Positions 1 through 64,000 of a stretch of 64,000 bases of DNA are shown one piece after another. The stretch comes from Bacteroidales bacterium. GTDB taxonomy: Bacteria > Bacteroidota > Bacteroidia > Bacteroidales > UBA932. The number at the start of each line of letters is the position of its first letter. Within the stretch, counting starts at the first letter, position 1. Position numbers and translations under genes: made by a program. The notes beneath the pieces are model-generated. The model was not told the origin of the DNA, ran no database searches, and saw nothing but the letters and a program-made list of their open reading frames with translations. Location of the stretch: contig JAFPVJ010000017.1 of the NCBI GenBank assembly GCA_017400135.1, positions 96,118-160,117 on the forward strand, written 5' to 3'.

Positions 1-858
1 AAGGACCTGCTGGGGGCTGATGTATGCCTGGTCTCCGACACGACGATGATTTCCGACAAGGTACCTTCGATCAACTGCGGCATGCGCGGCATGGCGTACC
101 TGGAAGTCAAGGTCACGGGGCCCAACAAAGACCTGCATTCCGGGCACTACGGGGGCGCGGTGGCCAATCCCATCACTACGCTCTGCGAGCTGATCGCTTC
201 TCTGCACGACGCCGACGGGCGCGTGGCGATTCCGGGCTTCTACGATGATGTCGTGGAACTTTCGGCGGAGGACCGGGCCCAGCTGGCGCGGGCGCCGTTC
301 GACCTGGATGAATACAAGGCTTTCCTGGATATCGCCGAGGTGAAAGGGGAGAAGGGCTATACCACGATGGAGCGCACCGGCATACGCCCCTGCCTGGACG
401 TCTGCGGCATCTGGGGCGGCTACACCGGCGAGGGCGCCAAGACCGTCCTGCCCAGCGAGGCGCACGCCAAGGTATCGATGCGGCTTGTTCCGAACCAGGA
501 CAGCGCCCGCATCACTTCATTGTTCTGTGAACATTTGAAGCGCATCGCTCCGCCCTATGTCAAAGTGGAAGTCACGCCCTTCGAGGGCGGCGACGGATTC
601 TTGATCCCGATTACGTCAGACGCCTTCCAGGCAGCTTCCCGCGCCATGGGGGAGGTCTACGGCATCGAGCCCGTGCCCAGCCGCGGCGGCGGCAGCATCG
701 CCGTTCTCGCCGAGGTCCAGAAGATCCTCGGCATCGACCCGCTCCTGATGGGCTTCGGCCTGGAGCGCGACACCATCCATTCCCCGAACGAGAGCTACCT
801 GCTGCGGCAGTTCTTCGCAGGGATGGAGTCCATCGCTTTGTTCTACAAGTATTTCTGA
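1..858 (+). CDS. M20-family dipeptidase, 5' truncated by window edge
   Basis: Zinc-dependent M20 peptidase of the cytosolic dipeptidase branch, which hydrolyses short peptides. The reading frame is open from base 1, so the start lies outside the window; 285 codons are visible. An internal ATG at base 46 is not the true start because the upstream codons continue the family pattern. Visible family features are LHSGHYGG in the lid or dimerisation domain, the segment IPGFYDDV, and a C-terminal IHSPNES whose His is a metal ligand in the family. The gene ends directly against the convergent racemase-like gene with no space for a terminator. Family assignment is firm; substrate is not defined. Confidence 0.9.
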   Translation, partial: KDLLGADVCLVSDTTMISDKVPSINCGMRGMAYLEVKVTGPNKDLHSGHYGGAVANPITTLCELIASLHDADGRVAIPGFYDDVVELSAEDRAQLARAPFDLDEYKAFLDIAEVKGEKGYTTMERTGIRPCLDVCGIWGGYTGEGAKTVLPSEAHAKVSMRLVPNQDSARITSLFCEHLKRIAPPYVKVEVTPFEGGDGFLIPITSDAFQAASRAMGEVYGIEPVPSRGGGSIAVLAEVQKILGIDPLLMGFGLERDTIHSPNESYLLRQFFAGMESIALFYKYF

Positions 859-1620
859 TCAGTCGTACAGCTCCCGGATGCAGGCGTCAGCCAGCGCTTC
901 GAGGGAAGAGATGCAGCCTTCGGCGGGGAGGCCCGTGTAGCCGTAGGCGATAGGGATCTCGGTGCAGGCGGCGACAATGGGAATGTTGCGTACGGACCAG
1001 AGTTTCAGGCAGACGGCGCGCATCAGTGCGCCGGCTTCTTCGTAGCGGCCTGCCTTCACGGTATTGATCACTTCCTGGACATCGTTCTTCGTTTCTTCAT
1101 CCGGCACGACGAAGGAATAACCGCTCCGGGCGGCGTTGTCCTGGAAGATGCCGGCCTTGATCGTTCCCAGGGTGGCTGTCAGCCAGGCGCCTTCGGGCGA
1201 CCGCTCGCGGGCCGACCGCACCGTCTCGTCGATGATGTGGATCAGCGGCCGCCTCAGTGAATCCCGGAAATGGTCGATGTAGTAGTGGGCCGTGTTGCAG
1301 GTGACGCACAGGATGTCCGCGCCCCAATCGGTCAGCAACTCCAGTCCCGAGCGCAGCGCAGGCTCCGGATCCTCTCCGAAGCCGAAAATGAAATCGTTGC
1401 GGTTCGGCGTCTGGGGCTGGGAGAGCAGGATGACCCGGGGATGCTCCTGATCGACCGTCGCCGGTGCCTTGACGACCAGCAGACGCATGAAGTCGGCCGA
1501 AGCCGCCGGGCCCAGACCGCCCAGCACGCCGAGGGTCTTGCCATTATACTTAGGCGTCTGCCCCGCCACGCCCAGGGAGAGCGCGAGAAGGGCAGACGCA
1601 AGGATCAGAAATCTTTTCAT
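859..1620 (-). CDS. Exported aspartate/glutamate racemase-like protein
   Basis: Asp/Glu racemase superfamily, 253 aa. These enzymes invert the alpha carbon of acidic amino acids with two cysteines and no cofactor. Both cysteine motifs are present: CNTAH (Cys108) and ACTEIP (Cys219), with the N-terminal GGLGPAAS loop. Unusually, the first 20 residues form a Sec signal peptide (MKRF, then a Leu/Ala-rich core, then VAG-Q), and the mature part starts just before the first strand of the enzyme. It follows kbl by 10 bases on the same strand and probably shares its transcript. Racemase fold and export signal are visible; a periplasmic site and acidic amino-acid substrate are inferred. Confidence 0.82.
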   Translation of the reverse strand: MKRFLILASALLALSLGVAGQTPKYNGKTLGVLGGLGPAASADFMRLLVVKAPATVDQEHPRVILLSQPQTPNRNDFIFGFGEDPEPALRSGLELLTDWGADILCVTCNTAHYYIDHFRDSLRRPLIHIIDETVRSARERSPEGAWLTATLGTIKAGIFQDNAARSGYSFVVPDEETKNDVQEVINTVKAGRYEEAGALMRAVCLKLWSVRNIPIVAACTEIPIAYGYTGLPAEGCISSLEALADACIRELYD

Positions 1621-1630
1621 AAAGGCGGAA

Positions 1631-2818
<1,188 letters not shown>

Positions 2819-2847
2819 AATTGATTAAAGTTTTAGTTTCATCCTTA

Positions 2848-2865
2848 CAAAATTACTCAAAAATA
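2848..2865 (-). promoter_or_regulatory. Candidate kbl promoter (two overlapping -7 boxes)
   Basis: On the minus strand TATTTTTG (2865-2858) and TAATTTTG (2855-2848) both match the Bacteroidota -7 consensus TAnnTTTG upstream of kbl. Only one may be used. The region abuts the opposing tdh promoter at 2869-2876. Confidence 0.55.
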
Positions 2866-2868
2866 GTG

Positions 2869-2876
2869 TATTTTTG
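2869..2876 (+). promoter_or_regulatory. Candidate tdh promoter -7 box
   Basis: TATTTTTG matches TAnnTTTG and lies 23 bases before the chosen ATG. It is separated from the opposing kbl -7 box by three bases, so the two divergent promoters probably compete or are co-regulated. Confidence 0.55.
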
Positions 2877-2899
2877 TATGCTTTATTGCTCATTTGATG

Positions 2900-3856
2900 A
2901 TGAAAAATATTTTAGTGATCGGTTCCACCGGCCAGATCGGTTCCGAACTGACTATGATTCTTCGCAAAACCCATCCTGAAGGAACCGTCGTCGCGGGTTA
3001 CATTCCCGGAGCGGAGCCCAAGGGTGAGTTGCTCGAGAGCGGCCCCTCCGAAGTGGCGGACGTCCGCAACGGGCAGCAACTCTCCGACATCGTCGGGAAG
3101 TATCGCATCGATACGATTTACAACCTGGCCGCCCTGCTTTCCGCCGTCGCGGAGCGCAAGCCCCTGATGGCCTGGGACATCCAGATGAACGGCCTCCTGA
3201 ACATCCTGGAGGTCGCCCGGGAAAATGGTTGCGCCGTGTTCACGCCGAGTTCCATCGGTTCCTTCGGTCCCTCTACTCCCAAGACGGATACCCCCCAGGA
3301 TACGATCCAGCGTCCGACGTCGATGTACGGCGTCACCAAGGTTGCGACCGAGCTCCTGAGCGACTATTATCACAGCAAATATGGCCTGGATACGCGTTCC
3401 GTGCGCTTCCCGGGCCTTATTTCTTATACGACCCTGCCCGGCGGCGGCACGACCGATTATGCCGTGGAAATCTATTACGCGGCGGTGAAAGGCGAGGAGT
3501 TCGTCTGTCCGATCGCAGCGGGTACGTTCATGGACATGATGTATATGCCCGATGCGCTCCGGGCCGCCATCGAAATCATGGAGGCGGATCCCGCGCGTCT
3601 GATTCACCGCAATTCCTTCAACATCGCTTCGATGAGCTTCGATCCCGAGATTCTGGCCGCTGCCATCAGAAAGGAGATCCCGGATTTCAAGATGCGTTAT
3701 GAGGTCGATCCCGTGCGGGAGGCCATCGCCCAGAGCTGGCCGGACCGGATGGACGACAGCTGTGCCCGTGCCGAGTGGGGCTGGGCTCCGCGCTACGACC
3801 TCGAGACGATGACGAAAGATATGATTGTCAACCTGAAAAAGAAATTGCAGCCATGA
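2900..3856 (+). CDS. tdh: L-threonine 3-dehydrogenase, SDR (epimerase-like) type
   Basis: NAD-dependent extended short-chain dehydrogenase, 318 aa, which oxidises L-threonine to 2-amino-3-ketobutyrate. The nucleotide-binding glycine motif GSTGQIG is at the N terminus and the catalytic Tyr/Lys pair is in MYGVTKVATELL. The frame also opens at TTG 2894 and ATG 2897; ATG 2900 gives MKNILVIG, the usual start of the family. It is divergent from kbl, its pathway partner. The stop overlaps the start of the following phosphohexomutase (ATGA at 3853-3856), implying coupled translation. The epimerase-like type rather than the zinc MDR type of E. coli Tdh is clear from the fold motifs. Confidence 0.88.
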   Translation: MKNILVIGSTGQIGSELTMILRKTHPEGTVVAGYIPGAEPKGELLESGPSEVADVRNGQQLSDIVGKYRIDTIYNLAALLSAVAERKPLMAWDIQMNGLLNILEVARENGCAVFTPSSIGSFGPSTPKTDTPQDTIQRPTSMYGVTKVATELLSDYYHSKYGLDTRSVRFPGLISYTTLPGGGTTDYAVEIYYAAVKGEEFVCPIAAGTFMDMMYMPDALRAAIEIMEADPARLIHRNSFNIASMSFDPEILAAAIRKEIPDFKMRYEVDPVREAIAQSWPDRMDDSCARAEWGWAPRYDLETMTKDMIVNLKKKLQP

Positions 3857-5268
3857 CCCTGATCAAGTCGATCTCCGGCATCAGAGGAACGATCGGCGGC
3901 CGGCCCGGCGAGGGCTTGTCGCCGATTGACATAGTTAAGTTTACCTATGCGTATTGCGCGAAGCTGCGCGAGCGCAGGCCCCACCCGGACGGCGCCCGCT
4001 ACAAGGTGGTCGTCGGCAAGGATGCGCGCCTCAGCGGCGAGATGGTGGAGCAGTTGGTCTGCGGCACGCTGGTCGCTTGCGGCGTAGATGTAGTGAAGGC
4101 CGGATTCGCATCGACTCCTACGACGGAGATGGCGGTTGTTTTCGCCGGGGCGGATGGCGGTATCATCTTGACCGCTTCTCACAATCCGAAGCAATGGAAT
4201 GCGCTCAAGCTCCTGAACGAACGGGGTGAGTTCCTCAATGCTGCGGAAGGCCAGGCCATCCTGGACTGCGCCGAAAGCGGCGAATTCGACTTCGCGCCCG
4301 TAGAGGAACTGGGCCGCATCACGGAGCATGACTTTACGGAAGAGCATCTGGATGCCGTGCTGGCGTTGGAAGATGTCGACGCGGATGCGATCCGTGCCGC
4401 CGGTTTCAAGGTGGTCGTGGATGCGGTCAACAGCGTCGGCGGTCTGATCATGCCGCGTCTGCTGGAGCGCCTGGGCGTGGAATGCATCCGGCTCAATTGC
4501 GAGCCTACGGGTGATTTCGCCCATAATCCGGAACCGCTTCCGGCGAATCTGAAGGAACTCAGCGAAACGGTCATCCGTGAGCGGGCGGACCTGGGTGTGT
4601 CGGTCGATCCTGATGTGGACCGTCTTGCCCTGATCTGCGAGGACGGAGAACCTTTCGTCGAAGAGAATACGCTGGTCGCCGTAGCTGACTATCTTCTGGA
4701 ACGTGCCGCGGAGCGGGGTGTGAAGCCTTTGCGGACCGTGTCCAACCTTTCATCCAGCCGTGGCCTGCGCGATGTGACGGAGCGTCACGGCGGTGAGTAT
4801 TTCGCCGCTGCTGTGGGAGAGGTCAACGTCACCACCAAGATGCACGAGGTCGGCGCTCTGATCGGCGGCGAAGGGAACGGCGGCGTCATCTATCCTGCCA
4901 TCCACTACGGCCGTGACGCGATGGTGGGCGTGGCGCTCTTCCTGAGCAGCCTGGCTCGTAAGCGCGTGACAGTCTCTGCACTGAAAGCTTCGTTGCCGCA
5001 GTATGCGATTGTCAAGAACCGCATCGACCTTTCCGATCCTGCTCTGATCGACCGCATCCTGAAGGCGATGAAGGAGCACTATGCTGCGGAGAAGATCAAC
5101 GACATCGACGGGGTGAAGATCGATTTTGAAGCGACCCGCCGCTGGGTCCACTTGCGCCGTTCCAATACCGAACCTATCATCCGTATCTATGCCGAGGCCC
5201 CGACCGTCTCGGAGGCCGAGGCGCTTGCGGCTGAAGTCAAAGCGTTGTCACAGAAGATCATAGGCTGA
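3853..5268 (+). CDS. glmM: Phosphohexomutase (phosphoglucosamine/phosphomannomutase family)
   Basis: Alpha-D-phosphohexomutase, 471 aa from ATG 3853, which overlaps the tdh stop by four bases. The catalytic phosphoserine loop is TASHNP (Ser109), the metal loop is DPDVDR, the sugar-specificity loop is GGEGNGG and the phosphate-binding loop is RRSNTEPIIRIYAE. The GEGNGG loop and overall length fit the GlmM-like group, which makes glucosamine-1-phosphate for UDP-GlcNAc and the cell wall. Other phosphohexose substrates cannot be excluded. The following DUF1343 gene overlaps its stop by one base, which hints at a cell-wall link. A longer open frame from 3775 is only the overlap with tdh. Confidence 0.85.
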   Translation: MTLIKSISGIRGTIGGRPGEGLSPIDIVKFTYAYCAKLRERRPHPDGARYKVVVGKDARLSGEMVEQLVCGTLVACGVDVVKAGFASTPTTEMAVVFAGADGGIILTASHNPKQWNALKLLNERGEFLNAAEGQAILDCAESGEFDFAPVEELGRITEHDFTEEHLDAVLALEDVDADAIRAAGFKVVVDAVNSVGGLIMPRLLERLGVECIRLNCEPTGDFAHNPEPLPANLKELSETVIRERADLGVSVDPDVDRLALICEDGEPFVEENTLVAVADYLLERAAERGVKPLRTVSNLSSSRGLRDVTERHGGEYFAAAVGEVNVTTKMHEVGALIGGEGNGGVIYPAIHYGRDAMVGVALFLSSLARKRVTVSALKASLPQYAIVKNRIDLSDPALIDRILKAMKEHYAAEKINDIDGVKIDFEATRRWVHLRRSNTEPIIRIYAEAPTVSEAEALAAEVKALSQKIIG

Positions 5269-6332
5269 TGTTTTCCTTCCGGACCACCCCGATCGGGGAC
5301 CAGTTGGACAAGGCGCTGCGCGATGGCCGCGTCGGCGTGTTCAGCACCCAGAACAGCTGGGATGTGTCGGCGGACCGCTACCTCTCGGACCTGTTCCGCG
5401 AGCGGGGCAACCTGGCCGCCCGTTTCGTACCCAGGGAGACCGAGTTGACACCCGGCACCAACCATATCGAGTTCGATCCGGAACAGTTGCAAGGCCTTTC
5501 CGCCGTGGTGGTGGAGATCCAGGACGTCGGTTCCCGTTATTTCAATTACACGCGTGACGTGCTGCGGCTGATGTCTGTGCTGGCCGGGATGGAGGAGGCG
5601 CCCGCCTTGTATGTAGTGGACCATGTCAATCCCGCCGGTCGTGTCGTGGAAGGGACCATCCCGGTGGTGGATTCCGATCCCTGGACGCCGCGGGTCGCGC
5701 ATCGGCACGGTCTCACGCTGGGCGAGCTGTGCCATTTGTATTATAACGAGATCGGCGCCCGGTTCGCCCTGCACATCGTTTCTGCGCTGGCAGGGGAGTC
5801 CAACAAAGTCCTCCTGCCCTGGACCATCGCGCCGGCCTCCGACATCCCGGGGATGTTCACCTGCCTGATGTACAGCGGGGGAGCGCTCTGGAACAACACG
5901 ACCGTCACGCCCGCCATCGGCACGGCGCGTCCCTACGAGTATGTCGGCGCTCCGTTCGTCAAGACGGCGGACATCCCGACCCTGCCTTCGCCCGAAGGCG
6001 TGATGCTGCGCCCCTGCAATTTCACTCCGTCCGCAGGTCGTTATGCCGGCGAAAAGTGTTTCGGCTTCCAGATCATGCTGGGTCCGGGGGCCGAGTACCA
6101 TTCGTTCCTGCATACGGTGCTGCTGATGCGCTGCTTCCGGGCCCGCTATTCGCAGTTTGAGTTCGAGGATCTGTTCTGGCGCAAACTGGCGGATCCGGTG
6201 GTGGAGGCGTACCTGAAGGAGGAGATCACCTTCGACGTGGTGCAGGAGCATGTCAAGCTGGAAGAGCAGAAGTGGATTCGGAAGGCCAAGCGCTACTGTT
6301 TGTACGACGACGCCCCTTATCGCATGAAATAA
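5268..6332 (+). CDS. DUF1343 (NamZ-like) protein without signal peptide
   Basis: 354 aa protein of the DUF1343 family, whose characterised members (NamZ) are exo-beta-N-acetylmuramidases acting on peptidoglycan fragments. Family motifs seen are VEIQDVGSRYFNYT, a following VNPAGR-VVEGTIP segment, and HGLTLGEL. Characterised members and most Bacteroidota copies are exported; this one starts directly with the domain and has no signal peptide or lipobox, and the start (TGATG overlap at 5266-5270) leaves no room for one. Coupling with the phosphohexomutase suggests cytosolic handling of amino-sugar fragments, but that is inference. An active-site check was not possible. Confidence 0.8.
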   Translation: MFSFRTTPIGDQLDKALRDGRVGVFSTQNSWDVSADRYLSDLFRERGNLAARFVPRETELTPGTNHIEFDPEQLQGLSAVVVEIQDVGSRYFNYTRDVLRLMSVLAGMEEAPALYVVDHVNPAGRVVEGTIPVVDSDPWTPRVAHRHGLTLGELCHLYYNEIGARFALHIVSALAGESNKVLLPWTIAPASDIPGMFTCLMYSGGALWNNTTVTPAIGTARPYEYVGAPFVKTADIPTLPSPEGVMLRPCNFTPSAGRYAGEKCFGFQIMLGPGAEYHSFLHTVLLMRCFRARYSQFEFEDLFWRKLADPVVEAYLKEEITFDVVQEHVKLEEQKWIRKAKRYCLYDDAPYRMK

Positions 6333-6363
6333 TTTGTTTTACAATTTTTTATTGCTATATTTG
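6333..6363 (+). promoter_or_regulatory. Promoter of L31 gene
   Basis: TTTG at 6333-6336 and TATATTTG at 6356-6363, separated by 19 bases, match the Bacteroidota -33 and -7 elements. The start codon is 36 bases downstream of the -7 box. Confidence 0.75.
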
Positions 6364-6399
6364 CGCCCACTTTTTGTACAAATAGTAATAATTAACACG

Positions 6400-6651
6400 A
6401 TGAAAAAAGGAATCCATCCCGAAACCTACCGTCTTGTAGCTTTCAAGGATATGTCAAACGAGGACGTGTTCATCACCCGCTCCTGCGCCACCACCAAGGA
6501 GACCCTGATGGTCGACGGCGTCGAGTATCCCCTCGTGAAGGTCGAGATTTCCAACACCTCTCATCCCTTCTACACTGGCAAGGTCAAGATCGTTGACACC
6601 GCCGGCCGCGTTGACAAGTTCTACCAGAGATACAAGAACCGCCAGAAATAA
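6400..6651 (+). CDS. rpmE2: Ribosomal protein L31, type B
   Basis: 83 aa ribosomal protein of the large subunit. It begins MKKGIHPETYRLVAFKD and contains SNTSHPFYTGK, both typical of the L31 B form. The zinc-binding cysteine set of type A L31 is absent: only one Cys is present, in RSCATT. The upstream open frame from 6334 is not part of the protein, because the promoter lies inside it and ATG 6400 gives the family N terminus. Monocistronic: strong promoter before it and an intrinsic terminator after it. Confidence 0.96.
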   Translation: MKKGIHPETYRLVAFKDMSNEDVFITRSCATTKETLMVDGVEYPLVKVEISNTSHPFYTGKVKIVDTAGRVDKFYQRYKNRQK

Positions 6652-6676
6652 TTTCTCGTGCGGCAACGATAGTGAA

Positions 6677-6708
6677 AATCCCGGACTCGGATGTCCGGGA
6701 TTTTTTTT
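6677..6708 (+). terminator. Intrinsic terminator after L31 gene
   Basis: GC-rich hairpin (AATCCCGGAC / GTCCGGGATT) with a six-base loop followed by a run of T up to 6708. It lies 25 bases after the L31 stop. Confidence 0.9.
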
Positions 6709-6715
6709 ATCTTTG
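6708..6715 (+). promoter_or_regulatory. Candidate galM promoter -7 box
   Basis: TATCTTTG matches TAnnTTTG and begins at the last T of the preceding terminator tract, 22 bases before the galM ATG. Confidence 0.6.
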
Positions 6716-6737
6716 GACAACCATTAACGTTTTTACC

Positions 6738-7781
6738 ATGGAGATCAAGAAAACCTTGTGGGGCAAGTCGCCCTGCGGACAAGACATTTGGAAATATACG
6801 ATGATCAATGCTTCCGGCGCGTACGTGGAGCTGGGCTCGGTCGGCGCCGCGATCGTGGGAGTATATGTCCCGGACCGGGAGGGCAAGCTGACGAATGTCG
6901 TGCTGAGCTATCCGGATGCGGCGTCCTATTTCGCCGACGGCCCCTGCGCCGGCAAGTGCCCGGGACGTTACGCCAACCGCATCGCGCGGGGTCATTTCAC
7001 CCTGGACGGCAAGGAATATACATTACCCGTCAATAATGCCGAGAACCACCTTCACGGCGGTCCCGAGGGCTTCCAGAACAAGGTGTGGGAGAGCCGCATC
7101 GTGGAGGACGGTGTCGAGTTCATGTATTTCTCCGAGGATGGGGAGGCCGGCTATCCCGGCAATCTCAAGGTCGTGGCGCATTATCGCTGGACTGAAGAGA
7201 ATGAACTGGAGCTTGCCTTCACGGCCGAGTGCGACGCGGCGACGGTCGTGAACCTCACGAACCACGTCTATTTCAACCTGAAGGGAGAAGGGAGTGCGCT
7301 GGACCATGAACTGCGGCTCAATGCTTCGGAGTATCTGCCGACTTATCCGGACCTGATTCCGGTCGGAGACAGCGAGCCCGTGGCGGGGACACCGATGGAT
7401 TTCGTGGTCGCCAAGCCGCTGGGCCGCGACATCAAGGCCCCGTTCCCGGCGCTGGAGTATGGCAAGGGCTATGACAACTGTTTCGTGATCGACGGGGCGA
7501 TGCCCGGGCAGATCCAGCTGGCCGCCGAACTGTACAGTCCGGATTCCGGCCGCCTGTTGGAGGTCCATACGACCCAGCCGGGCGTGCAGATCTATACCGG
7601 CAACTGGCTCGAGGGCTGCCCGGCGGGACCCGACGGGCGTGCCTGGCACGACTACGACGCCGTCGCGATCGAATGCCAGCACTATCCCGACTCGCCCAAC
7701 CACCCGGACTACCCGACGACGGTCCTTCGTCCCGGCGAAGTCTTCGCCGAGTCCATTATCTGGGCCTTCAAAGTGAAATAG
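6738..7781 (+). CDS. galM: Aldose 1-epimerase (galactose mutarotase)
   Basis: 347 aa mutarotase that interconverts alpha and beta anomers of hexoses. The catalytic His is in NLTNHVYFNLKG, the catalytic Glu is in VAIECQHYPDSPNHPDYP near the C terminus, and the substrate Arg is in GRYANRIARG. ATG 6738 is chosen because it gives the family start and lies just after the -7 box; the frame open from 6672 runs back through the terminator. No signal peptide, so cytosolic. Stands alone, with a multi-hairpin gap and tRNA-Phe after it. Confidence 0.93.
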   Translation: MEIKKTLWGKSPCGQDIWKYTMINASGAYVELGSVGAAIVGVYVPDREGKLTNVVLSYPDAASYFADGPCAGKCPGRYANRIARGHFTLDGKEYTLPVNNAENHLHGGPEGFQNKVWESRIVEDGVEFMYFSEDGEAGYPGNLKVVAHYRWTEENELELAFTAECDAATVVNLTNHVYFNLKGEGSALDHELRLNASEYLPTYPDLIPVGDSEPVAGTPMDFVVAKPLGRDIKAPFPALEYGKGYDNCFVIDGAMPGQIQLAAELYSPDSGRLLEVHTTQPGVQIYTGNWLEGCPAGPDGRAWHDYDAVAIECQHYPDSPNHPDYPTTVLRPGEVFAESIIWAFKVK

Positions 7782-7797
7782 GTACAAAACGATGGAT

Positions 7798-7857
7798 AGC
7801 CCGAAGGGCTGGGGAGTTTGAGGGGCATGCCCTTCAATGGGGTCCATGACCCCCAGC
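7798..7857. repeat. Cluster of small perfect hairpins in galM/tRNA-Phe gap
   Basis: Three short palindromes lie in tandem: AGCCC-GAA-GGGCT (7798-7810), GGGCATGCCC (7824-7833) and GGGGTC-CAT-GACCCC (7839-7853). An outer pair GCTGGGG / CCCCAGC (7808-7814 / 7851-7857) can close over the last two. No open reading frame of interest is present. It may be a diverged copy of the palindromic element near 58 kb, with which it shares CCCGAAGGG, but the match is short. Confidence 0.4.
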
Positions 7858-7862
7858 ATCGC

Positions 7863-7897
7863 AAAAAAGCAACGCCGAAACTCGGCGTTGCTTTTTT
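7863..7897 (-). terminator. Terminator of tRNA-Phe, usable from both sides
   Basis: Symmetrical hairpin GCAACGCCG / CGGCGTTGC flanked by six A on one side and six T on the other. On the minus strand it begins directly after the tRNA-Phe 3' end; on the plus strand it can end galM transcription. Confidence 0.9.
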
Positions 7898-7898
7898 G

Positions 7899-7971
7899 TG
7901 GTGCTGGTAGGAGTTGAACCGACGACACATGGATTTTCAGTCCATTGCTCTACCACCTGAGCTACAGCACC
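7899..7971 (-). tRNA. tRNA-Phe (GAA)
   Basis: 73-base cloverleaf on the minus strand. The acceptor stem is GGTGCTG / CAGCACC with discriminator A; the D arm contains AGCTCAGGTGGTAGAGC; the anticodon loop is CTGAAAA with anticodon GAA; the T arm contains GGTTCAACTCC. The CCA end is not encoded. It has its own promoter (7984-7991) and terminator (7863-7897). Confidence 0.96.
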
Positions 7972-7983
7972 CCGTTGGGATTG

Positions 7984-7991
7984 CAAAGGTA
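7984..7991 (-). promoter_or_regulatory. tRNA-Phe promoter -7 box
   Basis: On the minus strand TACCTTTG matches TAnnTTTG, 12 bases upstream of the tRNA 5' end. Confidence 0.7.
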
Positions 7992-8042
7992 GATATTTTT
8001 CTTGAAAGTCCAAATTTATTTCAAGTTTTTTCGGGAAAAGCA

Positions 8043-8050
8043 TAACTTTG
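8043..8050 (+). promoter_or_regulatory. Candidate -7 box just before GNAT-peptidase gene
   Basis: TAACTTTG ends five bases before ATG 8056. If used, the transcript would be leaderless or nearly so for that start; a second in-frame ATG lies at 8068. Confidence 0.55.
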
Positions 8051-8055
8051 GCGAA

Positions 8056-8928
8056 ATGAATCCTCCCATGCCGGAAGCTGCTTCCAGACAGGTCAGACAC
8101 ACGAAGAAGCGTGATATTCCGAGGCTTATGCTGCTTTTCGCACAGGCCCGGCAAACCATGCGCGCCGACGGCAACCTCTCGCAGTGGGCAGGCGATTATC
8201 CCAACGAAGAATCCATCCTGCGCGACATGGCGCGCAAGGTCAGTTATGTGATCGAGGAGGACGGAAAAGTTATCGGCACTTTCGCCTTCATTCCCGGCGT
8301 CGAGCCGACCTACCGGCGCATTTACCGCGGTCGCTGGCTGGACAAGGATACGCCCTACGGCACCATTCACCGCATCGCGGGGGATCCGGCCGGCACGGGG
8401 ATCTTTGCCACCTGCCTGGACTGGTGCTGGGAGCGCCTTCCCAACATCCGCATCGACACGCACCGGGACAACCGCATCATGCAGGCGCTGCTGAGCAAGC
8501 ACGGGTTCAGCTATTGCGGCATCATCTATCTCGCGGACGGGGCGGAGCGGCTGGCCTTCCAGCGAATGGCCGACGTCGAGCGCCTGCGCAAGGACGCCAA
8601 GCTACTCCTGCCGGCCCGCTGCCGCGCCCTGGCGGAACGTTATGGATTCACGCTGAACAAGGTCTTCGTCAAGCACAACCGCTCCAACTGGGGCAGCTGC
8701 TCCGCAAAGGGAAACGTCAACCTGAACCTCAACCTGGTGCGCATCCCAGCCGAGCTGCGCGACTACGTCATCCTCCACGAACTCTGTCACCTGCGGTATA
8801 TGAACCACGGCGAGGAATTCCACCGCCTGCTGGAAGCGATGTGCACCGACCTCCTGGGGGACAGTCTCCCCGACCGTCCCCTCCACGTCGCTTTCCGCCG
8901 CTGTCTCCGCGGCTACTGGCTGGTCTGA
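8056..8928 (+). CDS. Fusion of GNAT acetyltransferase and YgjP-like zinc metallopeptidase
   Basis: 290 aa two-domain protein. Residues about 12-175 resemble a GNAT N-acetyltransferase: a VSYVIEEDGKVIGTFAFIPG strand pair, IHRIAGDPAGTGIF, and IRIDTHRDNRIMQALLSKHG, a typical acetyl-CoA-binding end. Residues about 185-290 are a YgjP/WLM-type metallopeptidase with NWGSCSAKGN and the zinc motif HELCH (His241, Glu242, His245), followed by NHGEEFH. No signal peptide, so cytosolic. YgjP-like domains usually stand alone. The frame open from 8002 is upstream of the promoter box. Substrates of either domain are unknown. Confidence 0.82.
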   Translation: MNPPMPEAASRQVRHTKKRDIPRLMLLFAQARQTMRADGNLSQWAGDYPNEESILRDMARKVSYVIEEDGKVIGTFAFIPGVEPTYRRIYRGRWLDKDTPYGTIHRIAGDPAGTGIFATCLDWCWERLPNIRIDTHRDNRIMQALLSKHGFSYCGIIYLADGAERLAFQRMADVERLRKDAKLLLPARCRALAERYGFTLNKVFVKHNRSNWGSCSAKGNVNLNLNLVRIPAELRDYVILHELCHLRYMNHGEEFHRLLEAMCTDLLGDSLPDRPLHVAFRRCLRGYWLV

Positions 8929-8931
8929 TGT

Positions 8932-9396
8932 TTACCGGACCATTTCAAGGTCCTTCTTGAGCATGACCTTGGGATCCATCAGGGCAACCTTCTGGTAAAG
9001 GAGAACCTGGTAGCCGAGGGAGAGATAAACTTTCTCTTCATGCTTGCCCTTGCGCCACCAGCGGTAAAAACCGACGGGATCGTTCTCGAAGGGGATCTTT
9101 GCCTTGATGCCGGCGCTGTAGCCAGGGTAGTCGATGACGAGCTGGAGCCCCATGAATTTCTTGTAATAGTCGGGATCGCTCTTGCGGAGTTTGCTGACCA
9201 GGGGATTGAGCACTTCGAAACTGTCAACCTGGAGGGACTTCTCCCGGACGATCATCTTGTGGATCCGCACCGGGTCCTCGTTGAGCCAGGCCCCCATCTT
9301 GAGGGTCTTGGGGCCCTCGTCCGTCTCCAGCGTCAAAAAGTCTGAAGAAGTATAAGTCTTCTCCGAATCGAGCGGGTATAGTACTTCTTCAGCCAT
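8932..9396 (-). CDS. Conserved-looking hypothetical protein
   Basis: 154 aa protein that I do not recognise. It starts MAEEVLYPLDSEKTYTSSDF, has no signal peptide or membrane segment, and is rich in Lys and Asp with a basic patch WWRKGKHEEK. It has its own -7 box (minus strand, 9427-9420) and converges on the GNAT-peptidase gene with a three-base gap. The minus frame is supported by promoter position and balanced codon use, while the opposite strand carries only a shorter frame. No function can be assigned. Confidence 0.7.
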   Translation of the reverse strand: MAEEVLYPLDSEKTYTSSDFLTLETDEGPKTLKMGAWLNEDPVRIHKMIVREKSLQVDSFEVLNPLVSKLRKSDPDYYKKFMGLQLVIDYPGYSAGIKAKIPFENDPVGFYRWWRKGKHEEKVYLSLGYQVLLYQKVALMDPKVMLKKDLEMVR

Positions 9397-9419
9397 GGGT
9401 CCTGAATTGCATAACCTCG

Positions 9420-9427
9420 CAAATATA
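9420..9427 (-). promoter_or_regulatory. Promoter -7 box of the hypothetical gene at 8932-9396
   Basis: On the minus strand TATATTTG, a full match to TAnnTTTG, 23 bases upstream of the ATG. Confidence 0.65.
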
Positions 9428-9471
9428 TCGAAAAAAAACGAAAAATGTTGCCTTTATTTCCGGGAATTTCG

Positions 9472-9479
9472 TATTTTTA
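9472..9479 (+). promoter_or_regulatory. Possible -7 box of arginase-fold gene
   Basis: TATTTTTA matches seven of eight positions of TAnnTTTG, 21 bases before the GTG start at 9501. Confidence 0.35.
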
Positions 9480-9500
9480 AAGGATTAAAAGTGCATTTTA

Positions 9501-10205
9501 GTGCAATCGGTGGCTTTTTTTACCCTCTTGTTGGATTTTTCCGGAGTCTATGGTGAAGAAGATTTCCTTCCCGAAGGGACGGTCCGGGTGGACCTGACCG
9601 ACCTCGAAGGGACTGAATGCTACTGTGATTCATTCGCCGCCCGGGAGATTCGCCGCCGTATCGCTGCCGCGATGGACGGCCGGTCCAAGGATCCCTCAGG
9701 CGGGCTGACACCCTCGCTTCATTGGATCGATGGGGGAGACTATCACTATGCCTCCCGATTCTTCCTGGAGAGGATAGACTGCCCTTTCTGCCTGGTGCTG
9801 ATCGACAACCATCCCGACGATCAGTCGTCCGCGTTCGGCGGGGATCTGCTCAGTTGCGGGGGCTGGGTCGCAGATGCCCGCCGGGACCTTCCGGCGCTGC
9901 GCGGGACGGTCTGGATCAACGGGCCCGGACAGGACTTGCAGCTGCCGGATCTTCCGGTGTATCTCTCCATCGACAAGGATGTCCTGGGCACGGAATATGC
10001 CCGTACCAACTGGGACCAGGGCACTCTGAGCCTGGAGCAATTGAAGGAAATCGTCCTACAGATCGCCGCCCGACGGGAAATCATTGGAATCGACGTCTGC
10101 GGTGAACTCTCCGCCGCCAAGGGTGCCGTCGCCCGGGATTATGCAATCAATCGCAACACCAACCTTGAACTCCAAGATTTTTTCGTATCTTTACAAACTA
10201 AATAA
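9501..10205 (+). CDS. Arginase/agmatinase-fold protein
   Basis: 234 aa protein of the ureohydrolase superfamily, whose members hydrolyse guanidino compounds with two Mn ions. Metal-site-like motifs occur in order: DGGDYHY, LIDNHPDDQ, LSIDKDVL and GIDVCGE. Compared with canonical arginases (about 300 aa, GGDHS / DAHxD / SxDxD), the protein is short and the motifs are altered, for example DNHPD in place of DAHAD. Substrate is therefore unclear. The start is GTG 9501; GTG 9510 is also possible. The gcv operon begins 19 bases downstream and a -7-like box for it lies inside this gene's 3' end. Confidence 0.72.
   Translation: MQSVAFFTLLLDFSGVYGEEDFLPEGTVRVDLTDLEGTECYCDSFAAREIRRRIAAAMDGRSKDPSGGLTPSLHWIDGGDYHYASRFFLERIDCPFCLVLIDNHPDDQSSAFGGDLLSCGGWVADARRDLPALRGTVWINGPGQDLQLPDLPVYLSIDKDVLGTEYARTNWDQGTLSLEQLKEIVLQIAARREIIGIDVCGELSAAKGAVARDYAINRNTNLELQDFFVSLQTK
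10186..10193 (+). promoter_or_regulatory. Possible gcv operon -7 box
   Basis: TATCTTTA matches seven of eight positions of TAnnTTTG, 31 bases before gcvT and inside the last codons of the upstream gene. No glycine-riboswitch-like region fits in the 18-base gap. Confidence 0.4.
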
Positions 10206-10223
10206 TACCACAGCATAATAACT

Positions 10224-11327
10224 ATGGAAGAAACCCTGCTCAAAACTTGTCTCTATGACAGCCACGTGGCTCTCGGCGCCAAGATGAGCCCCTTCGCGGG
10301 CTTCATGATGCCGATCCAATATTCCGGCATCATCGCCGAACACCTTGCCGTCCGTCAGAAAGTCGGCATGTTCGATGTCTCCCACATGGGCGAGATCTTC
10401 GTCAGCGGCCCGGATGCCGAAAGGTTCGTCAACCATATCTTTACGAATGAAATCAGAGGGTTCGCCCCCGGCAAGGTCCTGTACGGGATGATGCTTTATC
10501 CGGACGGCGGCGTCGTGGACGACCTGCTGGTCTACCGCGAGTATGAGCCGGACCATTTCCTCCTGGTCGTCAATGCGGCCAACATCGCCAAGGACTACCG
10601 GTGGATGCTGGACCAGGCGGAAGGATACGACGTAAAGATCGACAATCAGTCGGACAACTGGGGGCAGATCGCCGTCCAGGGACCCGACGCCGAATCGAAG
10701 GTCGTCGAGGTCCTGGGCGAAACCAAGGCAAAGGACACCGCCTTCTACGAGTTTTACGACAGCACCTACATGGGCAAGCGGATGATCGTCAGCCGCACCG
10801 GCTACACCGGCGAAGACGGTTTCGAGATCTATACCTCCGTCGAAGGTACGCAGGATATCTGGCAAAAGATGCTGGACGCCGGTGTGACTCCTTGCGGCCT
10901 GGGCTGCCGCGACACCCTGCGCTTCGAAGCCGGCCTGCCGCTCTACGGCGACGAACTGAGCCCGGAGATCACCCCTGTGGAAGCGGGACTGGGCATGTTC
11001 TGCAAGCTGGACAAGGAAGAATTCATCGGCAAGGATGTGATCGCGCTGCAGAAGGCGGAAGGCACGCAGAAAAAGCTGGTCGGCATCGGCATCGCCGACC
11101 GCGCCATTCCGCGCGCCGGCTATCCCGTCGAACTGGAAGACGGTACGCAGGTGGGTGTCGTCACGACCGGCTACCATTCCATTTCCCTCGACAAGAGCAT
11201 CTGTTTCGCTCTCGTGAAGACGGAATATGCCGCCCTCGGCACGCCGCTCTGGATCCGCATCCGCAGCCGCGTATTCCCGGGCGAGGTCATCAAGAAAAGA
11301 TTTTATCAGACAAATTATAAAAAATAG
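10224..11327 (+). CDS. gcvT: Glycine cleavage system T protein (aminomethyltransferase)
   Basis: 367 aa folate-dependent aminomethyltransferase. It transfers the methylene group from aminomethyl-lipoyl-GcvH to tetrahydrofolate and releases ammonia. Family segments include HLAVRQKVGMFDVSHMGE, GPDAERFVNHIFTN and SRTGYTGEDGFEIY; the N-terminal stretch SPFAGFMMPIQYSGI is typical. It is first in a tight operon gcvT-gcvH-gcvPA-gcvPB, three bases before gcvH. The lipoamide dehydrogenase (L protein) is not in the window. Confidence 0.97.
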   Translation: MEETLLKTCLYDSHVALGAKMSPFAGFMMPIQYSGIIAEHLAVRQKVGMFDVSHMGEIFVSGPDAERFVNHIFTNEIRGFAPGKVLYGMMLYPDGGVVDDLLVYREYEPDHFLLVVNAANIAKDYRWMLDQAEGYDVKIDNQSDNWGQIAVQGPDAESKVVEVLGETKAKDTAFYEFYDSTYMGKRMIVSRTGYTGEDGFEIYTSVEGTQDIWQKMLDAGVTPCGLGCRDTLRFEAGLPLYGDELSPEITPVEAGLGMFCKLDKEEFIGKDVIALQKAEGTQKKLVGIGIADRAIPRAGYPVELEDGTQVGVVTTGYHSISLDKSICFALVKTEYAALGTPLWIRIRSRVFPGEVIKKRFYQTNYKK

Positions 11328-11330
11328 ACT

Positions 11331-11708
11331 ATGAGCAAAGTACAAGAAGGTTTGCTGTACAGCGAATCACACGAGTGGGTCCGCGTCGAAGGTCCCAACG
11401 CATTTGTGGGCATTTCCGATTTCGCGCAGGAAGAGATGGGCGACATCACCTATGTCGACCTCCCGGACCTTGACAATGTCCTGAAGGGAGAGGAATTCGG
11501 CGCCCTCGAGAGCGTCAAGGCCTCCAGCGACCTCTATTCCCCGGTTACGGGCACCGTCAGCGAGCGCAACCTCGACCTGGAAGACGCCCCCGAACTGCTG
11601 AACGAGGATCCGTACGGCAACTGGATCATCCGCGTCCATCTGGCCAATCCGGCCGAGCTGGACGATCTGATGGACGCCGAAGCTTACGCCCAATTCATCG
11701 CGAAGTAA
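11331..11708 (+). CDS. gcvH: Glycine cleavage system H protein
   Basis: 125 aa lipoyl carrier that shuttles the aminomethyl group between the P, T and L proteins. The lipoylated lysine is Lys63 in ALESVKASSDLYSP. The length and single hybrid lipoyl domain are standard. The stop overlaps the gcvPA start by one base (TAATG), so translation is probably coupled. Confidence 0.98.
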   Translation: MSKVQEGLLYSESHEWVRVEGPNAFVGISDFAQEEMGDITYVDLPDLDNVLKGEEFGALESVKASSDLYSPVTGTVSERNLDLEDAPELLNEDPYGNWIIRVHLANPAELDDLMDAEAYAQFIAK

Positions 11709-13024
11709 TGGCGGGATTCTGCTATTTCCCCCAGACGGGGGAGGATATCCGGCAGATGCTGGATCGGATAGGGGTCACCTCGATGGATGACCTCTATTGC
11801 GATGTGCCCCCGGAGTTTCTCCACAAGGAGGAATTGAACCTGCCGGACGCCATGTCCGAGCAGCAGGTGCGGCACTTCTTCGAGTCCCTCGCCGCGATGG
11901 ATCCGAAACTCAAGGTCTTCGTGGGTGCCGGTGCGTATGACCATTACGTACCCGCCGTCATCCCCTACATCACCTCGCGTTCCGAGTTCCTGACGGCCTA
12001 CACGCCCTACCAGTGCGAGATCTCGCAGGGCACCCTGCGCTACATCTTCGAATACCAGACGATGATCTGCAACCTGACGGGCCTGGACGTGTCCAACGCC
12101 TCGGTCTATGACGGATCGACGGCCGCCGCCGAGGCGATGCGCATGTGTGTCGCCTGCGCCCGGCGCAAAAACACCGTCCTGCTCTCGAAGGCCCTGCTGC
12201 CGCAGGTGCTGGGCGTCGTGAAGACCTACGCCAAGTATGCCGGCATCCGCCTGGCATTCATCGAGGCGGAAGGCGGCCGCACTTCGCTCGCCAGCCTGAA
12301 AGCCCAGCTGGAAAGCGGCGACGTGGCGGGCGCCATCGTGCCTTCGGTCAACCGCTACGGCATCGTGGAGGACCTGACGGGCTTCGCCGAGGCCCTCCAT
12401 GCCTGCGATGCGCTGCTGGTGCAGTATTGCGACCCTTCGGCGCTTGCCGTGCTCAAGACGCCGGCCGAATGGGACGCCGACATCGCGGTCGGAGACGGCC
12501 AGAGCCTGGGCATTCCGCTCTGCTATGGCGGCCCCTACGTCGGTTTCATGGCCTGCAAGAAGGCTTACATGCGCAAACTCCCGGGCCGCATCGTGGGACA
12601 GACCGTCGATGCGCAGGGACGGCGTGCGTTCGTGCTGACCCTGCAGGCCCGCGAGCAGCACATCCGCCGCGAGAAGGCGACGAGCAACATCTGCTCCAAC
12701 GAGTCCCTGATGGCGCTCTGGGTGACGGTCTATCTGTCCTTGATGGGCCCCGAAGGGATGCGCCAGGTCAATGCGAAATCCTCCGCGGGTGCGCATTACC
12801 TGTATGAGAAGCTTCTGGAAACGGGCAAGTTCGAACCGGTGTTCGACGCACCTTTCCTGAAGGAATTCGTACTCAAGCCCCTCTGCAACGTCAACGAACT
12901 CCAGCAGCGCCTCTGCGACGCCGGCTTCTTCGCCGCGTTGAAGACGGAAGAGGGCTATGTCAGCTTCTGCGTGACCGAAAAACACAACCGGGCGGAGATC
13001 GACGCCCTGGTGGCAGCCATATAG
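11708..13024 (+). CDS. gcvPA: Glycine dehydrogenase (decarboxylating) subunit 1
   Basis: 438 aa N-terminal half of the P protein. With GcvPB it decarboxylates glycine and loads the aminomethyl group on GcvH. Recognisable are FVGAGAYDHYVPAVIPYI, TAYTPYQCEISQGTLRYIFE and IRREKATSNICSNESLMAL. The P protein is one long chain in E. coli but split in many bacteria including Bacteroidota; both halves are intact here, so this is not a frameshift. An AGGAGG motif at its 3' end (13023-13028) serves gcvPB. Confidence 0.97.
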   Translation: MAGFCYFPQTGEDIRQMLDRIGVTSMDDLYCDVPPEFLHKEELNLPDAMSEQQVRHFFESLAAMDPKLKVFVGAGAYDHYVPAVIPYITSRSEFLTAYTPYQCEISQGTLRYIFEYQTMICNLTGLDVSNASVYDGSTAAAEAMRMCVACARRKNTVLLSKALLPQVLGVVKTYAKYAGIRLAFIEAEGGRTSLASLKAQLESGDVAGAIVPSVNRYGIVEDLTGFAEALHACDALLVQYCDPSALAVLKTPAEWDADIAVGDGQSLGIPLCYGGPYVGFMACKKAYMRKLPGRIVGQTVDAQGRRAFVLTLQAREQHIRREKATSNICSNESLMALWVTVYLSLMGPEGMRQVNAKSSAGAHYLYEKLLETGKFEPVFDAPFLKEFVLKPLCNVNELQQRLCDAGFFAALKTEEGYVSFCVTEKHNRAEIDALVAAI

Positions 13025-13036
13025 GAGGGACCGGAC

Positions 13037-14440
13037 ATGAGATACTACGACAAACTGGTTTTCGAACTTTCCAAGCCTGGCCGGAGCGGTTTTTCGCTCT
13101 CGCAGGAATGGGCGGACGCCCCCCTGGACCTCGATCCCGCGCTGCTGCGCGTCGAAGCCCCCGTGCTGCCCGAGGTCAGCGAGGTGGATGTGGTGCGCCA
13201 CTACACCAACCTGTCCCAGATGAATTTCGGTGTGGACACCGGTTTCTATCCGCTGGGCAGCTGCACGATGAAATACAACCCCAAGATTAACGAGGAAATC
13301 GCCGCGCTGCCGGCGTTCCTGGGCCTGCACCCGCTGCAGGACCCGGAAACGGTCAAGGGTGCGCGCACCGTCCTGGACTGGACGGACCGCTTGCTCGCGG
13401 AGATCACGGGGATGAAGCATTTCACCTTCAAGCCCTGCGCCGGCGCGCACGGTGAACTGACAGGCCTGATGATCCTGCGGGAGTACCATCTCTCCCGGGG
13501 CGACGAAGGCCGTACCAAGGTCATCGTTCCGGACAGCGCCCACGGTACCAATCCGGCGAGCGCGGCCGTCTGCGGCCTGGAGATCGTGGAGGTGAAGTCC
13601 AACGCGGCCGGTCTGGTCGACGTGGAGGAACTCAAGCCCCTGCTCGGACCGGACATCGCCGGCATCATGATGACCAATCCCAACACCCTCGGTCTCTTCG
13701 AGAAAGACATCAAGGAGATCGCGGCGCTGGTGCACGGATGCGGCGGCCTGCTCTACTATGACGGCGCCAACATGAATCCGCTCCTGGGCGCCGTTCGTCC
13801 GGGCGACATGGGCTTTGACATCATGCATCTGAACCTGCACAAGACCTTCTCCACGCCTCACGGCGGTGGCGGCCCGGGCAGCGGCCCGGTCGGTGTCGCG
13901 GAGCATCTGGTGCCCTTCCTGGGCGTCAGCACTTCCGGCTTCCACGGCAATTTCGGCGTGATCCTGCGTGCCCTGGCCTACATCCTGATGCTGGGCAAGC
14001 AGAACGTACATCTGGCGGGACGCCTTGCCACGCTGAACGCTAACTACATCAAGGAATGCCTGCGCGATGCGTACAAGCTGCCGATCGACAGCGTGTGCAA
14101 GCACGAATTCGTCTTTGACGGCCTGATCGACGACGGAGCGTGCGAAGGGAAGGCCGGTGCCACGACGCTCGACGTCGCCAAGCGCCTGCTGGACTTCGGC
14201 TACCACGCCCCGACTATCTATTTCCCGCTCCTGTTCCATCAGGCGCTGATGATCGAGCCGACGGAGACCGAGTCCAAGGAGACTCTGGACGACTTCATCG
14301 CCGTGATGCACAAGATCGCCGAAGAAGCGGCCGCGGACCCCAACATCCTGCATGCGGCTCCGCACAACGCGCCGATTTCCCGGCCCGACGAGACAACCGC
14401 GGCCCGCAATCCTATCCTGAAGTGGGAAAATGAGAATTAG
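13037..14440 (+). CDS. gcvPB: Glycine dehydrogenase (decarboxylating) subunit 2
   Basis: 467 aa C-terminal half of the P protein with the PLP lysine in HLNLHKTFSTPHGGGGPG (Lys269). Other family segments are YPLGSCTMKYNPK and DSAHGTNPASA. A strong Shine-Dalgarno AGGAGG sits eight bases before the ATG, which is uncommon in Bacteroidota and fixes the start. The gene overlaps the next one (M23 lipoprotein) by 11 bases. Confidence 0.97.
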   Translation: MRYYDKLVFELSKPGRSGFSLSQEWADAPLDLDPALLRVEAPVLPEVSEVDVVRHYTNLSQMNFGVDTGFYPLGSCTMKYNPKINEEIAALPAFLGLHPLQDPETVKGARTVLDWTDRLLAEITGMKHFTFKPCAGAHGELTGLMILREYHLSRGDEGRTKVIVPDSAHGTNPASAAVCGLEIVEVKSNAAGLVDVEELKPLLGPDIAGIMMTNPNTLGLFEKDIKEIAALVHGCGGLLYYDGANMNPLLGAVRPGDMGFDIMHLNLHKTFSTPHGGGGPGSGPVGVAEHLVPFLGVSTSGFHGNFGVILRALAYILMLGKQNVHLAGRLATLNANYIKECLRDAYKLPIDSVCKHEFVFDGLIDDGACEGKAGATTLDVAKRLLDFGYHAPTIYFPLLFHQALMIEPTETESKETLDDFIAVMHKIAEEAAADPNILHAAPHNAPISRPDETTAARNPILKWENEN

Positions 14441-15641
14441 GCCCATCCTCTTTCTGACGCTGTGTCTGTCCCTGGCCGCTGCCTGCGGCCGGGGAAAAGC
14501 GCCATCCCAGGAACCGGAGCCCGAACTGCCGCCCCTCGGTTTCTTCGCCGACTCGCTGCTGGTCGAGGAATGGACGGTCCAGCCGGGAGAGACCTTCACG
14601 GGCCTTTTTACCCGTCTGGGAATGACGTCCGACGAGTCCTTCCGCCTGGCGAAGGCCTGCGATTCCGTCTTCGACGTGCGCCGGCTACGGGCCGGCAACG
14701 GACTGGAGGTCTATTTCGACAGCCTGGGCCATGACCTGAAGTATGTCGTATACAACAACGACCGCATCCGCCGGACCGTCTTCAAATGCTTCGATTCCCT
14801 GGAAGTATGGACGTCCGACAGGGAGGTTAGCTATGAGCGGAAATATGCCGACGTGGAGATCACTTCTTCGCTTTGGAACGACATGACTTCGGCCGGAGCC
14901 TCCCCGATGCTGATCTTGAAACTGTCGGACATTTATGCCTGGACGGTCGATTTCTTCGGCCTCCGCGACGGAGACCGCTTCCGCATGGTCTACGGCCAGA
15001 CGCTTTGCGAAGGCGACATCATCTCGGTGGACACCGTGTATTATGCTGTCTTTTCCCGAGATGGCAAGGAAGTCCCGGCGATCCTGTATGACCAGGGAGA
15101 CGGGGGAAACAAGTACTGGAACGCGAAGGGGGAGAGCCTGAAAAAAGCCTTCCTCAAGGCACCGCTGCAGTTCACGCGCATTTCTTCCGGTTTTTCCTAC
15201 GCCCGACGGCATCCGGTGACGGGTAAGATCCGGCCGCACACGGCCGTCGACTATGCGGCTCCGACCGGTACGCCGGTCATGAGCATCGGCGACGGTACCG
15301 TCTTGAGCGTCGGATGGGCCGGTGGCGGCGGCAACACCGTCAAGATCCGGCACAATTCCTCTTATACGACTTCTTACATGCACCTGAGCCGTTATGCCAA
15401 GGGCTTGAAAGCCGGGCAGCACGTGCATCAGGGGCAGATCATAGGATATGTCGGGGCGACCGGTACGGCGACCGGTCCGCACCTCGATTTCCGGGTGTAC
15501 AGGGACGGCACGGCCATCAATCCCCTGAAAATGGAGTCTCCTTCCGCGGATCCGATCCGTCCGGAGAATCTGCCGGCGCTGGATTCCATGCGCCGCGTCT
15601 ATGAGGCGATGGCCATCGAACTGGGCGCTTCGGAAGAATAG
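14430..15641 (+). CDS. M23-family peptidoglycan peptidase lipoprotein
   Basis: 403 aa lipoprotein: signal peptide with lipobox LAAAC, then a Pro/Glu-rich linker, an OapA/LysM-like N-terminal region (about 45-240) and an M23 domain (about 250-375). The zinc motif HxxxD is intact as HTAVDY (His270, Asp274). The second motif, normally HxH, reads GPHLDFRV (His351, Asp353), so the second His is replaced by Asp. The zinc ligands remain, but the general-base His may be missing; activity is uncertain. Gene start is inside gcvPB, followed two bases later by trmO. Likely role is wall remodelling in the periplasm. Confidence 0.86.
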   Translation: MRIRPILFLTLCLSLAAACGRGKAPSQEPEPELPPLGFFADSLLVEEWTVQPGETFTGLFTRLGMTSDESFRLAKACDSVFDVRRLRAGNGLEVYFDSLGHDLKYVVYNNDRIRRTVFKCFDSLEVWTSDREVSYERKYADVEITSSLWNDMTSAGASPMLILKLSDIYAWTVDFFGLRDGDRFRMVYGQTLCEGDIISVDTVYYAVFSRDGKEVPAILYDQGDGGNKYWNAKGESLKKAFLKAPLQFTRISSGFSYARRHPVTGKIRPHTAVDYAAPTGTPVMSIGDGTVLSVGWAGGGGNTVKIRHNSSYTTSYMHLSRYAKGLKAGQHVHQGQIIGYVGATGTATGPHLDFRVYRDGTAINPLKMESPSADPIRPENLPALDSMRRVYEAMAIELGASEE

Positions 15642-15643
15642 CC

Positions 15644-16312
15644 ATGGATCCCGTCGCCGTATTCAAGTCACCCTTCTCCGAGAAGTTCGGCATCCCGCGC
15701 CAGAGCGGCCTGGTCGCCGAACTGCCGGGAGAAGTGCATCTGGTGGGGGAGTATCGCAATCCGGATGCTTTGAGAGGCCTGGAATCCTTCGATTACATCT
15801 GGCTGATCTGGGACTTTTCCGCGAACGGGAAGGCCCCGGATACGCCGTGGAAAGCGACGGTCCGTCCACCCCGGCTCGGGGGCAACCGGCGCCTCGGTGT
15901 CTTCGCCACGCGTTCTCCTTTCCGGCCCAATCCGTTGGGCCTCTCCTCCGTTCGACTGGAGCGGGTGGACTTTGAAAAAAGAATACTTTATGTCCGGGGC
16001 GCCGATCTAATGGACGGGACCCCGATCTATGACATCAAACCCTATCTGGCTTATACGGACGCCCATCCCGAGGCGGCCGGCGGCTTTACGGACGAGACGG
16101 CTTGGGAAGGGCTCGAAGTCGTTGTCCCAGATTCTCTTGCGACTGTTTTTACGGAGGATGAAATTTCTGCGCTCAAGGCCTCTCTGGCCCTGGATCCCCG
16201 TCCGCACTACCAGGACGACGCAGAAAAGAAATACGGCCTGACTTTCGCAGGCCGTACTGTCCATTTTGTCGTATGTGACGGCGTTCTGACCGTCACGGAT
16301 GTTGAAGAATAA
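15644..16312 (+). CDS. trmO: tRNA (N6-threonylcarbamoyladenosine-37)-methyltransferase TrmO
   Basis: 222 aa SPOUT-unrelated, SAM-dependent beta-barrel methyltransferase (TsaA-like/UPF0066). It methylates t6A37 of certain tRNAs. The family signature is clear: FSEKFGIPRQSGL at the N terminus, FDYIWLIWDF, then RPPRLGGNRRLGVFATRSPF and RPNPLGLSSVRLE, and MDGTPIYDIKPYLAYTD. Last gene of the gcv-M23-trmO run. It converges on the outer-membrane protein gene with a two-base gap. Confidence 0.93.
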   Translation: MDPVAVFKSPFSEKFGIPRQSGLVAELPGEVHLVGEYRNPDALRGLESFDYIWLIWDFSANGKAPDTPWKATVRPPRLGGNRRLGVFATRSPFRPNPLGLSSVRLERVDFEKRILYVRGADLMDGTPIYDIKPYLAYTDAHPEAAGGFTDETAWEGLEVVVPDSLATVFTEDEISALKASLALDPRPHYQDDAEKKYGLTFAGRTVHFVVCDGVLTVTDVEE

Positions 16313-16314
16313 AT

Positions 16315-16794
16315 CTAGAAACAGACCTTGATGCCAAGGCCGACGTTCCCGATGAAGCCCCGTACCTGCGGCAAGACGTTGAGGAAGGGACGGTAATCCA
16401 GGGAGAAGGCGATCGGTGCGCTGTAAAGCTTGTATTCCAGCCCCACGACGCCGGCTGCACCCACGACCATCGATCCGTAGTTGTCGCTGTCTTCCTTGGA
16501 CATCGTTGCGGCCCCGATGTGGGCGCCGAGTCCATAATAGAACAGGAATCCGTCTCCGATGACGGGCAGGTTCCACTCATACAGGAGGGAGAACACACTG
16601 GCCCTCAGCATCCGGTCCCTGGGATACTGGAAATTGTAAGTGAACTCCAGGGCGTTGTAGTCGCTCAGGATATGCTTCAGGGTGACGCCGCTGTCGTTGC
16701 CGCCGCCGCGGATGCCGATGGCCCAGTTGTAATCTTGCGCTTGGGCCGCGACGGATGCGAGGCAGAGCGCCGCGATGATCAGGATCTTTTTCAT
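16315..16794 (-). CDS. Small outer-membrane beta-barrel-like protein
   Basis: 159 aa exported protein. It has a Sec signal peptide (MKKILIIAALCLASVAAQAQ) and alternating aromatic strands such as YNALEFTYNFQYP and IAFSLDYRPFLNV, and ends in Phe (KVCF), which fits an eight-strand outer-membrane barrel. No specific family is recognised. It has its own full-match -7 box on the minus strand. Function unknown; structural or porin-like roles are possible. Confidence 0.72.
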   Translation of the reverse strand: MKKILIIAALCLASVAAQAQDYNWAIGIRGGGNDSGVTLKHILSDYNALEFTYNFQYPRDRMLRASVFSLLYEWNLPVIGDGFLFYYGLGAHIGAATMSKEDSDNYGSMVVGAAGVVGLEYKLYSAPIAFSLDYRPFLNVLPQVRGFIGNVGLGIKVCF

Positions 16795-16823
16795 ATTCGG
16801 ATCAAAGATTTAGTTTCGTTTCA

Positions 16824-16831
16824 CAAATATA
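16824..16831 (-). promoter_or_regulatory. Promoter -7 box of small outer-membrane protein gene
   Basis: Minus-strand TATATTTG, full match to TAnnTTTG, 29 bases before the ATG at 16794. It sits in the 39-base gap after the flavoprotein gene stop. Confidence 0.65.
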
Positions 16832-16833
16832 AA

Positions 16834-18024
16834 CTATTTTTTGAGATAATCCGCAACGGATCGGGCGCAGATCCAGCCGGTCGTCCAGGCGGCCTGCAGG
16901 TTGAAGCCGCCGGTGACGGCGTCGATGTCCAGGACCTCGCCGGCAAAATAGACTCCGGGATGGTTTCGGGCACCCAGGGTGGCGGGATCCAGGTTGCGCA
17001 GGGACACGCCGCCGCAGGTGACGAATTCCTCCTTGAAGGCCGCCCGGCCGGTAATGGAATAACGGTCATTGGTCAGCGTGCTGACCAGGCGGTTGAGTCC
17101 CTTGCTGCCCAGTTCCGCCCAGCGGATGTCGGACCGGATGCCGCTGCGTTCGAACAGGAAAGCCCAGAGCCGCCCAGGCAATCCGGAAAGAGGCGTGTTG
17201 ACGGTCATCTTCCGGGCGTTGGCCGCAGCCGTAGCGCTGAGAGTCTCCCGGAGGGTCTGCTCGTTTTCTCCGATCCAATTGACGGACAGGGAGGTCAGGT
17301 AGCCGCATTCGGCGAGGTGACGGGCTGCGTAGGAAGATAGCTTGAGCGTGGCGGGGCCGCCGAAGCCCCAGTCCGTCAGGAGCAGGGGAGCGGCCGCACG
17401 GAAAGCTGTGCCCGGTATCGAAAGGACGGCATTGGGTGCGACCATACCCATGAGGGCTTTCAGCGTCCCGTCATCCGTCTTGAGGGTGAATAGGGACGGC
17501 ACCGGTGTTTCGATCTCCAGGCCCAGCGGATCCAGGAAACCGAGGCCGGCGCGTTTCGGGCTTCCGCCCGTCGTGACGATGACCGCGTCGGATGCGTCCA
17601 GGACCGGGCGGATGTCGCTGACGCGGTTGTTGCAGATGATGCGGACGCCTTCTTTTTCCATCCTGCGCAGCAGGGTGCGGACAATCTGCATGGCATCACC
17701 CGAGGCCGGAAAGATACGGCCGCCGTCTTCCTCGACGAGACGGACGCCTTCGGCCTCGAACCAGCGCATCGTATCCTCCGGCCCGAACTCCTTCAGGGCC
17801 CGTTTCATCAGCCGGAACCCCCGGGGATAGGCTTCGCGAAGGTCGCCGATCCGGGCGAAGGTGTTGGTCAGGTTGCAGCGCCCGCCGCCGGTGAGCGCCA
17901 CTTTGGCCAGGGGCCTGGGGCCTGCCTCAAGGACCGTGACTCCCGTCTCAGGAGACCGGCGTTTCAGTTCGATGGCGGCCAGGCAGCCTGCCGCTCCGGC
18001 GCCTAATATCGTAACATTATTCAT
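16834..18024 (-). CDS. HI0933/BaiN-like FAD-dependent oxidoreductase
   Basis: 396 aa flavoprotein of the HI0933 (YhiN/BaiN) family. The N-terminal FAD motif is GAGAAGCLAAIE and the family signature GGGRCNLTN follows. Also seen are IVTTGGSPKRAG and, near the C terminus, a dinucleotide-binding end FAGEVLDIDAVTGGFNLQ. Start: the frame is open to 18069 but ATG 18024 gives the normal N terminus and lies seven bases after a -7 box, so the upstream part is not translated. Physiological substrate is not known for most of the family; BaiN is implicated in bile-acid conversion, which should not be assumed here. Confidence 0.88.
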   Translation of the reverse strand: MNNVTILGAGAAGCLAAIELKRRSPETGVTVLEAGPRPLAKVALTGGGRCNLTNTFARIGDLREAYPRGFRLMKRALKEFGPEDTMRWFEAEGVRLVEEDGGRIFPASGDAMQIVRTLLRRMEKEGVRIICNNRVSDIRPVLDASDAVIVTTGGSPKRAGLGFLDPLGLEIETPVPSLFTLKTDDGTLKALMGMVAPNAVLSIPGTAFRAAAPLLLTDWGFGGPATLKLSSYAARHLAECGYLTSLSVNWIGENEQTLRETLSATAAANARKMTVNTPLSGLPGRLWAFLFERSGIRSDIRWAELGSKGLNRLVSTLTNDRYSITGRAAFKEEFVTCGGVSLRNLDPATLGARNHPGVYFAGEVLDIDAVTGGFNLQAAWTTGWICARSVADYLKK

Positions 18025-18031
18025 TGATATA

Positions 18032-18039
18032 CAAAGATA
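18032..18039 (-). promoter_or_regulatory. Promoter -7 box of flavoprotein gene
   Basis: Minus-strand TATCTTTG, full match, ending seven bases before the ATG, which implies a very short or absent 5' leader. Confidence 0.6.
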
Positions 18040-18078
18040 TGAATAAATATTGATTTTTGGTATTTTCATTTTTTTTTC

Positions 18079-18086
18079 TAATTTTG
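18079..18086 (+). promoter_or_regulatory. Promoter -7 box of the SusCD-type operon
   Basis: TAATTTTG, full match, in an AT-rich stretch. It leaves a leader of about 60 bases before ATG 18155, longer than at most genes here. The leader contains the small inverted pair GCGC-CCATTCGT-GCGC near 18098-18113. Confidence 0.65.
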
Positions 18087-18154
18087 CAACTCATTGCGCC
18101 CATTCGTGCGCGTGTGAAGTGCATACAATTATTTTGTTTTAACTATAAAATCTT

Positions 18155-21100
18155 ATGAGAAAATCAATTAAGTGGATCATCGCGGTGACCTTCGCTGCGT
18201 TCGCCGTGATCGGTTGTGCCAAGCAGGGCGACCTCGAAAAGGTCGTCTCGCGGGTCGACAACATCGAAAACCGTGTCGGCGTTCTCGAAGAAGCCGTCAA
18301 ACAGCTCAATGAGACGGACGTTCCCGGTCTGCGGGATCTGGTCCGGGCTATCCAGAACAACATTACCGTCACCTCCGTCGTGGAGACCGAGGACGGTTAC
18401 ACGATCAATTTCTCCGACGGCACCACCGCCGTTCTCCGCAATGGCAAGAATGGCCAGAACGGCCGTGACGGTGTCGACGGTGTCGACGGCACCAATGGTA
18501 AGGACGGCGTCGACGGTACGAACGGTACGGATGGACAGACTCCCGTGATCGGCATCACCCTGGTGGACGGTGTCTATGTCTGGACCGTCAACGGTGAAAT
18601 CCTGAAGGATGACAGCGGCAAGCCCATTCCCGTTACGGGCAATGACGGCAAGGATGGCGTAGACGGTACCAACGGCACGAACGGCACGGACGGTATCACC
18701 CCTCTGTTCGGCATCCTGGACGGCCACTGGGTCGTTTCCTACGACAACGGTGACACCTGGAAGACCCTCGGTCTGACCAGCGACACGGACTATTCCGCCT
18801 ATATCGATCCTGACAAGGAGACCGACGACTACATCGTCCTCGTGGTCGGTGCGACCGAGGTCCAGATCCCCAAGGAGAAGGCCTTCACCCTGACCTTCAC
18901 GACCATTGAGAACAACGGTGTCAACGCCGGCGAGACCGCTGCGTTCCCTTATACCATTGCGGGCGTCAACGCCAGCGACGAGACTGATGTCGACGTGATC
19001 GGCATCATCGGCGACTGGACGGCTGAGGTTGTTCCGACCGACAACGCTTCCGGTGTCCTGAACGTGACCGCCACCGAGAACGGTACCGCCAAGGTTACCG
19101 TCTATGCGGCTAACCACAAGGGCAAGGCCGACATCCGCACCCTCAAGTTCGAGGGCGGTGTCCTCGAGGCCATCATCGAGACCCACGACATTTCCTGGGA
19201 AGGCGGTGAGCTTGACCTCCTCGTCAGGACCAACGTCGCCTATGACGTCGTCGTTCCCGCTGCCGCACAGGAGTGGATCAGCGTCGCTCCGGCCACCCGT
19301 GTCCGCGTGGATTCCCTCGTGATCGCCGTCGCGAAGAACGAGACCGGTTCCTATCGTCAGGCGACCCTGCAGGTCGTTGACAGCAAGGGTACCTCCGTCA
19401 AGGATATCGAAATCCTCCAGTATGCCAATCCTGAGGCTGCCACGGATCTCGCTTCTGTCGCGGCTCTCCCGGATGACAAGGCCGTCGCCGTCAATCAGGT
19501 GACTGTCGTCGCCGCCTCCAAGGTCAGCACCATCGTCACCGACGGTGAGGCCTTCATGTATGTGACCAACTACACCGGAACGCCCGGCACCGTCATCGAC
19601 GTGACCGGTACCAAGAAGACCGACGATTTCGAGCTCGCATTCGTTGAATCTTCCGACGTGAAAGTCAACGCCGAGGCCGAGCCGGTCGAGGTGGACAAGA
19701 AAGCGAATTATTACTACTATGGTTACGGTGCCAATGGCTTCACCTTCTTCTACACGGCCAACAACGGCGTCGTCAGCGAGAAGGACGGCGTGTACTATGT
19801 CACTGCGTATGAGGAGCCCCAGCAGTTCGTCATCGAGGATCCGACCCAGGATCTGAGCTCCCTGGTCGGCAAGTTCGTCGCCATGAGCGGCTGGGTCAAG
19901 GTCGTTGATTATGAGAGAGATGTCAAGGAAGACATCATCACGGTCCTGACCGACATCCACGAGATCGTATTCACCGAGGAGACCGGTTGGAAGCCGTATT
20001 ATGCGGGAATGACTTCCGATGATGAAGATTATCCCGAAGTGATCGGAAACGAGGTTTCCAATCCCACTGAGGATAGCTATTATGAGCTTATCGTGATTGA
20101 CGCGGCAGAGGCCGCCGCCACCTACGAAAGCATGGATGAAATGGTCGCCACCGTTGCCTACAACGCTTCCGACGATCTTCTCTGGTATCTTTCCCGCTAT
20201 GCCGCCTTTGGCTATGACTTTGTGTTTAACTTCTATACCCACAACGAATCTGCCGAGGATACTCTCGAAGAACTCGATTACGGAGCATACTATCTCCTGG
20301 CTGTGGGCTTGGATGCTGAAGGACGCATCAGCGGCAAGTATGCGGTCACGACCTTCGAGAAGAAGGATCCGTCCGTCTTCGCGAATTATGAGGACTTCCT
20401 GGGTGAGTGGATCCTGGCTGGCAACACAATCGAGATTGCGGCGAAAGAGAATGGAAAGACCTACTCCATCACCGGTCTTCCCGGCTATGACGGAAACAAC
20501 TATCTTGCCGTCGAGGCCGTTTACGATGCCGAAAAAGGAAAGCTCCTGCTTTATGAACAGGCACTTAAGGATTACACCAACAGCAACTATGGCGCGTGCA
20601 AGCGTATCTTCCAGGGTGTCTTCACTTATTCTGGAACCGATTATGGCTTCTTCTGGTTCAACAGCGAAGATTACGACGACGAGCCACAGGTCATCCTGAC
20701 GGGTTCTTTGTTGAATACCGGTGAAGTCAATCTTGCCGCCGGATCTTGCCCTTACGGCAAATTCACGGGATTCCGTTATGCCTGGGTCATCGTTAATGAG
20801 AGCAGTCCGTATTACAGGAACGGTGGTGCCCAGAGCACGGTTGCTCTGCCCAATCTTCTGACCCGGCCGCAGGTTGATCTGGAAGCCTACAACAAATGGC
20901 TCGGAAACTGGACGGTAGGTACTGATTCCTGGACGATTGAGAAGGCGGAGGAGGGTAAGACCTTCACCGTGACCGGCATCTGCGGAACCGATATTCCTTA
21001 TGAGGCCCGCTTCAATTCATCCTCCAACGAATTCGAGCTTTATGAGCAAGAAACGGATGTTGTTGTCGAGGTCAGTGTCGGAGGTACGCCCACCCAGCTT

Positions 21101-21511
21101 GTCGTTTGTCTGTTCGGCGAATTTGTCTATTCAGACGGAAATACATACTATCTCGGAAGTGGCAACAAGATGGCATCTGCCGCCCTCCCTGCAAACGGTA
21201 CGACGACCCTTACTCCCGCCCCGACCGGATATGGCATGAATTTCAGTGAGATTTGCACCTTTGGTTTCGATCCTTCTACCGGAAAGGTTTACGGTCTCAC
21301 AGATGGTTTGGCCCTGCCTGCCTCCATGTCGGTTGCCAGCGGTTCTTCCGTGAAACCTGCCTCAATCGGCTCTCCTTCCCAGTCTGCCACTTTCGCTCCG
21401 GTGTCGGCAGGCAAGTTCGAGGAAATGGCTGCCATGCCGAAGTTCCAGCCTTCCGAGTCTATTTCTGTCCGCAAAAGCGGTAAGAGTTACTCTAAAGCCT
21501 TCAAGTTTTAA
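18155..21511 (+). CDS. Large DUF4988-type lipoprotein with collagen-like and BACON regions
   Basis: 1118 aa predicted surface lipoprotein with lipobox AVIGC (Cys21). Order of parts: a coiled coil (about 26-65, DLEKVVSRVDNIENRV), two collagen-like Gly-X-Y tracts (97-127 and 162-180) separated by a beta segment, a beta region, a BACON-like domain (about 335-425), an OB-like beta region (about 430-600), a WKPYY-starting domain (about 611-740), and two copies of a beta domain starting FLGEW (about 745) and WLGNW (about 912). The same last domains recur in the BACON lipoprotein at 28827. First gene of the SusCD operon, 31 bases before susC. Gly-X-Y tracts lack the proline of animal collagen. Probably a long surface stalk or ligand binder; ligand unknown. 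Confidence 0.85.
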   Translation: MRKSIKWIIAVTFAAFAVIGCAKQGDLEKVVSRVDNIENRVGVLEEAVKQLNETDVPGLRDLVRAIQNNITVTSVVETEDGYTINFSDGTTAVLRNGKNGQNGRDGVDGVDGTNGKDGVDGTNGTDGQTPVIGITLVDGVYVWTVNGEILKDDSGKPIPVTGNDGKDGVDGTNGTNGTDGITPLFGILDGHWVVSYDNGDTWKTLGLTSDTDYSAYIDPDKETDDYIVLVVGATEVQIPKEKAFTLTFTTIENNGVNAGETAAFPYTIAGVNASDETDVDVIGIIGDWTAEVVPTDNASGVLNVTATENGTAKVTVYAANHKGKADIRTLKFEGGVLEAIIETHDISWEGGELDLLVRTNVAYDVVVPAAAQEWISVAPATRVRVDSLVIAVAKNETGSYRQATLQVVDSKGTSVKDIEILQYANPEAATDLASVAALPDDKAVAVNQVTVVAASKVSTIVTDGEAFMYVTNYTGTPGTVIDVTGTKKTDDFELAFVESSDVKVNAEAEPVEVDKKANYYYYGYGANGFTFFYTANNGVVSEKDGVYYVTAYEEPQQFVIEDPTQDLSSLVGKFVAMSGWVKVVDYERDVKEDIITVLTDIHEIVFTEETGWKPYYAGMTSDDEDYPEVIGNEVSNPTEDSYYELIVIDAAEAAATYESMDEMVATVAYNASDDLLWYLSRYAAFGYDFVFNFYTHNESAEDTLEELDYGAYYLLAVGLDAEGRISGKYAVTTFEKKDPSVFANYEDFLGEWILAGNTIEIAAKENGKTYSITGLPGYDGNNYLAVEAVYDAEKGKLLLYEQALKDYTNSNYGACKRIFQGVFTYSGTDYGFFWFNSEDYDDEPQVILTGSLLNTGEVNLAAGSCPYGKFTGFRYAWVIVNESSPYYRNGGAQSTVALPNLLTRPQVDLEAYNKWLGNWTVGTDSWTIEKAEEGKTFTVTGICGTDIPYEARFNSSSNEFELYEQETDVVVEVSVGGTPTQLVVCLFGEFVYSDGNTYYLGSGNKMASAALPANGTTTLTPAPTGYGMNFSEICTFGFDPSTGKVYGLTDGLALPASMSVASGSSVKPASIGSPSQSATFAPVSAGKFEEMAAMPKFQPSESISVRKSGKSYSKAFKF
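18443..18535 (+). repeat. Collagen-like Gly-X-Y tract 1 (ten triplets)
   Basis: Nine-base coding units encode GKN, GQN, GRD, GVD, GVD, GTN, GKD, GVD, GTN, GTD and a final Gly. At DNA level the unit GACGGTGTC/GACGGTACG recurs imperfectly, so tract length could vary by slippage or recombination. Confidence 0.85.
18638..18694 (+). repeat. Collagen-like Gly-X-Y tract 2 (six triplets)
   Basis: Encodes GND, GKD, GVD, GTN, GTN, GTD and a final Gly, followed by ITPLFGI. It repeats the plan of tract 1, which is followed by QTPVIGI, so tract plus following beta segment looks duplicated. Confidence 0.85.
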
Positions 21512-21542
21512 GCAGGTCTAGAGAAACCAGATTGATTAGCTT

Positions 21543-24500
21543 ATGAATAAACTGAGATATATTCTCACGTTACTTGCGCTTGCGTTCACGGCGTTGGCCG
21601 CGCTTGCCCAGAACCGGACGGTGACGGGCAACGTGACCTTCGCCGCGGACGGGACGCCGGTCGTGGGCTGCTACGTGTCCGTCGAGGGCACGAAGATCGG
21701 CGGCGTCACGGACCTGGACGGAAACTTCGAGATTCCGGGCGTTCCCCCAAGTGCCAAGTACGTCGTCGCGTCCTTCGTGGGCGCGAAGGAAGCCCGTGTC
21801 CCGATCGCACCCAACATGAAGATCGTCCTCGAGGACGACGCTGAATTGCTGGAGGGTGCCATCGCGACCGGTATGTACACGGTGGACCGCCGTATGAACA
21901 CCGGTTCCGCCGTGAAGGTCGATGCCAAGGAAGCCAACATCAGCGGTATGGCGGATATTTCCCGTTCGCTGGAAGGCCGCGCCGCCGGTGTCTCGGTGCA
22001 GAACGTGTCCGGTACCTTTGGTACGGCTCCGAAGATCCGCGTCCGTGGCGCCACCTCCATCTATGGTTCCTCCAAGCCCCTCTGGGTCGTGGACGGCGTC
22101 ATCATGGAAGATGTCGTGGACGTCAGCGCGGACGATCTCTCGTCCGGTGACGCCAACACCCTGATCTCCTCGGCCATCGCCGGCCTCAACTCGGATGACA
22201 TCGAGTCCTTCGACATCCTGAAGGACGGCTCCGCTACCTCTATATATGGTGCGCGCGCTATGGCGGGCGTTATCGTCGTCACGACCAAGAAGGGTACCGC
22301 CGGCAGCAGCAAGATCAGCTACACCGGTGAATACACCTACCGTCTCAAGCCGAGCTACAACACCTTCAACATCATGAACTCCCAGGACCAGATGGAAATC
22401 TACCAGGAGCTCCAGCAGAAGGGTTACCTCAACTATGCGGAGACGGCGAACGCCAGCAACAGCGGTATCTACGGCAAGATGTATCAGCTGATCACCCAGT
22501 ATGACGAGAGTAGCGGTACCTTCGGCCTTGCCAACACCGAGGCCGCCCGCAACGCCTATCTGCGTGCCGCGGAGTTCCGCAACACCGACTGGTTCGACAT
22601 CCTGTTCAACCACTCCCTGCAGCACAACCACTCCGTGAGCGTGTCCGGCGGTTCCGGGAAGGGCACCTACTATGCCTCCCTGTCCGCCCTGGCCGATCCG
22701 GGTTGGACGCTCCAGAGCAAGGTGAACCGTTACACCGGCAACCTCAACGTGACTTACAAGCTCACCGAGAAACTGTCGGCCAACCTGATCAGCAACGCAT
22801 CCTACCGTTCGCAGCGCGCTCCCGGTACCATCAACAGTGAGATGGACGTCGTGTCCGGTGAGGTGAAGCGTGACTTCGACATCAACCCTTATTCCTACGC
22901 GCTCAACACGTCCAGGGCCCTCGACCCGAACGAGTTCTACACGCGCAACTACGCGCAGTTCAACATCCTGCATGAGTTGGAGAACAACTACATCGACCTG
23001 GATGTCCACGACCTCCGCGTACAGGGTGAGTTGAAATACAAGCCGATCCCTCATCTGGACCTGAGTGCCCTGGCCGCGTACAAGGCGACCACCACCTCGC
23101 AGGAACATTACATCAAGGACGGCGCCAACCAGGCCCTCGCATACCGCGAGATGTCCACGGCTTCCATCCGTGACGTCAACCCCTTCCTGTATACGGATCC
23201 GGAGAATCCTTACGCACTGCCGATCACGGTTTTGCCCGTCGGCGGTATCTACGAGCGTTCCGACAACAAGATGAACAGCTGGGACATCCGTACTACGGCG
23301 ACCTACAACAACACCTTCTTCACGAACCACATCGTGAACCTGTTCGGCGGTGCCGAGGTTAACAACATCGACCGCCACAGCATCTGGTTCCGCGGATGGG
23401 GCATGCAGTACGATTTCGGCGAGATCGCCAATTACGACTGGCACGTGTTCAAGCAGGGCGCGGAAGAGAATACCCAGTATTTCACGATGGTCAATACCTG
23501 CACCCGCAGCATCGCGTTCTTTGCCAACGGTACCTATTCTTATAAAGGCAAGTATACGCTGAACGGTACCTACCGTTATGAAGGTACGAACGGTCTGGGC
23601 AAGGCCCGTACCGCGCGCTGGCTTCCTACTTGGAACGTTTCGGCTGCCTGGAACATGCACGAGGAGCCTTGGATGAAGAATCTCTATCCGACGGTCACTC
23701 ACCTGATGCTCAAGGGTTCCTACTCCCTGACCGGTGACCGTCCCAGCGTGTCCAATGCGGAAGTCGTTATCGGTGCGACCAATCCCTGGCGTCCCTTTGC
23801 GGATGACAAGGAGTCGGCTCTTTATATCGAAGACATGGCCAACCCTTCGCTGACTTATGAAAAGAAACATGAGATCAACCTGGGTCTGGAGGCCGGTTTC
23901 TTCGACAACCGGATCAACTTCACCTTCGACTGGTACAAGCGTAACAACTATGACCTGATCGGTCCTGTCACGACGGTCTTCGGTACGCGTCTGGGTAACG
24001 TCGCCTCCATGGCCTCCGACGGTTATGAGATTTCCCTTACGACCAAGAACATCAAGGCGAAGGATTTCTCCTGGACGACGAACTTCATTTATTCGCACAC
24101 GCACAACGTGGTCACCAAGCTGGAGAGCCAGAAGCGGGCCTTCGACCTGATTTCCGGTTCCGGTTTCGCTTTCGAGGGTTATCCTGTCCGCAGCCTGTTC
24201 TCCTATCAGTTCACCGGCTTGAACGAGGAAGGTCTCCCGACCTTCATCAGCGAGGCGGGTGAGCCTACCGTTTCCGGCGTCTACTTCCAGGAGCGGGACG
24301 AAGAGCTCCTCAAGAAGAACCTGCTCTACTCCGGCAGCGTCGATCCGACCGATGTCGGTTCCCTGGGTAATATCTTCTCTTGGAAGGGCCTTAAACTCAA
24401 CGTGTATATTACGTATTCGTTCGGAAATGTGATCCGTCTGGATCCCGTGTTCCGGAGCGCCTACGATGATCTCAACTCGATGCCGAGGGAGTTCAAGAAC

Positions 24501-24872
24501 CGCTGGACCGTTCCCGGCGACGAGAACAAGACCACGATTCCGGTCATTGCCAGCTACTGGCAGAACCGTATCCACTCCAACTCCGGCTCTTATCTGAGCT
24601 ATGCGTACAACGCTTACAATTACTCCGACGCCCGTATCGCACGGGGTGATTTCGTTCGCTTGAAGGAGCTCTCCCTGGCTTACGATTTCCCGAAGTCGGT
24701 CGCCGAAGCGATGAAGTTGGGCAGCCTTGGTGTAAAGGTCCAGGCGACCAACCTCTTCCTCCTCTATTCGGATTCCAAGCTCAACGGCCAGGATCCTGAA
24801 TTCTACAACACCGGTGGTGTGGCTGTTCCGCTTGCGAAGCAGTTCACTTTCACATTGCGTATCGGTCTTTAA
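21543..24872 (+). CDS. susC: SusC/RagA-type TonB-dependent outer-membrane transporter
   Basis: 1109 aa TonB-linked outer-membrane protein that imports ligands delivered by its SusD partner. It has a signal peptide ending ALAALAQ, a carboxypeptidase-regulatory-like domain (about 24-105, TDLDGNFEIPGVP), a plug (about 115-245) with the SusC signatures VSVQNVSGTFGTAPKIRVRG and DGSATSIYGARA, then the barrel, ending FTLRIGL. The partner SusD gene follows at once. Neighbouring metallopeptidase and downstream protease point to protein or peptide substrate rather than glycan, and no glycoside hydrolase is nearby; that is inference. Symbol denotes the family, not starch use. Confidence 0.96.
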   Translation: MNKLRYILTLLALAFTALAALAQNRTVTGNVTFAADGTPVVGCYVSVEGTKIGGVTDLDGNFEIPGVPPSAKYVVASFVGAKEARVPIAPNMKIVLEDDAELLEGAIATGMYTVDRRMNTGSAVKVDAKEANISGMADISRSLEGRAAGVSVQNVSGTFGTAPKIRVRGATSIYGSSKPLWVVDGVIMEDVVDVSADDLSSGDANTLISSAIAGLNSDDIESFDILKDGSATSIYGARAMAGVIVVTTKKGTAGSSKISYTGEYTYRLKPSYNTFNIMNSQDQMEIYQELQQKGYLNYAETANASNSGIYGKMYQLITQYDESSGTFGLANTEAARNAYLRAAEFRNTDWFDILFNHSLQHNHSVSVSGGSGKGTYYASLSALADPGWTLQSKVNRYTGNLNVTYKLTEKLSANLISNASYRSQRAPGTINSEMDVVSGEVKRDFDINPYSYALNTSRALDPNEFYTRNYAQFNILHELENNYIDLDVHDLRVQGELKYKPIPHLDLSALAAYKATTTSQEHYIKDGANQALAYREMSTASIRDVNPFLYTDPENPYALPITVLPVGGIYERSDNKMNSWDIRTTATYNNTFFTNHIVNLFGGAEVNNIDRHSIWFRGWGMQYDFGEIANYDWHVFKQGAEENTQYFTMVNTCTRSIAFFANGTYSYKGKYTLNGTYRYEGTNGLGKARTARWLPTWNVSAAWNMHEEPWMKNLYPTVTHLMLKGSYSLTGDRPSVSNAEVVIGATNPWRPFADDKESALYIEDMANPSLTYEKKHEINLGLEAGFFDNRINFTFDWYKRNNYDLIGPVTTVFGTRLGNVASMASDGYEISLTTKNIKAKDFSWTTNFIYSHTHNVVTKLESQKRAFDLISGSGFAFEGYPVRSLFSYQFTGLNEEGLPTFISEAGEPTVSGVYFQERDEELLKKNLLYSGSVDPTDVGSLGNIFSWKGLKLNVYITYSFGNVIRLDPVFRSAYDDLNSMPREFKNRWTVPGDENKTTIPVIASYWQNRIHSNSGSYLSYAYNAYNYSDARIARGDFVRLKELSLAYDFPKSVAEAMKLGSLGVKVQATNLFLLYSDSKLNGQDPEFYNTGGVAVPLAKQFTFTLRIGL

Positions 24873-24890
24873 TGCATGGGAGGAATGATT

Positions 24891-26561
24891 ATGTTTAAAA
24901 TGAACAATCTTTTCAAAACCATTGCCGCCGTCATCATCCTTTCCGGTCTGACGGCTTGTGACAAGTTCCTGGACAAAATGCCGGACAACCGTGCCGAGCT
25001 CAATTCCCAGGAAAAGATCCGTGCGCTGCTGACGTCCGCTTACTCGACGGGAACCTACCTGTTCTTCAGTGAATATATGTCGGATAATGTGGATAATCTC
25101 GGTGACGATAATCCGGGAACCAACCGTTTCGTGGACCAGTGCTATACCTGGGCCGACGTCACAGAGACGGATAATGACAGTCCCAAGTATTTCTGGGAGG
25201 GTGGTTATGAAGCCATCAACACGGCCAACCAGGCTCTCGAGGCGATCGAGAAAATGGCCGGCTGTGAGGATGGTGACCTCAACGTCAAGGCCATCGAGCA
25301 GGCCGGTCTGACCGCCGAAATGGCGGAAGCGCTGCTCTGCCGCGCCTACCACCACTTCATGCTGGTCAATTTCTTCTCGCTGAACTACAATGTCAACACC
25401 AGCGACAAGGACCTCGGCATCCCGTATATCGACCGTGTTCCCCAGGAATTGAATCCCCAGTATGACCGCGGCACTGTCGCGGAGGTCTATGACAAGATCG
25501 ACAAGGACCTGGAGATCGCACTCCGCTATGTCGACGACAGTTATTACAAGGTACCCAAGTATCACTTCAACGTCAGGGCAGCCTACGCATTCGCGTGCCG
25601 TTTCTATCTCTTCTATGAGAAATGGGACCTGGCAGCGGAATATGCGACCAAGTGCCTGGGTTCCCAGCCTGCGCAGGTGCTGCGTAACTGGAAGTACCGC
25701 AACAGTCTGGAGAAAGACCGCGAGGTGAAGTCCAACGACTACATCAAGTCTTCCTACAGTGCCAATCTGATGCTGATGACCGCGTACACCGCTTTTGGCT
25801 ACTACATGGGCTATCCCGGCATCACGAAGTACTCCCACAATGCCTTCCTGAATTTCTCGGAGATCCATTATGCGAAGAACATCTGGGGTAACGAACAGAC
25901 CGGTTGGCGAAACGTGTACTCCTGGTATTGGGAGGGGCCGGAATGGTACAGCGGCTCCACTTTCGACCAGATGGCTTTCTGGAAGATCCCTTACCTGTTC
26001 GAGTATACCGATCCCGTCGCCCGTATCGGTTACGCCCACGCCGTTTATCCGGCGTTCACGACTGACGAGACCCTGCTCAACCGTGCTGAGGCATACGTGA
26101 TGCTGGGCCGCTATGACGAGGCTGCAGCCGATCTGGATACCTGGACGCACAACCTGATCAAGCCGGCGAACTTCTCCGGTACGCTGACCCCCGAATTCAT
26201 CCATGAATTCTATCAGGGTGTCGAGTACTGGACTCCTGAGGTCCCGACGATCAAGAAGCATCTCCATCCGGCTTTCGCCATCGGTGGCGAAGGTGAACTC
26301 CGTGAGAGTATGCTCCAGTGCGTACTGCAGTTCAAGCGTATCGAGAATTCGGCCCAGGGCCTCCGCTGGCTGGATGTCAAGCGTTACGGAATCGAGATTA
26401 CCCGCCGTACGCTTCAGCCGGACCCGGATGCCGGAGATGACGATGCCGGCTTCAAACTCCTCAACGGTTCAGTCGATGTGCTGACCGTGGATGATCCCCG
26501 CCGTGCCATGCAGATCCCTCCGGATACCCAGGCCGCCGGAATCGCCCCGAACCCCCGTTAA
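24891..26561 (+). CDS. susD: SusD/RagB-type surface lipoprotein
   Basis: 556 aa SusD-like lipoprotein that caps the SusC barrel and binds the ligand. Signal peptide with lipobox LTACDKF; then DKFLDKMPDNRAEL, typical of the family start; the TPR-like helical core contains AEALLCRAYHHFMLVNFF and DEAAADLDTW; near the C terminus LRWLDVKRYG. Start: ATG 24876, 24885 and 24891 are in frame; the last is chosen since GGGAGG at 24878-24883 lies seven bases before it and it gives a compact signal peptide. Follows susC by 18 bases. Confidence 0.95.
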   Translation: MFKMNNLFKTIAAVIILSGLTACDKFLDKMPDNRAELNSQEKIRALLTSAYSTGTYLFFSEYMSDNVDNLGDDNPGTNRFVDQCYTWADVTETDNDSPKYFWEGGYEAINTANQALEAIEKMAGCEDGDLNVKAIEQAGLTAEMAEALLCRAYHHFMLVNFFSLNYNVNTSDKDLGIPYIDRVPQELNPQYDRGTVAEVYDKIDKDLEIALRYVDDSYYKVPKYHFNVRAAYAFACRFYLFYEKWDLAAEYATKCLGSQPAQVLRNWKYRNSLEKDREVKSNDYIKSSYSANLMLMTAYTAFGYYMGYPGITKYSHNAFLNFSEIHYAKNIWGNEQTGWRNVYSWYWEGPEWYSGSTFDQMAFWKIPYLFEYTDPVARIGYAHAVYPAFTTDETLLNRAEAYVMLGRYDEAAADLDTWTHNLIKPANFSGTLTPEFIHEFYQGVEYWTPEVPTIKKHLHPAFAIGGEGELRESMLQCVLQFKRIENSAQGLRWLDVKRYGIEITRRTLQPDPDAGDDDAGFKLLNGSVDVLTVDDPRRAMQIPPDTQAAGIAPNPR

Positions 26562-26579
26562 TCTTAAAAGCTGAAAGAT

Positions 26580-27524
26580 ATGAAGAAATATATATACAGC
26601 ATTATGATTGTCCTGGCCTCCCTCTGCGTCTCGTCCTGTCTGCATGACGAGATCGAGGAAGAGAGCGTCATCAAGGATTCGACGGTGGAGCAGAACGATT
26701 TTGACAGATGGCTGGAGGCCAACTTCCTCAAGCCGTACAACATCGAGTTCAAGTACCGTTATGCATTGAACGAGTCCGACATGGGCTTCTATACGGTGCC
26801 GGCTGACGTCGAGTCTGCCATCATCTATGCCCATCTGGTGAAGTATCTTTGCATCGATACCTACGATGAGGTTGCCGGAGTCGCCTTCACCCGTTCCTAT
26901 TTCCCCAAGATGTTCTTCCTGATCGGTACCTGGGAGTATCGTAACAACGGAAGCATTGTCCTCGGTACCGCTGAAGCCGGTAAGAAGATCATGCTGGCCG
27001 GTGTCAACGAACTGCCCGATGTTCTAGATTATTTCGAGGGCGCCGAGCTGGACGAATATCTGAATCATTATTACATCAAGACGATCCATCACGAGTTCAC
27101 GCATATCCTGAACCAGACCAAGGCTTTCTCCGACGCGTTCAAGCTGATCACGCCGGCCACCTATGTGGCGGATGCCTGCTTCGACACGGATGACTATTGG
27201 CGTGGTCGCGGATACATTACGGATTACGCCCAGTCGGAGCCGCGTGAAGACTTCGCCGAGCTGCTCTCCGAGTACGTGACGCACAATGCCGCCTGGTGGG
27301 ACACGCAGATGCAGGCCGCTCATTCGGAAACTACCAATGTCCGCGAGAGCGATCCTTCTGCCGAGTACGGTGACGTGCTGATCCAATCCAAGATCGACAT
27401 CGTCCGCGATTACATGCTGAACTCCTGGGACATTGATATTGACGACCTCCGTGCCGTCATCAACCGCCGTATGGGAGATGTGGTGGCCGGCAAGGTCGAC
27501 CTGAATTCCGTAACGATCTTATAG
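26580..27524 (+). CDS. Lipoprotein with putative zinc metallopeptidase domain
   Basis: 314 aa lipoprotein (VSSCLHDE lipobox) of the putative zinc-binding metallopeptidase family found in SusCD loci. The zinc motif is HEFTH (His171, Glu172, His175); EPREDFAELLSEYV about 60 residues later would supply the third ligand Glu of a gluzincin-like site. It lies 18 bases after susD and 12 before the DUF4302-like gene. Likely surface or periplasmic peptidase working with the SusCD pair; cleavage target unknown. All expected catalytic residues appear present, so an active enzyme is plausible. Confidence 0.83.
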   Translation: MKKYIYSIMIVLASLCVSSCLHDEIEEESVIKDSTVEQNDFDRWLEANFLKPYNIEFKYRYALNESDMGFYTVPADVESAIIYAHLVKYLCIDTYDEVAGVAFTRSYFPKMFFLIGTWEYRNNGSIVLGTAEAGKKIMLAGVNELPDVLDYFEGAELDEYLNHYYIKTIHHEFTHILNQTKAFSDAFKLITPATYVADACFDTDDYWRGRGYITDYAQSEPREDFAELLSEYVTHNAAWWDTQMQAAHSETTNVRESDPSAEYGDVLIQSKIDIVRDYMLNSWDIDIDDLRAVINRRMGDVVAGKVDLNSVTIL

Positions 27525-27536
27525 GAGGACTGAGTT

Positions 27537-28820
27537 ATGCGTAAATTGAATTTACTTTCCATTCTCGCGTTTGTCGCGCTGGTGATCCTGCCTGCTTGCC
27601 AGCAGCTGGAACCCGACGTGTTCGACAAGCCCTCCTCGACCCGTCTGTCCGAATTCCTCGAGGAAATCCGGACGACGCTTTCCTCCGAGCAGTATGGCTG
27701 GACCCTGGATTATTATCCGGGCTCCAAGTATTCCAGCGTTACATACGCGCTCTCCTTCACCGATCAGAAGGTGACGGCCTGCGTCGAGAAAAAACCGACT
27801 GAAACGGAAACCTCGACCTACGCGTTGAAGACCGATGACGGCCCCGTCCTTTCCTTTGACACGTACAACAAGATTCTCCATGCCTATGCGACTCCCGACA
27901 GCAAGAAGTATCAGGCCAAGGGCGGTGATTTCGAATTCGAAATCCGCGCATTCGACAAGGAGAACAAAGTGATCACCCTGATCGGCAAGCGTTCCCGCAA
28001 CACCTGTACGCTGCGGCCCCTGACCAAACCGGCCGAAGAGTATTTCGCCGGTGTCAAGTCCTTCGAGCGCAGCATCACCGTTCCGGCCGCTGCGGCGACG
28101 ATTGACGGGAAGGAGATCGAACTGTACATCGACAACGGTATCCGCTCGATCACCATTGGCGAGAAAGATGCACCCAAGGATTCCCTCCAGACGGTCCGCT
28201 ATGTCCTGACGGAGAATACTTTCCGCTTCTCCAAGCCCTTCAAGGTGGGCGACGTGGAGTTCTCTGAATGGACATACGATCCTGCCAACGAGACCCTGAA
28301 CGGCTCTGGTATCACTTTCGTGAAGTTCATCCCTGCGGGATACATCACCTACGAACAGTACCTGGGCAAGTACACCTTCTACTATTACAATGCTTCCCGC
28401 AGCTTCCCGGTTCAACTGGTGGAAGAGGAAGCCGGCCTTTCCTTCCGGATGGTGGGCTTCTCGACCTACTTTGAGCCCATCCTTACCTTCAACGGCGGCC
28501 GTGGCCGTCTGGACTGGGTCAAGCAGACCATCGGTGGTTCCGGCAGCCTGGAGTACATCCTGGCTCCCTGGGATACCAATGCCGGTTATCTGACCTGGAT
28601 GGATGAGGTGGGTCTTGTCGGATCTGTCGAGGACAACACGGTGGAAGATTTCGTCGTTACGTTTGCCGACAACGGCGTGTGGGAAGACCATAAAGCCTCC
28701 GGCTGGCTGGTCTGGTCCATGAACGGCGACAGCAGCGCCGGCGCCGTGTCCAGTTGGACGACTGCCACCGGCAGCTATCAGGTTCCCGGTGACCTTTCCA
28801 TGCAAAAGATTAAAGAGTAA
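27537..28820 (+). CDS. DUF4302-like surface lipoprotein
   Basis: 427 aa lipoprotein with lipobox ILPACQQ. The N-terminal segment RLSEFLEEIRTTLSSEQYGW and following beta-rich body resemble DUF4302, a family often coded next to SusD and the zinc metallopeptidase. From about residue 272 (YEQYLGKYTFYYY) it carries one copy of the beta domain seen in the flanking lipoproteins of the operon. AGGAGG (27523-27528) eight bases before ATG 27537 fixes the start. No catalytic motif seen. Probably a ligand-binding accessory; DUF assignment is by recollection of context and is moderate. Confidence 0.72.
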   Translation: MRKLNLLSILAFVALVILPACQQLEPDVFDKPSSTRLSEFLEEIRTTLSSEQYGWTLDYYPGSKYSSVTYALSFTDQKVTACVEKKPTETETSTYALKTDDGPVLSFDTYNKILHAYATPDSKKYQAKGGDFEFEIRAFDKENKVITLIGKRSRNTCTLRPLTKPAEEYFAGVKSFERSITVPAAAATIDGKEIELYIDNGIRSITIGEKDAPKDSLQTVRYVLTENTFRFSKPFKVGDVEFSEWTYDPANETLNGSGITFVKFIPAGYITYEQYLGKYTFYYYNASRSFPVQLVEEEAGLSFRMVGFSTYFEPILTFNGGRGRLDWVKQTIGGSGSLEYILAPWDTNAGYLTWMDEVGLVGSVEDNTVEDFVVTFADNGVWEDHKASGWLVWSMNGDSSAGAVSSWTTATGSYQVPGDLSMQKIKE

Positions 28821-28826
28821 GTGCGT

Positions 28827-30986
28827 ATGAAAAAGATATATTCGATATTTCTGGCATTGATTGCCTCGCTTGCCCTTTTCTCCTGCGACATCATTCCCCA
28901 GCCCGACAATGAGCCGGACGGCGCACAGTATCTGGCCGGTCCGGCCCTGGAGATCCTCTCCAAGGACGTGGTCTTCATGCCTCAGGGGGGTACGGGTTAC
29001 ATCACCGTCAACACGACCGAGACCCTGTCGGCCCGTTCGGACCGTCCTTGGATCAATGTCAGTGTCTCCGGAAACCGTGTCACCCTGACCGTCGACCGCA
29101 ACGAGTCCATTGAGTCCCGTTATTCCGAGATTACCCTGAGGGCGGGTGACAAGACGGCTGAGGTCATGGCCCAGCAGTTCGGTGTCAACTCCGCTTTTGC
29201 GTGGAACGACACCTATACGTTCCCTTATCCCGGTGGTGAGCTTGACTTGCCTTATGGCGAGCTGGGAACCGTGTGGGTGGATGTCTCCGAGACGCCTTGG
29301 GTCACTGCCGTGGTTGACGAGGAGAATAAGGTCATCCACTTCACCGTGGCCAAGAGCATCTATAACTATGAGCGCTCGGGCAAGGTGACCGTGACCATCA
29401 GCGACACCTACGTTCGCGAACTGACCTTCGTCCAGGAAGCGAACCCTGCCGGACTCAACCCCGGCGAGCAGGAGCCGATGGACTTCACGATCGAGCCCGC
29501 ATGGAAACCCTATTACGTCCAGCCGGAAAGTGAGGATCAGACCTTCTCCACGGTGGGCGTTGAAGTAGAGGAAGGCTCCCGTGCCGGTCGTTATTTCATC
29601 AAGGTGGTTCCGGCTTCCGAGTTCAATACCACCGACATGGATGAACTGAAGCTGTACCTCAACCGCAACGCGCCCGAGTGGGCGGCTGCGTCGCCGACCA
29701 TCCATCGTTCTTCCTCTCAGGAGGACATCGAACGCCTGCCGCTCGGCTCTTATGTCGTCGGCGCGATCGGTGTGGATAACGACGGCAAGGTCAATGGCAG
29801 CATTGCCTTCACGGTCTTCAAGGTGTCCAAGGTGCTGAGTCCTTACGAGAAGTTCCTGGGTACCTGGTCCATCCAGCGCGGTTCCTTCGAGGACGTCTGG
29901 ACGATTGTCGAGAAAGAGCCCGGCGTGAGCTATACGATCACCGGTCTTGAAGGCGGCTCCCAGGACTTCCTGGGCGAGTATGAGATTACCGCCGAGTTTG
30001 ATGCTACGGACAACAGCTTCACGATCAAGACCCATCCTGACCTCGGCCAGTTTACCTTCAGCAGTTCCGGTGAAGAACACACGGTGACGATGCGCCTTAC
30101 CGGCTTGATTACTTACAATGGCAGCGCCAATGTTACCGTTGGCGGCAACTATACTATCTGTAAGGTGGCCATTACCGGTGACGGTGAATTCACGGTCACG
30201 GCCGGTCCGGACCTGACCCTGCAGGGTGCTGACGGTAACTATCCGCTGACGGGCATGCGCCTGAACGGTCTGGAAGGCAATAGTGCATGGTCCTTCGACA
30301 ACGGCACTCCGTACAGCTTCCCGTTCTCCGCGACCCAGCTGACACAGGGCAGCGGCTCTGGCGGCGGTGGCGGCGGCGATGACCCGGATACGGGTTCCGA
30401 TGCCTACGGCAAGTGGATCGGCACCTGGAATGCCGGTACCGACCGCACGGTCACCATCGAGGAGTATGAGGCAGGAAGCAGCTATCTCGTGACGGATTCC
30501 GGGTTCGGTGGCTTCACTTATCTGACGTGGCTGGATGACAAGACCGGAGAAATGCTCTTCAAGATGCAACAGGTCGATGAATATGAGATCGATCTCTACT
30601 ACTTCATCGGTTTGGACGGTAATTACATCCGTTACGGGGATGAAGCGGACGACTATCTGCTTGCCCGGGGAACCCTGGCTGCCAGCGGTACGACCGCAAC
30701 CATCAAGGGTATCACCTATATGGCGCAGAATCAGGACGGTTCCACCTCCGAAGCCAAAGTATCGGTCCTGACGATCCTTGACTATCAGACCGAGGACGGA
30801 AACGGTTATGAGCAAGGCTGGTATGGTTTGAGAGCCGTTACGGATCTCGACCTTCCGGCAACCCTTACCAAGGCTTCCACTTCGACCCTGTCCGTTACCC
30901 GTACGGCGTATTATGACATGGATCGGGCCCTGTTCGTCAAACCTTCCAGACGCATGGACCGGCAGAAGAGCCAGAAGATCCAGTAA
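28827..30986 (+). CDS. BACON-domain surface lipoprotein
   Basis: 719 aa lipoprotein with lipobox LFSCDII. Two BACON-like domains (about 30-120 and 120-210; WINVSVSGNRVTLTVDRN and WVTAVVDEENKVIHFTVAK), a domain starting WKPYY (about 226-340), then two copies of the operon's beta domain starting FLGTW (about 343) and WIGTW (about 528), joined by the Gly-rich linker GSGSGGGGGGDD. BACON domains are non-catalytic and common at the Bacteroidota surface. ATG 28827 is preferred over GTG 28821. Last gene of the SusCD operon, followed by a terminator. Likely surface binding protein. Confidence 0.82.
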   Translation: MKKIYSIFLALIASLALFSCDIIPQPDNEPDGAQYLAGPALEILSKDVVFMPQGGTGYITVNTTETLSARSDRPWINVSVSGNRVTLTVDRNESIESRYSEITLRAGDKTAEVMAQQFGVNSAFAWNDTYTFPYPGGELDLPYGELGTVWVDVSETPWVTAVVDEENKVIHFTVAKSIYNYERSGKVTVTISDTYVRELTFVQEANPAGLNPGEQEPMDFTIEPAWKPYYVQPESEDQTFSTVGVEVEEGSRAGRYFIKVVPASEFNTTDMDELKLYLNRNAPEWAAASPTIHRSSSQEDIERLPLGSYVVGAIGVDNDGKVNGSIAFTVFKVSKVLSPYEKFLGTWSIQRGSFEDVWTIVEKEPGVSYTITGLEGGSQDFLGEYEITAEFDATDNSFTIKTHPDLGQFTFSSSGEEHTVTMRLTGLITYNGSANVTVGGNYTICKVAITGDGEFTVTAGPDLTLQGADGNYPLTGMRLNGLEGNSAWSFDNGTPYSFPFSATQLTQGSGSGGGGGGDDPDTGSDAYGKWIGTWNAGTDRTVTIEEYEAGSSYLVTDSGFGGFTYLTWLDDKTGEMLFKMQQVDEYEIDLYYFIGLDGNYIRYGDEADDYLLARGTLAASGTTATIKGITYMAQNQDGSTSEAKVSVLTILDYQTEDGNGYEQGWYGLRAVTDLDLPATLTKASTSTLSVTRTAYYDMDRALFVKPSRRMDRQKSQKIQ

Positions 30987-30998
30987 CACTTTCCATCA

Positions 30999-31031
30999 AG
31001 AGGGATGTTCCTTCGGAATGTCCCTCTTTTT
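30999..31031 (+). terminator. Terminator closing the SusCD operon
   Basis: Hairpin AGAGGGATGTTCC / GGAATGTCCCTCT with a TTCG tetraloop followed by five T. It starts 12 bases after the BACON lipoprotein stop and ends only 11 bases before the protease ATG. Confidence 0.88.
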
Positions 31032-31042
31032 GACTTGATTAG

Positions 31043-33655
31043 ATGAATTTGAAACCGTTTTTTTATTCCGTGCTGCTGGCGGCGCTGTTGCTGTCGTGCG
31101 TCAGGGAAAGTCCGGAGACCGTGCCGGAAGTAACGGAAATGCCGCCTGTTGCGGAAAAGGCGGACCCTTCCTTCGTGAAGGTGCTTTTCAGCGATGAAAT
31201 GACCACCCTGATCGAGGAGGATCTGTCCCGGGGTAGTTTGAAAACCCGTTCGTCGGAGCTCAACGGCGTGGCCGAAACGCTCGGTGTCGAGTCGATGGAG
31301 CGCCTGTTCCCCTTCGCGGGGGAGTTCGAGCCCCGTACGCGGAAAGAAGGCCTGCACCGCTGGTACAAGGTCGTGTATGCTTCTGACGTCCCGGTCACCC
31401 GGGCAGCGGAAACGTTTTCCGAGTTGCAGGGTGTCGAATATGTGGAGGAACCGATCAAAGCTTCCCTGACGACCAACGACAAGTACTGGGGAGATCAGTG
31501 GGCGCTCAATAACACCCATTATCCCGGCCGTGACGTGGATGTCCAGAATGTCTGGGACGTCTATACGGTCGGCAATCCCGACGTGATCGTGGCCGTCATC
31601 GACGGCGGTATCGACCTGAAACACGCGGACCTGGCCTGGAACTGCCTGGAGTCTGGACACAAGAGTTATGTGTACGGGGCCAATAACGTGGTCGGGCACA
31701 GTCATGGTACGCATGTGGCAGGAACCATCGCAGCGGTAAGCAACAATGGCATCGGCATCGCCGGCATCGCCGGCGGCGATTATGCCAAGGGCCGTCGCGG
31801 CATCAGCCTGCTTTCGCAGCAGTGCTTTTATACGGTCGGATCCGGTCAGAATGCCTACGACCGGGGCGGAGATTTCGAGACGGCCATCAAGGAAGCTGCC
31901 GACAAGGGTGCCCTGATCGCGTCCAACAGCTGGGGTTACAACTTCGACGAGAACGATGACGGTCAGATCACCGGTGCGGAACTGGCTGCGGCCCGGTCCG
32001 CGCACGAGAACGTACATTATTACTCGATTGCGCGCGCCATCGACTATTTCGTCAAGTATGCGGGATGCGACAACAACGGCAACCAACTTCCGGGCAGCCT
32101 GATGAAGGGTGGTCTGGTCGTGTTTGCCTCCGGTAATGACAACATCCCATACGGTCCTCCGGCCAATTATGAACCTTGTCTGGCCGTCGGGGCGATCACC
32201 TCGACCGGCAGCCGTGCCTATTTCTCCAATTACGGGGATTGGGTGGACCTGTGTGCTCCGGGTTCCAACGTGATCAGCACCTATCCCGGCGGTTCGTATG
32301 TGTCCTATTCCGGCACTTCGATGGCCTGCCCCCACGTGTCGGGTGTCGCGGCCCTTGTCGTGTCTTTCTTCGGCGGACAGGGCTTCACGGTCGACGACCT
32401 GAAGTCCCGTTTGCTCGAGGGTGCCAAAGACATCGGTCTGGGGACCGGCAGCAAGCCGATCGGTTCCCTGGTGGATGCCTACGGGGCCTTTGTGACCGGT
32501 GATGGCGGAACGCCTTCTCCCGTGGAGGATTTCACGGCCGTTCCGCTGGGACACAACCTCCGGCTGGATTTCAACGGCGGTGGGGGAGCCTACGGCTATG
32601 TGGCCCTGGCGGCCCGGTCCGAGGCGGCTCTGCGGAACACGAGCATGACCATGCTGGACGATGGAATCGAGTCTTCCCACCTGGTCATCGCGGATCCGGA
32701 GGCTCCGATGGAGCCCCGGAGCATCTCCCTTTTGGGCCTGGAGCCGGATACGGACTATTATGTGGCCCTGGCCGCTTACAGTTATGGCCGGCGTTATTCG
32801 GAACTTTCTCCGATCAAGAAGATCCATACCGGAGAGAACGGCAAGCCGACCATCACGGTCGATCCGTCAGTTACGTTCGTGTTCCGTCAGTACGAGGAAG
32901 CCGATGTGCCCTTCACGCTGGCGGATCCGGATATGGATACGCTTCAGGTCAGTTTCCAGACCAACGGACGCGCGACGCTCCGGGAGTATGAAGACGGACG
33001 CTGGCATTTCCGACTGACTTGCCAGGCGGTTCGGGCTCCCGCTTCTTTCCAGGCGACCCTGATCGTTTCGGACCGCTTCGGCGCCCGTTCGATGCGGACC
33101 TTCAACTATTCGGTCCTGGAAAACATCGCGCCCGTCCTTTCCGCACCCATCGATCCCGTCGTGATGTCTGCTGTCGGCCAAAGCGTCGACATAGAACTCC
33201 CCAGCCATTTCTCGGATGAAGACGGGGAGACGCTGGAGTATAAGGTCAACAGCCTGGATACCGACATCCTGGGTGCGGAACTGGTCTCCGGAAAGACGCT
33301 CCGTATCACGACCCGCGCGCTCGGACTCGGCCAGGTGCGTGCCTCGGCCTTCGATGCGATGGGGGCGAACGCCCGCTGTGACATTTCGGTCCTGGTGCGC
33401 GAACCCGGAGAGAAAGTAACCCTGTTGGAAGGACCCGTTTTCTCCGATAAACTGACGATTCTGGCTGCCGAGAAGGAAACTTCTACGATCATCCGCCTGG
33501 TGTCGGCGTCGGGTACCGTGGTGGCTCAGACCAGCGGTCAGTTCAGCGCCTTCAATCCCGTCGTGCTGGATACGAGACAACTGGCCCCCGGCCTTTATAC
33601 CCTGTATGTCGATATCGCCGGGGACGTGGTTCGTCGTTCCGTCGTCAAAAAGTGA
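31043..33655 (+). CDS. Subtilisin-like (S8) protease with T9SS-like C-terminal domain
   Basis: 870 aa exported serine protease. An N-terminal signal with possible lipobox LLLSCVRE is followed by an I9-like propeptide (about 40-150) and the S8 domain (about 160-480). The triad is visible: Asp187 in VIDGGID, His221 in HGTHVAG and Ser426 in GTSMACPHVSG. Then come an Fn3-like region (about 490-600), cadherin-like domains (about 610-790) and a last 75 residues resembling a type A T9SS sorting domain: SDKLTI, LDTRQLAPGLYTLYV and RRSVVKK. The gene overlaps the PorV-family gene by one base. Having both a lipobox-like Cys and a sorting domain is odd; one may be non-functional. Confidence 0.87.
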   Translation: MNLKPFFYSVLLAALLLSCVRESPETVPEVTEMPPVAEKADPSFVKVLFSDEMTTLIEEDLSRGSLKTRSSELNGVAETLGVESMERLFPFAGEFEPRTRKEGLHRWYKVVYASDVPVTRAAETFSELQGVEYVEEPIKASLTTNDKYWGDQWALNNTHYPGRDVDVQNVWDVYTVGNPDVIVAVIDGGIDLKHADLAWNCLESGHKSYVYGANNVVGHSHGTHVAGTIAAVSNNGIGIAGIAGGDYAKGRRGISLLSQQCFYTVGSGQNAYDRGGDFETAIKEAADKGALIASNSWGYNFDENDDGQITGAELAAARSAHENVHYYSIARAIDYFVKYAGCDNNGNQLPGSLMKGGLVVFASGNDNIPYGPPANYEPCLAVGAITSTGSRAYFSNYGDWVDLCAPGSNVISTYPGGSYVSYSGTSMACPHVSGVAALVVSFFGGQGFTVDDLKSRLLEGAKDIGLGTGSKPIGSLVDAYGAFVTGDGGTPSPVEDFTAVPLGHNLRLDFNGGGGAYGYVALAARSEAALRNTSMTMLDDGIESSHLVIADPEAPMEPRSISLLGLEPDTDYYVALAAYSYGRRYSELSPIKKIHTGENGKPTITVDPSVTFVFRQYEEADVPFTLADPDMDTLQVSFQTNGRATLREYEDGRWHFRLTCQAVRAPASFQATLIVSDRFGARSMRTFNYSVLENIAPVLSAPIDPVVMSAVGQSVDIELPSHFSDEDGETLEYKVNSLDTDILGAELVSGKTLRITTRALGLGQVRASAFDAMGANARCDISVLVREPGEKVTLLEGPVFSDKLTILAAEKETSTIIRLVSASGTVVAQTSGQFSAFNPVVLDTRQLAPGLYTLYVDIAGDVVRRSVVKK

Positions 33656-34578
33656 TGAAGATGAATAGATTACAGTTTGTTTCGTTGCTGGCCCTCGTGC
33701 TGTCCCTGGCAGTCCTGCCTCTTCGGGCGCAGGTCTCTGCCGGCGGCAATGAGGCATTCGGCGCGCTTCGCGTGGACCGCGATCCCGTGCGTATGGGAAT
33801 GGCCGGCGCTGGCTCTTCCCTGACGACGCAGAACCAGGCTTTTGCCTCCTTCGGCAATCCTGCCGCGGCCGCTTTCTCCTCGTCCAAGGTGGAAGCGGGG
33901 CTGTCCTACGCATCATGGTCTCCGCACTATGCGGGCGCCGGGAATATCGCTTCCGGCGTCACGGGTCACGTAACGGAGAATGTCGCCCTTTCCGTGGGTT
34001 TCGCCCGGCAGGGCTATCCCGGCCTGGATTTCGAAACGGCATCGGCTTTCAAGCCCTCCGACATGTTGTTGCGCGTGGGTGCGGGCATCGCGTTTTCCGA
34101 ATCGTTCGCCTTGGGTGTGACGGCCGGTTATGCGAAGGAAGCACTGATGTCCGATTACAGCCTGTCTGCCTTCTCCGTGACGGCGATGGCGCAGTACCGG
34201 GTGGCGGGACTTAATGTCGCCGCCGGAGTGGCACATCTGGGCGGCAAGGTGGGAGAGGGTTATCCGCTCCCGTCCTCCCTGAAACTGGCGGCCGACTATG
34301 GCCTTGATTTCGAGAACCTCGGCCTCCGGATCGCATTCGACGGAGATTATTACTTCAGTGGAAATTATTCCGTTGCCGCGGGTCTGGACTTGGGCATCGG
34401 CGGAGCCGGATTCCTGCGGGGCGGTTACCGTTTCGCATCTGCCGGGGCTGCGATTCCGAGTTGTCTGGGCCTGGGCGGCGGCGCCCGCTTTGCGGGGTTT
34501 GAGCTGGATTTCGCCTTCCTGATGGTCTCCGAATCCCTTTCCGGCAGCTGGATGGCCGGTGTGAGCTACCGCTTCTGA
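33655..34578 (+). CDS. PorV/PorQ-family outer-membrane protein
   Basis: 307 aa exported barrel of the PorV/PorQ (FadL-like) family. PorV is the T9SS shuttle that accepts C-terminal domains of cargo at the outer membrane. Signal peptide ends PLRAQ; RVDRDPVRMGMAGAG and AFASFGNPAAAAF match the family's N-terminal region; the chain ends in VSYRF. ATG 33655 overlaps the stop of the protease (TGATG), so the cargo-like protease and this protein are co-translated. It could be a dedicated acceptor for that protease. The family match is good; assignment to PorV itself is not certain. Confidence 0.75.
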   Translation: MKMNRLQFVSLLALVLSLAVLPLRAQVSAGGNEAFGALRVDRDPVRMGMAGAGSSLTTQNQAFASFGNPAAAAFSSSKVEAGLSYASWSPHYAGAGNIASGVTGHVTENVALSVGFARQGYPGLDFETASAFKPSDMLLRVGAGIAFSESFALGVTAGYAKEALMSDYSLSAFSVTAMAQYRVAGLNVAAGVAHLGGKVGEGYPLPSSLKLAADYGLDFENLGLRIAFDGDYYFSGNYSVAAGLDLGIGGAGFLRGGYRFASAGAAIPSCLGLGGGARFAGFELDFAFLMVSESLSGSWMAGVSYRF

Positions 34579-34585
34579 TCCTGCG

Positions 34586-36037
34586 CTAATTAATTGATTG
34601 TGTCGGGCTTGTCTCCTTCCGGATGGATGCGATGGCAAGCCCGATCATCGTAATCGCGGCATTGATGAGCAGGAGCTCATAGCCGATTTCGAATCCGAAC
34701 CAGTGCGGGGCTCCCAGGCTCAGAACAAGGCAGAGCAGGGGAGAGGCGATGCAGATCCAGGGAATCCAGGCGTCGCGCGGTTTCAGGCGGGTGAACAATC
34801 CGAACACATACAGCCCGAGAAGGGGACCGTAGGTGTAGCTGGCCACGACATAGACGGCGTTGATGACGCTGCCGTTGCCGATGGCCCGGAAGGCGTAGAT
34901 CAGGCCTGCCATGACGATGCAGACGAGGGCGTGCGTGATGTGGCGGGTGCGGGTCAGTCCTTCTTCATTCTGTTTCCGGTCCGCCCCGAGGATGTCCACG
35001 GTGACGGAAGTGGTCAGGGCAGTGACGGCCGATCCGGCGCTGCTGAAGGCCGCGCAGACCAGGCCGATGACGAAGGCGATGCCGACGGCCGCCGGCAGGT
35101 AACGCAGTCCCGTCGCGGGGTTCTTTCCCGTCGCCAGAACGGGGAAGAGTTCGTCCGCCTTAAGGCCGCCCAGCAGCTGTCCGCCGCCGTCACAGAGTCC
35201 GACGCGGGCGCCATACAGATACAGTAATACGCCCAGCCAGAGGAAGAGCAGGTTGATCGGCACGAAGCTGAAACCGTAGCTTAAGACATTCTTTTGAGCG
35301 GATCGCAAGTTCTTGCAGGACAGGTTTTTCTGCATCATGTCCTGGTCCAGGCCCGTCATGGCGACGGTAGTGAAGGCGCCAGCGAGGAACTGTTTCCAGA
35401 AGAAGCGTTTGTCAGCCGGATTGTCAAAGAACCAGACGCGGGACATCGGACTGTCGCCGATGGCGGCGCAAAGGCCCTTGAAATCGAAGTCCAGGGCCCG
35501 GCAGACGAAGACGATGGCCAGGATGACCGCGCCGACCATGCACAGGGTCTGCAGCATGTCCACCCAGACGAGGGTCTTGACGCCGCCCCGGAAGGTATAG
35601 AGCCAGACGATGCCCATCGTCAGCAGGATGTTGACGAGGAAGGGGATGCCCAGGGGACCGAAAAGGATGACCTGCAGGACGATGGCCGTGAGATACATCC
35701 GCACGCCGCAGCCCAGGAATTTGGACAACAGGAAGAATCCGGCGCCGGTTGTCCGGCTGCGGGGGCCGAAACGACCGGACAGGTAGCCGTAGATGCTGAA
35801 GGAGTCCAGGCGATAGTACAGGGGCAGCAGGACGAAGGCGATGGTGATGTAGCCGGTGAAGAACCCGAGGACCATCTGCATGTAGGACATTTGCGTCGCC
35901 GCGACGTATCCCGGGACGGAGATAAAGGTCACGCCCGAGATGGAGGTGCCGATCATCGAGATGGCGACGACCGGCCAGGGTGACTTGCGGTCACCGGTGA
36001 AAAAAGCGCTGTTGCTCTCTTTTGGATGCTGTCCCAT
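34586..36037 (-). CDS. Sodium:solute symporter (SSS family)
   Basis: 483 aa inner-membrane transporter with about 13 hydrophobic segments. Family features include SMIGTSISGVTFISVPG in the first helices, RFGPRSRTTGAGFFLLSKF, and AAFSSAGSAVTALTTSVTVDI, the Na+-site helix region. Substrate cannot be told; sugars, organic acids and nucleobases are all taken by the family. It is divergent from recF with a full -7 box of its own and converges on the PorV-family gene with a seven-base gap. Confidence 0.88.
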   Translation of the reverse strand: MGQHPKESNSAFFTGDRKSPWPVVAISMIGTSISGVTFISVPGYVAATQMSYMQMVLGFFTGYITIAFVLLPLYYRLDSFSIYGYLSGRFGPRSRTTGAGFFLLSKFLGCGVRMYLTAIVLQVILFGPLGIPFLVNILLTMGIVWLYTFRGGVKTLVWVDMLQTLCMVGAVILAIVFVCRALDFDFKGLCAAIGDSPMSRVWFFDNPADKRFFWKQFLAGAFTTVAMTGLDQDMMQKNLSCKNLRSAQKNVLSYGFSFVPINLLFLWLGVLLYLYGARVGLCDGGGQLLGGLKADELFPVLATGKNPATGLRYLPAAVGIAFVIGLVCAAFSSAGSAVTALTTSVTVDILGADRKQNEEGLTRTRHITHALVCIVMAGLIYAFRAIGNGSVINAVYVVASYTYGPLLGLYVFGLFTRLKPRDAWIPWICIASPLLCLVLSLGAPHWFGFEIGYELLLINAAITMIGLAIASIRKETSPTQSIN

Positions 36038-36055
36038 ATTCTACGGATGCACGGA

Positions 36056-36063
36056 CAAAGATA
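36056..36063 (-). promoter_or_regulatory. Promoter -7 box of the sodium symporter gene
   Basis: Minus-strand TATCTTTG, full match, 18 bases before the ATG. It lies 13 bases from the opposing recF -7 box. Confidence 0.7.
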
Positions 36064-36076
36064 TCTAAAAAATTGC

Positions 36077-36084
36077 TATCTTTG
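36077..36084 (+). promoter_or_regulatory. Promoter -7 box of the recF operon
   Basis: TATCTTTG, full match, 22 bases before recF. Its -33 region must lie inside the opposing promoter. Confidence 0.7.
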
Positions 36085-36106
36085 AAATCGACCGATATCG
36101 CGTTTC

Positions 36107-37204
36107 ATGCCGACACTCGAGAAAATCGTCGTCCAGGACTACCGCAACATCGAACTCCAGGAGCTGGAGTTCTCGCCCAACGTGAACTGCATCTGGGGCA
36201 ACAACGGGGAAGGGAAGACCAACCTGCTGGACGCCATCTATTATCTGTCGATGACCAAGAGCGCGTTCTCGTCGGTGGACCGTTTCAACTTCCGCTACGG
36301 CTGCGATGCCTTTTCCATCGCCGGGATCTACCGGATGCCGACGGACGTGCAGTCCCGTTTCGCGATCCGGGTTACTTCGGGCGGCGAAAAGAAACTGCGC
36401 AGGGATGACAAGCCCTATCCCAAGATATCTGACCATATCGGCGTCCTGCCCGTGGTGATGGTTTCGCCTTCGGACACCTCGCTGGTCAGTGAATCCGGGG
36501 ACGAGCGCCGCCGTTTCGTCAATTCGGTGCTGTCTCAGCTCGACCGCGAGTATCTCAATTCGATGCAGCAGTACAACCGACTGCTCTCGATGCGGAACCA
36601 GCTGCTCAAGAACGGCATGGCGGACGAAGGACTCCTGGCGGTCTATGATGCCCGTCTTTCGGATCTCTCGCGTCCTCTGCACGCGCGCCGGAAAGAATTC
36701 GTCCGGGCCCTCATTCCTGCAGTCCAGGCCTATTACGAAAGGGTCTCGGGCGGACGGGAAACGGTTTCCATCCGCTACAGGTCAGACCTGGAAAAGGGAG
36801 ATCTGGCGGATTTGCTCGCCGCCGGACGGGAGAAGGACCGGATGCTGAAATACACGACGGCCGGCCTGCAGCGGGATGATTTCATCTTCGAGATGGACGG
36901 CTATCCCATCCGCAAATGCGGTTCCCAGGGGCAGCAGAAATCCTTCCTTGTCTCGCTCAAGTTCGCCCAGTATGAAATCATGAAGGAGCGTTACGGTTAT
37001 CCGCCCGTCCTGCTGCTGGACGACCTTTTCGACAAGCTGGACATGCAGCGGGTCTCCAATCTCCTGAAGATGGTGTCCGGCCATGATTTCGGACAAATCT
37101 TCCTGACTGACACGGACAAGGCGCGCATCCGGGGAATCGTCGACGAGATTACCTCCGACAGTGCCTATTTCGATACGGTGGCCGGCACGTTTAGCAGACA
37201 ATAG
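36107..37204 (+). CDS. recF: DNA replication/repair protein RecF
   Basis: 365 aa SMC-like ATPase that helps load RecA at gaps together with RecO and RecR. Walker A is GNNGEGKTN, the ABC signature is SQGQQKS, and Walker B is PVLLLDDLFDKLD. Length is normal. First gene of recF-DUF721-pdxB-DUF4301, with only four bases to the DUF721 gene. It is not next to dnaA/dnaN here. Confidence 0.96.
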   Translation: MPTLEKIVVQDYRNIELQELEFSPNVNCIWGNNGEGKTNLLDAIYYLSMTKSAFSSVDRFNFRYGCDAFSIAGIYRMPTDVQSRFAIRVTSGGEKKLRRDDKPYPKISDHIGVLPVVMVSPSDTSLVSESGDERRRFVNSVLSQLDREYLNSMQQYNRLLSMRNQLLKNGMADEGLLAVYDARLSDLSRPLHARRKEFVRALIPAVQAYYERVSGGRETVSIRYRSDLEKGDLADLLAAGREKDRMLKYTTAGLQRDDFIFEMDGYPIRKCGSQGQQKSFLVSLKFAQYEIMKERYGYPPVLLLDDLFDKLDMQRVSNLLKMVSGHDFGQIFLTDTDKARIRGIVDEITSDSAYFDTVAGTFSRQ

Positions 37205-37208
37205 GACT

Positions 37209-37547
37209 ATGCAGAGAAGACTGGGCGGCATCAACAGGAAGGACCCCGTGGCCATGGAGGAACTGGTACAGATGTTCATCAAGTCGATGAAACTCTCCGC
37301 CGGGCTCAACACGCGCCGTATCTTCGAGGCCTGGGACGCCGCCTCGGGCGCTTCCCGCTATACCCTCCGCCGTTTCTTCCGGGACGGTAAGTTGTACATT
37401 ACCTTGAATTCATCCATGGTCCGGAACCAGCTGGGCTTCCAGAAAGCGGCGCTGGTCGATCGCATCAACGCGATCCTCCGGGAAGATGAGCTGTTCCAGA
37501 AGGATGATCCCCAGGTCAAGTTTGTGGAAGAATTGATCCTGAAATGA
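37209..37547 (+). CDS. DUF721 (DciA-like) protein
   Basis: 112 aa protein of the DUF721 family; DciA, the best-known member, helps load the replicative helicase. Typical parts are EAWDAASGASRYTLRRFFRDGKL-like core (residues about 37-60) and LYITLNSSMVRNQLGFQKAAL. Position after recF fits a replication or repair role. ATG 37209 is used since it lies four bases after recF; the frame open from 37161 is overlap. It overlaps pdxB by four bases. Confidence 0.85.
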   Translation: MQRRLGGINRKDPVAMEELVQMFIKSMKLSAGLNTRRIFEAWDAASGASRYTLRRFFRDGKLYITLNSSMVRNQLGFQKAALVDRINAILREDELFQKDDPQVKFVEELILK

Positions 37548-38578
37548 AATTTGTCGTAGATAAGACCATCCCTTTCATCGAGAACCTCTTCGAACCCTAC
37601 GCCGAGGTCGTGTACGTCGAAGGCAAGGATATATCTTCGGATGATGTCCGGGACGCCGACGGGCTCGTGATTCGCACGCGTACGAAGTGCAATGCAGACT
37701 TGCTGGACGGATCTTCCGTCCGGATGATTTCCACGGCCAGCATCGGTTCCGACCACATCGACCACGAGTATTGCCTGGAGCACGGCATCCATTTCGCGAC
37801 GGCGTCGGGCTGCAATGCGGTCGGCGTGATGAATTATGTGTTCGCCGCCCTGTACGGCATAGCCGCCCGTAAATCCATCGACCTGGAAGGCAAGACGCTG
37901 GGTATCGTGGGCGTAGGTAACACGGGTTCCCGTGTCGCCGCGATGGCCCGTCACATCGGTTTGAAGACCCTTTTGTGCGACCCGCCCCGCGCCGCGGCCG
38001 AAGGCCCCGACCCTTTCTGCTCCCTGGAGCGGCTCCTGAACGAGGCTGACGTGGTGACCTTGCATGTCCCCTTGTCTGACCAGACCCGCAAGATGGCCGA
38101 TGATGCTTTCTTCCAGGCGATGAAGCCGGGAGCCCTGTTCATCAATACGGCGCGTGGGGAAGTGGTGGACGAGGCAGCTTTGAAGCGGGGCATTCCCCGT
38201 CTCGGGGCGGTCATCATCGATACCTGGAACAACGAGCCGTACGTGGACCTGGACCTGGTGGAGAAAGTGGATATCGCAACGCCGCACATCGCCGGTTATT
38301 CCTATCAGGGCAAGCAGAACGGTACGGCGCTGGCGGTGCGTGCCATCGCCCGCTTCTTCGGGATCGAGCCATTGTACGAGTTCTATCCCGAGACGCCGAT
38401 TGCGGAACTGGAGGCGATCAAGCTGAACCTGAAGGGCAAGCCGCAGGGCGAGATCGCATCCGTCCTGTCGTACAACTATCCTATCTTCACGGATGACTTC
38501 ATGTTCCGGATGAACCCGGCGGGTTTCGAGAACCTCCGTCTCAATTACAGCTATCGCCGGGAGTTTTATGTTGAATAA
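37544..38578 (+). CDS. pdxB: Erythronate-4-phosphate dehydrogenase
   Basis: 344 aa D-2-hydroxyacid dehydrogenase of the PdxB type, second step of the DXP-independent pathway to pyridoxal phosphate. NAD motif GIVGVGNTGS; VTLHVPLSDQTRKM; catalytic-region INTARGEVVDE; substrate-side His in ATPHIAGYSYQGK. The C-terminal dimerisation extension typical of PdxB (about 90 residues after the His motif) is present. ATGA overlap with DUF721. PLP made by this route would serve Kbl, GcvP and the PatB-like lyase in this window. Confidence 0.92.
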   Translation: MKFVVDKTIPFIENLFEPYAEVVYVEGKDISSDDVRDADGLVIRTRTKCNADLLDGSSVRMISTASIGSDHIDHEYCLEHGIHFATASGCNAVGVMNYVFAALYGIAARKSIDLEGKTLGIVGVGNTGSRVAAMARHIGLKTLLCDPPRAAAEGPDPFCSLERLLNEADVVTLHVPLSDQTRKMADDAFFQAMKPGALFINTARGEVVDEAALKRGIPRLGAVIIDTWNNEPYVDLDLVEKVDIATPHIAGYSYQGKQNGTALAVRAIARFFGIEPLYEFYPETPIAELEAIKLNLKGKPQGEIASVLSYNYPIFTDDFMFRMNPAGFENLRLNYSYRREFYVE

Positions 38579-38595
38579 CCAAGCATTTGAAAAAT

Positions 38596-40131
38596 ATGAA
38601 TAAAGTCGAATCTCAGGTCGAACGTTTCAAGAAAGGATTTCCCTGGCTGAACATACTCGCCCCGGCGACTCCGGAGCGGGGGATTCGCCAGCTTACTGAA
38701 CAGGAAGCAGAGGCTGCGGTGGCCTACGAGCCCGCTTTTCCTGTACGCGGTCGTTGCAAGTTCGTCCCGGCTTCCGGGGCTGCCTCCCGGATGTTCAAGG
38801 ATATCTTTGCCGGACTGGATATTTTGAAAAAGGGCGAAGATGTGGATCCTCAGTCCGCCGTGGCGAAACTGGCTGCCTCGATCGACCGTTTCGCGTTCTG
38901 GTCGAAGGAGCTGTTCGGTCCGGAGATCGTGGATTCCCAGGCTTTCCGCCGTTCCGTGGCGGAGAAGGTGCTGACCGACGCGGGCCTGGGTTACGGCGCC
39001 AAGCCGAAGGGCGTCATCCGCTTCCACCGCTATGCGGACGGGGAGTGCCGGACGGCCTTTGCCGAACATCTGGTCGAAGGACAGGCGTACATGCGCAACG
39101 AGGACGGCAGCGTCAACCTGACGGTCACCATTTCTCCGGAGCACCGTTCCCTGTTCGAGGCGGTTCTCACTGAGGTGAAAGCGGCCTACGAAACGAAATA
39201 CGGCGTGCGCTACAACGTTCGCTTCACCTTCCAGGATCCCGAGACCGACACGGTGGCGGTGGATTTGGACAACAAGCCTTTCCTGAAGGACGACGGTTCG
39301 ATGCTGTTCCGTCCGGCGGGCCACGGCGCCCTGATCCATAACCTGGATGCCGTGAATGAGGAGCTGATTTCGATCAAGAACATCGACAACGTGTCCAATG
39401 ACCGTTTCCTTCCGCTGAACGCCCGCTGGAAGAAGGCCCTGATGGGCAAGTGCCTGGAACTCAGAGACAAGATCTATATGTATCTGACGGAGTTGGACAT
39501 GGTGACGATGGAGGGCATTCGCGGGTTCGAGCCGTTCGTCATCGTGCCGGCCCACAACGGCTTGCAGGAGGATCGCTTCGGCACTCCTGAGGTACAGTCG
39601 CTCTGCCAGGAGATTGAGGAATTCCTGTCCCGCGAGCTGTGCATCGACCTGCCGCTGGCGAAGGACTGTCGCTCGCGGGTCGAGGCGATCCGGGAGAAAC
39701 TCAACCGCCCGATCCGGGTCTGTGGGATGGTGCGCAATGAGGGACAGCCGGGCGGCGGTCCGTTCCTGATCAAGGAAGAAGACGGCTCCACGTCGCTGCA
39801 GATCCTGGAGAGCGTGCAGATCAATCCGGACGATCCCGCTGCGGTGGCGGCCTTGCAGGCGGCGACGCATTTCAATCCGGTGGACATCGTGTGCTGCACC
39901 TACGACTATCAGGGCGAAAAGTTCCGCTTGACGGATTTCGTGGATGAGGAGACCGGTTTCATCAGCCGCAAGAGCTGGCAGGGGCGTGAACTCAAAGCGT
40001 TGGAGCTGCCGGGGCTTTGGAACGGCGCGATGAGCGGATGGAACACGCTGTTCGTCGAGGTTCCGGCGGAGACGTTCAGTCCCGTGAAGGTCGTCCTGGA
40101 TCTGCTGAAAGCCCCGCACCAGCCAGCTTAA
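38596..40131 (+). CDS. DUF4301 family protein
   Basis: 511 aa protein of a Bacteroidota family with no assigned function. The family start KFVPASGAASRMFKDIF is clear; also HGALIHNLDA and FNPVDIVCCTYDYQGEKF. It contains an N-terminal helix pair and no signal peptide or membrane segment, so it is cytosolic. The GASGAASRMFK-type loop could bind phosphate as in nucleotidyltransferases, but that is speculation. Start: TTG 38587 is in frame; ATG 38596 is preferred. Last gene of the recF operon; the palindromic repeat 40138-40223 follows. Confidence 0.8.
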   Translation: MNKVESQVERFKKGFPWLNILAPATPERGIRQLTEQEAEAAVAYEPAFPVRGRCKFVPASGAASRMFKDIFAGLDILKKGEDVDPQSAVAKLAASIDRFAFWSKELFGPEIVDSQAFRRSVAEKVLTDAGLGYGAKPKGVIRFHRYADGECRTAFAEHLVEGQAYMRNEDGSVNLTVTISPEHRSLFEAVLTEVKAAYETKYGVRYNVRFTFQDPETDTVAVDLDNKPFLKDDGSMLFRPAGHGALIHNLDAVNEELISIKNIDNVSNDRFLPLNARWKKALMGKCLELRDKIYMYLTELDMVTMEGIRGFEPFVIVPAHNGLQEDRFGTPEVQSLCQEIEEFLSRELCIDLPLAKDCRSRVEAIREKLNRPIRVCGMVRNEGQPGGGPFLIKEEDGSTSLQILESVQINPDDPAAVAALQAATHFNPVDIVCCTYDYQGEKFRLTDFVDEETGFISRKSWQGRELKALELPGLWNGAMSGWNTLFVEVPAETFSPVKVVLDLLKAPHQPA

Positions 40132-40137
40132 TCGTGT

Positions 40138-40223
40138 GCCGACGGGCAAGCTCCGATATCGGCTACGTCCATCCTCGCTTCGCTGCGGCTGAGTAACGCC
40201 GACATCGGACTTGTCCCGTCGAC
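40138..40223. repeat. 86-base imperfect palindrome between convergent genes
   Basis: Arms 40138-40163 and 40198-40223 are inverted copies of each other with two substitutions and a one-base shift; the loop is 34 bases. It begins GCCGACGGG, as does the palindrome at 58689, and has exactly the same span. There is no T run, so it is not a standard terminator, though it lies between convergent genes and may end transcription both ways. Confidence 0.75.
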
Positions 40224-40232
40224 TGAGAGCGT

Positions 40233-41327
40233 TTATCGCAGTCCGTAGCGGCGCAGGATGCGGCGGATGGGCTTTTCGATGCTGCGGGCCCAGAGATAGT
40301 ATCCGTAATCGTCCGGATGAGTGCCGTCCACGGTCCATTCGTGCGAGCCGTCCGAGGCGGAAGGCTGGATGTAATAGACGTCCGGATAGCGCTGTACGGC
40401 GATGCGCATCACGCTGTCGGCGACAGCCATTTTATCCAGGTTTCGTGCGCGGGTGGCGGTGTCGAAGCTGCCGTGTTCCCGTATGATGGTTTGTTGGAAA
40501 ATGATTGGGACTCCGGGGTGTGCGGCGCGTACTTTTTCCAAGAAGGGGAAGAATCGCTCCCTTATCTCGTCGGCCGTGGGGTTGGAGAACTGGTCGAAGA
40601 CGAAGGCGTCCGCGTCCACGGCGGCCATGATGTCTGCGAAATGCGGCTGGAGTTTGCCGTTGCCCCCGCAGCCCAGCGGCAGTACGTGGAGGCCCGTGTG
40701 GCGCTCGAACTGCACCGGGTAGCTCATGCCCGGGCGGGTGGTGCAACCCCCGTGGGTGTAGCTGGAGCCGCAGAAGACGATGCGGTGCCGGAAGGGATTC
40801 TCCAAGGCTTCCGCCAGACATCCGGGGGCGAATCCCAGTTCCAGGCTGTGCAGCTCGGTGTGGATGGGAAGATACAGCAGGCACTCGTGCAGGGTGCCGT
40901 CCATATTCTCTATCAGCATTCCCTGCTCTTTATCCCCGTTCTTGAAGCACTGGTTCCGGGCCCAGACCCATTTCCCGTCCCGCTTGATGTAGAGGTCGAA
41001 ACCTGCGGAGGCCATCAGGGTCGTGGTCGCACCCCAGTAGGAAGGACGGCGGGTGAAGCGAAGGGCGATGAAAGGGGAGTCGGTCCGGAACGCCACGGCA
41101 AGGCCGGCGCCGCAGCGCACCTGGTTGCTCTCGGTGGGTGTGAAACCCTTGAAACGGGCGGTATCGACGCGCCAGTAGGGGTTGGACGTATCCATCAGTT
41201 TGCCGACGAGGGTCAGCTCCGATGCTTCGATATAGCGGGGTTCTGCCGCCTCCTGCGCAGCGCCGATTCCGGCGGAAAACAGGGCCGCTGCAAAGAGAAT
41301 CAAAAGGGTTTTCCACTTCGTGCTCAT
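40233..41327 (-). CDS. Secreted SGNH/GDSL hydrolase with GxDLY domain
   Basis: 364 aa exported esterase-like protein. Signal peptide MSTKWKTLLILFAAALFSAG; an N-terminal beta-sandwich (about 30-185) with the GxDLY motif (AGFDLYIKRDG) and then the SGNH domain (about 190-364). The nucleophile block is CGSSYTHGG and the Asp-His pair is in DGTHPDDYG; the Gly block is LGCGGNGK. The family includes carbohydrate esterases and acetylhydrolases. ATG 41327 gives the signal peptide; the frame open to 41420 crosses the promoter. Periplasmic or surface location inferred. Confidence 0.88.
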   Translation of the reverse strand: MSTKWKTLLILFAAALFSAGIGAAQEAAEPRYIEASELTLVGKLMDTSNPYWRVDTARFKGFTPTESNQVRCGAGLAVAFRTDSPFIALRFTRRPSYWGATTTLMASAGFDLYIKRDGKWVWARNQCFKNGDKEQGMLIENMDGTLHECLLYLPIHTELHSLELGFAPGCLAEALENPFRHRIVFCGSSYTHGGCTTRPGMSYPVQFERHTGLHVLPLGCGGNGKLQPHFADIMAAVDADAFVFDQFSNPTADEIRERFFPFLEKVRAAHPGVPIIFQQTIIREHGSFDTATRARNLDKMAVADSVMRIAVQRYPDVYYIQPSASDGSHEWTVDGTHPDDYGYYLWARSIEKPIRRILRRYGLR

Positions 41328-41332
41328 AGCTG

Positions 41333-41340
41333 CAAAAATA
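41333..41340 (-). promoter_or_regulatory. Promoter -7 box of SGNH hydrolase gene
   Basis: Minus-strand TATTTTTG, full match, ending five bases before ATG 41327; a very short leader is implied. Confidence 0.6.
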
Positions 41341-41354
41341 AAAAGTTTTTTCTG

Positions 41355-41362
41355 TAAATTTG
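41355..41362 (+). promoter_or_regulatory. Promoter -7 box of the MATE operon
   Basis: TAAATTTG, full match, 23 bases before ATG 41386 and divergent from the SGNH promoter. Confidence 0.6.
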
Positions 41363-41385
41363 TTTGTTTCGGAAGGGAAAAGGCC

Positions 41386-42816
41386 ATGGCGCAGACGAAG
41401 GACGTGCTTCTCGGTTTCATCCGGCAGGGAAATCACCTGTCGACGGGGCAGCGTGTCCGTCTCACCCTCCTGCTTTGCGCTCCGGCGATCCTGGCCCAAC
41501 TGGCTTCGGTGCTGCTTCAGTTCATCGATGCGTCGATGGTCGGTAGTCTGGGCGCCGGACCTTCCGCATCCATCGGCCTGGTCTCGACGAGCACTTGGCT
41601 TTGCGGCGGTTTCTGCATGGCCATCGCCCAGGGCTTCTCCGTCCAGGTAGCGCACCGGATCGGTTCCGGGGATTTCGCCCGGGCTCGCCTGATCCTCCGC
41701 CAGGGCTTGCTGGTGGTGACCTTGTTTTCCCTGCTGCTTTCGCTGGTCGCTCTCGGGGTGGCGGGACCCTTGCCCCGCTGGCTGGGCGGCGAAGAAGCCA
41801 TCCGGGCCGATGCGTCCGCCTATTTCCGCATTTATGCGGCTTTCCTTCCGATGATGCAGCTGGGCTTCTTTGCCAGCACGATGCTGATGTGCAGCGGGGA
41901 GATGAAGGTCCCCAGCCTGCTCAACATCCTGATGTGCGCCCTGGACGTGGTCTTCAACTTCCTGCTGATCTTCCCGACGCGCGAACTGTCCCTGCTGGGG
42001 CTGCGTTTCACCATGCCCGGGGCGGGAATGGGCGTACGAGGCGCCGCGCTGGGCACGGGCATCGCCGAAGCGGTCACCGCCTGCCTGCTGCTGTATTTCC
42101 TGCTGGTGCGCAACAAGGATTTGGCCATTGCCAGGGAGGCGGGCTCTTTCCGCCCGACCCGCGTGATCCTTGGCAAGGCCTTCGACATCACCGGGCCGAT
42201 GTGGCTGCAGAACATCGTGATGCGCGGTGCGCACGTGGTCAGTACGCTGATCGTGGCACCGCTCGGGGCCGTCGCGATCGCTGCCAATTCCTTCGCCATC
42301 ATCGCGGAAAGTTTCTGCTACATGCCCGGCTATGGTATGGGGGACGCGGCGACGACCCTGGTGGGCCAGAGCCTGGGTGCGGGCCGCAAGAACTTGGCGA
42401 AAAGTTTCTCGCGCATCACCCTGGGACTCGGTGTAGGGATGATGGTCAGCCTGGCGGTCGTGATGTATTTCCTGGCCACCAGGATCATGGGCCTGTTGAG
42501 CGTGGATCCGGACGTGGTCGCGCTGGGCGCCCGTTGCCTGCGCCTGGAGGCCTTTGCGGAAGCGGGCTATGCCGCTTCGATCGTGGCATACGGAGCCTGC
42601 GTGGGTGCCGGTGACACCAAGGTGCCGATGGTGCTGAACCTGGTCTGCATGTGGGCGGTCCGCATCGGCCTGGCGCTGGTGCTGACGCCGCGCTACGGGC
42701 TGATGGGCTATTGGATCGCGATGTTCGTGGATCTCAACCTGCGCGGCCTCCTCTTCGTCATCCGGACGCGCGGAGAGAAATGGTTGAAAACGAAATTGAC
42801 AACGCAAGAGATATGA
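41386..42816 (+). CDS. MATE-family efflux transporter
   Basis: 476 aa inner-membrane exporter with about 12 hydrophobic segments in two similar halves. N-terminal FIDASMVGSLGAGPSASIGL is the typical first-half motif, and PMWLQNIVMRGAHVVSTLIV begins the second half. MATE proteins export drugs, metabolites or cell-wall-related compounds by Na+ or H+ antiport. Start ATG 41386 rather than 41320, which lies before the promoter. It overlaps the DUF3737 gene by four bases (ATGA). Confidence 0.93.
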   Translation: MAQTKDVLLGFIRQGNHLSTGQRVRLTLLLCAPAILAQLASVLLQFIDASMVGSLGAGPSASIGLVSTSTWLCGGFCMAIAQGFSVQVAHRIGSGDFARARLILRQGLLVVTLFSLLLSLVALGVAGPLPRWLGGEEAIRADASAYFRIYAAFLPMMQLGFFASTMLMCSGEMKVPSLLNILMCALDVVFNFLLIFPTRELSLLGLRFTMPGAGMGVRGAALGTGIAEAVTACLLLYFLLVRNKDLAIAREAGSFRPTRVILGKAFDITGPMWLQNIVMRGAHVVSTLIVAPLGAVAIAANSFAIIAESFCYMPGYGMGDAATTLVGQSLGAGRKNLAKSFSRITLGLGVGMMVSLAVVMYFLATRIMGLLSVDPDVVALGARCLRLEAFAEAGYAASIVAYGACVGAGDTKVPMVLNLVCMWAVRIGLALVLTPRYGLMGYWIAMFVDLNLRGLLFVIRTRGEKWLKTKLTTQEI

Positions 42817-43667
42817 AAGTAATTCGAAATCAGGAATACGGCGGCGAGAGGCCGCTGTACTGTGAAAGGGATCTCCGGCTGGAAGATGTCGTCATCCACG
42901 AGGGCGAATCCGCTCTGAAGGAGACGGCGAACATAGAGGCCATTCGCTGCCGCTTCGAGGGAAAATACCCCCTCTGGTGCTGCGACGGTTTCACGGTTCG
43001 GGACAGTTTCTTTACGGTCGGTGCCCGCGCTGGCATCTGGTATTCCCGTGACATGCTGATGGAAGACTGCATCATCGATGCGCCCAAGACTTTCCGCGAG
43101 GCGGAGCGCCTGACCTTGCGCCGGGTGCTGATCGATGCGGCATCGGAAACCTTCTGGCATTGCCGCGGCGGATTGCTGGAGGATGTGCGCGCCCTGCGGG
43201 CGGATTACATCTTCATGCAAAGCAGCGGGCTCGAGATCAGGAACTTGAAACTGCAGGGCAACTATTCCTTCCAATGGGCGCGAGACGTGGTGATCCGGGA
43301 CTCGGACCTGGATACCAAGGACGCTTTCTGGGAGTGCGACAACGTGACGGTGTACGATTCTCGCATCGACGGAGAGTTCCTCGGCTGGCATTCGCGGAAC
43401 CTGCATCTGGTGCGCTGCCACATCGGCGGCAGCCAACCGCTCTGTTATGCGACGGGACTGGTCTTGGAGGACTGTACCTTCGATCCGTCTGCCGACCTGG
43501 CTTTCGAATACTCCGACGTACAGGCGACTGTCCGCGGGGCCGTCACTTCGATTAAGAACCCGCGCTCCGGCTTCATCAAGGTCGGCAGCGTCGGCGAACT
43601 GATCTGGGACGAGAACTGCAAGGCGCCGGCTTCCTGCCGCGTTGAAACGGGTTATCAAAAAGCATGA
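42813..43667 (+). CDS. DUF3737 beta-helix protein
   Basis: 284 aa protein of the DUF3737 family, no known function. It consists of short repeated strands, each about 20 residues with a Cys, Asp or aromatic at the turn (MLMEDCIIDAPKTFREAERL; NVTVYDSRIDGEFLGWHSRN), which reads as a right-handed parallel beta-helix. No signal peptide. ATGA overlap with the MATE gene and six bases before the C-S lyase gene, so it is in the middle of a coupled operon. Confidence 0.85.
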   Translation: MKVIRNQEYGGERPLYCERDLRLEDVVIHEGESALKETANIEAIRCRFEGKYPLWCCDGFTVRDSFFTVGARAGIWYSRDMLMEDCIIDAPKTFREAERLTLRRVLIDAASETFWHCRGGLLEDVRALRADYIFMQSSGLEIRNLKLQGNYSFQWARDVVIRDSDLDTKDAFWECDNVTVYDSRIDGEFLGWHSRNLHLVRCHIGGSQPLCYATGLVLEDCTFDPSADLAFEYSDVQATVRGAVTSIKNPRSGFIKVGSVGELIWDENCKAPASCRVETGYQKA

Positions 43668-43673
43668 CATACG

Positions 43674-44894
43674 ATGGAATTTGATTTTGAACAACTTACG
43701 GACCGTCGCCGGAGCGCCTGCTATAAGTGGGATGGGCCTTTACCGGAGGGCGTCTCCCTGACGGAGGAAGAACGTGCCCGGATGATCCCGCTCTGGGTGG
43801 CGGACATGGATTTCAAGGCCGCGCCCTGTATCATCGAGGCGTTGAGGCGGCGCGTGGAGCACGGCGTTTTCGGCTATACCTGCATCCCGGAGTCCTATTA
43901 TGAGGCGGTCATCCGCTGGTTCTCCGGCCGCCACGGCTTTGTGGTCCGGCGGGAATGGATGCTCTATACGATCGGCGTCGTGCCGGCCGTTTCTGCCGTG
44001 CTGAAAGCTTTGTCGGAGCCGGGTGGGGGAGTCATCATCCAGACGCCGGTTTACAATGCGTTTTTCTCCTGCATCCGCAACTGCGGGTTGCAGGCTGTTC
44101 CATCACCCCTGATCCGGGTTCAACGGCCGGACGGACGCTTCACCTACGAGATGGATTTCGAAGATCTGGAGCGCCGTTGTGCCGATCCGGCCAACCGCAT
44201 CCTGCTGCTGTGCAACCCCCACAATCCGGCCGGTCGCGTCTGGACGGCTGCCGAACTGGCGCGGGTGGCTGAAATCACCCGCCGGCATGGCACCATCGTG
44301 GTCTCGGACGAGATCCATTGCGAACTCGTGCGCCCCGGGACGCGTTATACGCCCTTTGCCTGCGCATCTCCGGAGGGGCTGGAGGAAGCCGTTCTGCTGA
44401 ATTCCCCTTCGAAGAGTTTCAATACCGCTGGTCTGCAAATGGCGAATGTCATTTGCCCGGATGCGGAGTGGCGGGCCCGGATCGACCGCGTGATCAACGA
44501 CTGGGAGATCTGCGAGTCCAATCCCTTCGGCTACCTGGCCCACGAGGCGGCCTATACGCCCGAAGGCGCGCGTTGGCTGGACGAACTGAATACCGTCATC
44601 TGGCACAACTATGATTTGTTGTGTTCGCGTCTCCGGGGTCTGCCTTTCCCCGTCTGCGAATTGGAAGGCACCTATCTGGCCTGGGTGGACATTTCCACGC
44701 TGGGCCTGTCTTCGGCCGAGGTGGAGCGGGAACTCCTGCAGCACGAACTGGTCTGGGTCAATGCGGGGCAGATGTATGGGGATGACCGGTTCATCCGCAT
44801 CAACCTGGCCTGTCCGTCATCGCTCTTGACGGAAGGCGTGGACCGGGTGGCCGACGGTCTGGTCCGCTTATATGATTCATACAGAGCGAAATGA
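43674..44894 (+). CDS. PatB/MalY-type PLP C-S lyase
   Basis: 406 aa fold-type I PLP enzyme of the PatB/MalY group, which cleaves cystathionine or cysteine conjugates to thiol, pyruvate and ammonia. N-terminal MIPLWVADMDF, FGYTCIPESYYEAVIRW, and NPHNPAGRVW are characteristic; the PLP lysine is in SPSKSFNTAGLQ and VSDEIHCEL holds the cofactor Asp. Length is standard. Its stop overlaps the next start by four bases. Actual substrate not defined. Confidence 0.9.
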   Translation: MEFDFEQLTDRRRSACYKWDGPLPEGVSLTEEERARMIPLWVADMDFKAAPCIIEALRRRVEHGVFGYTCIPESYYEAVIRWFSGRHGFVVRREWMLYTIGVVPAVSAVLKALSEPGGGVIIQTPVYNAFFSCIRNCGLQAVPSPLIRVQRPDGRFTYEMDFEDLERRCADPANRILLLCNPHNPAGRVWTAAELARVAEITRRHGTIVVSDEIHCELVRPGTRYTPFACASPEGLEEAVLLNSPSKSFNTAGLQMANVICPDAEWRARIDRVINDWEICESNPFGYLAHEAAYTPEGARWLDELNTVIWHNYDLLCSRLRGLPFPVCELEGTYLAWVDISTLGLSSAEVERELLQHELVWVNAGQMYGDDRFIRINLACPSSLLTEGVDRVADGLVRLYDSYRAK

Positions 44895-46264
44895 GAGTAG
44901 TTATCCATAGTCTTGCTTCGGGACTGCATGCCGAAGCCGGAGTCCAGACGGCCCGGGAGTCTTTCATCCGGGAAATCGTTGCGGCGATGCGCGACGCGGA
45001 TCCTACAGTCCGAATGGTCGTGGCCGGAGAATTGCGGGGTGGCGTCGCCTGTCCCTGCTGTGGCGCCGATACGCCCCTCGGCCGTTTCCGGACACCTCTC
45101 ACCGGACCCGATGCGACGCTGAATCTGATCTATATCCGGACCGGAGGGACGGAAGGGGCTTTCAAAGCCGCCTTCACGGGTCCTGATGGCTCGTTGCGTC
45201 TCCCTGAGCAGCCCATCCGTCTGCTGACCAGCGGCAAGAGCAACAGCCTCGCCGCCTCGATGGAGATCCTTTCCTTCCTGCGCCTCCACGGCCATGAAGG
45301 GGAGATTCTGCATGGTAGCGTGTCCTATATCGTTTCTCGGATGTTGGAGCTGGTGACGGGCATTTCCTCCGTCTCTGCCTCGGACACGGACGGTCTTTCC
45401 ATCTGCCGTCGTCCCTTCGATGCGGCGGCCTGGAAGACGCGTCTGACCGGCAAGCGGCTCGGTATCGTGGGGCATCCGTCAGACTGGCTGATTTCCAGCG
45501 ACGTGGATCCGGCTGTCGCCCGGGATGCTTTGGGCTTGGAATTGATCGATGTCCCGATGGAAGAGCTGGTCACCGAGATCCGGGCGGGCGGTTTCGAGAT
45601 GCCGAATGGAGTTCGCTGGCCGGGCGAAGGGCCGATTGATGAAACCATCCAGCCCCGTTTCGGCCGGGAACTGACACCCGTGGCTTTCAAAGGCGCGATG
45701 GATATCTATGGCGCTCTGTGCCGCCTGATTGCCAGGTATCGCCTGGACGGCCTGACGCTGCGCTGCTTCGACCTGTTGACCGAAGTGGGCAACACCGGTT
45801 GCATGGCACTGGCCCTCCTCAATGCGCAGGGTATCCCGTCCAGTTGCGAAGGGGATGTCCCGGCGCTGATCTCCATGCTGGTCGCTCATGAACGCTGCGG
45901 CTGCTGCGGCTTCCAGGCCAATCCCGCACGGATCGACCCGCAGTCCGGCGAGGTGCTTCTGGCGCACTGCACCGTGCCGCTGGACATGATCCTCGGCGGC
46001 GAATATGACACGCATTTCGAGTCAGGCATCGGCGTGGCCGTCCGCGGCGAATTGCCGGAGGGTCCCGTGACGGTCTTCAAGATCGCGCCGGACCTGCGGG
46101 AGTGTTTCGCCGTGGACGCGGAACTGGTCCGCAACCAGGCTGAACCGGATCTCTGCCGGACGCAGGTGGTGTTGCGCGCCCCGGGCACGGCACGCTATTT
46201 CCTGACCGATTCCATTGGCAACCATCATATAGTCATTCCCGGTCACCACGCATCCTCATTCTAG
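44891..46264 (+). CDS. L-fucose/L-arabinose isomerase-like protein
   Basis: 457 aa protein related to the FucI/AraA isomerase superfamily. Family features: LTLRCFDLLTEVGNTGCMAL with the metal-side residues and SSCEGDVPALISML with the conserved Glu and Asp; C-terminal HHIVIPGHH. The N-terminal part with paired Cys (CPCCG) is less familiar. Classical FucI is near 590 aa and AraA near 500, so this is a shorter, divergent branch; a true sugar substrate is not proven. Coupled by ATGA to the C-S lyase gene and two bases before the nitroreductase gene. Confidence 0.72.
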   Translation: MRVVIHSLASGLHAEAGVQTARESFIREIVAAMRDADPTVRMVVAGELRGGVACPCCGADTPLGRFRTPLTGPDATLNLIYIRTGGTEGAFKAAFTGPDGSLRLPEQPIRLLTSGKSNSLAASMEILSFLRLHGHEGEILHGSVSYIVSRMLELVTGISSVSASDTDGLSICRRPFDAAAWKTRLTGKRLGIVGHPSDWLISSDVDPAVARDALGLELIDVPMEELVTEIRAGGFEMPNGVRWPGEGPIDETIQPRFGRELTPVAFKGAMDIYGALCRLIARYRLDGLTLRCFDLLTEVGNTGCMALALLNAQGIPSSCEGDVPALISMLVAHERCGCCGFQANPARIDPQSGEVLLAHCTVPLDMILGGEYDTHFESGIGVAVRGELPEGPVTVFKIAPDLRECFAVDAELVRNQAEPDLCRTQVVLRAPGTARYFLTDSIGNHHIVIPGHHASSF

Positions 46265-46266
46265 AT

Positions 46267-46926
46267 ATGGCAGACAATTACCTGGAAAAGAAATTCGATG
46301 AGTTTTACAGCGGCAGGAAGGCGGCCGTCAAGCATCCCGGCGTTTCGCTGGATGCGCTGCTGACGCGCAACCGCAGCTGCCGGGGCTATCAGAAAGACTA
46401 CAAGGTACACCGGCTTCAGTTGGAACGGATCGCGGGGGTGTATGGCAAGGTCGCCTCGGCGATGAACCGCCAGCCGCTGCGTTTCCGTCTGGTTACGGCC
46501 GCGGACGAAACCTATGGCGACGGCCGGAAGCCCTCAGAAGTCGTATTGAGATACATCCGTCTCGGTGGGGCGCTTCCCGAGCTGCATTTGCCGCTGCCCG
46601 GCACGGAGCCGGAGGCATTCATCGTCGTCTGCAGCGCCGTTCCGGAAGACCGCTATGTCGACATGGACCTGGGGATCGCCGCGCAAAGCATGCTCCTGAA
46701 GGCGACGGAAATGGGATTGGGCGGCATTGTCGTCTGCGCCTTCGACCGGGAAGCCCTCAAGCGGGACCTGGCCCTGCCGCTGGATCCTCTGGCCGTCCTG
46801 GCCATCGGCAAACCCGCAGAGAAATACGAACTTCGTGCCGCCTCTTCAGGAGACAGTCTGAAATACTATCGCGAGGGCGGCGTCCACGTCGTCCCGAAGC
46901 TTCAGTTTCCGGATCTTTTGATCTGA
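46267..46926 (+). CDS. Nitroreductase-family flavoprotein
   Basis: 219 aa FMN-dependent nitroreductase-like protein. The family start RNRSCRGYQKDY contains the FMN-binding Arg-Ser-x-Arg; VDMDLGIAAQSMLLKATEMG and GGIVVCAFDREAL form the second cofactor region; end LAIGKPAEKYE. A 25-residue charged N-terminal extension precedes the domain. Last gene of the MATE operon; its 3' end overlaps the convergent cstA gene by 25 bases. Reaction unknown. Confidence 0.85.
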   Translation: MADNYLEKKFDEFYSGRKAAVKHPGVSLDALLTRNRSCRGYQKDYKVHRLQLERIAGVYGKVASAMNRQPLRFRLVTAADETYGDGRKPSEVVLRYIRLGGALPELHLPLPGTEPEAFIVVCSAVPEDRYVDMDLGIAAQSMLLKATEMGLGGIVVCAFDREALKRDLALPLDPLAVLAIGKPAEKYELRAASSGDSLKYYREGGVHVVPKLQFPDLLI

Positions 46927-48365
46927 GCGTTCCGCCAAAGGAAGAACTGCAACAGTGAAACGATGAAAGTCCCGGCGTAGAGCCAGGGGACGAGGGAGAC
47001 GGGCAGGTGGAAACCGATCTTGTCGACGCAGATGAAGGTCAGGCAGGTCGCGGTCATGAAACAGGCCGGGATCAGCGAGATCAGGAAGGCACACTTGCCC
47101 CGGTACTTCGTCAGGAACACCGTGATAGCCCACAGCGTAAAGACGGAGAGGGTCTGGTTGCCCCAGCCGAAATAGCGCCAGATCGTATTGAATCCGTTCT
47201 CGTCCGCAATGTTGAACCAGAGCAGCAGGCCGGTCACGGCAAAAATCGGGATGCTGATTGCCAGCCGTTTACCGACTTTTGTCTGATCCACCCTGAGGGC
47301 CTCCGACACGATGAGACGCGCACTGCGCAGAGCCGTGTCGCCGCTGGTGATCGGAGCCGCCACGACACCCAGCAGGGCCAGGATCCCACCCAGGACGCCG
47401 AGCCAGCCCTTGGAGACGATCGTCACGATCGCCGGGGCGGCGGCATTCGTCTGGGCACCCAGCTCCGCGGCGCCGCCGGCGAAGAAGAAATAGGACGAGA
47501 TTGCGGCCCAGATCAGTGCCACGATACCTTCCGTGATCATGGAGCCGTAGAAGATCGGCCGTCCCATCCGCTCATTTCCCATACAACGGGCCATCAAGGG
47601 AGACTGCGTGCCGTGGAAGCCGCTGATCGCGCCGCAGGCTATCGTGATGAACAGGCAGGGGAAGATCGGCTGACCCTGGACGCCGACGGACGGCCCCCGG
47701 TTGCCCAGGCCCTGCCATAGTTCGGGGAGAGCGGGCCATTTGATCAGCAGACCGATGAATAGGGCCACCGCCATGAAGAGCAGGGAGAAGGCGAACAGCG
47801 GGTAGATCTTTCCGATGATCTTGTCGATCGGCATGAAGGTCGCAATGATATAATAGACGAACACCACGCCTACCCAAATCATGATGGCGGTCGTCGTGCC
47901 GCCGGTCATGTTGCCCAAGATGATGGCGGGACTGTATACGAAGACGGCGCCGACCAGGATCAGCATGAAGACCGTGAAGACCAGCATGACCGTGCGGGCT
48001 CCCTTGCCGAGGTAAGTGCCGACGATCTCCGGCAGCTCCGCTCCTCCGTTCCGCATAGAGAGCATGCCGGTGAAATAGTCGTGGACTGCGCCCGCGAAAA
48101 TGCATCCGAAGACGATCCAGAGATAAGCGGAGGGACCAAACTTGGCGCCCATGATGGCACCGAAGATGGGACCCGTTCCCGCGATGTTGAGAAACTGGAT
48201 CATGAAGACTTTCCAGCCGGGCATCTTGATGTAGTCGATGCCGTCCGCCTTTTCGATGGCGGGCGTCGGCCTGGCGGGATCCGGCCCGAAGATCTTTTCA
48301 GCAAGTTTTCCGTAGAACACATACCCGAGGATCAGGGCGCAGAGACTGAGAAGCAATGACAGCAT
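46902..48365 (-). CDS. cstA: Carbon starvation CstA-family transporter
   Basis: 487 aa inner-membrane protein with about 14 hydrophobic segments. Family signatures are FMIQFLNIAGTGPIFGAIMG and AKFGPSAYLWIVFGCIFAGA near the N terminus, and FHGTQSPLMARCMGNE. CstA members carry peptides or pyruvate. It is shorter than E. coli CstA (about 700 aa), which is common for Bacteroidota forms. No clear -7 box upstream. Convergent 25-base overlap with the nitroreductase gene. Confidence 0.92.
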   Translation of the reverse strand: MLSLLLSLCALILGYVFYGKLAEKIFGPDPARPTPAIEKADGIDYIKMPGWKVFMIQFLNIAGTGPIFGAIMGAKFGPSAYLWIVFGCIFAGAVHDYFTGMLSMRNGGAELPEIVGTYLGKGARTVMLVFTVFMLILVGAVFVYSPAIILGNMTGGTTTAIMIWVGVVFVYYIIATFMPIDKIIGKIYPLFAFSLLFMAVALFIGLLIKWPALPELWQGLGNRGPSVGVQGQPIFPCLFITIACGAISGFHGTQSPLMARCMGNERMGRPIFYGSMITEGIVALIWAAISSYFFFAGGAAELGAQTNAAAPAIVTIVSKGWLGVLGGILALLGVVAAPITSGDTALRSARLIVSEALRVDQTKVGKRLAISIPIFAVTGLLLWFNIADENGFNTIWRYFGWGNQTLSVFTLWAITVFLTKYRGKCAFLISLIPACFMTATCLTFICVDKIGFHLPVSLVPWLYAGTFIVSLLQFFLWRNAQIKRSGN

Positions 48366-48411
48366 TTCCGGAAGGGATTGATTATCGTGACGCTAATTTA
48401 CGATTTTTTCT

Positions 48412-48419
48412 TATTTTTG
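48412..48419 (+). promoter_or_regulatory. Promoter -7 box of DUF1080 gene
   Basis: TATTTTTG, full match, 23 bases before ATG 48443. Confidence 0.65.
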
Positions 48420-48442
48420 TAGAGACCGTATCCCTACAAGTT

Positions 48443-49201
48443 ATGAAAAAACTGTTCTTCTCCATTATCTTCCTCCTGTTCGCGACCTGTCTTCTTGCGC
48501 AGGAGCAGCAGAAAGAATTCCCCAAGCCCAAGCACATGCAGCCCGGCCACACAGAGTTCTGGCAACCCCAACCGGCAGTCGTGACGCCGGGTGACGGGCA
48601 CAGCGCCCCGTCGGACGCGATTGTTCTCTTTGATGGTTCCGGCCTGGACGAATGGACGGGCCCGAAGGGGGCCGCGCCCGGCTGGAAGGTGGAAGGCGGC
48701 GTGGTGACCGTCGTGCCCGGTACCGGAGAGATCCAGACCAAACGCGTGTTCGGCGACTTCCAGCTGCACATTGAATGGCGCGAGCCGGTCGGACTGACGG
48801 GGGAGAGTCAGGACCGCGGCAATAGCGGCGTCTATCTCCAGGGACTCTACGAAATCCAGGTCTTGGACAGCTATGACAATCCGACCTACGTTTCCGGCAG
48901 TGCCGGCAGCATCTACAAGCAACACGCTCCGCTGGTCAACGCAATGCGTCCCCAAGGGGAGTGGAATGTCTATGACATCATTTTCGAAGCGCCTACCTTC
49001 AAGAAAGACGGCACCTTCCGGACCTATCCCCATGTCACCGTTCTTCACAACGGCGTCCTGATCCAGAACCACACCGAGATCCTCGGCACAACGGAGTATG
49101 TCGGTTTCCCGAAACAGCGGGAGCATGGCGACGGCCCCATCATCCTCCAGGACCACGGCAATCCGGTCAGTTTCCGCAACATCTGGATCCGGGAGTTGTA
49201 G
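48443..49201 (+). CDS. Secreted DUF1080 (3-keto-disaccharide hydrolase-like) protein
   Basis: 252 aa exported protein. Signal peptide MKKLFFSIIFLLFATCLLAQ; then a concanavalin-like DUF1080 domain with IVLFDGSGLDEWTG, FGDFQLHIEWREP, RGNSGVYLQGLYEIQVLDSY and the end GNPVSFRNIWIREL. The family includes enzymes acting on 3-keto-sugars, so the name is a family name and activity is unproven. ATG 48443 chosen for signal peptide and promoter position; the frame from 48356 runs back through the promoter. Single gene before aqpZ. Confidence 0.88.
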   Translation: MKKLFFSIIFLLFATCLLAQEQQKEFPKPKHMQPGHTEFWQPQPAVVTPGDGHSAPSDAIVLFDGSGLDEWTGPKGAAPGWKVEGGVVTVVPGTGEIQTKRVFGDFQLHIEWREPVGLTGESQDRGNSGVYLQGLYEIQVLDSYDNPTYVSGSAGSIYKQHAPLVNAMRPQGEWNVYDIIFEAPTFKKDGTFRTYPHVTVLHNGVLIQNHTEILGTTEYVGFPKQREHGDGPIILQDHGNPVSFRNIWIREL

Positions 49202-49205
49202 CGCT

Positions 49206-49235
49206 TTTGTTTTTTGCCGATTTTTCCTATTTTTG
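49206..49235 (+). promoter_or_regulatory. Promoter of aquaporin gene
   Basis: TTTG at 49206-49209 and TATTTTTG at 49228-49235, 18 bases apart. The leader is about 50 bases and includes ACAGGCCTTAAAACCTGT, a small hairpin near 49240-49258. Confidence 0.7.
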
Positions 49236-49288
49236 TCCTGACAGGCCTTAAAACCTGTCGATAACATTAACTAAAACCCAAGTCTTTT

Positions 49289-49963
49289 ATGAAAAAGTAC
49301 ATTGCTGAATGTATCGGTACCGCGGTCCTGACCCTGCTCGGCTGCGGCACGGCTGTTTTCCTGGGCTGCGGCACTCCCGCCGGAGTCGTCGGCACGGCCA
49401 TCGCTTTCGGTCTCGCGGTTGTAGCCATGGCATACACCATCGGCGGCATCTCCGGTTGCCACATCAACCCGGCCATCACGCTCGGCGTCGTCCTCTCCGG
49501 ACGCATGAGCTGGAAGGATGCCTTCGGTTACTGGGTCGGCCAGTTCATCGGCGGTATCGTCGGTGCGGCGATCCTTGCCTGGATCTGCTCCGTCAGCAAC
49601 TTCGAAATGGGTGGCGCGAACGGCCTCGCCGGCGTCAACGGCCCTTGGGCCGGCGTGCTCGTCGAAGTGGTCGCGACCTTCATCTTCGTCCTGGTCGTCC
49701 TCGGTGCGACGGATGCCAAGAAGGGTGCCGGCAATTTCGCCGGCCTGGCCATCGGTCTGTCCCTGATCCTGATCCACCTCGTGTGCATCAACCTCACCGG
49801 CACCTCCGTCAACCCGGCCCGTTCCCTCGGCCCCGCGATCTTTGTCGGTGATGAAGCGCTCCAGAACCTCTGGGTCTTCATCTGCGCCCCGCTGGTGGGC
49901 GGCGCCCTTGCGGCCCTCGTGTGGGGCTGCCTCGGCGGTTGCTGCAAGAAGTGCGAGGAATAG
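49289..49963 (+). CDS. aqpZ: Aquaporin Z-type MIP channel
   Basis: 224 aa inner-membrane channel with six membrane helices and both NPA half-helices: HINPAITLGV and SVNPARSLGPA. The residue pattern around the second NPA (NPARSLGPAIFVG) is the water-specific AqpZ type rather than glycerol facilitator. The C-terminal tail is CCKKCEE with three Cys. Monocistronic, with promoter at 49206-49235 and terminator at 49986-50013. Confidence 0.94.
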   Translation: MKKYIAECIGTAVLTLLGCGTAVFLGCGTPAGVVGTAIAFGLAVVAMAYTIGGISGCHINPAITLGVVLSGRMSWKDAFGYWVGQFIGGIVGAAILAWICSVSNFEMGGANGLAGVNGPWAGVLVEVVATFIFVLVVLGATDAKKGAGNFAGLAIGLSLILIHLVCINLTGTSVNPARSLGPAIFVGDEALQNLWVFICAPLVGGALAALVWGCLGGCCKKCEE

Positions 49964-49985
49964 CGTTTGTACTCCTTTGATAATG

Positions 49986-50013
49986 AGCCGGTCCTTCATG
50001 GGCCGGCTTTTTT
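49986..50013 (+). terminator. Intrinsic terminator after aqpZ
   Basis: Nine-pair hairpin AGCCGGTCC / GGGCCGGCT with loop TTCAT followed by six T; 22 bases after the aqpZ stop. Confidence 0.9.
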
Positions 50014-50038
50014 CTTTGGAGATTTAGGGCAAGTTTCA

Positions 50039-50046
50039 TAAATTTG
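50039..50046 (+). promoter_or_regulatory. Promoter -7 box of glycosyltransferase gene
   Basis: TAAATTTG, full match, ending seven bases before ATG 50054, so a very short leader is expected. Confidence 0.6.
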
Positions 50047-50053
50047 CAAGGAT

Positions 50054-51196
50054 ATGTTGGGAGTCACCTTCAAGAGAACCATCGTCGTCTCCGCCATCGC
50101 CGTCAGGGAAGGCGGGGAACTGGAGTTGTTGCGGCAGTGTCTGCAGCAGCTCTCACAGATGGCGTCCGACGGGCGGACCCGTATCGTGGCACTGGTCCAC
50201 GACCGGCAGCTGTGTGATTTCCCCCATATCGAATACAAGGAGTACCCCGAGGCTGCGAAGAGCGCCAAGGCGCGTCGCAAATGCGAGTACAAGCAGATGT
50301 ACTGGGACTCCGTGCTGATGTCCGAGCAGGATGACAAGCCGATAGACCTGTGGCTGTCGATGTTCGACGTGACGCCGAATGTCCAGGCGACGTGCCGCGC
50401 CACTTTCTGCTACAACGCCTTCCCCTGGCTCAAGGTCCGTCCGCGTGACTGGATGATGGACCGGGCGATCCCTCTTTCCGTCCGCACGTCCAAGGCTGCC
50501 TATCGCAAGAATATCGGCAGGAACGACTATCTGGTCGTCCGGCAGGATGCCTTGCGTCAGAATCTTTCGCGTTCTTTCCATACGGATCCCGCCAGGACGA
50601 TCGTCTTCCCGGCCAAGGGCCATCGCGCTCCGGACCGGATCGACGTGCCTGCCAAGAGCGCTTATACTTTCTTCATCCCTTCCACGCCGGATTGTTACAA
50701 GAATTTCGAGACGGCGTGCGAGGCCGCCCGCCTGCTGGAGTTGGAAATCGGCCGCCGGCGTTTCCGTGCGGAGTTTACCGTCCGGGGCGAAGACAACAAG
50801 TATGGCTGGTGGCTGAAGTCCAACTGGGACCACGTCGACTCGATCCATTTCGCCGGATGGCAGAATCCCGCCAAACTCTGGGGATGGTATCAGGCGGCGG
50901 ACTGCCTGATCTATCCTTCCCGCGCCGAGAACTGGGGCCGTCCCATCACGGAGTTCGCTCCCACCGGAAAGCCGATGCTGCTCGCCGACTTGCCGTATGC
51001 CCACGAGGCGGCGGCCGGTGCTCCGAAGGTGGCCTTCTTCCCGGATGACAACCCCGAGGCGCTGAAGGGACTGATGAAGGCGCTCGTGTTGGGCGATGAA
51101 CGGGTACTGGGTCCTGCGCCCTACCGTCACATCGACGACCCGAAGGTATTCGACTGGGAGGAGCTGTTCAAGTTCCTGCTTCCGGAAGACCGATGA
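50054..51196 (+). CDS. GT4-like glycosyltransferase
   Basis: 380 aa GT-B fold glycosyltransferase. The C-terminal Rossmann half carries IHFAGWQNPAKLWGWYQAAD and SRAENWGRPITEFAPTGKP, the E-x7-E-type nucleotide-sugar motif. The N-terminal half is poorly conserved. No membrane segment. It stands alone behind its own promoter, not in a capsule or LPS cluster, and is 28 bases before the YitT gene. Acceptor and sugar unknown. Confidence 0.84.
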   Translation: MLGVTFKRTIVVSAIAVREGGELELLRQCLQQLSQMASDGRTRIVALVHDRQLCDFPHIEYKEYPEAAKSAKARRKCEYKQMYWDSVLMSEQDDKPIDLWLSMFDVTPNVQATCRATFCYNAFPWLKVRPRDWMMDRAIPLSVRTSKAAYRKNIGRNDYLVVRQDALRQNLSRSFHTDPARTIVFPAKGHRAPDRIDVPAKSAYTFFIPSTPDCYKNFETACEAARLLELEIGRRRFRAEFTVRGEDNKYGWWLKSNWDHVDSIHFAGWQNPAKLWGWYQAADCLIYPSRAENWGRPITEFAPTGKPMLLADLPYAHEAAAGAPKVAFFPDDNPEALKGLMKALVLGDERVLGPAPYRHIDDPKVFDWEELFKFLLPEDR

Positions 51197-51224
51197 TTTC
51201 CTGACATTTTATACTTGATACGAT

Positions 51225-52217
51225 ATGACTGGTGTCAAAGATGCGGTACGGGCTGCGCTCGATGCGCTGAAGACGGGAAAGTTCTGGAAGGAACTGATCA
51301 TCATGACGCTGGGCATGCTCGTCGGAGCAGCCGCGGTCTATTATTTCCTGGTCCCGAGCAAGCTGATCATCGGTACCATTTCCGGCCTTTCGATCGTGAT
51401 CAGTGCCGTCCTGTCGAACATTGGCATCACGGTCAAGGTCTCGACGGTCATCGTGATCATCAATGCCATCCTGCTCATCCTGGCCTATTTCCTGATCGGG
51501 AAGGAGTTTGGCCTGAAGACGGTCTATACGGCCCTGATCCTGGGCCCGCTGATGGATTTCTGGGATGCGGTGTATCCTTATACCAAGTTCTTGACCGACA
51601 CGGGACAGACGAGCGTGATGGGGGACGTCTGGTTCGACCTTCTCTGCTTCGTGCTCCTGCTCAGCGCCTCGCAGGCCATCCTCTTCCGCATCAATGCGTC
51701 GACGGGCGGCCTGGACATCCTGGCCAAGATCGTCAACAAGTACTTCCATTTCGACATCGGAGCGTCCGTCAGCATCGCCGGGGCCGTCATCTGTTGCACG
51801 GCCTTCGCCATCAACCCTTTCCGCATGGTGGTGATCGGTCTGATCGGCACTTGGATCAACGGCCTGGTCATCGATTATTTCACGGCGGCACTCAACAAGC
51901 GCAAGCGGGTCTGCGTCATCTCGAAAGAGCCGGAACTCGTGCGCGATTTCATCGTCCACAAATTGGTCCGCGGCTGCTCGCTTTATGAGGTGACCGGAGG
52001 TTATACCGGAGAGCAGATGAAGGAAGTGCAGGCCCTGCTTACCCAGAACGAATTCGCATCCCTGATGCAGTTCATCAAGGACAACGAGATCCACGCCTTC
52101 ATCACGGCGGGCAATGTCAGCGAGGTGTACGGCCGCTGGCTTTCCCACAAGGAACAGCATATCCGGGCCGAAGCGGAAGTGGCTGAAGAAGCGATCGAGG
52201 AGTCCGTCCGCGATTAG
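51225..52217 (+). CDS. YitT-family membrane protein with DUF2179 domain
   Basis: 330 aa protein with five or six membrane segments (about 20-220) of the YitT family, with GTISGLSIVISAVLSNIGI and INASTGGLDILAKIVNKY, and a cytosolic C-terminal DUF2179-like domain (about 225-310; CVISKEPELVRDFIVHKLVRG and VTGGYTGEQMKEV). Function of the family is unknown; a transporter role is assumed. Converges on a small hypothetical gene with four bases of overlap. Confidence 0.88.
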   Translation: MTGVKDAVRAALDALKTGKFWKELIIMTLGMLVGAAAVYYFLVPSKLIIGTISGLSIVISAVLSNIGITVKVSTVIVIINAILLILAYFLIGKEFGLKTVYTALILGPLMDFWDAVYPYTKFLTDTGQTSVMGDVWFDLLCFVLLLSASQAILFRINASTGGLDILAKIVNKYFHFDIGASVSIAGAVICCTAFAINPFRMVVIGLIGTWINGLVIDYFTAALNKRKRVCVISKEPELVRDFIVHKLVRGCSLYEVTGGYTGEQMKEVQALLTQNEFASLMQFIKDNEIHAFITAGNVSEVYGRWLSHKEQHIRAEAEVAEEAIEESVRD

Positions 52218-52642
52218 TATTCCAGCGACAACGTCTTTTCAACGTGCTCTACGGCCTCGTCGAAGAGGTCGTCGTCCTGAGCGACTATGTTCAGGATCAG
52301 GAGTTGGCCGGGAATCGTCTCCACACACATCACGCGCATGATGGAATCATCGTCGCAGACCGCCTCGTATCCGTAGGCCTCCTTTCCCTGGAAGGGCCAG
52401 ATGGTGAGGGGGTCTTCCTCTCCGTCGCCGATGATGTCCTGATAGGAATGCAGGGCTTCCGTCTCGGCAGAGGATCCTTCCGGCAGGGCGCCGGCGTAGA
52501 TGTCGATCAGGAGGTGGTCGGACTGGTTCTTGTCATCCGGAAGGTAGACTTCGAGATGGGCGAGCTCGATGCCGTTGTCCGTCAGGGTTTCCGGATGGGA
52601 TTGCCAGCCGGAGAGCAGGGGGAGAAGGATGTTCGGGAGCAT
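52214..52642 (-). CDS. Small acidic hypothetical protein
   Basis: 142 aa acidic protein, no family recognised. It begins MLPNILLPLLSGWQSHPETL and holds LEVYLPDDKNQSDHLLIDIY and a C-terminal DDDLFDEAVEHVEKTLSLEY helix. No signal peptide. ATG 52642 lies 19 bases after a full -7 box on the minus strand; the frame open to 52684 crosses that box. Convergent with the YitT gene and divergent from the HerA-like gene. Confidence 0.65.
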   Translation of the reverse strand: MLPNILLPLLSGWQSHPETLTDNGIELAHLEVYLPDDKNQSDHLLIDIYAGALPEGSSAETEALHSYQDIIGDGEEDPLTIWPFQGKEAYGYEAVCDDDSIMRVMCVETIPGQLLILNIVAQDDDLFDEAVEHVEKTLSLEY

Positions 52643-52661
52643 TTTTGCGATCTTCTTTTCA

Positions 52662-52669
52662 CAAAAATA
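52662..52669 (-). promoter_or_regulatory. Promoter -7 box of small acidic protein gene
   Basis: Minus-strand TATTTTTG, full match. In the opposite direction the 70-base AT-rich gap holds TTGACA (52678-52683) and TATATTAG, a weak candidate promoter for the HerA-like gene. Confidence 0.6.
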
Positions 52670-52741
52670 AGAAAAACTTGACAATTAATGATTATATTAG
52701 CAAAATAGAATAACGGATAATTAATAACCAACCATACGACT

Positions 52742-54385
52742 ATGCTCACGAAAGAAAACGGACTCTATGTCGCTCACGGCCCCAACGGGCCGATCTCCAT
52801 CTGTGGTAAAATGGCCAACCGTCACGGCCTGGTCGCCGGTGCGACCGGTACGGGAAAAACAGTGACCCTGCAGGTGATTGCCGAGACCTTCTGCCAGGCC
52901 GGCGTACCCTGTTTCATGGCGGATATGAAAGGAGACCTGAGCGGTATCAGCCAGGTGGGTAAACTCTCCGGTTTCATCCAGAAGCGCCTGCCGGAGTTCG
53001 GCCTCGAGGAGCCCGAGTTCCAGAGCTGCCCGGTCCGTTTCTTCGATGTTTACGGCGAGCAGGGGCATCCGATGCGTTCCACGGTCTCCAACATGGGCCC
53101 GGACCTGCTGGCCCGTCTCCTGGAGCTGAACGAGACCCAGACCGGCGTGCTGCACATCGTTTTCAAGATTGCGGACGACAACGGCCTGCTGCTCATCGAC
53201 ATGAAGGACCTGCGGGCGATGCTCAATTTCGTCGGACAGAATTCCGCTGAATTCTCCCTCAAGTATGGCAATGTGGCTCCGGCTTCCATCGGCGCCATCC
53301 AGCGTGCGCTCCTGGCCCTGGAGGCCCAGGGGGCGGACAAGTTCTTCGGTGAGCCTTCCTTTGACATTTATGACCTGCTTCAGTGCGAAGGTGGCAAGGG
53401 CGTGATGAACGTCCTGGCTGCTGACAAGCTGATGCTCAAACCGAAGCTCTATTCCACCTTCCTACTCTGGCTGATGTCCGAGTTGTACAGTACGCTCCCG
53501 GAGGTCGGCGACCTGGAGCTGCCCAAGCTCATTTTCTTCTTCGATGAAGCGCACATGCTCTTCGAAGACACCTCCAAGGCCCTGGTTTCCAAGATCGAGC
53601 AGGTGATCCGACTCATCCGTTCGAAGGGCGTGGGCATCTATTTCGTCACCCAGAGTCCCACCGACATTCCAGAGAACATCCTCGGTCAGCTCGGCAACCG
53701 CGTCCAGCATGCGCTGCGCGCCTATACGCCCAAGGACCAGAAGGCCGTCAAGACCGCCGCGGAGACCTTCCGCGTCAATCCTTCCTTCGATACCTACGAG
53801 GCCATCCTGGGGCTGGAGACGGGCGAGGCCCTCGTTTCCTTCCTGGATGAGAAGGGCGCCCCTTCGATGGTGGAACGGGCCAAGATCCTCTTCCCGCTGA
53901 GCCAGATCGGCGCCATCACGGACGACCAGCGCGCCCTGATCATCAAGCAGTCCCGCCTGTGGGGCCGTTACGACAACCCCGTCGACCGTGAGAGCGCGTA
54001 TGAGATCCTGACGGCGGCAACGGAGGAAGCGGAACGTCAGAAGGCTGAAATCGCCGCCCAGGAAGAGGCCGCCAAGAAAGCGGCTGCCGAAGCGAAGGAG
54101 CAGGCGAAGGCGGAGAAGGAAGCCGCCAAGGCCGAACGGGAAGCCCAGAAGAAGGCGAAGAACAGTGTCGCCTCCAAGGTGCTGAAGTCCGTCATCACGG
54201 CCGTGACCGGCGTAGTCGCCGCCTCCGTTGCTGACACGGTCTCCGGCAAGGTGACCGGTACGAAAAAGAAATCCACCAGCAAGACCTCCACGGCCAAGAA
54301 GGCGGTCCAGAAGGCCACCAAGTCGGCCACGAATACCATCACCCGGGAAATCACCCGGAGCATCCTGGGCAACCTGATCAAGTAG
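52742..54385 (+). CDS. HerA-like (DUF853/YjgR-type) ATPase
   Basis: 547 aa FtsK/HerA-superfamily ATPase. Walker A is GATGTGKTV near residue 37; Walker B region is LIFFFDEAHMLF; YFVTQSPTDIPENILGQLGNR is the typical sensor and Arg-finger region. After about residue 420 the chain becomes a Lys/Ala/Glu-rich helix and a basic tail (KKKSTSKTSTAKKAVQKATK), which could bind nucleic acid. There is no NurA nuclease or Sir2 partner next to it, so a defence role is not supported. Role of the DUF853 branch is unknown. Followed six bases later by the dicarboxylate symporter gene. Confidence 0.86.
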   Translation: MLTKENGLYVAHGPNGPISICGKMANRHGLVAGATGTGKTVTLQVIAETFCQAGVPCFMADMKGDLSGISQVGKLSGFIQKRLPEFGLEEPEFQSCPVRFFDVYGEQGHPMRSTVSNMGPDLLARLLELNETQTGVLHIVFKIADDNGLLLIDMKDLRAMLNFVGQNSAEFSLKYGNVAPASIGAIQRALLALEAQGADKFFGEPSFDIYDLLQCEGGKGVMNVLAADKLMLKPKLYSTFLLWLMSELYSTLPEVGDLELPKLIFFFDEAHMLFEDTSKALVSKIEQVIRLIRSKGVGIYFVTQSPTDIPENILGQLGNRVQHALRAYTPKDQKAVKTAAETFRVNPSFDTYEAILGLETGEALVSFLDEKGAPSMVERAKILFPLSQIGAITDDQRALIIKQSRLWGRYDNPVDRESAYEILTAATEEAERQKAEIAAQEEAAKKAAAEAKEQAKAEKEAAKAEREAQKKAKNSVASKVLKSVITAVTGVVAASVADTVSGKVTGTKKKSTSKTSTAKKAVQKATKSATNTITREITRSILGNLIK

Positions 54386-54391
54386 TCCGCC

Positions 54392-55570
54392 ATGAAGCAG
54401 ATCAAGCTCGGCCTTCTGCCGAAAATCCTGATCGCCATTGCGGCCGGCATCCTGTGCTCCCTGTTCTTCCCGACTTGGGCGGTGCGGATCTTCCTGACCT
54501 TCAATTCGATTTTCGGCAATTTCCTCGGGATGTTCATCCCGCTGCTGATCATCGGACTGATCGCTCCGGCCATCGCCGACCTGGGCAGAGGGGCCGGCAA
54601 ACTGCTGCTGATCACGATCGCGATCGCCTATCTGTCTACGATCCTGGCCGGATTCTTCTCCTATTTCACCTGCCGGGCGACCTATCCCTCTCTGCTGGGG
54701 GATTCGGTGAAGGCACTGGGCGAAATGGACATGTCGGGCAGCCTCAAGCCCTACTTCACCATCGAGATGCCGGCCTTCATCAGCGTGACCACGGCGCTCG
54801 TCTTCGCCTTCCTGATCGGACTGGGCCTGGCCCTGATTCCCGGCAAGGCATTCAATAACGTGATGCACGATTTCCGGGAGGTGATCGAGGTGGTGATTGC
54901 CAAGTTCATCATTCCCATCCTGCCGATCTACATTTTCGGCATTTTCCTGCAGTTGGGCGCCGAGGGCAACGTCGGCCCCGTGCTGGGGACTTTCGCCAAG
55001 ATCATCATCATCATTATCGTGATGCATGTGACCGTGCTCGTGCTGCAGTTCCTGATCGCCGGCGCCATTGCGCACAAGAATCCCTTCCGTTCCCTGGTGA
55101 CAATGCTTTCCGCATACGTGACGGCGCTGGGAACGCAATCGTCCGCAGCGACAATTCCCGTGACGCTGGCTTCCGCCAAGAAGAACGGCGTCAGCGAGCC
55201 TGTGGCGGACTTTGTCATTCCGCTTTGCGCCACGATCCACATGCCTTGCAGCATCCTGAAGATTACGGCCTGCGCATACGCGATTTCGCTCGGGATGGGC
55301 CTGGCGACGGATCCGGGGCTTTATATCGGGTTCGTGATGATGCTGGCGATCACGATGGTCGCGGCCCCCGGCGTACCCGGCGGCGCGATCATGGCCTCCC
55401 TGGGCCTGCTATCTTCCATGCTGGGTTTCGATACCAACATGCAGGGACTGATGATTGCCCTGTACATCGCGATGGACAGCTTCGGTACGGCCGGCAATGT
55501 GACCGGTGACGGTGCGATTGCGCTGATTATGGATAAAATAGCTTCCCATCATAAACATGACAAACAGTGA
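54392..55570 (+). CDS. Dicarboxylate/amino acid:cation symporter (DAACS)
   Basis: 392 aa inner-membrane transporter of the glutamate/serine/dicarboxylate family with about eight helices and two hairpins. Seen are the serine-rich hairpin LGTQSSAATIPVTL, the following IPLCATIHMPCSI helix, and the second hairpin AAPGVPGGAIMASLG. Substrate not predictable; glutamate, aspartate, serine and C4 acids are candidates. It overlaps the AraM-like gene by 14 bases. Confidence 0.9.
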   Translation: MKQIKLGLLPKILIAIAAGILCSLFFPTWAVRIFLTFNSIFGNFLGMFIPLLIIGLIAPAIADLGRGAGKLLLITIAIAYLSTILAGFFSYFTCRATYPSLLGDSVKALGEMDMSGSLKPYFTIEMPAFISVTTALVFAFLIGLGLALIPGKAFNNVMHDFREVIEVVIAKFIIPILPIYIFGIFLQLGAEGNVGPVLGTFAKIIIIIIVMHVTVLVLQFLIAGAIAHKNPFRSLVTMLSAYVTALGTQSSAATIPVTLASAKKNGVSEPVADFVIPLCATIHMPCSILKITACAYAISLGMGLATDPGLYIGFVMMLAITMVAAPGVPGGAIMASLGLLSSMLGFDTNMQGLMIALYIAMDSFGTAGNVTGDGAIALIMDKIASHHKHDKQ

Positions 55571-56918
55571 ATTGAGAATCAAGCGGGCCCTGGAGCTCGC
55601 CCAGGATACGAAAGTGTTCGAGATGGGGGAGGGCTACCTCTCCCGCGTCCCGGCCGTCTTTGAGCAGTTGTTCCCCGGCCGCATGGCCCTCGTCGTGGCG
55701 GATGTGAATACCTGGCGGGTCGCTGGTGCTGAGGTGTACGCGTGGCTGCAGGACGACGGCATCGAGACCGGCGTGTTCCTCATTCCCGACCGGGAGTTCC
55801 ACGCCGAATGGAAGTATGTCGAAATGGTGGAGGCAGCGGTGAAGGGCTCCGGAGCCGTGGCCGTCGCGGTCGGATCCGGCGTGATCAACGACCTTTGCAA
55901 ACTGTCCTCCGCGCATTTGGGACAGTCTTATATCTGCGTGCCTACCGCGGCATCCGTGGACGGCTACTCTTCCTTCGGGGCATCCATTTCATACGAGGGC
56001 GTGAAGCAGACATTCGACTGTCCTGCGCCGGTCGCGATCGTCGCCGACATCAGCGTGATCGCCGATGCGCCCAAGGAAATGACGGCCGCCGGCTATGCCG
56101 ACCTGGCCGCCAAGATCCCTGCCGGCGCGGAATGGATGATCGCCGATCTGTTCGGGACCGAGCCCATCATTCCCGAGGCCTGGCACGTGCTGCAGGACGT
56201 CCTGGATGAGATGCTGTCCGATCCGGAAGGCGTCGCCGCCGGCAAGCCGGAAGCCATCGCGGCCCTGTTCGAGGGCCTGACCCTCAGCGGTTTCGCGATG
56301 CAGGCCGCCCGCTCCAGCCGTCCCGCTTCCTGCACGGACCACCTGTTCAGCCACTATCTGGACATGACGCACCATCAGTTCCGAGGCAAGTTGCAGTCGC
56401 ACGGTTTCCAGGTGGCGGTCGGGACGCTGACGATGTGCGCGTTCTTCGATGCGTTCTGCAAGCTGGACCTGACGCAGTTGGACGTTGATGCCTGCGTGGC
56501 TGCCTGGCCGACGCTGGAGCAGGAGCAGGCGCGGGCGCTGAAGGTATTCGAGGGTTTCGTGGACCCGAAACTGGGTTACAATGTCATCACGCAGAAATAT
56601 CAGGGGGCGGAGGACGTGCGTAGGGAGTTGGAGGCTGTCAAGGCCCGCTGGCCCGAACTGCGCGACGCCTATCGTGCCCAGGTCTATCCCTTTGCCAAGA
56701 TGCAGCGTCTCTTCGAGATCGTGGGCGCTCCGTCCGATCCTTCGCACATCGGCGTAACGCGCGCTCAGCTCAAGGCGATGGTCCCCAAGACGCAGCTGAT
56801 GCGCTGGCGGATCAACCTGCTGGACCTCGCCAAGCGCGCCCGCATTTACGACGAACTGGTGGAAGCGGTGTTCGGCCCCGGCGGGGCCTGGGACCTTTCT
56901 GAAGAACAAGAGTTTTAA
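55557..56918 (+). CDS. AraM/EgsA-type sn-glycerol-1-phosphate dehydrogenase-like protein
   Basis: 453 aa metal-dependent dehydrogenase of the AraM/G1PDH group, which reduces dihydroxyacetone phosphate to glycerol-1-phosphate. NAD region: AVAVGSGVINDLCKLSS and VPTAASVDGYSS. Metal ligands fit GYADLAAK (Asp182), SCTDHLFSHY (His) and LQSHGFQVAVGT (His). In B. subtilis AraM lies in the arabinose operon; here the next gene is L-rhamnose isomerase, so a link with deoxysugar breakdown is plausible. Overlaps the symporter gene by 14 bases. Confidence 0.84.
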   Translation: MTNSELRIKRALELAQDTKVFEMGEGYLSRVPAVFEQLFPGRMALVVADVNTWRVAGAEVYAWLQDDGIETGVFLIPDREFHAEWKYVEMVEAAVKGSGAVAVAVGSGVINDLCKLSSAHLGQSYICVPTAASVDGYSSFGASISYEGVKQTFDCPAPVAIVADISVIADAPKEMTAAGYADLAAKIPAGAEWMIADLFGTEPIIPEAWHVLQDVLDEMLSDPEGVAAGKPEAIAALFEGLTLSGFAMQAARSSRPASCTDHLFSHYLDMTHHQFRGKLQSHGFQVAVGTLTMCAFFDAFCKLDLTQLDVDACVAAWPTLEQEQARALKVFEGFVDPKLGYNVITQKYQGAEDVRRELEAVKARWPELRDAYRAQVYPFAKMQRLFEIVGAPSDPSHIGVTRAQLKAMVPKTQLMRWRINLLDLAKRARIYDELVEAVFGPGGAWDLSEEQEF

Positions 56919-56945
56919 TGATACATAACTAATACACAATCATTT

Positions 56946-58196
56946 ATGAAAGATCAATTTGTACTGAAGGCTTACGAGATTGCCAAGGAACGCTATGCCG
57001 CGCTCGGCGTTGATACCGAGAAGGTACTGGCACAGCTCCAGGACTTCCACCTGTCCCTGCATTGCTGGCAGGCGGATGACGTGACGGGCTTCGAGAGCGC
57101 CGGCGACCTGACCGGCGGCATCCAGGCGACCGGCAACTATCCGGGCAAGGCCCGCAACATGAAGGAGCTCCGCGCCGACATCCTGAAGGCCAAGAGCCTG
57201 ATCCCGGGCAACCACCGTCTCAACCTGCATGAGATCTATGGCGACTTCCAGGGCGAGAAGGTCGACCGCGACCAGGTCGAGCCGCGCCATTTCGCCAGCT
57301 GGATCGAGTGGGGCAAGGAGAATGACACCAAGCTCGACTTCAACTCGACCTCTTTCTCCCATCCCAAGAGCGGCAACCTGTCTCTGGCCAACCCGGACAA
57401 GGGCATCCGCGATTTCTGGATCGAGCACACCAAGCGCTGCCGCGCCATCGCCGAGGAAATGGGCAAGGCCCAGGGCGATCCCTGTATCATGAACCTCTGG
57501 GTGCATGACGGCTGCAAGGACGTGTCCGTCAAGCATTATCTCTATCGTTCGCTGCTGAAGGATTCCCTGGACCAGATCTTCAAGAAGAAATACAGCAACA
57601 TGAAGGACTGCATCGAGGGCAAGCTCTTCGGCATCGGCCTGGAGTCTTTCACCGTCGGTTCACACGACTTCTACACCGCATACGCGGCCGCCAACGGCAA
57701 GATTCCGACGATCGACACCGGCCACTATCATCCGACCGAGAGTCCGGCCGACAAGGTGTCCGCTCTGCTCAATTTCGTGCCTGAACTGATGCTGCACGTC
57801 AGCCGTCCGATCCGCTGGGATTCCGACCACGTGACGATCATGGACGATCCTACCCTGGATCTCTTCTTCGAAATCGTCCGCGCCGACGCCCTGGAGCGCG
57901 TGCATTACGGCCTCGACTATTTCGATGGTGCCATCAACCGCATCGGAGCCTACGTGATCGGTTCCCGTGCTGCGCAGAAGTGCATGCTGCGCGCTCTGCT
58001 GGAGCCGCGCGACCTCATCGGCAAGTATGAGCTGGAGGGCAAGACCTTCCAGGTGCTGGCCCTCTTCGAGGAAGGTAAGGTCATGCCTTGGAACGCCGTC
58101 TGGGATATGTTCTGCCTGAAGAACAACGTTCCTGTCGGAGATGGCTTCATCCCCGAAATCGAAAAGTACGAGCGTCAGGTGCTGTCGAAGCGCTAG
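56946..58196 (+). CDS. rhaA: L-rhamnose isomerase
   Basis: 416 aa enzyme, near the E. coli length of 419. It converts L-rhamnose to L-rhamnulose with a divalent metal. Strongly family-like stretches include LSLHCWQADDVTGFE, NLHEIYGDF, DFNSTSFSHPKS and IDTGHYHPTESPADKVSALL, and WDSDHVTIMDD with metal-site residues. RhaB, RhaD and RhaT are not in the window; the only neighbours are the AraM-like gene (27 bases upstream) and a convergent hydrolase overlapping by four bases. Confidence 0.96.
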   Translation: MKDQFVLKAYEIAKERYAALGVDTEKVLAQLQDFHLSLHCWQADDVTGFESAGDLTGGIQATGNYPGKARNMKELRADILKAKSLIPGNHRLNLHEIYGDFQGEKVDRDQVEPRHFASWIEWGKENDTKLDFNSTSFSHPKSGNLSLANPDKGIRDFWIEHTKRCRAIAEEMGKAQGDPCIMNLWVHDGCKDVSVKHYLYRSLLKDSLDQIFKKKYSNMKDCIEGKLFGIGLESFTVGSHDFYTAYAAANGKIPTIDTGHYHPTESPADKVSALLNFVPELMLHVSRPIRWDSDHVTIMDDPTLDLFFEIVRADALERVHYGLDYFDGAINRIGAYVIGSRAAQKCMLRALLEPRDLIGKYELEGKTFQVLALFEEGKVMPWNAVWDMFCLKNNVPVGDGFIPEIEKYERQVLSKR

Positions 58197-59023
58197 AGGC
58201 GCTGGAGAATCGCAGGAATGAGGAGCGCCTTGAGGTGCTCCTCTTCCATGAAATGGGTGCCGTCGTAGAGGGTCCAGGTGTCGGGCCCGAAGCGGCGGCG
58301 CCAGTCTTTGAGGGAGACGATGCCGGTGCGGCGGTAGTGGTCGCGGCGGCCGAAAAAGGCGTGGATAGGAGCCGGGGCGCCCTGGCCCCGAAGCTGCGAA
58401 GACTTGGACCCTTCGGGGAATGCACCTTCAGGGCCAGGGTGCCCCGGCTCTGAAGGGCGCACGAGACTTGCTGCTGCGAGGGCTGTGGCGCGGTGCGGAC
58501 CCCAGGCAGCCATGTTCTCGGGAGTGAAATCGAGGAACTGGCGGCGGCCTTCCCGCGCTTTGTACCAGTGGTTCATCAATCGGTGGAACCAGCGGAGGCG
58601 GACCAGGCCGCGGATGCGGTGGAAGAAGACCGGCCCGTTCAGGGCGGGGGAGACCAGCAGCAGCGGAAATGCCGGAAGGGCATTCGATGCCGACGGGGGC
58701 GCCACGGTTTGCGGGTGCATTCCCCCGGAGGGGTCAAAGTCTCTGCACCCGTGAACCGTGGTGGCTCCGTCGGCCCAGGAACTGCGCCGTGCCAGCAGCG
58801 CCAGGGCGTGGACCGAACCCAGGGATTCGCCGATCACCAGGTCCGGCCGGAGTTCGTCGTACCAGGCGTCGATCTGTGCCGCGGCGCGGTCAGGGTTGAA
58901 ATCGTACGTGCGCACGACAACCCGCACATCCGGGCGATGTTTCCCGAACCATTCGTCCAGGATCGAAGGGATGCGGCTGTCCTCGCCGCCGCCCATGCCG
59001 TGGATATACAGGATCGTCTTCAT
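58193..59023 (-). CDS. Alpha/beta hydrolase carrying two palindromic in-frame insertions
   Basis: 276 aa serine hydrolase. Triad candidates are Ser68 in GESLGS, Asp228 in FFGRRDHY and His257 in DGTHF; oxyanion-side start YIHGMGG. Without residues 84-112 and 192-218 the protein would be about 220 aa, usual for small esterases. Those two stretches are encoded by inverted-repeat DNA (58689-58774 and 58370-58449) and are Gly/Pro/Ser-rich. The first lies after the nucleophile helix and the second just before the strand with the acid residue, both likely surface loops, so function may survive. Three bases after the CDF transporter gene. Substrate unknown. Confidence 0.8.
   Translation of the reverse strand: MKTILYIHGMGGGEDSRIPSILDEWFGKHRPDVRVVVRTYDFNPDRAAAQIDAWYDELRPDLVIGESLGSVHALALLARRSSWADGATTVHGCRDFDPSGGMHPQTVAPPSASNALPAFPLLLVSPALNGPVFFHRIRGLVRLRWFHRLMNHWYKAREGRRQFLDFTPENMAAWGPHRATALAAASLVRPSEPGHPGPEGAFPEGSKSSQLRGQGAPAPIHAFFGRRDHYRRTGIVSLKDWRRRFGPDTWTLYDGTHFMEEEHLKALLIPAILQRL
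58370..58449 (-). repeat. Palindromic element copy B, in frame in hydrolase gene
   Basis: Arms 58370-58388 and 58431-58449 (19 bases, one mismatch) flank a 42-base loop. The loop core on the minus strand (58426-58395) starts GGTGCATTCCCC and ends GCA. Nested CCCCGAAG / CTTCGGGG (58386-58393 / 58411-58418) allows an alternative stem. It encodes hydrolase residues about 192-218. Confidence 0.82.
58689..58774 (+). repeat. Palindromic element copy A, in frame in hydrolase gene
   Basis: Arms 58689-58719 and 58744-58774 (31 bases, 26 pairing) surround a 24-base apical loop. The core on the plus strand (58714-58747) matches the minus-strand core of copy B at 28 of 32 aligned bases with two one-base gaps. 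It encodes hydrolase residues about 84-112 from the antisense side. Confidence 0.82.
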
Positions 59024-59026
59024 GGC

Positions 59027-59944
59027 CTAGCAGCACTCGTGCTCTTCGCAGGGGGAGTCCGGCGTCTCGACCTCCAGGGTGCAGTGGCCGATGCCGTGGT
59101 CCTTCAGTTTCTTCTTCAAGGCTGGCACCGTATCCGGCATGGCGGCCAGGTCCTCCAGCACCACATGGGCCGTCAGGGCCACTTCGGTCGTGCTGATGGG
59201 CCAGATGTGCAGATGATGGACGTCCGACACGCCTTCCATTTCCATCATTTCTTCCACGATGTGGTCCGGGTCGATCGATTCCGGGACTGCGTCGATGCTG
59301 AGGCGCAGGCTCTCGGAAAGCAGTTTCCAGGTCGAGATCAGGATGACGATGGCGATGAGGATGCCGATGACCGGGTCGATCCAGTTCATGCCGGTCCAGG
59401 AGATGACAAGACCGGAAACGACGACGCCGGCCGAGACCAGGGTGTCGGCCAGCATGTGCAGGAAGGCGCCGCGCGTGTTGACGTCGTGGGCCTGCTGGCG
59501 CATCAGCAGCCAGGCGGTGAAACCGTTGACCAGGATGCCGATGCCGGCGGTCCAGCTGATGGCGTTGCCGTTGAGTTCAATCGAAGAAACATCCATCAGC
59601 TTGTGGATGCTCTCGACGAGGATGACGCCGACGGCGACCAGCAGGATGATGGCGTTGAGCAGGGAGATCAGGACCGAACTCTTGCGGTAGCCGTATGTGA
59701 AGCGCTTGGTCGCGTGACTGGTGGACAGGCGGAAAGCGACCAGGGCCAGCAGGAGGCTGAATACGTCGCTGAGGTTGTGCCCGGCGTCGGACAGGAGCCC
59801 GAGGGAACCGGACCAGATACCCACCCCCGTTTCTACCAGGACGAAGGCCAGGTTGAGAATGATGGAGAGGATGAAGACTCCGTTCAGGGAGGCCAGCTGC
59901 TCCGTATGATGGTGGTGATGCTCGTGGCTATGTGTATGTGCCAT
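59027..59944 (-). CDS. CDF-family divalent cation efflux transporter
   Basis: 305 aa cation diffusion facilitator with six helices and a C-terminal ferredoxin-like domain. The N terminus is His-rich (AHTHSHEHHHHHTEQ). Metal-site helices: SLGLLSDAGHNLSDV (His and two Asp) and FLHMLADTLVSAGVV (second His/Asp pair). The C terminus ends CEEHECC, a further metal-binding tail. Zn2+ is the likely substrate from the HxxxD pattern. Own promoter upstream; the hydrolase gene follows by three bases on the same transcript. Confidence 0.92.
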   Translation of the reverse strand: MAHTHSHEHHHHHTEQLASLNGVFILSIILNLAFVLVETGVGIWSGSLGLLSDAGHNLSDVFSLLLALVAFRLSTSHATKRFTYGYRKSSVLISLLNAIILLVAVGVILVESIHKLMDVSSIELNGNAISWTAGIGILVNGFTAWLLMRQQAHDVNTRGAFLHMLADTLVSAGVVVSGLVISWTGMNWIDPVIGILIAIVILISTWKLLSESLRLSIDAVPESIDPDHIVEEMMEMEGVSDVHHLHIWPISTTEVALTAHVVLEDLAAMPDTVPALKKKLKDHGIGHCTLEVETPDSPCEEHECC

Positions 59945-59971
59945 AGTGATCTGAATCTGTGTTTAGCGGGG

Positions 59972-59979
59972 CAAAGTTA
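59972..59979 (-). promoter_or_regulatory. Promoter -7 box of the CDF transporter gene
   Basis: Minus-strand TAACTTTG, full match, 27 bases before the ATG. No metal-regulator operator could be recognised. Confidence 0.6.
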
Positions 59980-60057
59980 GAGTTCCGTCCTCTCCGTGTC
60001 AATCGCCAATTGTTGTGATTTTGTCCCGTTTTGTTCAAAGATAGGTAAAAATTTACC

Positions 60058-60065
60058 TATATTTG
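60058..60065 (+). promoter_or_regulatory. Promoter -7 box of lipoprotein gene
   Basis: TATATTTG, full match, ending five bases before ATG 60071; another in-frame ATG is at 60092. Confidence 0.6.
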
Positions 60066-60070
60066 TATCC

Positions 60071-61300
60071 ATGCAAGGAACTTTCACCCGCATGACGGTT
60101 CTCGTCGTGTTTCTTACGCTGCTGGCCGGATGCAAGATGCATCAGACGGCTCCCCGGCCCACCATCCCGCTGGTAGAGCGGATCATCAACGACCTGCAGA
60201 GCCCCGAGCACAGGATGCTCTCTTCTTTCGACGCCGCCGACCCCCACGGGGACATCGTTCTGCTGGATTCGCCCGAGCGCTGCTTCAATTTGAGCGAGCG
60301 TTTCGTCACTTGTGACGACAGGGACAACGTCGATGGCCTGCGCACTCCGGATCAACTCCCGGATTTCGCCGGTGAGCGCATCACTTCCATTCTCGACATC
60401 GTCTATACGCCCTACGATCGTTTCGTCGCGGCGGGCAACGACGATGCGCTGCGGGAGGTCACGGCGCGCGCCGCGCTGGCTGCGATGGATACGGTATGCA
60501 GCCTGGGCCCTTTCGACCATGAAAAGCGATCCCGCAAGCCCTCGGCCAAACTGCTGGTGATTACCTCGCCTTTCATGGCGGCCCATGGAGGCTTCGACGT
60601 GGACACCCTGTTCCTGTCGACGGCCGGCTCCGTCCCTGTCCTTTCCGGCCCCGAAGTGATGATGGCCCGTGTGATGGATGCGCGCGAGGGAGCCTCCAAC
60701 ATCGGTATTCTTTCCGACAGTGCCTCCGTTCATTCCGGCGTCTATCAGACTGTCTTCAAAGAACTCTGCAGGAAGCGGGGTGACACTTATTCGACCCTCT
60801 CCACCTTTGCCGTGCCGGGTGAGGTTGCATCCGACTCCCTGGCACTTTCTGCCGCAGATATGACCGCCGACGCTTTCAAGCAGATCCTCGACCAGTATTC
60901 CAGGTCCGGCCGGTCTACCGCCCTGAACGCCATCGTGGTCGATGATTACAGTTTCCCCATAGACAGCTTGCGCTCTTCCTATCAGAGTATCTTGAGCCAC
61001 CCTTCCGAGGAGAATGCTTTTTACCGGAAGATGTTGGCCAAGGATTTCGAGTTTATCGACGGCGCGCAGGCCGTGACCGAGGCCTGTTACCGCTATCTGC
61101 GTGAGAAAAACCTGTTCACGCACAACATCGCTTATCCTGTCGCGTCGGCTTTCATCACTTCTCCCGAGGCGAAGGGCTATATGCTGACGGATTTCGATGT
61201 CAATACGTTGCCGGCTGAAAGTATTGACCGTCTGCAGGACGTCGCTCCCACAACCTACAAGATGTATGTACAAGATCAGTATCACGCCCGAGGAAATTGA
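60071..61300 (+). CDS. Lipoprotein of unknown function
   Basis: 409 aa lipoprotein with lipobox LLAGCKM. No family recognised. The body alternates hydrophobic strands with helices (LLVITSPFMAAHGGFDVDTL; NAIVVDDYSFPIDSL), which looks like a periplasmic Rossmann-type fold similar to two-domain binding proteins, but this is only an impression from pattern. Start ATG 60071 gives a positively charged n-region (Arg); ATG 60092 would leave almost none. The 3' end overlaps the exonuclease gene by 35 bases. Confidence 0.72.
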   Translation: MQGTFTRMTVLVVFLTLLAGCKMHQTAPRPTIPLVERIINDLQSPEHRMLSSFDAADPHGDIVLLDSPERCFNLSERFVTCDDRDNVDGLRTPDQLPDFAGERITSILDIVYTPYDRFVAAGNDDALREVTARAALAAMDTVCSLGPFDHEKRSRKPSAKLLVITSPFMAAHGGFDVDTLFLSTAGSVPVLSGPEVMMARVMDAREGASNIGILSDSASVHSGVYQTVFKELCRKRGDTYSTLSTFAVPGEVASDSLALSAADMTADAFKQILDQYSRSGRSTALNAIVVDDYSFPIDSLRSSYQSILSHPSEENAFYRKMLAKDFEFIDGAQAVTEACYRYLREKNLFTHNIAYPVASAFITSPEAKGYMLTDFDVNTLPAESIDRLQDVAPTTYKMYVQDQYHARGN

Positions 61301-61910
61301 GAAGATGGAAATGGGCTCTTTCCCCGGCGAGATTGTCGTGATCGACCATCAGGGACTGGGGTTTTTCCGGGCTCTTGACTATCTGAAAAAACAAAAGATC
61401 CTGGGATTCGATACGGAATCGCGCCCCAACTTCTCCCCTCAGCATCACCACTACGGGGTAGCACTCCTGCAGCTTTCCGGCCCAGACCGGGCTTATCTGT
61501 TCCGGATCAAAAAACTGACGATGTACAGGAGGCTCTTCAAGGTGCTCGCGGATGAGCGTGTCGTAAAGGTCGGCGCCGCCGTCTGTGACGACATCCACGG
61601 CTTGCAGCGTTACTGCGATTTCAAGCCCAAGTCTTTCGTGGATTTGCAGAAAATCGTCTGGGAGTATGGGATCAAGGACAAGAGCGTCAAGAAGATGGCG
61701 GCCATCATCCTGGGCGTCCGCATTTCCAAGACACAGCAGTTGTCCAACTGGGAGGCGGAGAATCTGTCCGAGGCCCAGAAGAAATATGCGGCGACCGATG
61801 CCTGGATCTGCCGTGAAATGTATGTGAAGCTCCTTGCTTCCGAGAAACATCCCCTGACACCGGAGCAGCTGGCTCCCAATCCGCCTCACGTGGATGAGAA
61901 GAATGCCTGA
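61266..61910 (+). CDS. RNase D-like 3'-5' exonuclease (DEDD family)
   Basis: 214 aa single-domain exonuclease. The DEDD motifs are ILGFDTESRP (Exo I), CDDIHGLQRYCDF (Exo II) and YAATDAWICREMY (Exo III, DEDDy type with Tyr four residues before the Asp). No HRDC domains follow, so it is shorter than RNase D. ATG 61266 is chosen because MYKISITPEEIEKM matches the usual start of the Bacteroidales group; it lies within the end of the lipoprotein gene. Two bases before the methyltransferase gene. Likely RNA processing or DNA repair. Confidence 0.88.
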   Translation: MYKISITPEEIEKMEMGSFPGEIVVIDHQGLGFFRALDYLKKQKILGFDTESRPNFSPQHHHYGVALLQLSGPDRAYLFRIKKLTMYRRLFKVLADERVVKVGAAVCDDIHGLQRYCDFKPKSFVDLQKIVWEYGIKDKSVKKMAAIILGVRISKTQQLSNWEAENLSEAQKKYAATDAWICREMYVKLLASEKHPLTPEQLAPNPPHVDEKNA

Positions 61911-61912
61911 CT

Positions 61913-63103
61913 ATGAGTAAGGTCTATTTAAAACGGGGTCGGGAAGACTCCTTGCTGAGATTCCATCCCTGGGTTTTTTCCGGTGCGATCGCCCAGACCG
62001 TCGGCCATCCTGCGGAGGGCGACCTGGTCGGCGTATTCGCCTCTGACGGATCTCTGCTGGGTTGCGGTCATTATCAGATCGGCTCGATTGCCGTCCGCAT
62101 GCTGGGGTTCGGCTGCGAGACGCTGGGAGATGGCTTTTGGACGGAAAGTATCGATGCCGCGCTGCGGGTTCGCGAGGCAGCCGGCCTGGTGGACAATCCC
62201 TCGACCAACTGCTTCCGCCTGGTCCACGGTGAAGGCGACGGCCTGCCGGGCTTGATCATAGACTGGTATGACGGCGTATGCGTGATGCAGGCCCATTCGG
62301 TCGGCATGTTCCGGGCCAAGAAACAGATCTGCGAGGCTTTGCTGAAGGTATTCGGCGATCGCCTGAAAGCGGTGTATGACAAGAGCTCCGGTACGGCTCC
62401 CTTCAAGGCGGGTCTGGAACTGGTGGACGGCTATCTGTATCGATGCGAGGGCTTCAACGATGATGAGCAGGTGGTCCTGGAGAACGGAAACCGTTTCATC
62501 GTCAACTGGACCGAAGGGCAGAAGACCGGATTCTTCCTGGATCAGCGGGACAACCGGGCTGCCGTCGGCCGTTATGCCGCCGGGCGACGGGTGCTGAACC
62601 TGTTTTGCTACACGGGCGGTTTTTCCGTATATGCCCTGGCTGCGGGTGCGGAGAGCGTCGATTCCGTGGACAGTTCCGCCAAAGCCATGTCGCTGGTGGA
62701 CCGGAATGTCGAACTGGCCGGTGCCGCGGACCGTCATCACAGCTATTGCTGCGATGCCATCGATTTCCTGAAGGAGGCGCCGGAAGACAAATATGACCTG
62801 ATCATCGTCGACCCGCCGGCTTTCGCCAAGCACCGCGGTGCCTTGGACAATGCCTTGCGGGCATATCGCCGGCTGAATGCCGCCGCCATTTCCAAGGTGG
62901 CGCCCGGGGGACTGGTCTTCACCTTCAGTTGCTCCCAGGCGGTCGATAAGGAAGCCTTTGCGCTGGCCGTTTTCTCCGCCGCCGCCCAGACGGGCCGCAG
63001 GGTTCGCATCCTGGACCGGATGAACCAGCCGGCTGACCACAGCGTCAGCATCTATCATCCGGAAGGGGAGTATCTGAAGGGTCTTTTGCTTTATGTCGAG
63101 TGA
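61913..63103 (+). CDS. rlmI: RlmI-like 23S rRNA (cytosine-C5) methyltransferase
   Basis: 396 aa class I SAM methyltransferase with an N-terminal PUA domain (about 1-70; RGREDSLLRFHPWVFSGAI). SAM motif region NLFCYTGGFSVYALAAGA; catalytic region IIVDPPAFAKHRGAL; second Cys in FTFSCSQAV. E. coli RlmI methylates C1962; same target is inferred from family. TGACTATG spacing to the exonuclease gene suggests one transcript. Confidence 0.9.
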   Translation: MSKVYLKRGREDSLLRFHPWVFSGAIAQTVGHPAEGDLVGVFASDGSLLGCGHYQIGSIAVRMLGFGCETLGDGFWTESIDAALRVREAAGLVDNPSTNCFRLVHGEGDGLPGLIIDWYDGVCVMQAHSVGMFRAKKQICEALLKVFGDRLKAVYDKSSGTAPFKAGLELVDGYLYRCEGFNDDEQVVLENGNRFIVNWTEGQKTGFFLDQRDNRAAVGRYAAGRRVLNLFCYTGGFSVYALAAGAESVDSVDSSAKAMSLVDRNVELAGAADRHHSYCCDAIDFLKEAPEDKYDLIIVDPPAFAKHRGALDNALRAYRRLNAAAISKVAPGGLVFTFSCSQAVDKEAFALAVFSAAAQTGRRVRILDRMNQPADHSVSIYHPEGEYLKGLLLYVE

Positions 63104-63161
63104 TTTTTCGCCCCGATGCATTGCAGTTTCGAAATAATTGAATAAATTAGAACGCTTAAAC

Positions 63162-63169
63162 CACTTTTG
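63162..63169 (+). promoter_or_regulatory. Possible -7 box of OmpA-like lipoprotein gene
   Basis: CACTTTTG matches seven of eight positions of TAnnTTTG; TTG at 63138-63140 could be a -33 element. The start codon is 29 bases downstream. Confidence 0.35.
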
Positions 63170-63198
63170 TACACTTTAACTTTCAATACTTAAGTACA

Positions 63199-63888
63199 AT
63201 GAAAAAGTTAGTTTCTATTTTCCTCTGCGCATCCATGGTGATCATGATCCCCGGATGTTCCTCCATGTCCAAGCTCGCCGAAGGCACGCTCGTAGGTAGC
63301 GGTGTCGGTGCGACGGTGGGTGCCGCTGCCGGTGCCATCGCCGGCAAGGACGGCAAGAGCACGGCTATCGGTGCCGCCATCGGTACCGCCATCGGTGCCG
63401 GCGTGGGCGCCATCATCGGCAAGAAGATGGACAAGAAGGCTGAAGAACTCGCTGCGATCGAGGCCGCCAAGGTCGAGACCGTCGAGGACGCCAACGGCCT
63501 CGAGGCCATCAAGGTTACCTTCGACAGCGGTATCCTCTTCGCTCTCAACAAGGCTGACCTGAATGCTACTTCCAAGGAGTCCCTGAAGGATTTCGCCGCC
63601 AAGATGGTTGACCTTCCCGACACGGACATCACCATTTACGGCCACACCGACAACACCGGTTCCGACGCCGTCAACGAGCGCCTGTCTCTCCAGAGGGCCC
63701 AGTCCGTCGAGAATTATCTCAAGAACTGTGGTATCGCCAAGGATCGCATGACCGCCGAGGGCAAGTCCTACTACATGCCGGTCGCTTCCAATGAGACCGC
63801 CGAAGGCCGCGCCCAGAACCGCCGCGTCGAGATCTACATCACTGCCAACAAGGCTATGATCGAGGCTGCTGCCGCCGAGGCGAAGTAG
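63199..63888 (+). CDS. OmpA-family lipoprotein with glycine-zipper segment
   Basis: 229 aa outer-membrane lipoprotein. Lipobox MIPGCSS; a glycine-zipper helix (about 30-75; GATVGAAAGAIAGKDG and GAAIGTAIGAGVGAIIG); and a peptidoglycan-binding OmpA domain (about 105-215) with FALNKADLN, IYGHTDNTGSDAVNERLSLQ and AQNRRVEIYI, including the conserved Asp and Arg that bind diaminopimelate. Likely anchors the outer membrane to the wall. Common codons are strongly preferred, suggesting high expression. Single gene; an inverted repeat and tRNA-Cys follow. Confidence 0.92.
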   Translation: MKKLVSIFLCASMVIMIPGCSSMSKLAEGTLVGSGVGATVGAAAGAIAGKDGKSTAIGAAIGTAIGAGVGAIIGKKMDKKAEELAAIEAAKVETVEDANGLEAIKVTFDSGILFALNKADLNATSKESLKDFAAKMVDLPDTDITIYGHTDNTGSDAVNERLSLQRAQSVENYLKNCGIAKDRMTAEGKSYYMPVASNETAEGRAQNRRVEIYITANKAMIEAAAAEAK

Positions 63889-63898
63889 TTTCTTTTAT

Positions 63899-63940
63899 TT
63901 TGGGAATTGCAAAATAGTTTTCTATCTTTGCAATCCCAAA
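63899..63940 (+). promoter_or_regulatory. tRNA-Cys promoter inside an inverted repeat
   Basis: TTTG (63899-63902) and TATCTTTG (63923-63930), 20 bases apart, match -33 and -7. They lie in opposite arms of an inverted repeat, 63899-63917 and 63922-63940, pairing at about 18 of 19 bases around a four-T loop. Confidence 0.65.
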
Positions 63941-63943
63941 CCC

Positions 63944-64000
63944 GGTGCGTTGGCCGAGTGGCTAGGCGCAGGTCTGCAAAACCTGTCACAGTGGTTCGAT
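63944..64000 (+). tRNA. tRNA-Cys (GCA), 3' end cut by window
   Basis: The first 57 bases of a tRNA are present. The D arm contains GGCCGAGTGGCTAGGC, and the anticodon stem-loop is CAGGT-CTGCAAA-ACCTG with anticodon GCA. The T arm begins GTGGTTCGAT at the window edge; the acceptor 3' strand is outside. Confidence 0.9.

Follow-up and report, generated by a model that had tools for sequence, protein, structure and literature searches.

We propose that two segments of a hydrolase-like gene are members of a family of non-autonomous insertion elements, palindromic in form, which move and whose stems are renewed by the copying of one arm onto the other, a reading to which we give a probability of about 0.68. 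Both segments lie in the window, by which we mean the whole 64,000-nucleotide stretch of DNA analyzed here. The host gene (58193..59023, minus strand) encodes 276 aa, is open through both inserts, and its product matches the Pfam family UPF0227 weakly (17.9 bits, with a cut-off of 21). Copy 1 (58689..58774, plus strand) is antisense to the gene, has 31-bp arms around a 24-base loop, and codes for approximately residues 84-112. Copy 2 (58368..58451, minus strand) is sense to the gene, has arms of about 30 bp and a 22-base loop, and codes for approximately residues 191-219. Several columns of the conserved loops (58720..58743, plus strand, in copy 1; 58399..58420, minus strand, in copy 2) are invariant or nearly so across copies.

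The initial annotation had described the two hairpins as opposite-facing copies of one element inserted in frame, and most of this description holds. The first hairpin has the 31-base arms with 26 Watson-Crick pairs attributed to it, and the frame is indeed kept through both inserts. The second exists at the site indicated, but with arms of 29-30 bases, 3-4 mismatches and the wider limits given above, in place of the 19-base arms first reported. Likewise, the loops of the two copies match and belong to a dispersed family in either orientation, but the likeness is confined to the loop, the two stems being dissimilar. In each of four folds (both hairpins, each strand) the folding energy was better than in 200 of 200 shuffles (z -5.9 to -8.4). 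A covariance model which was itself built partly from these two copies scores copy 1 at 76.7 bits (E 3.6e-15) and copy 2 at 77.7 bits (E 2e-15), and its scan of the window gave nothing with E < 0.04 beyond both hairpins and their opposite-strand readings. One weak match at 7860-7900 (plus strand; 19.4 bits, E 0.042) is probably due to chance. At two mismatches the 12-base core of the element is unremarkable within the window (7 found, 8.2 expected).

Orthologs of the hydrolase were sought at the protein level in 61 genomes, and matches were found in 20, including the query's own. We read 18 loci, one per genome, from the 19 other genomes, the nineteenth (L077) being a fragment. Distant orthologs might all have carried both segments, an observation that the initial annotation had set against its own proposal; instead, 17 of the 18 lack them. 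An alignment of 14 orthologs shows all 14 without residues 75-114 and 188-213, spans that contain or overlap both elements (a gap being a column gapped in at least 80% of rows, with borders fuzzy by several residues). The further four comprise L064, L067, and L069, also without both segments, and L060 (genome G010), in which both sites carry shorter extra loops. The peptide of these loops is unrelated, so that the hydrolase loops tolerate length change in the genus even without the element; the G010 genome gave no match to either of the family's covariance models (R1 and R2, below). At the DNA level, the hydrolase region has no match in a closely related second species (G061, below) other than one copy of the element.

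The element recurs throughout the genome in which it was found (G000, a 2.31-Mb draft). Allowing up to one mismatch, the core GGTGCATTCCCC occurs 34 times in the whole draft, versus 6 for a reversed-pattern control; among 30 matches inspected, 16 are hairpins of the family and 2 more are cut by contig ends, the remainder being chance. From 14 copies which align gap-free in both arms, with indels in the loop alone (alignment A1), we built the covariance model R1, which at E <= 1 returned 46 rows on G000 corresponding to 35 distinct places; three of these are truncated at contig ends, and the lowest-scoring is a half copy. A pattern scan of an 84,980-species collection led us to the second species, CAMOTB01 (G061), a MAG of an uncultured Bacteroidales and a close relative, to which five of the eight contig stretches found belong; the remaining three (SAR324, Robiginitalea, and Gemmobacter) contain no long hairpin and were rejected. 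R1 finds 39 places in G061 at E <= 0.01. The initial annotation would have been undermined by a core found nowhere else and had anticipated copies between as well as within genes: with some 35 places in G000, and dozens of copies of both kinds dispersed in G000 and G061, these expectations are borne out. Several copies end at contig ends (G000:C24:78777-78816, C16:39628-39672, C22:36932-36981; G061:C27:2-75); the hairpins thus seem to break assemblies, and the copy counts represent lower bounds.

In other genomes of the genus, R1 has matches in 2 of 36 (G007 and G036), and in none of 24 genomes of other genera. Model R2, based on 51 copies (alignment A2: 25 of the 35 G000 places, 22 of the 39 G061 places, and 4 of G007), matches 11 of 38 genomes, namely G000, G061, and 9 of the 36 others of the genus; G036 is matched by R1 and not by R2. 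Many of the 18 R2 matches that we drew have near-perfect stems of 26-30 bp, and loops recur within each of the sets G007/G021 and G028/G019. The match L197 was unconvincing. A second small hairpin (GTCGCGAAGCGAC) is found within the conserved loop of L181, L191, and L193 (G028) and of L185 (G019). Because covariance models reward any long stem, the single R2 matches in G008, G015, G018, G023, and G035, each with its own loop, may be look-alikes. Among 295 genomes drawn from across the order, the own genome alone was matched, but sensitivity was low: at 15 candidates per genome and under strict filters, this search recovered 15 of the approximately 35 own-genome places and can miss copies. In viral contigs a single pattern match (L219) folds without a long stem and was taken as chance. 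No earlier description of such a family was found among the titles and abstract openings examined from the open-access PMC literature; as far as the literature searched shows, the family is new, and it is so far limited to one Bacteroidales genus and G061.

The element measures approximately 85-110 bp, with a stem of 28-31 bp. The left arm (28-31 bases) ends in GCA, the loop (20-24 bases) reads TTCCCC(C)GAAGGG(G)TT.., and the right arm begins with TGC. Strong conservation is confined to the loop (GCATTCCCC..AGGG..CTGC) and the neighboring pairs, the rest of the stem having a weak consensus. The stems are variable between copies yet complementary, a point that the initial annotation had missed. 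In A1, 91.9% of the stem cells are paired, versus 58.2% for shuffled sequences and no more than 48.3% after sliding, with 150 two-sided changes. The corresponding values in A2 are 93.3% and 55.3% (shuffles), with 602 two-sided changes, 35 one-sided wobble changes, and 106 unpaired cells, 66 of the latter falling in the three pairs at the foot of the stem and the one next to the loop. Outside the stem, information exceeds 0.35 bits at position -10 alone, on one side; a weak flank motif lies mostly 10-16 bases out and was not used as a boundary. A subfamily also keeps its outer ends (L050, L012, L094, and L096, with the G061 copies L146, L148, and L151), and three of its members (L012, L094, and L096), each in an ORF unrelated to the others, are near-copies, with a further near-copy at G061:C49.

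The mismatches that do occur were counted on the loop's strand, over the inner 26 pairs, in 67 copies of the two species: 31 of the 35 G000 copies (those omitted as cut or half being C24:78777, C22:36932, C16:39628, and C4:48541) and 36 of the 39 G061 places. G.T mismatches number 85 versus 23 A.C (p 1.5e-9, assuming independence of the copies), and 24 versus 8 among the copies that a sequence pattern had identified on its own (p 0.007). The fold of one strand may therefore matter, for example in a transposition intermediate; the G.T excess would fit RNA-level selection or strand-biased mutation, too.

Thirteen of the 31 scored G000 copies reside inside ORFs. Their hosts are the hydrolase (two copies), truB, ROK, GH65, phosphoglucomutase, DnaX, HrpB, MFS, MFS_2/cellulase, PriA, an FGE-sulfatase/BNR ORF, and one ORF without family, and those of G061 have TruB, MurB, 3-dehydroquinase/EPSP-synthase, amylase, GHMP-kinase, and DUF4434 domains; in G000 and G061 alike, truB contains a copy. 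Copies that touch ORF ends (L032, L041, and L054) or lie in doubtful family-less ORFs (L033 and L035) were assigned to the intergenic class. Genic copies are the more decayed, with a mean of 8.9 mismatches of 31 versus 2.6. Homologs of known structure give the sharpest insert borders: against the solved HrpB 6eud, the alignment runs to residue 46 and resumes from 46, query residues 71-95 (about 25) being extra, and in MurB query residues 256-293 (38 residues) stand opposite 8 chain residues of 4jay; for phosphoglucomutase and PriA, the alignments to PDB chains are too distant near the insert to place borders. We also considered that one arm could be the native target and the other its inverted copy, and rejected this, as in the hydrolase, HrpB, and MurB the extra segment comprises the two arms.

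The orientation and frame of 19 genic copies were scored. Thirteen are antisense and six sense, nine are read in phase 0, nine in phase 2, and one in phase 1, whose scarcity is perhaps due to a stop that the loop's GGTTAA yields in one frame; open frames per copy (3.8 of 6) are barely more numerous than in shuffles (3.5). The initial annotation had envisaged a mobile palindrome that tolerates translation in either direction: both orientations do occur in genes, but the frames are used unequally, and its mobility is something that we infer from other evidence (below). Two further ORFs deserve mention here. In L048:543-2660 (G000:C5) the element sits in the linker between FGE-sulfatase and BNR domains, and may have fused two genes. 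L200:1990-3984 (G061:C31) holds a helicase-like ORF, probably RecQ, in which copies of a different repeat appear to be translated (GKPQDD.., VILSEAKDL..), presumably hairpin repeats.

A comparison between the two species, whose common DNA stretches are approximately 73-91% identical, provides clues on how the stems change. Four orthologous copies (L036/L122, L049/L116 in truB, L047/L118, and L040/L132) were identified by stem similarity or shared gene, and their arms were compared with the loop as anchor. Over 123 pairs, 82 are unchanged and 20 are mismatched in at least one species, the two-sided changes comprising 10 double transitions, 10 double transversions, and 1 double indel. Both arms changed jointly in three of the four copies; L040/L132 has zero two-sided changes, which counts against arm copying. 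In three further copies (L127, L134, and L140), gaps in one arm have their counterpart at the corresponding position of the other. Since double transversions and matched indels are expected from arm copying and are hard to reach through separate compensating mutations, it is likely that arm copying by template switching renews the stems. At the shared sites L034, L035, L055, and L056 stem likeness is no higher than among unrelated copies (background mean 0.46, 99th percentile 0.71). The unlike stems at several shared intergenic sites imply either very fast turnover or separate insertions at the same sites (hot spots). Extracts of published work describe comparable processes: in yeast, template switching homogenizes the arms of inverted repeats, with multi-base changes in coding inverted repeats (PMC8604942), and in the mitochondria of Nematomorpha coding palindromes have arms evolving in concert, with template switching named as a possible mechanism (PMC6649704).

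We infer that the element is mobile from its dispersal, its near-copies in unrelated genes, and its presence or absence between the two species. In G061, the pairs at C81:2765-2944 and C25:12772-12939 are absent from G000 between aligned flanks. The borders of these empty sites are blurred, the intergenic sequence having diverged and the flanks not aligning to the base (at C81 the BLAST ends overlap by 5 bases), and the G000 empty sites facing the G061 pairs gave no clean target-site duplication. At C25 both species have an ordinary terminator-like hairpin, which in G061 has the pair as its neighbor and in G000 has none; the element has thus not taken the place of a terminator at this site.

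As to a mobilizer, Y1/RAYT-like matches occur in 34 of 38 genomes, with 6 in G000 and 5 in G061. We read 24 stretches around Y1-type genes (some overlapping), which cover 5 of the 6 G000 matches, all 5 of G061, and other genomes in part, and these contained zero full copies; a RAYT gene carrying the element on its flanks was accordingly rejected among the genes examined. At a distance of about 2.2 kb from one Y1-type gene, whose frame has a stop, there is half a copy, consisting of the loop and the right side (21.3 bits). A second palindrome family, TGCNCCCAATGG..CCATTGGGNGCA, was observed at L112:1840-1945 (G000:C3), upstream of a 308-aa Y1/RAYT-like gene of which it is perhaps the own REP; palindromes of this type also occur in L122 and L128 (G061:C25), between two copies of the main element. 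The PF01797 match pointing to the Y1 gene scores 21.8 bits, below the family cut-off of 23. In the part of the genome read, no parent transposon was seen that shares the ends of the element, ends which one subfamily keeps.

Several other explanations have to be weighed. The copies might represent a structured RNA or a bidirectional 3'-end element (a terminator or mRNA stabilizer), maintained by selection on the RNA fold and ordinary compensatory mutation. This would account for the strongly maintained pairing of the stem, for mismatches on one strand being mostly G.T (85:23), and for the location of 9 of the 18 intergenic G000 copies between convergent ORFs, many about 5-30 bases from an ORF end and G061 likewise in part (strand calls follow rough codon usage, and for L036 the ortholog comparison indicates opposite strands). 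We nevertheless consider it unlikely. None of those 18 copies has the T-run of an intrinsic terminator (more than 5 T per 8 bases at the stem foot) on either strand, and at nine loci no Rfam family reached its gathering score, all matches being far below. Genic copies take both orientations, the pair at C25 adjoins an ordinary terminator-like hairpin that G000 has without the pair, and steps through wobble pairs would hardly yield double transversions or matched indels.

Yet more doubtful, in our judgment, is that the copies are genuine REP/REPIN elements belonging to a RAYT transposase of the same genome. The abundance of Y1/RAYT-like matches speaks for it, as do the seven close pairs in G061, six of them in opposite orientation in the manner of REP dimers, and the seemingly favored fold of one strand; the 28-31 bp stems, however, far exceed the 5-13 bp given for GTAG families in the extracts available of PMC3733652, no GTAG- or CGTC-like tag is prominent beside the stem, many copies are intragenic, and the Y1 genes examined have no full flanking copy, that of L112 having a different palindrome family upstream. 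An artifact of assembly or amplification generating chimeric inverted repeats might be suspected where copies end at the contig ends of draft genomes, but it is very improbable given that the same loop stands at dozens of places in independently assembled genomes, that copies preserve the reading frame of conserved genes, and that the truB copy is common to two species. Finally, the idea that the hydrolase segments are native lineage-specific loops draws on the gene being open through both and on the extra loops of L060, yet it is scarcely credible when nearly all orthologs lack both segments and the same DNA occurs in unrelated genes and intergenic spaces.

Under the preferred reading, that of a moving palindromic element with self-renewing stems, we envisage the following scenario. 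The element would be moved by an enzyme supplied in trans, one candidate being an HUH/Y1 "RAYT-like" transposase; this enzyme would probably recognize the hairpin of a single strand, by way of the loop and perhaps also of the ends. Insertions would persist at sites of low cost: downstream of stop codons, in the gaps between convergent genes, or, when the frame is preserved, in protein regions able to accommodate approximately 28 extra residues. A mutation in one arm would be transferred to the other through fold-back synthesis (template switching), and in consequence the stem would drift fast but stay paired, with mainly the loop retaining its sequence. More tentatively, the family could constitute a novel class of mobile hairpin in bacteria, whose heritable identity resides mainly in the loop (perhaps also the outer ends) and whose stem of up to 31 bp is continually rewritten from itself, possibly at each transposition via a single-stranded intermediate, so that new stems translated within genes would provide fresh peptide loops (as in TruB, MurB, and HrpB).

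The family would represent a bacterial palindrome family outside Rickettsia inserted in frame in many conserved genes. With dozens of copies, two close species, and shared sites, it offers a natural data set for watching the copying of inverted-repeat arms, and it makes testable how hairpin elements without an enzyme of their own move and whether template switching alone keeps long palindromes paired. It also calls for caution, as the inserts put about 28 unrelated residues into core enzymes of these genomes.

In its behavior the element resembles the Rickettsia palindromic elements (RPEs), a likeness that does not by itself make it one of them. Both are small palindromes of one bacterial group, found in intergenic DNA and in frame in unrelated conserved genes. 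According to extracts of a review (PMC10969869), RPEs are about 150 bp long and fall into ten families, each encoding a conserved peptide; the present element, in another phylum, is of about 85-110 bp, uses both strands and several frames, and has no conserved stem sequence, and its genic copies, distributed over orientations and phases in the numbers given above, do not share a conserved peptide. Prokaryotic MITEs, as portrayed in the same extracts, are similarly short and non-autonomous, with inverted repeats, but here neither a parent transposon, in the part of the genome read, nor a clear target-site duplication was found, and identity lies in the loop and not mainly in terminal repeats. 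With GTAG- or CGTC-tagged REP elements, as the portions consulted of PMC3733652 and of the RepRanger paper (PMC12306157) describe them, it shares dispersed hairpins, often in opposite-facing pairs, and a plausible strand-specific hairpin; it differs in its longer stem, in the absence of either tag at the stem foot, in not standing beside the RAYT genes examined, and in not being confined to extragenic DNA (13 of 31 G000 copies being genic).

Parallels outside bacteria are again taken from extracts of the reports cited. The mitochondrial palindromes of Nematomorpha are also inverted repeats in coding genes with concerted arms, but both of their arms encode conserved gene parts and they are not a dispersed element (PMC6649704). 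Template-switch homogenization in yeast would be the same mutational process, though acting on inverted repeats at large and not on an element family (PMC8604942). The hairpins of sponge and Volvox organelles (PMC2800124, PMC2670323) are likewise dispersed repeats thought to be mobile or selfish; the loops of Volvox measure 3-5 nt, and the sponge elements present the opposite arrangement to ours, with conserved stems and loops that vary.
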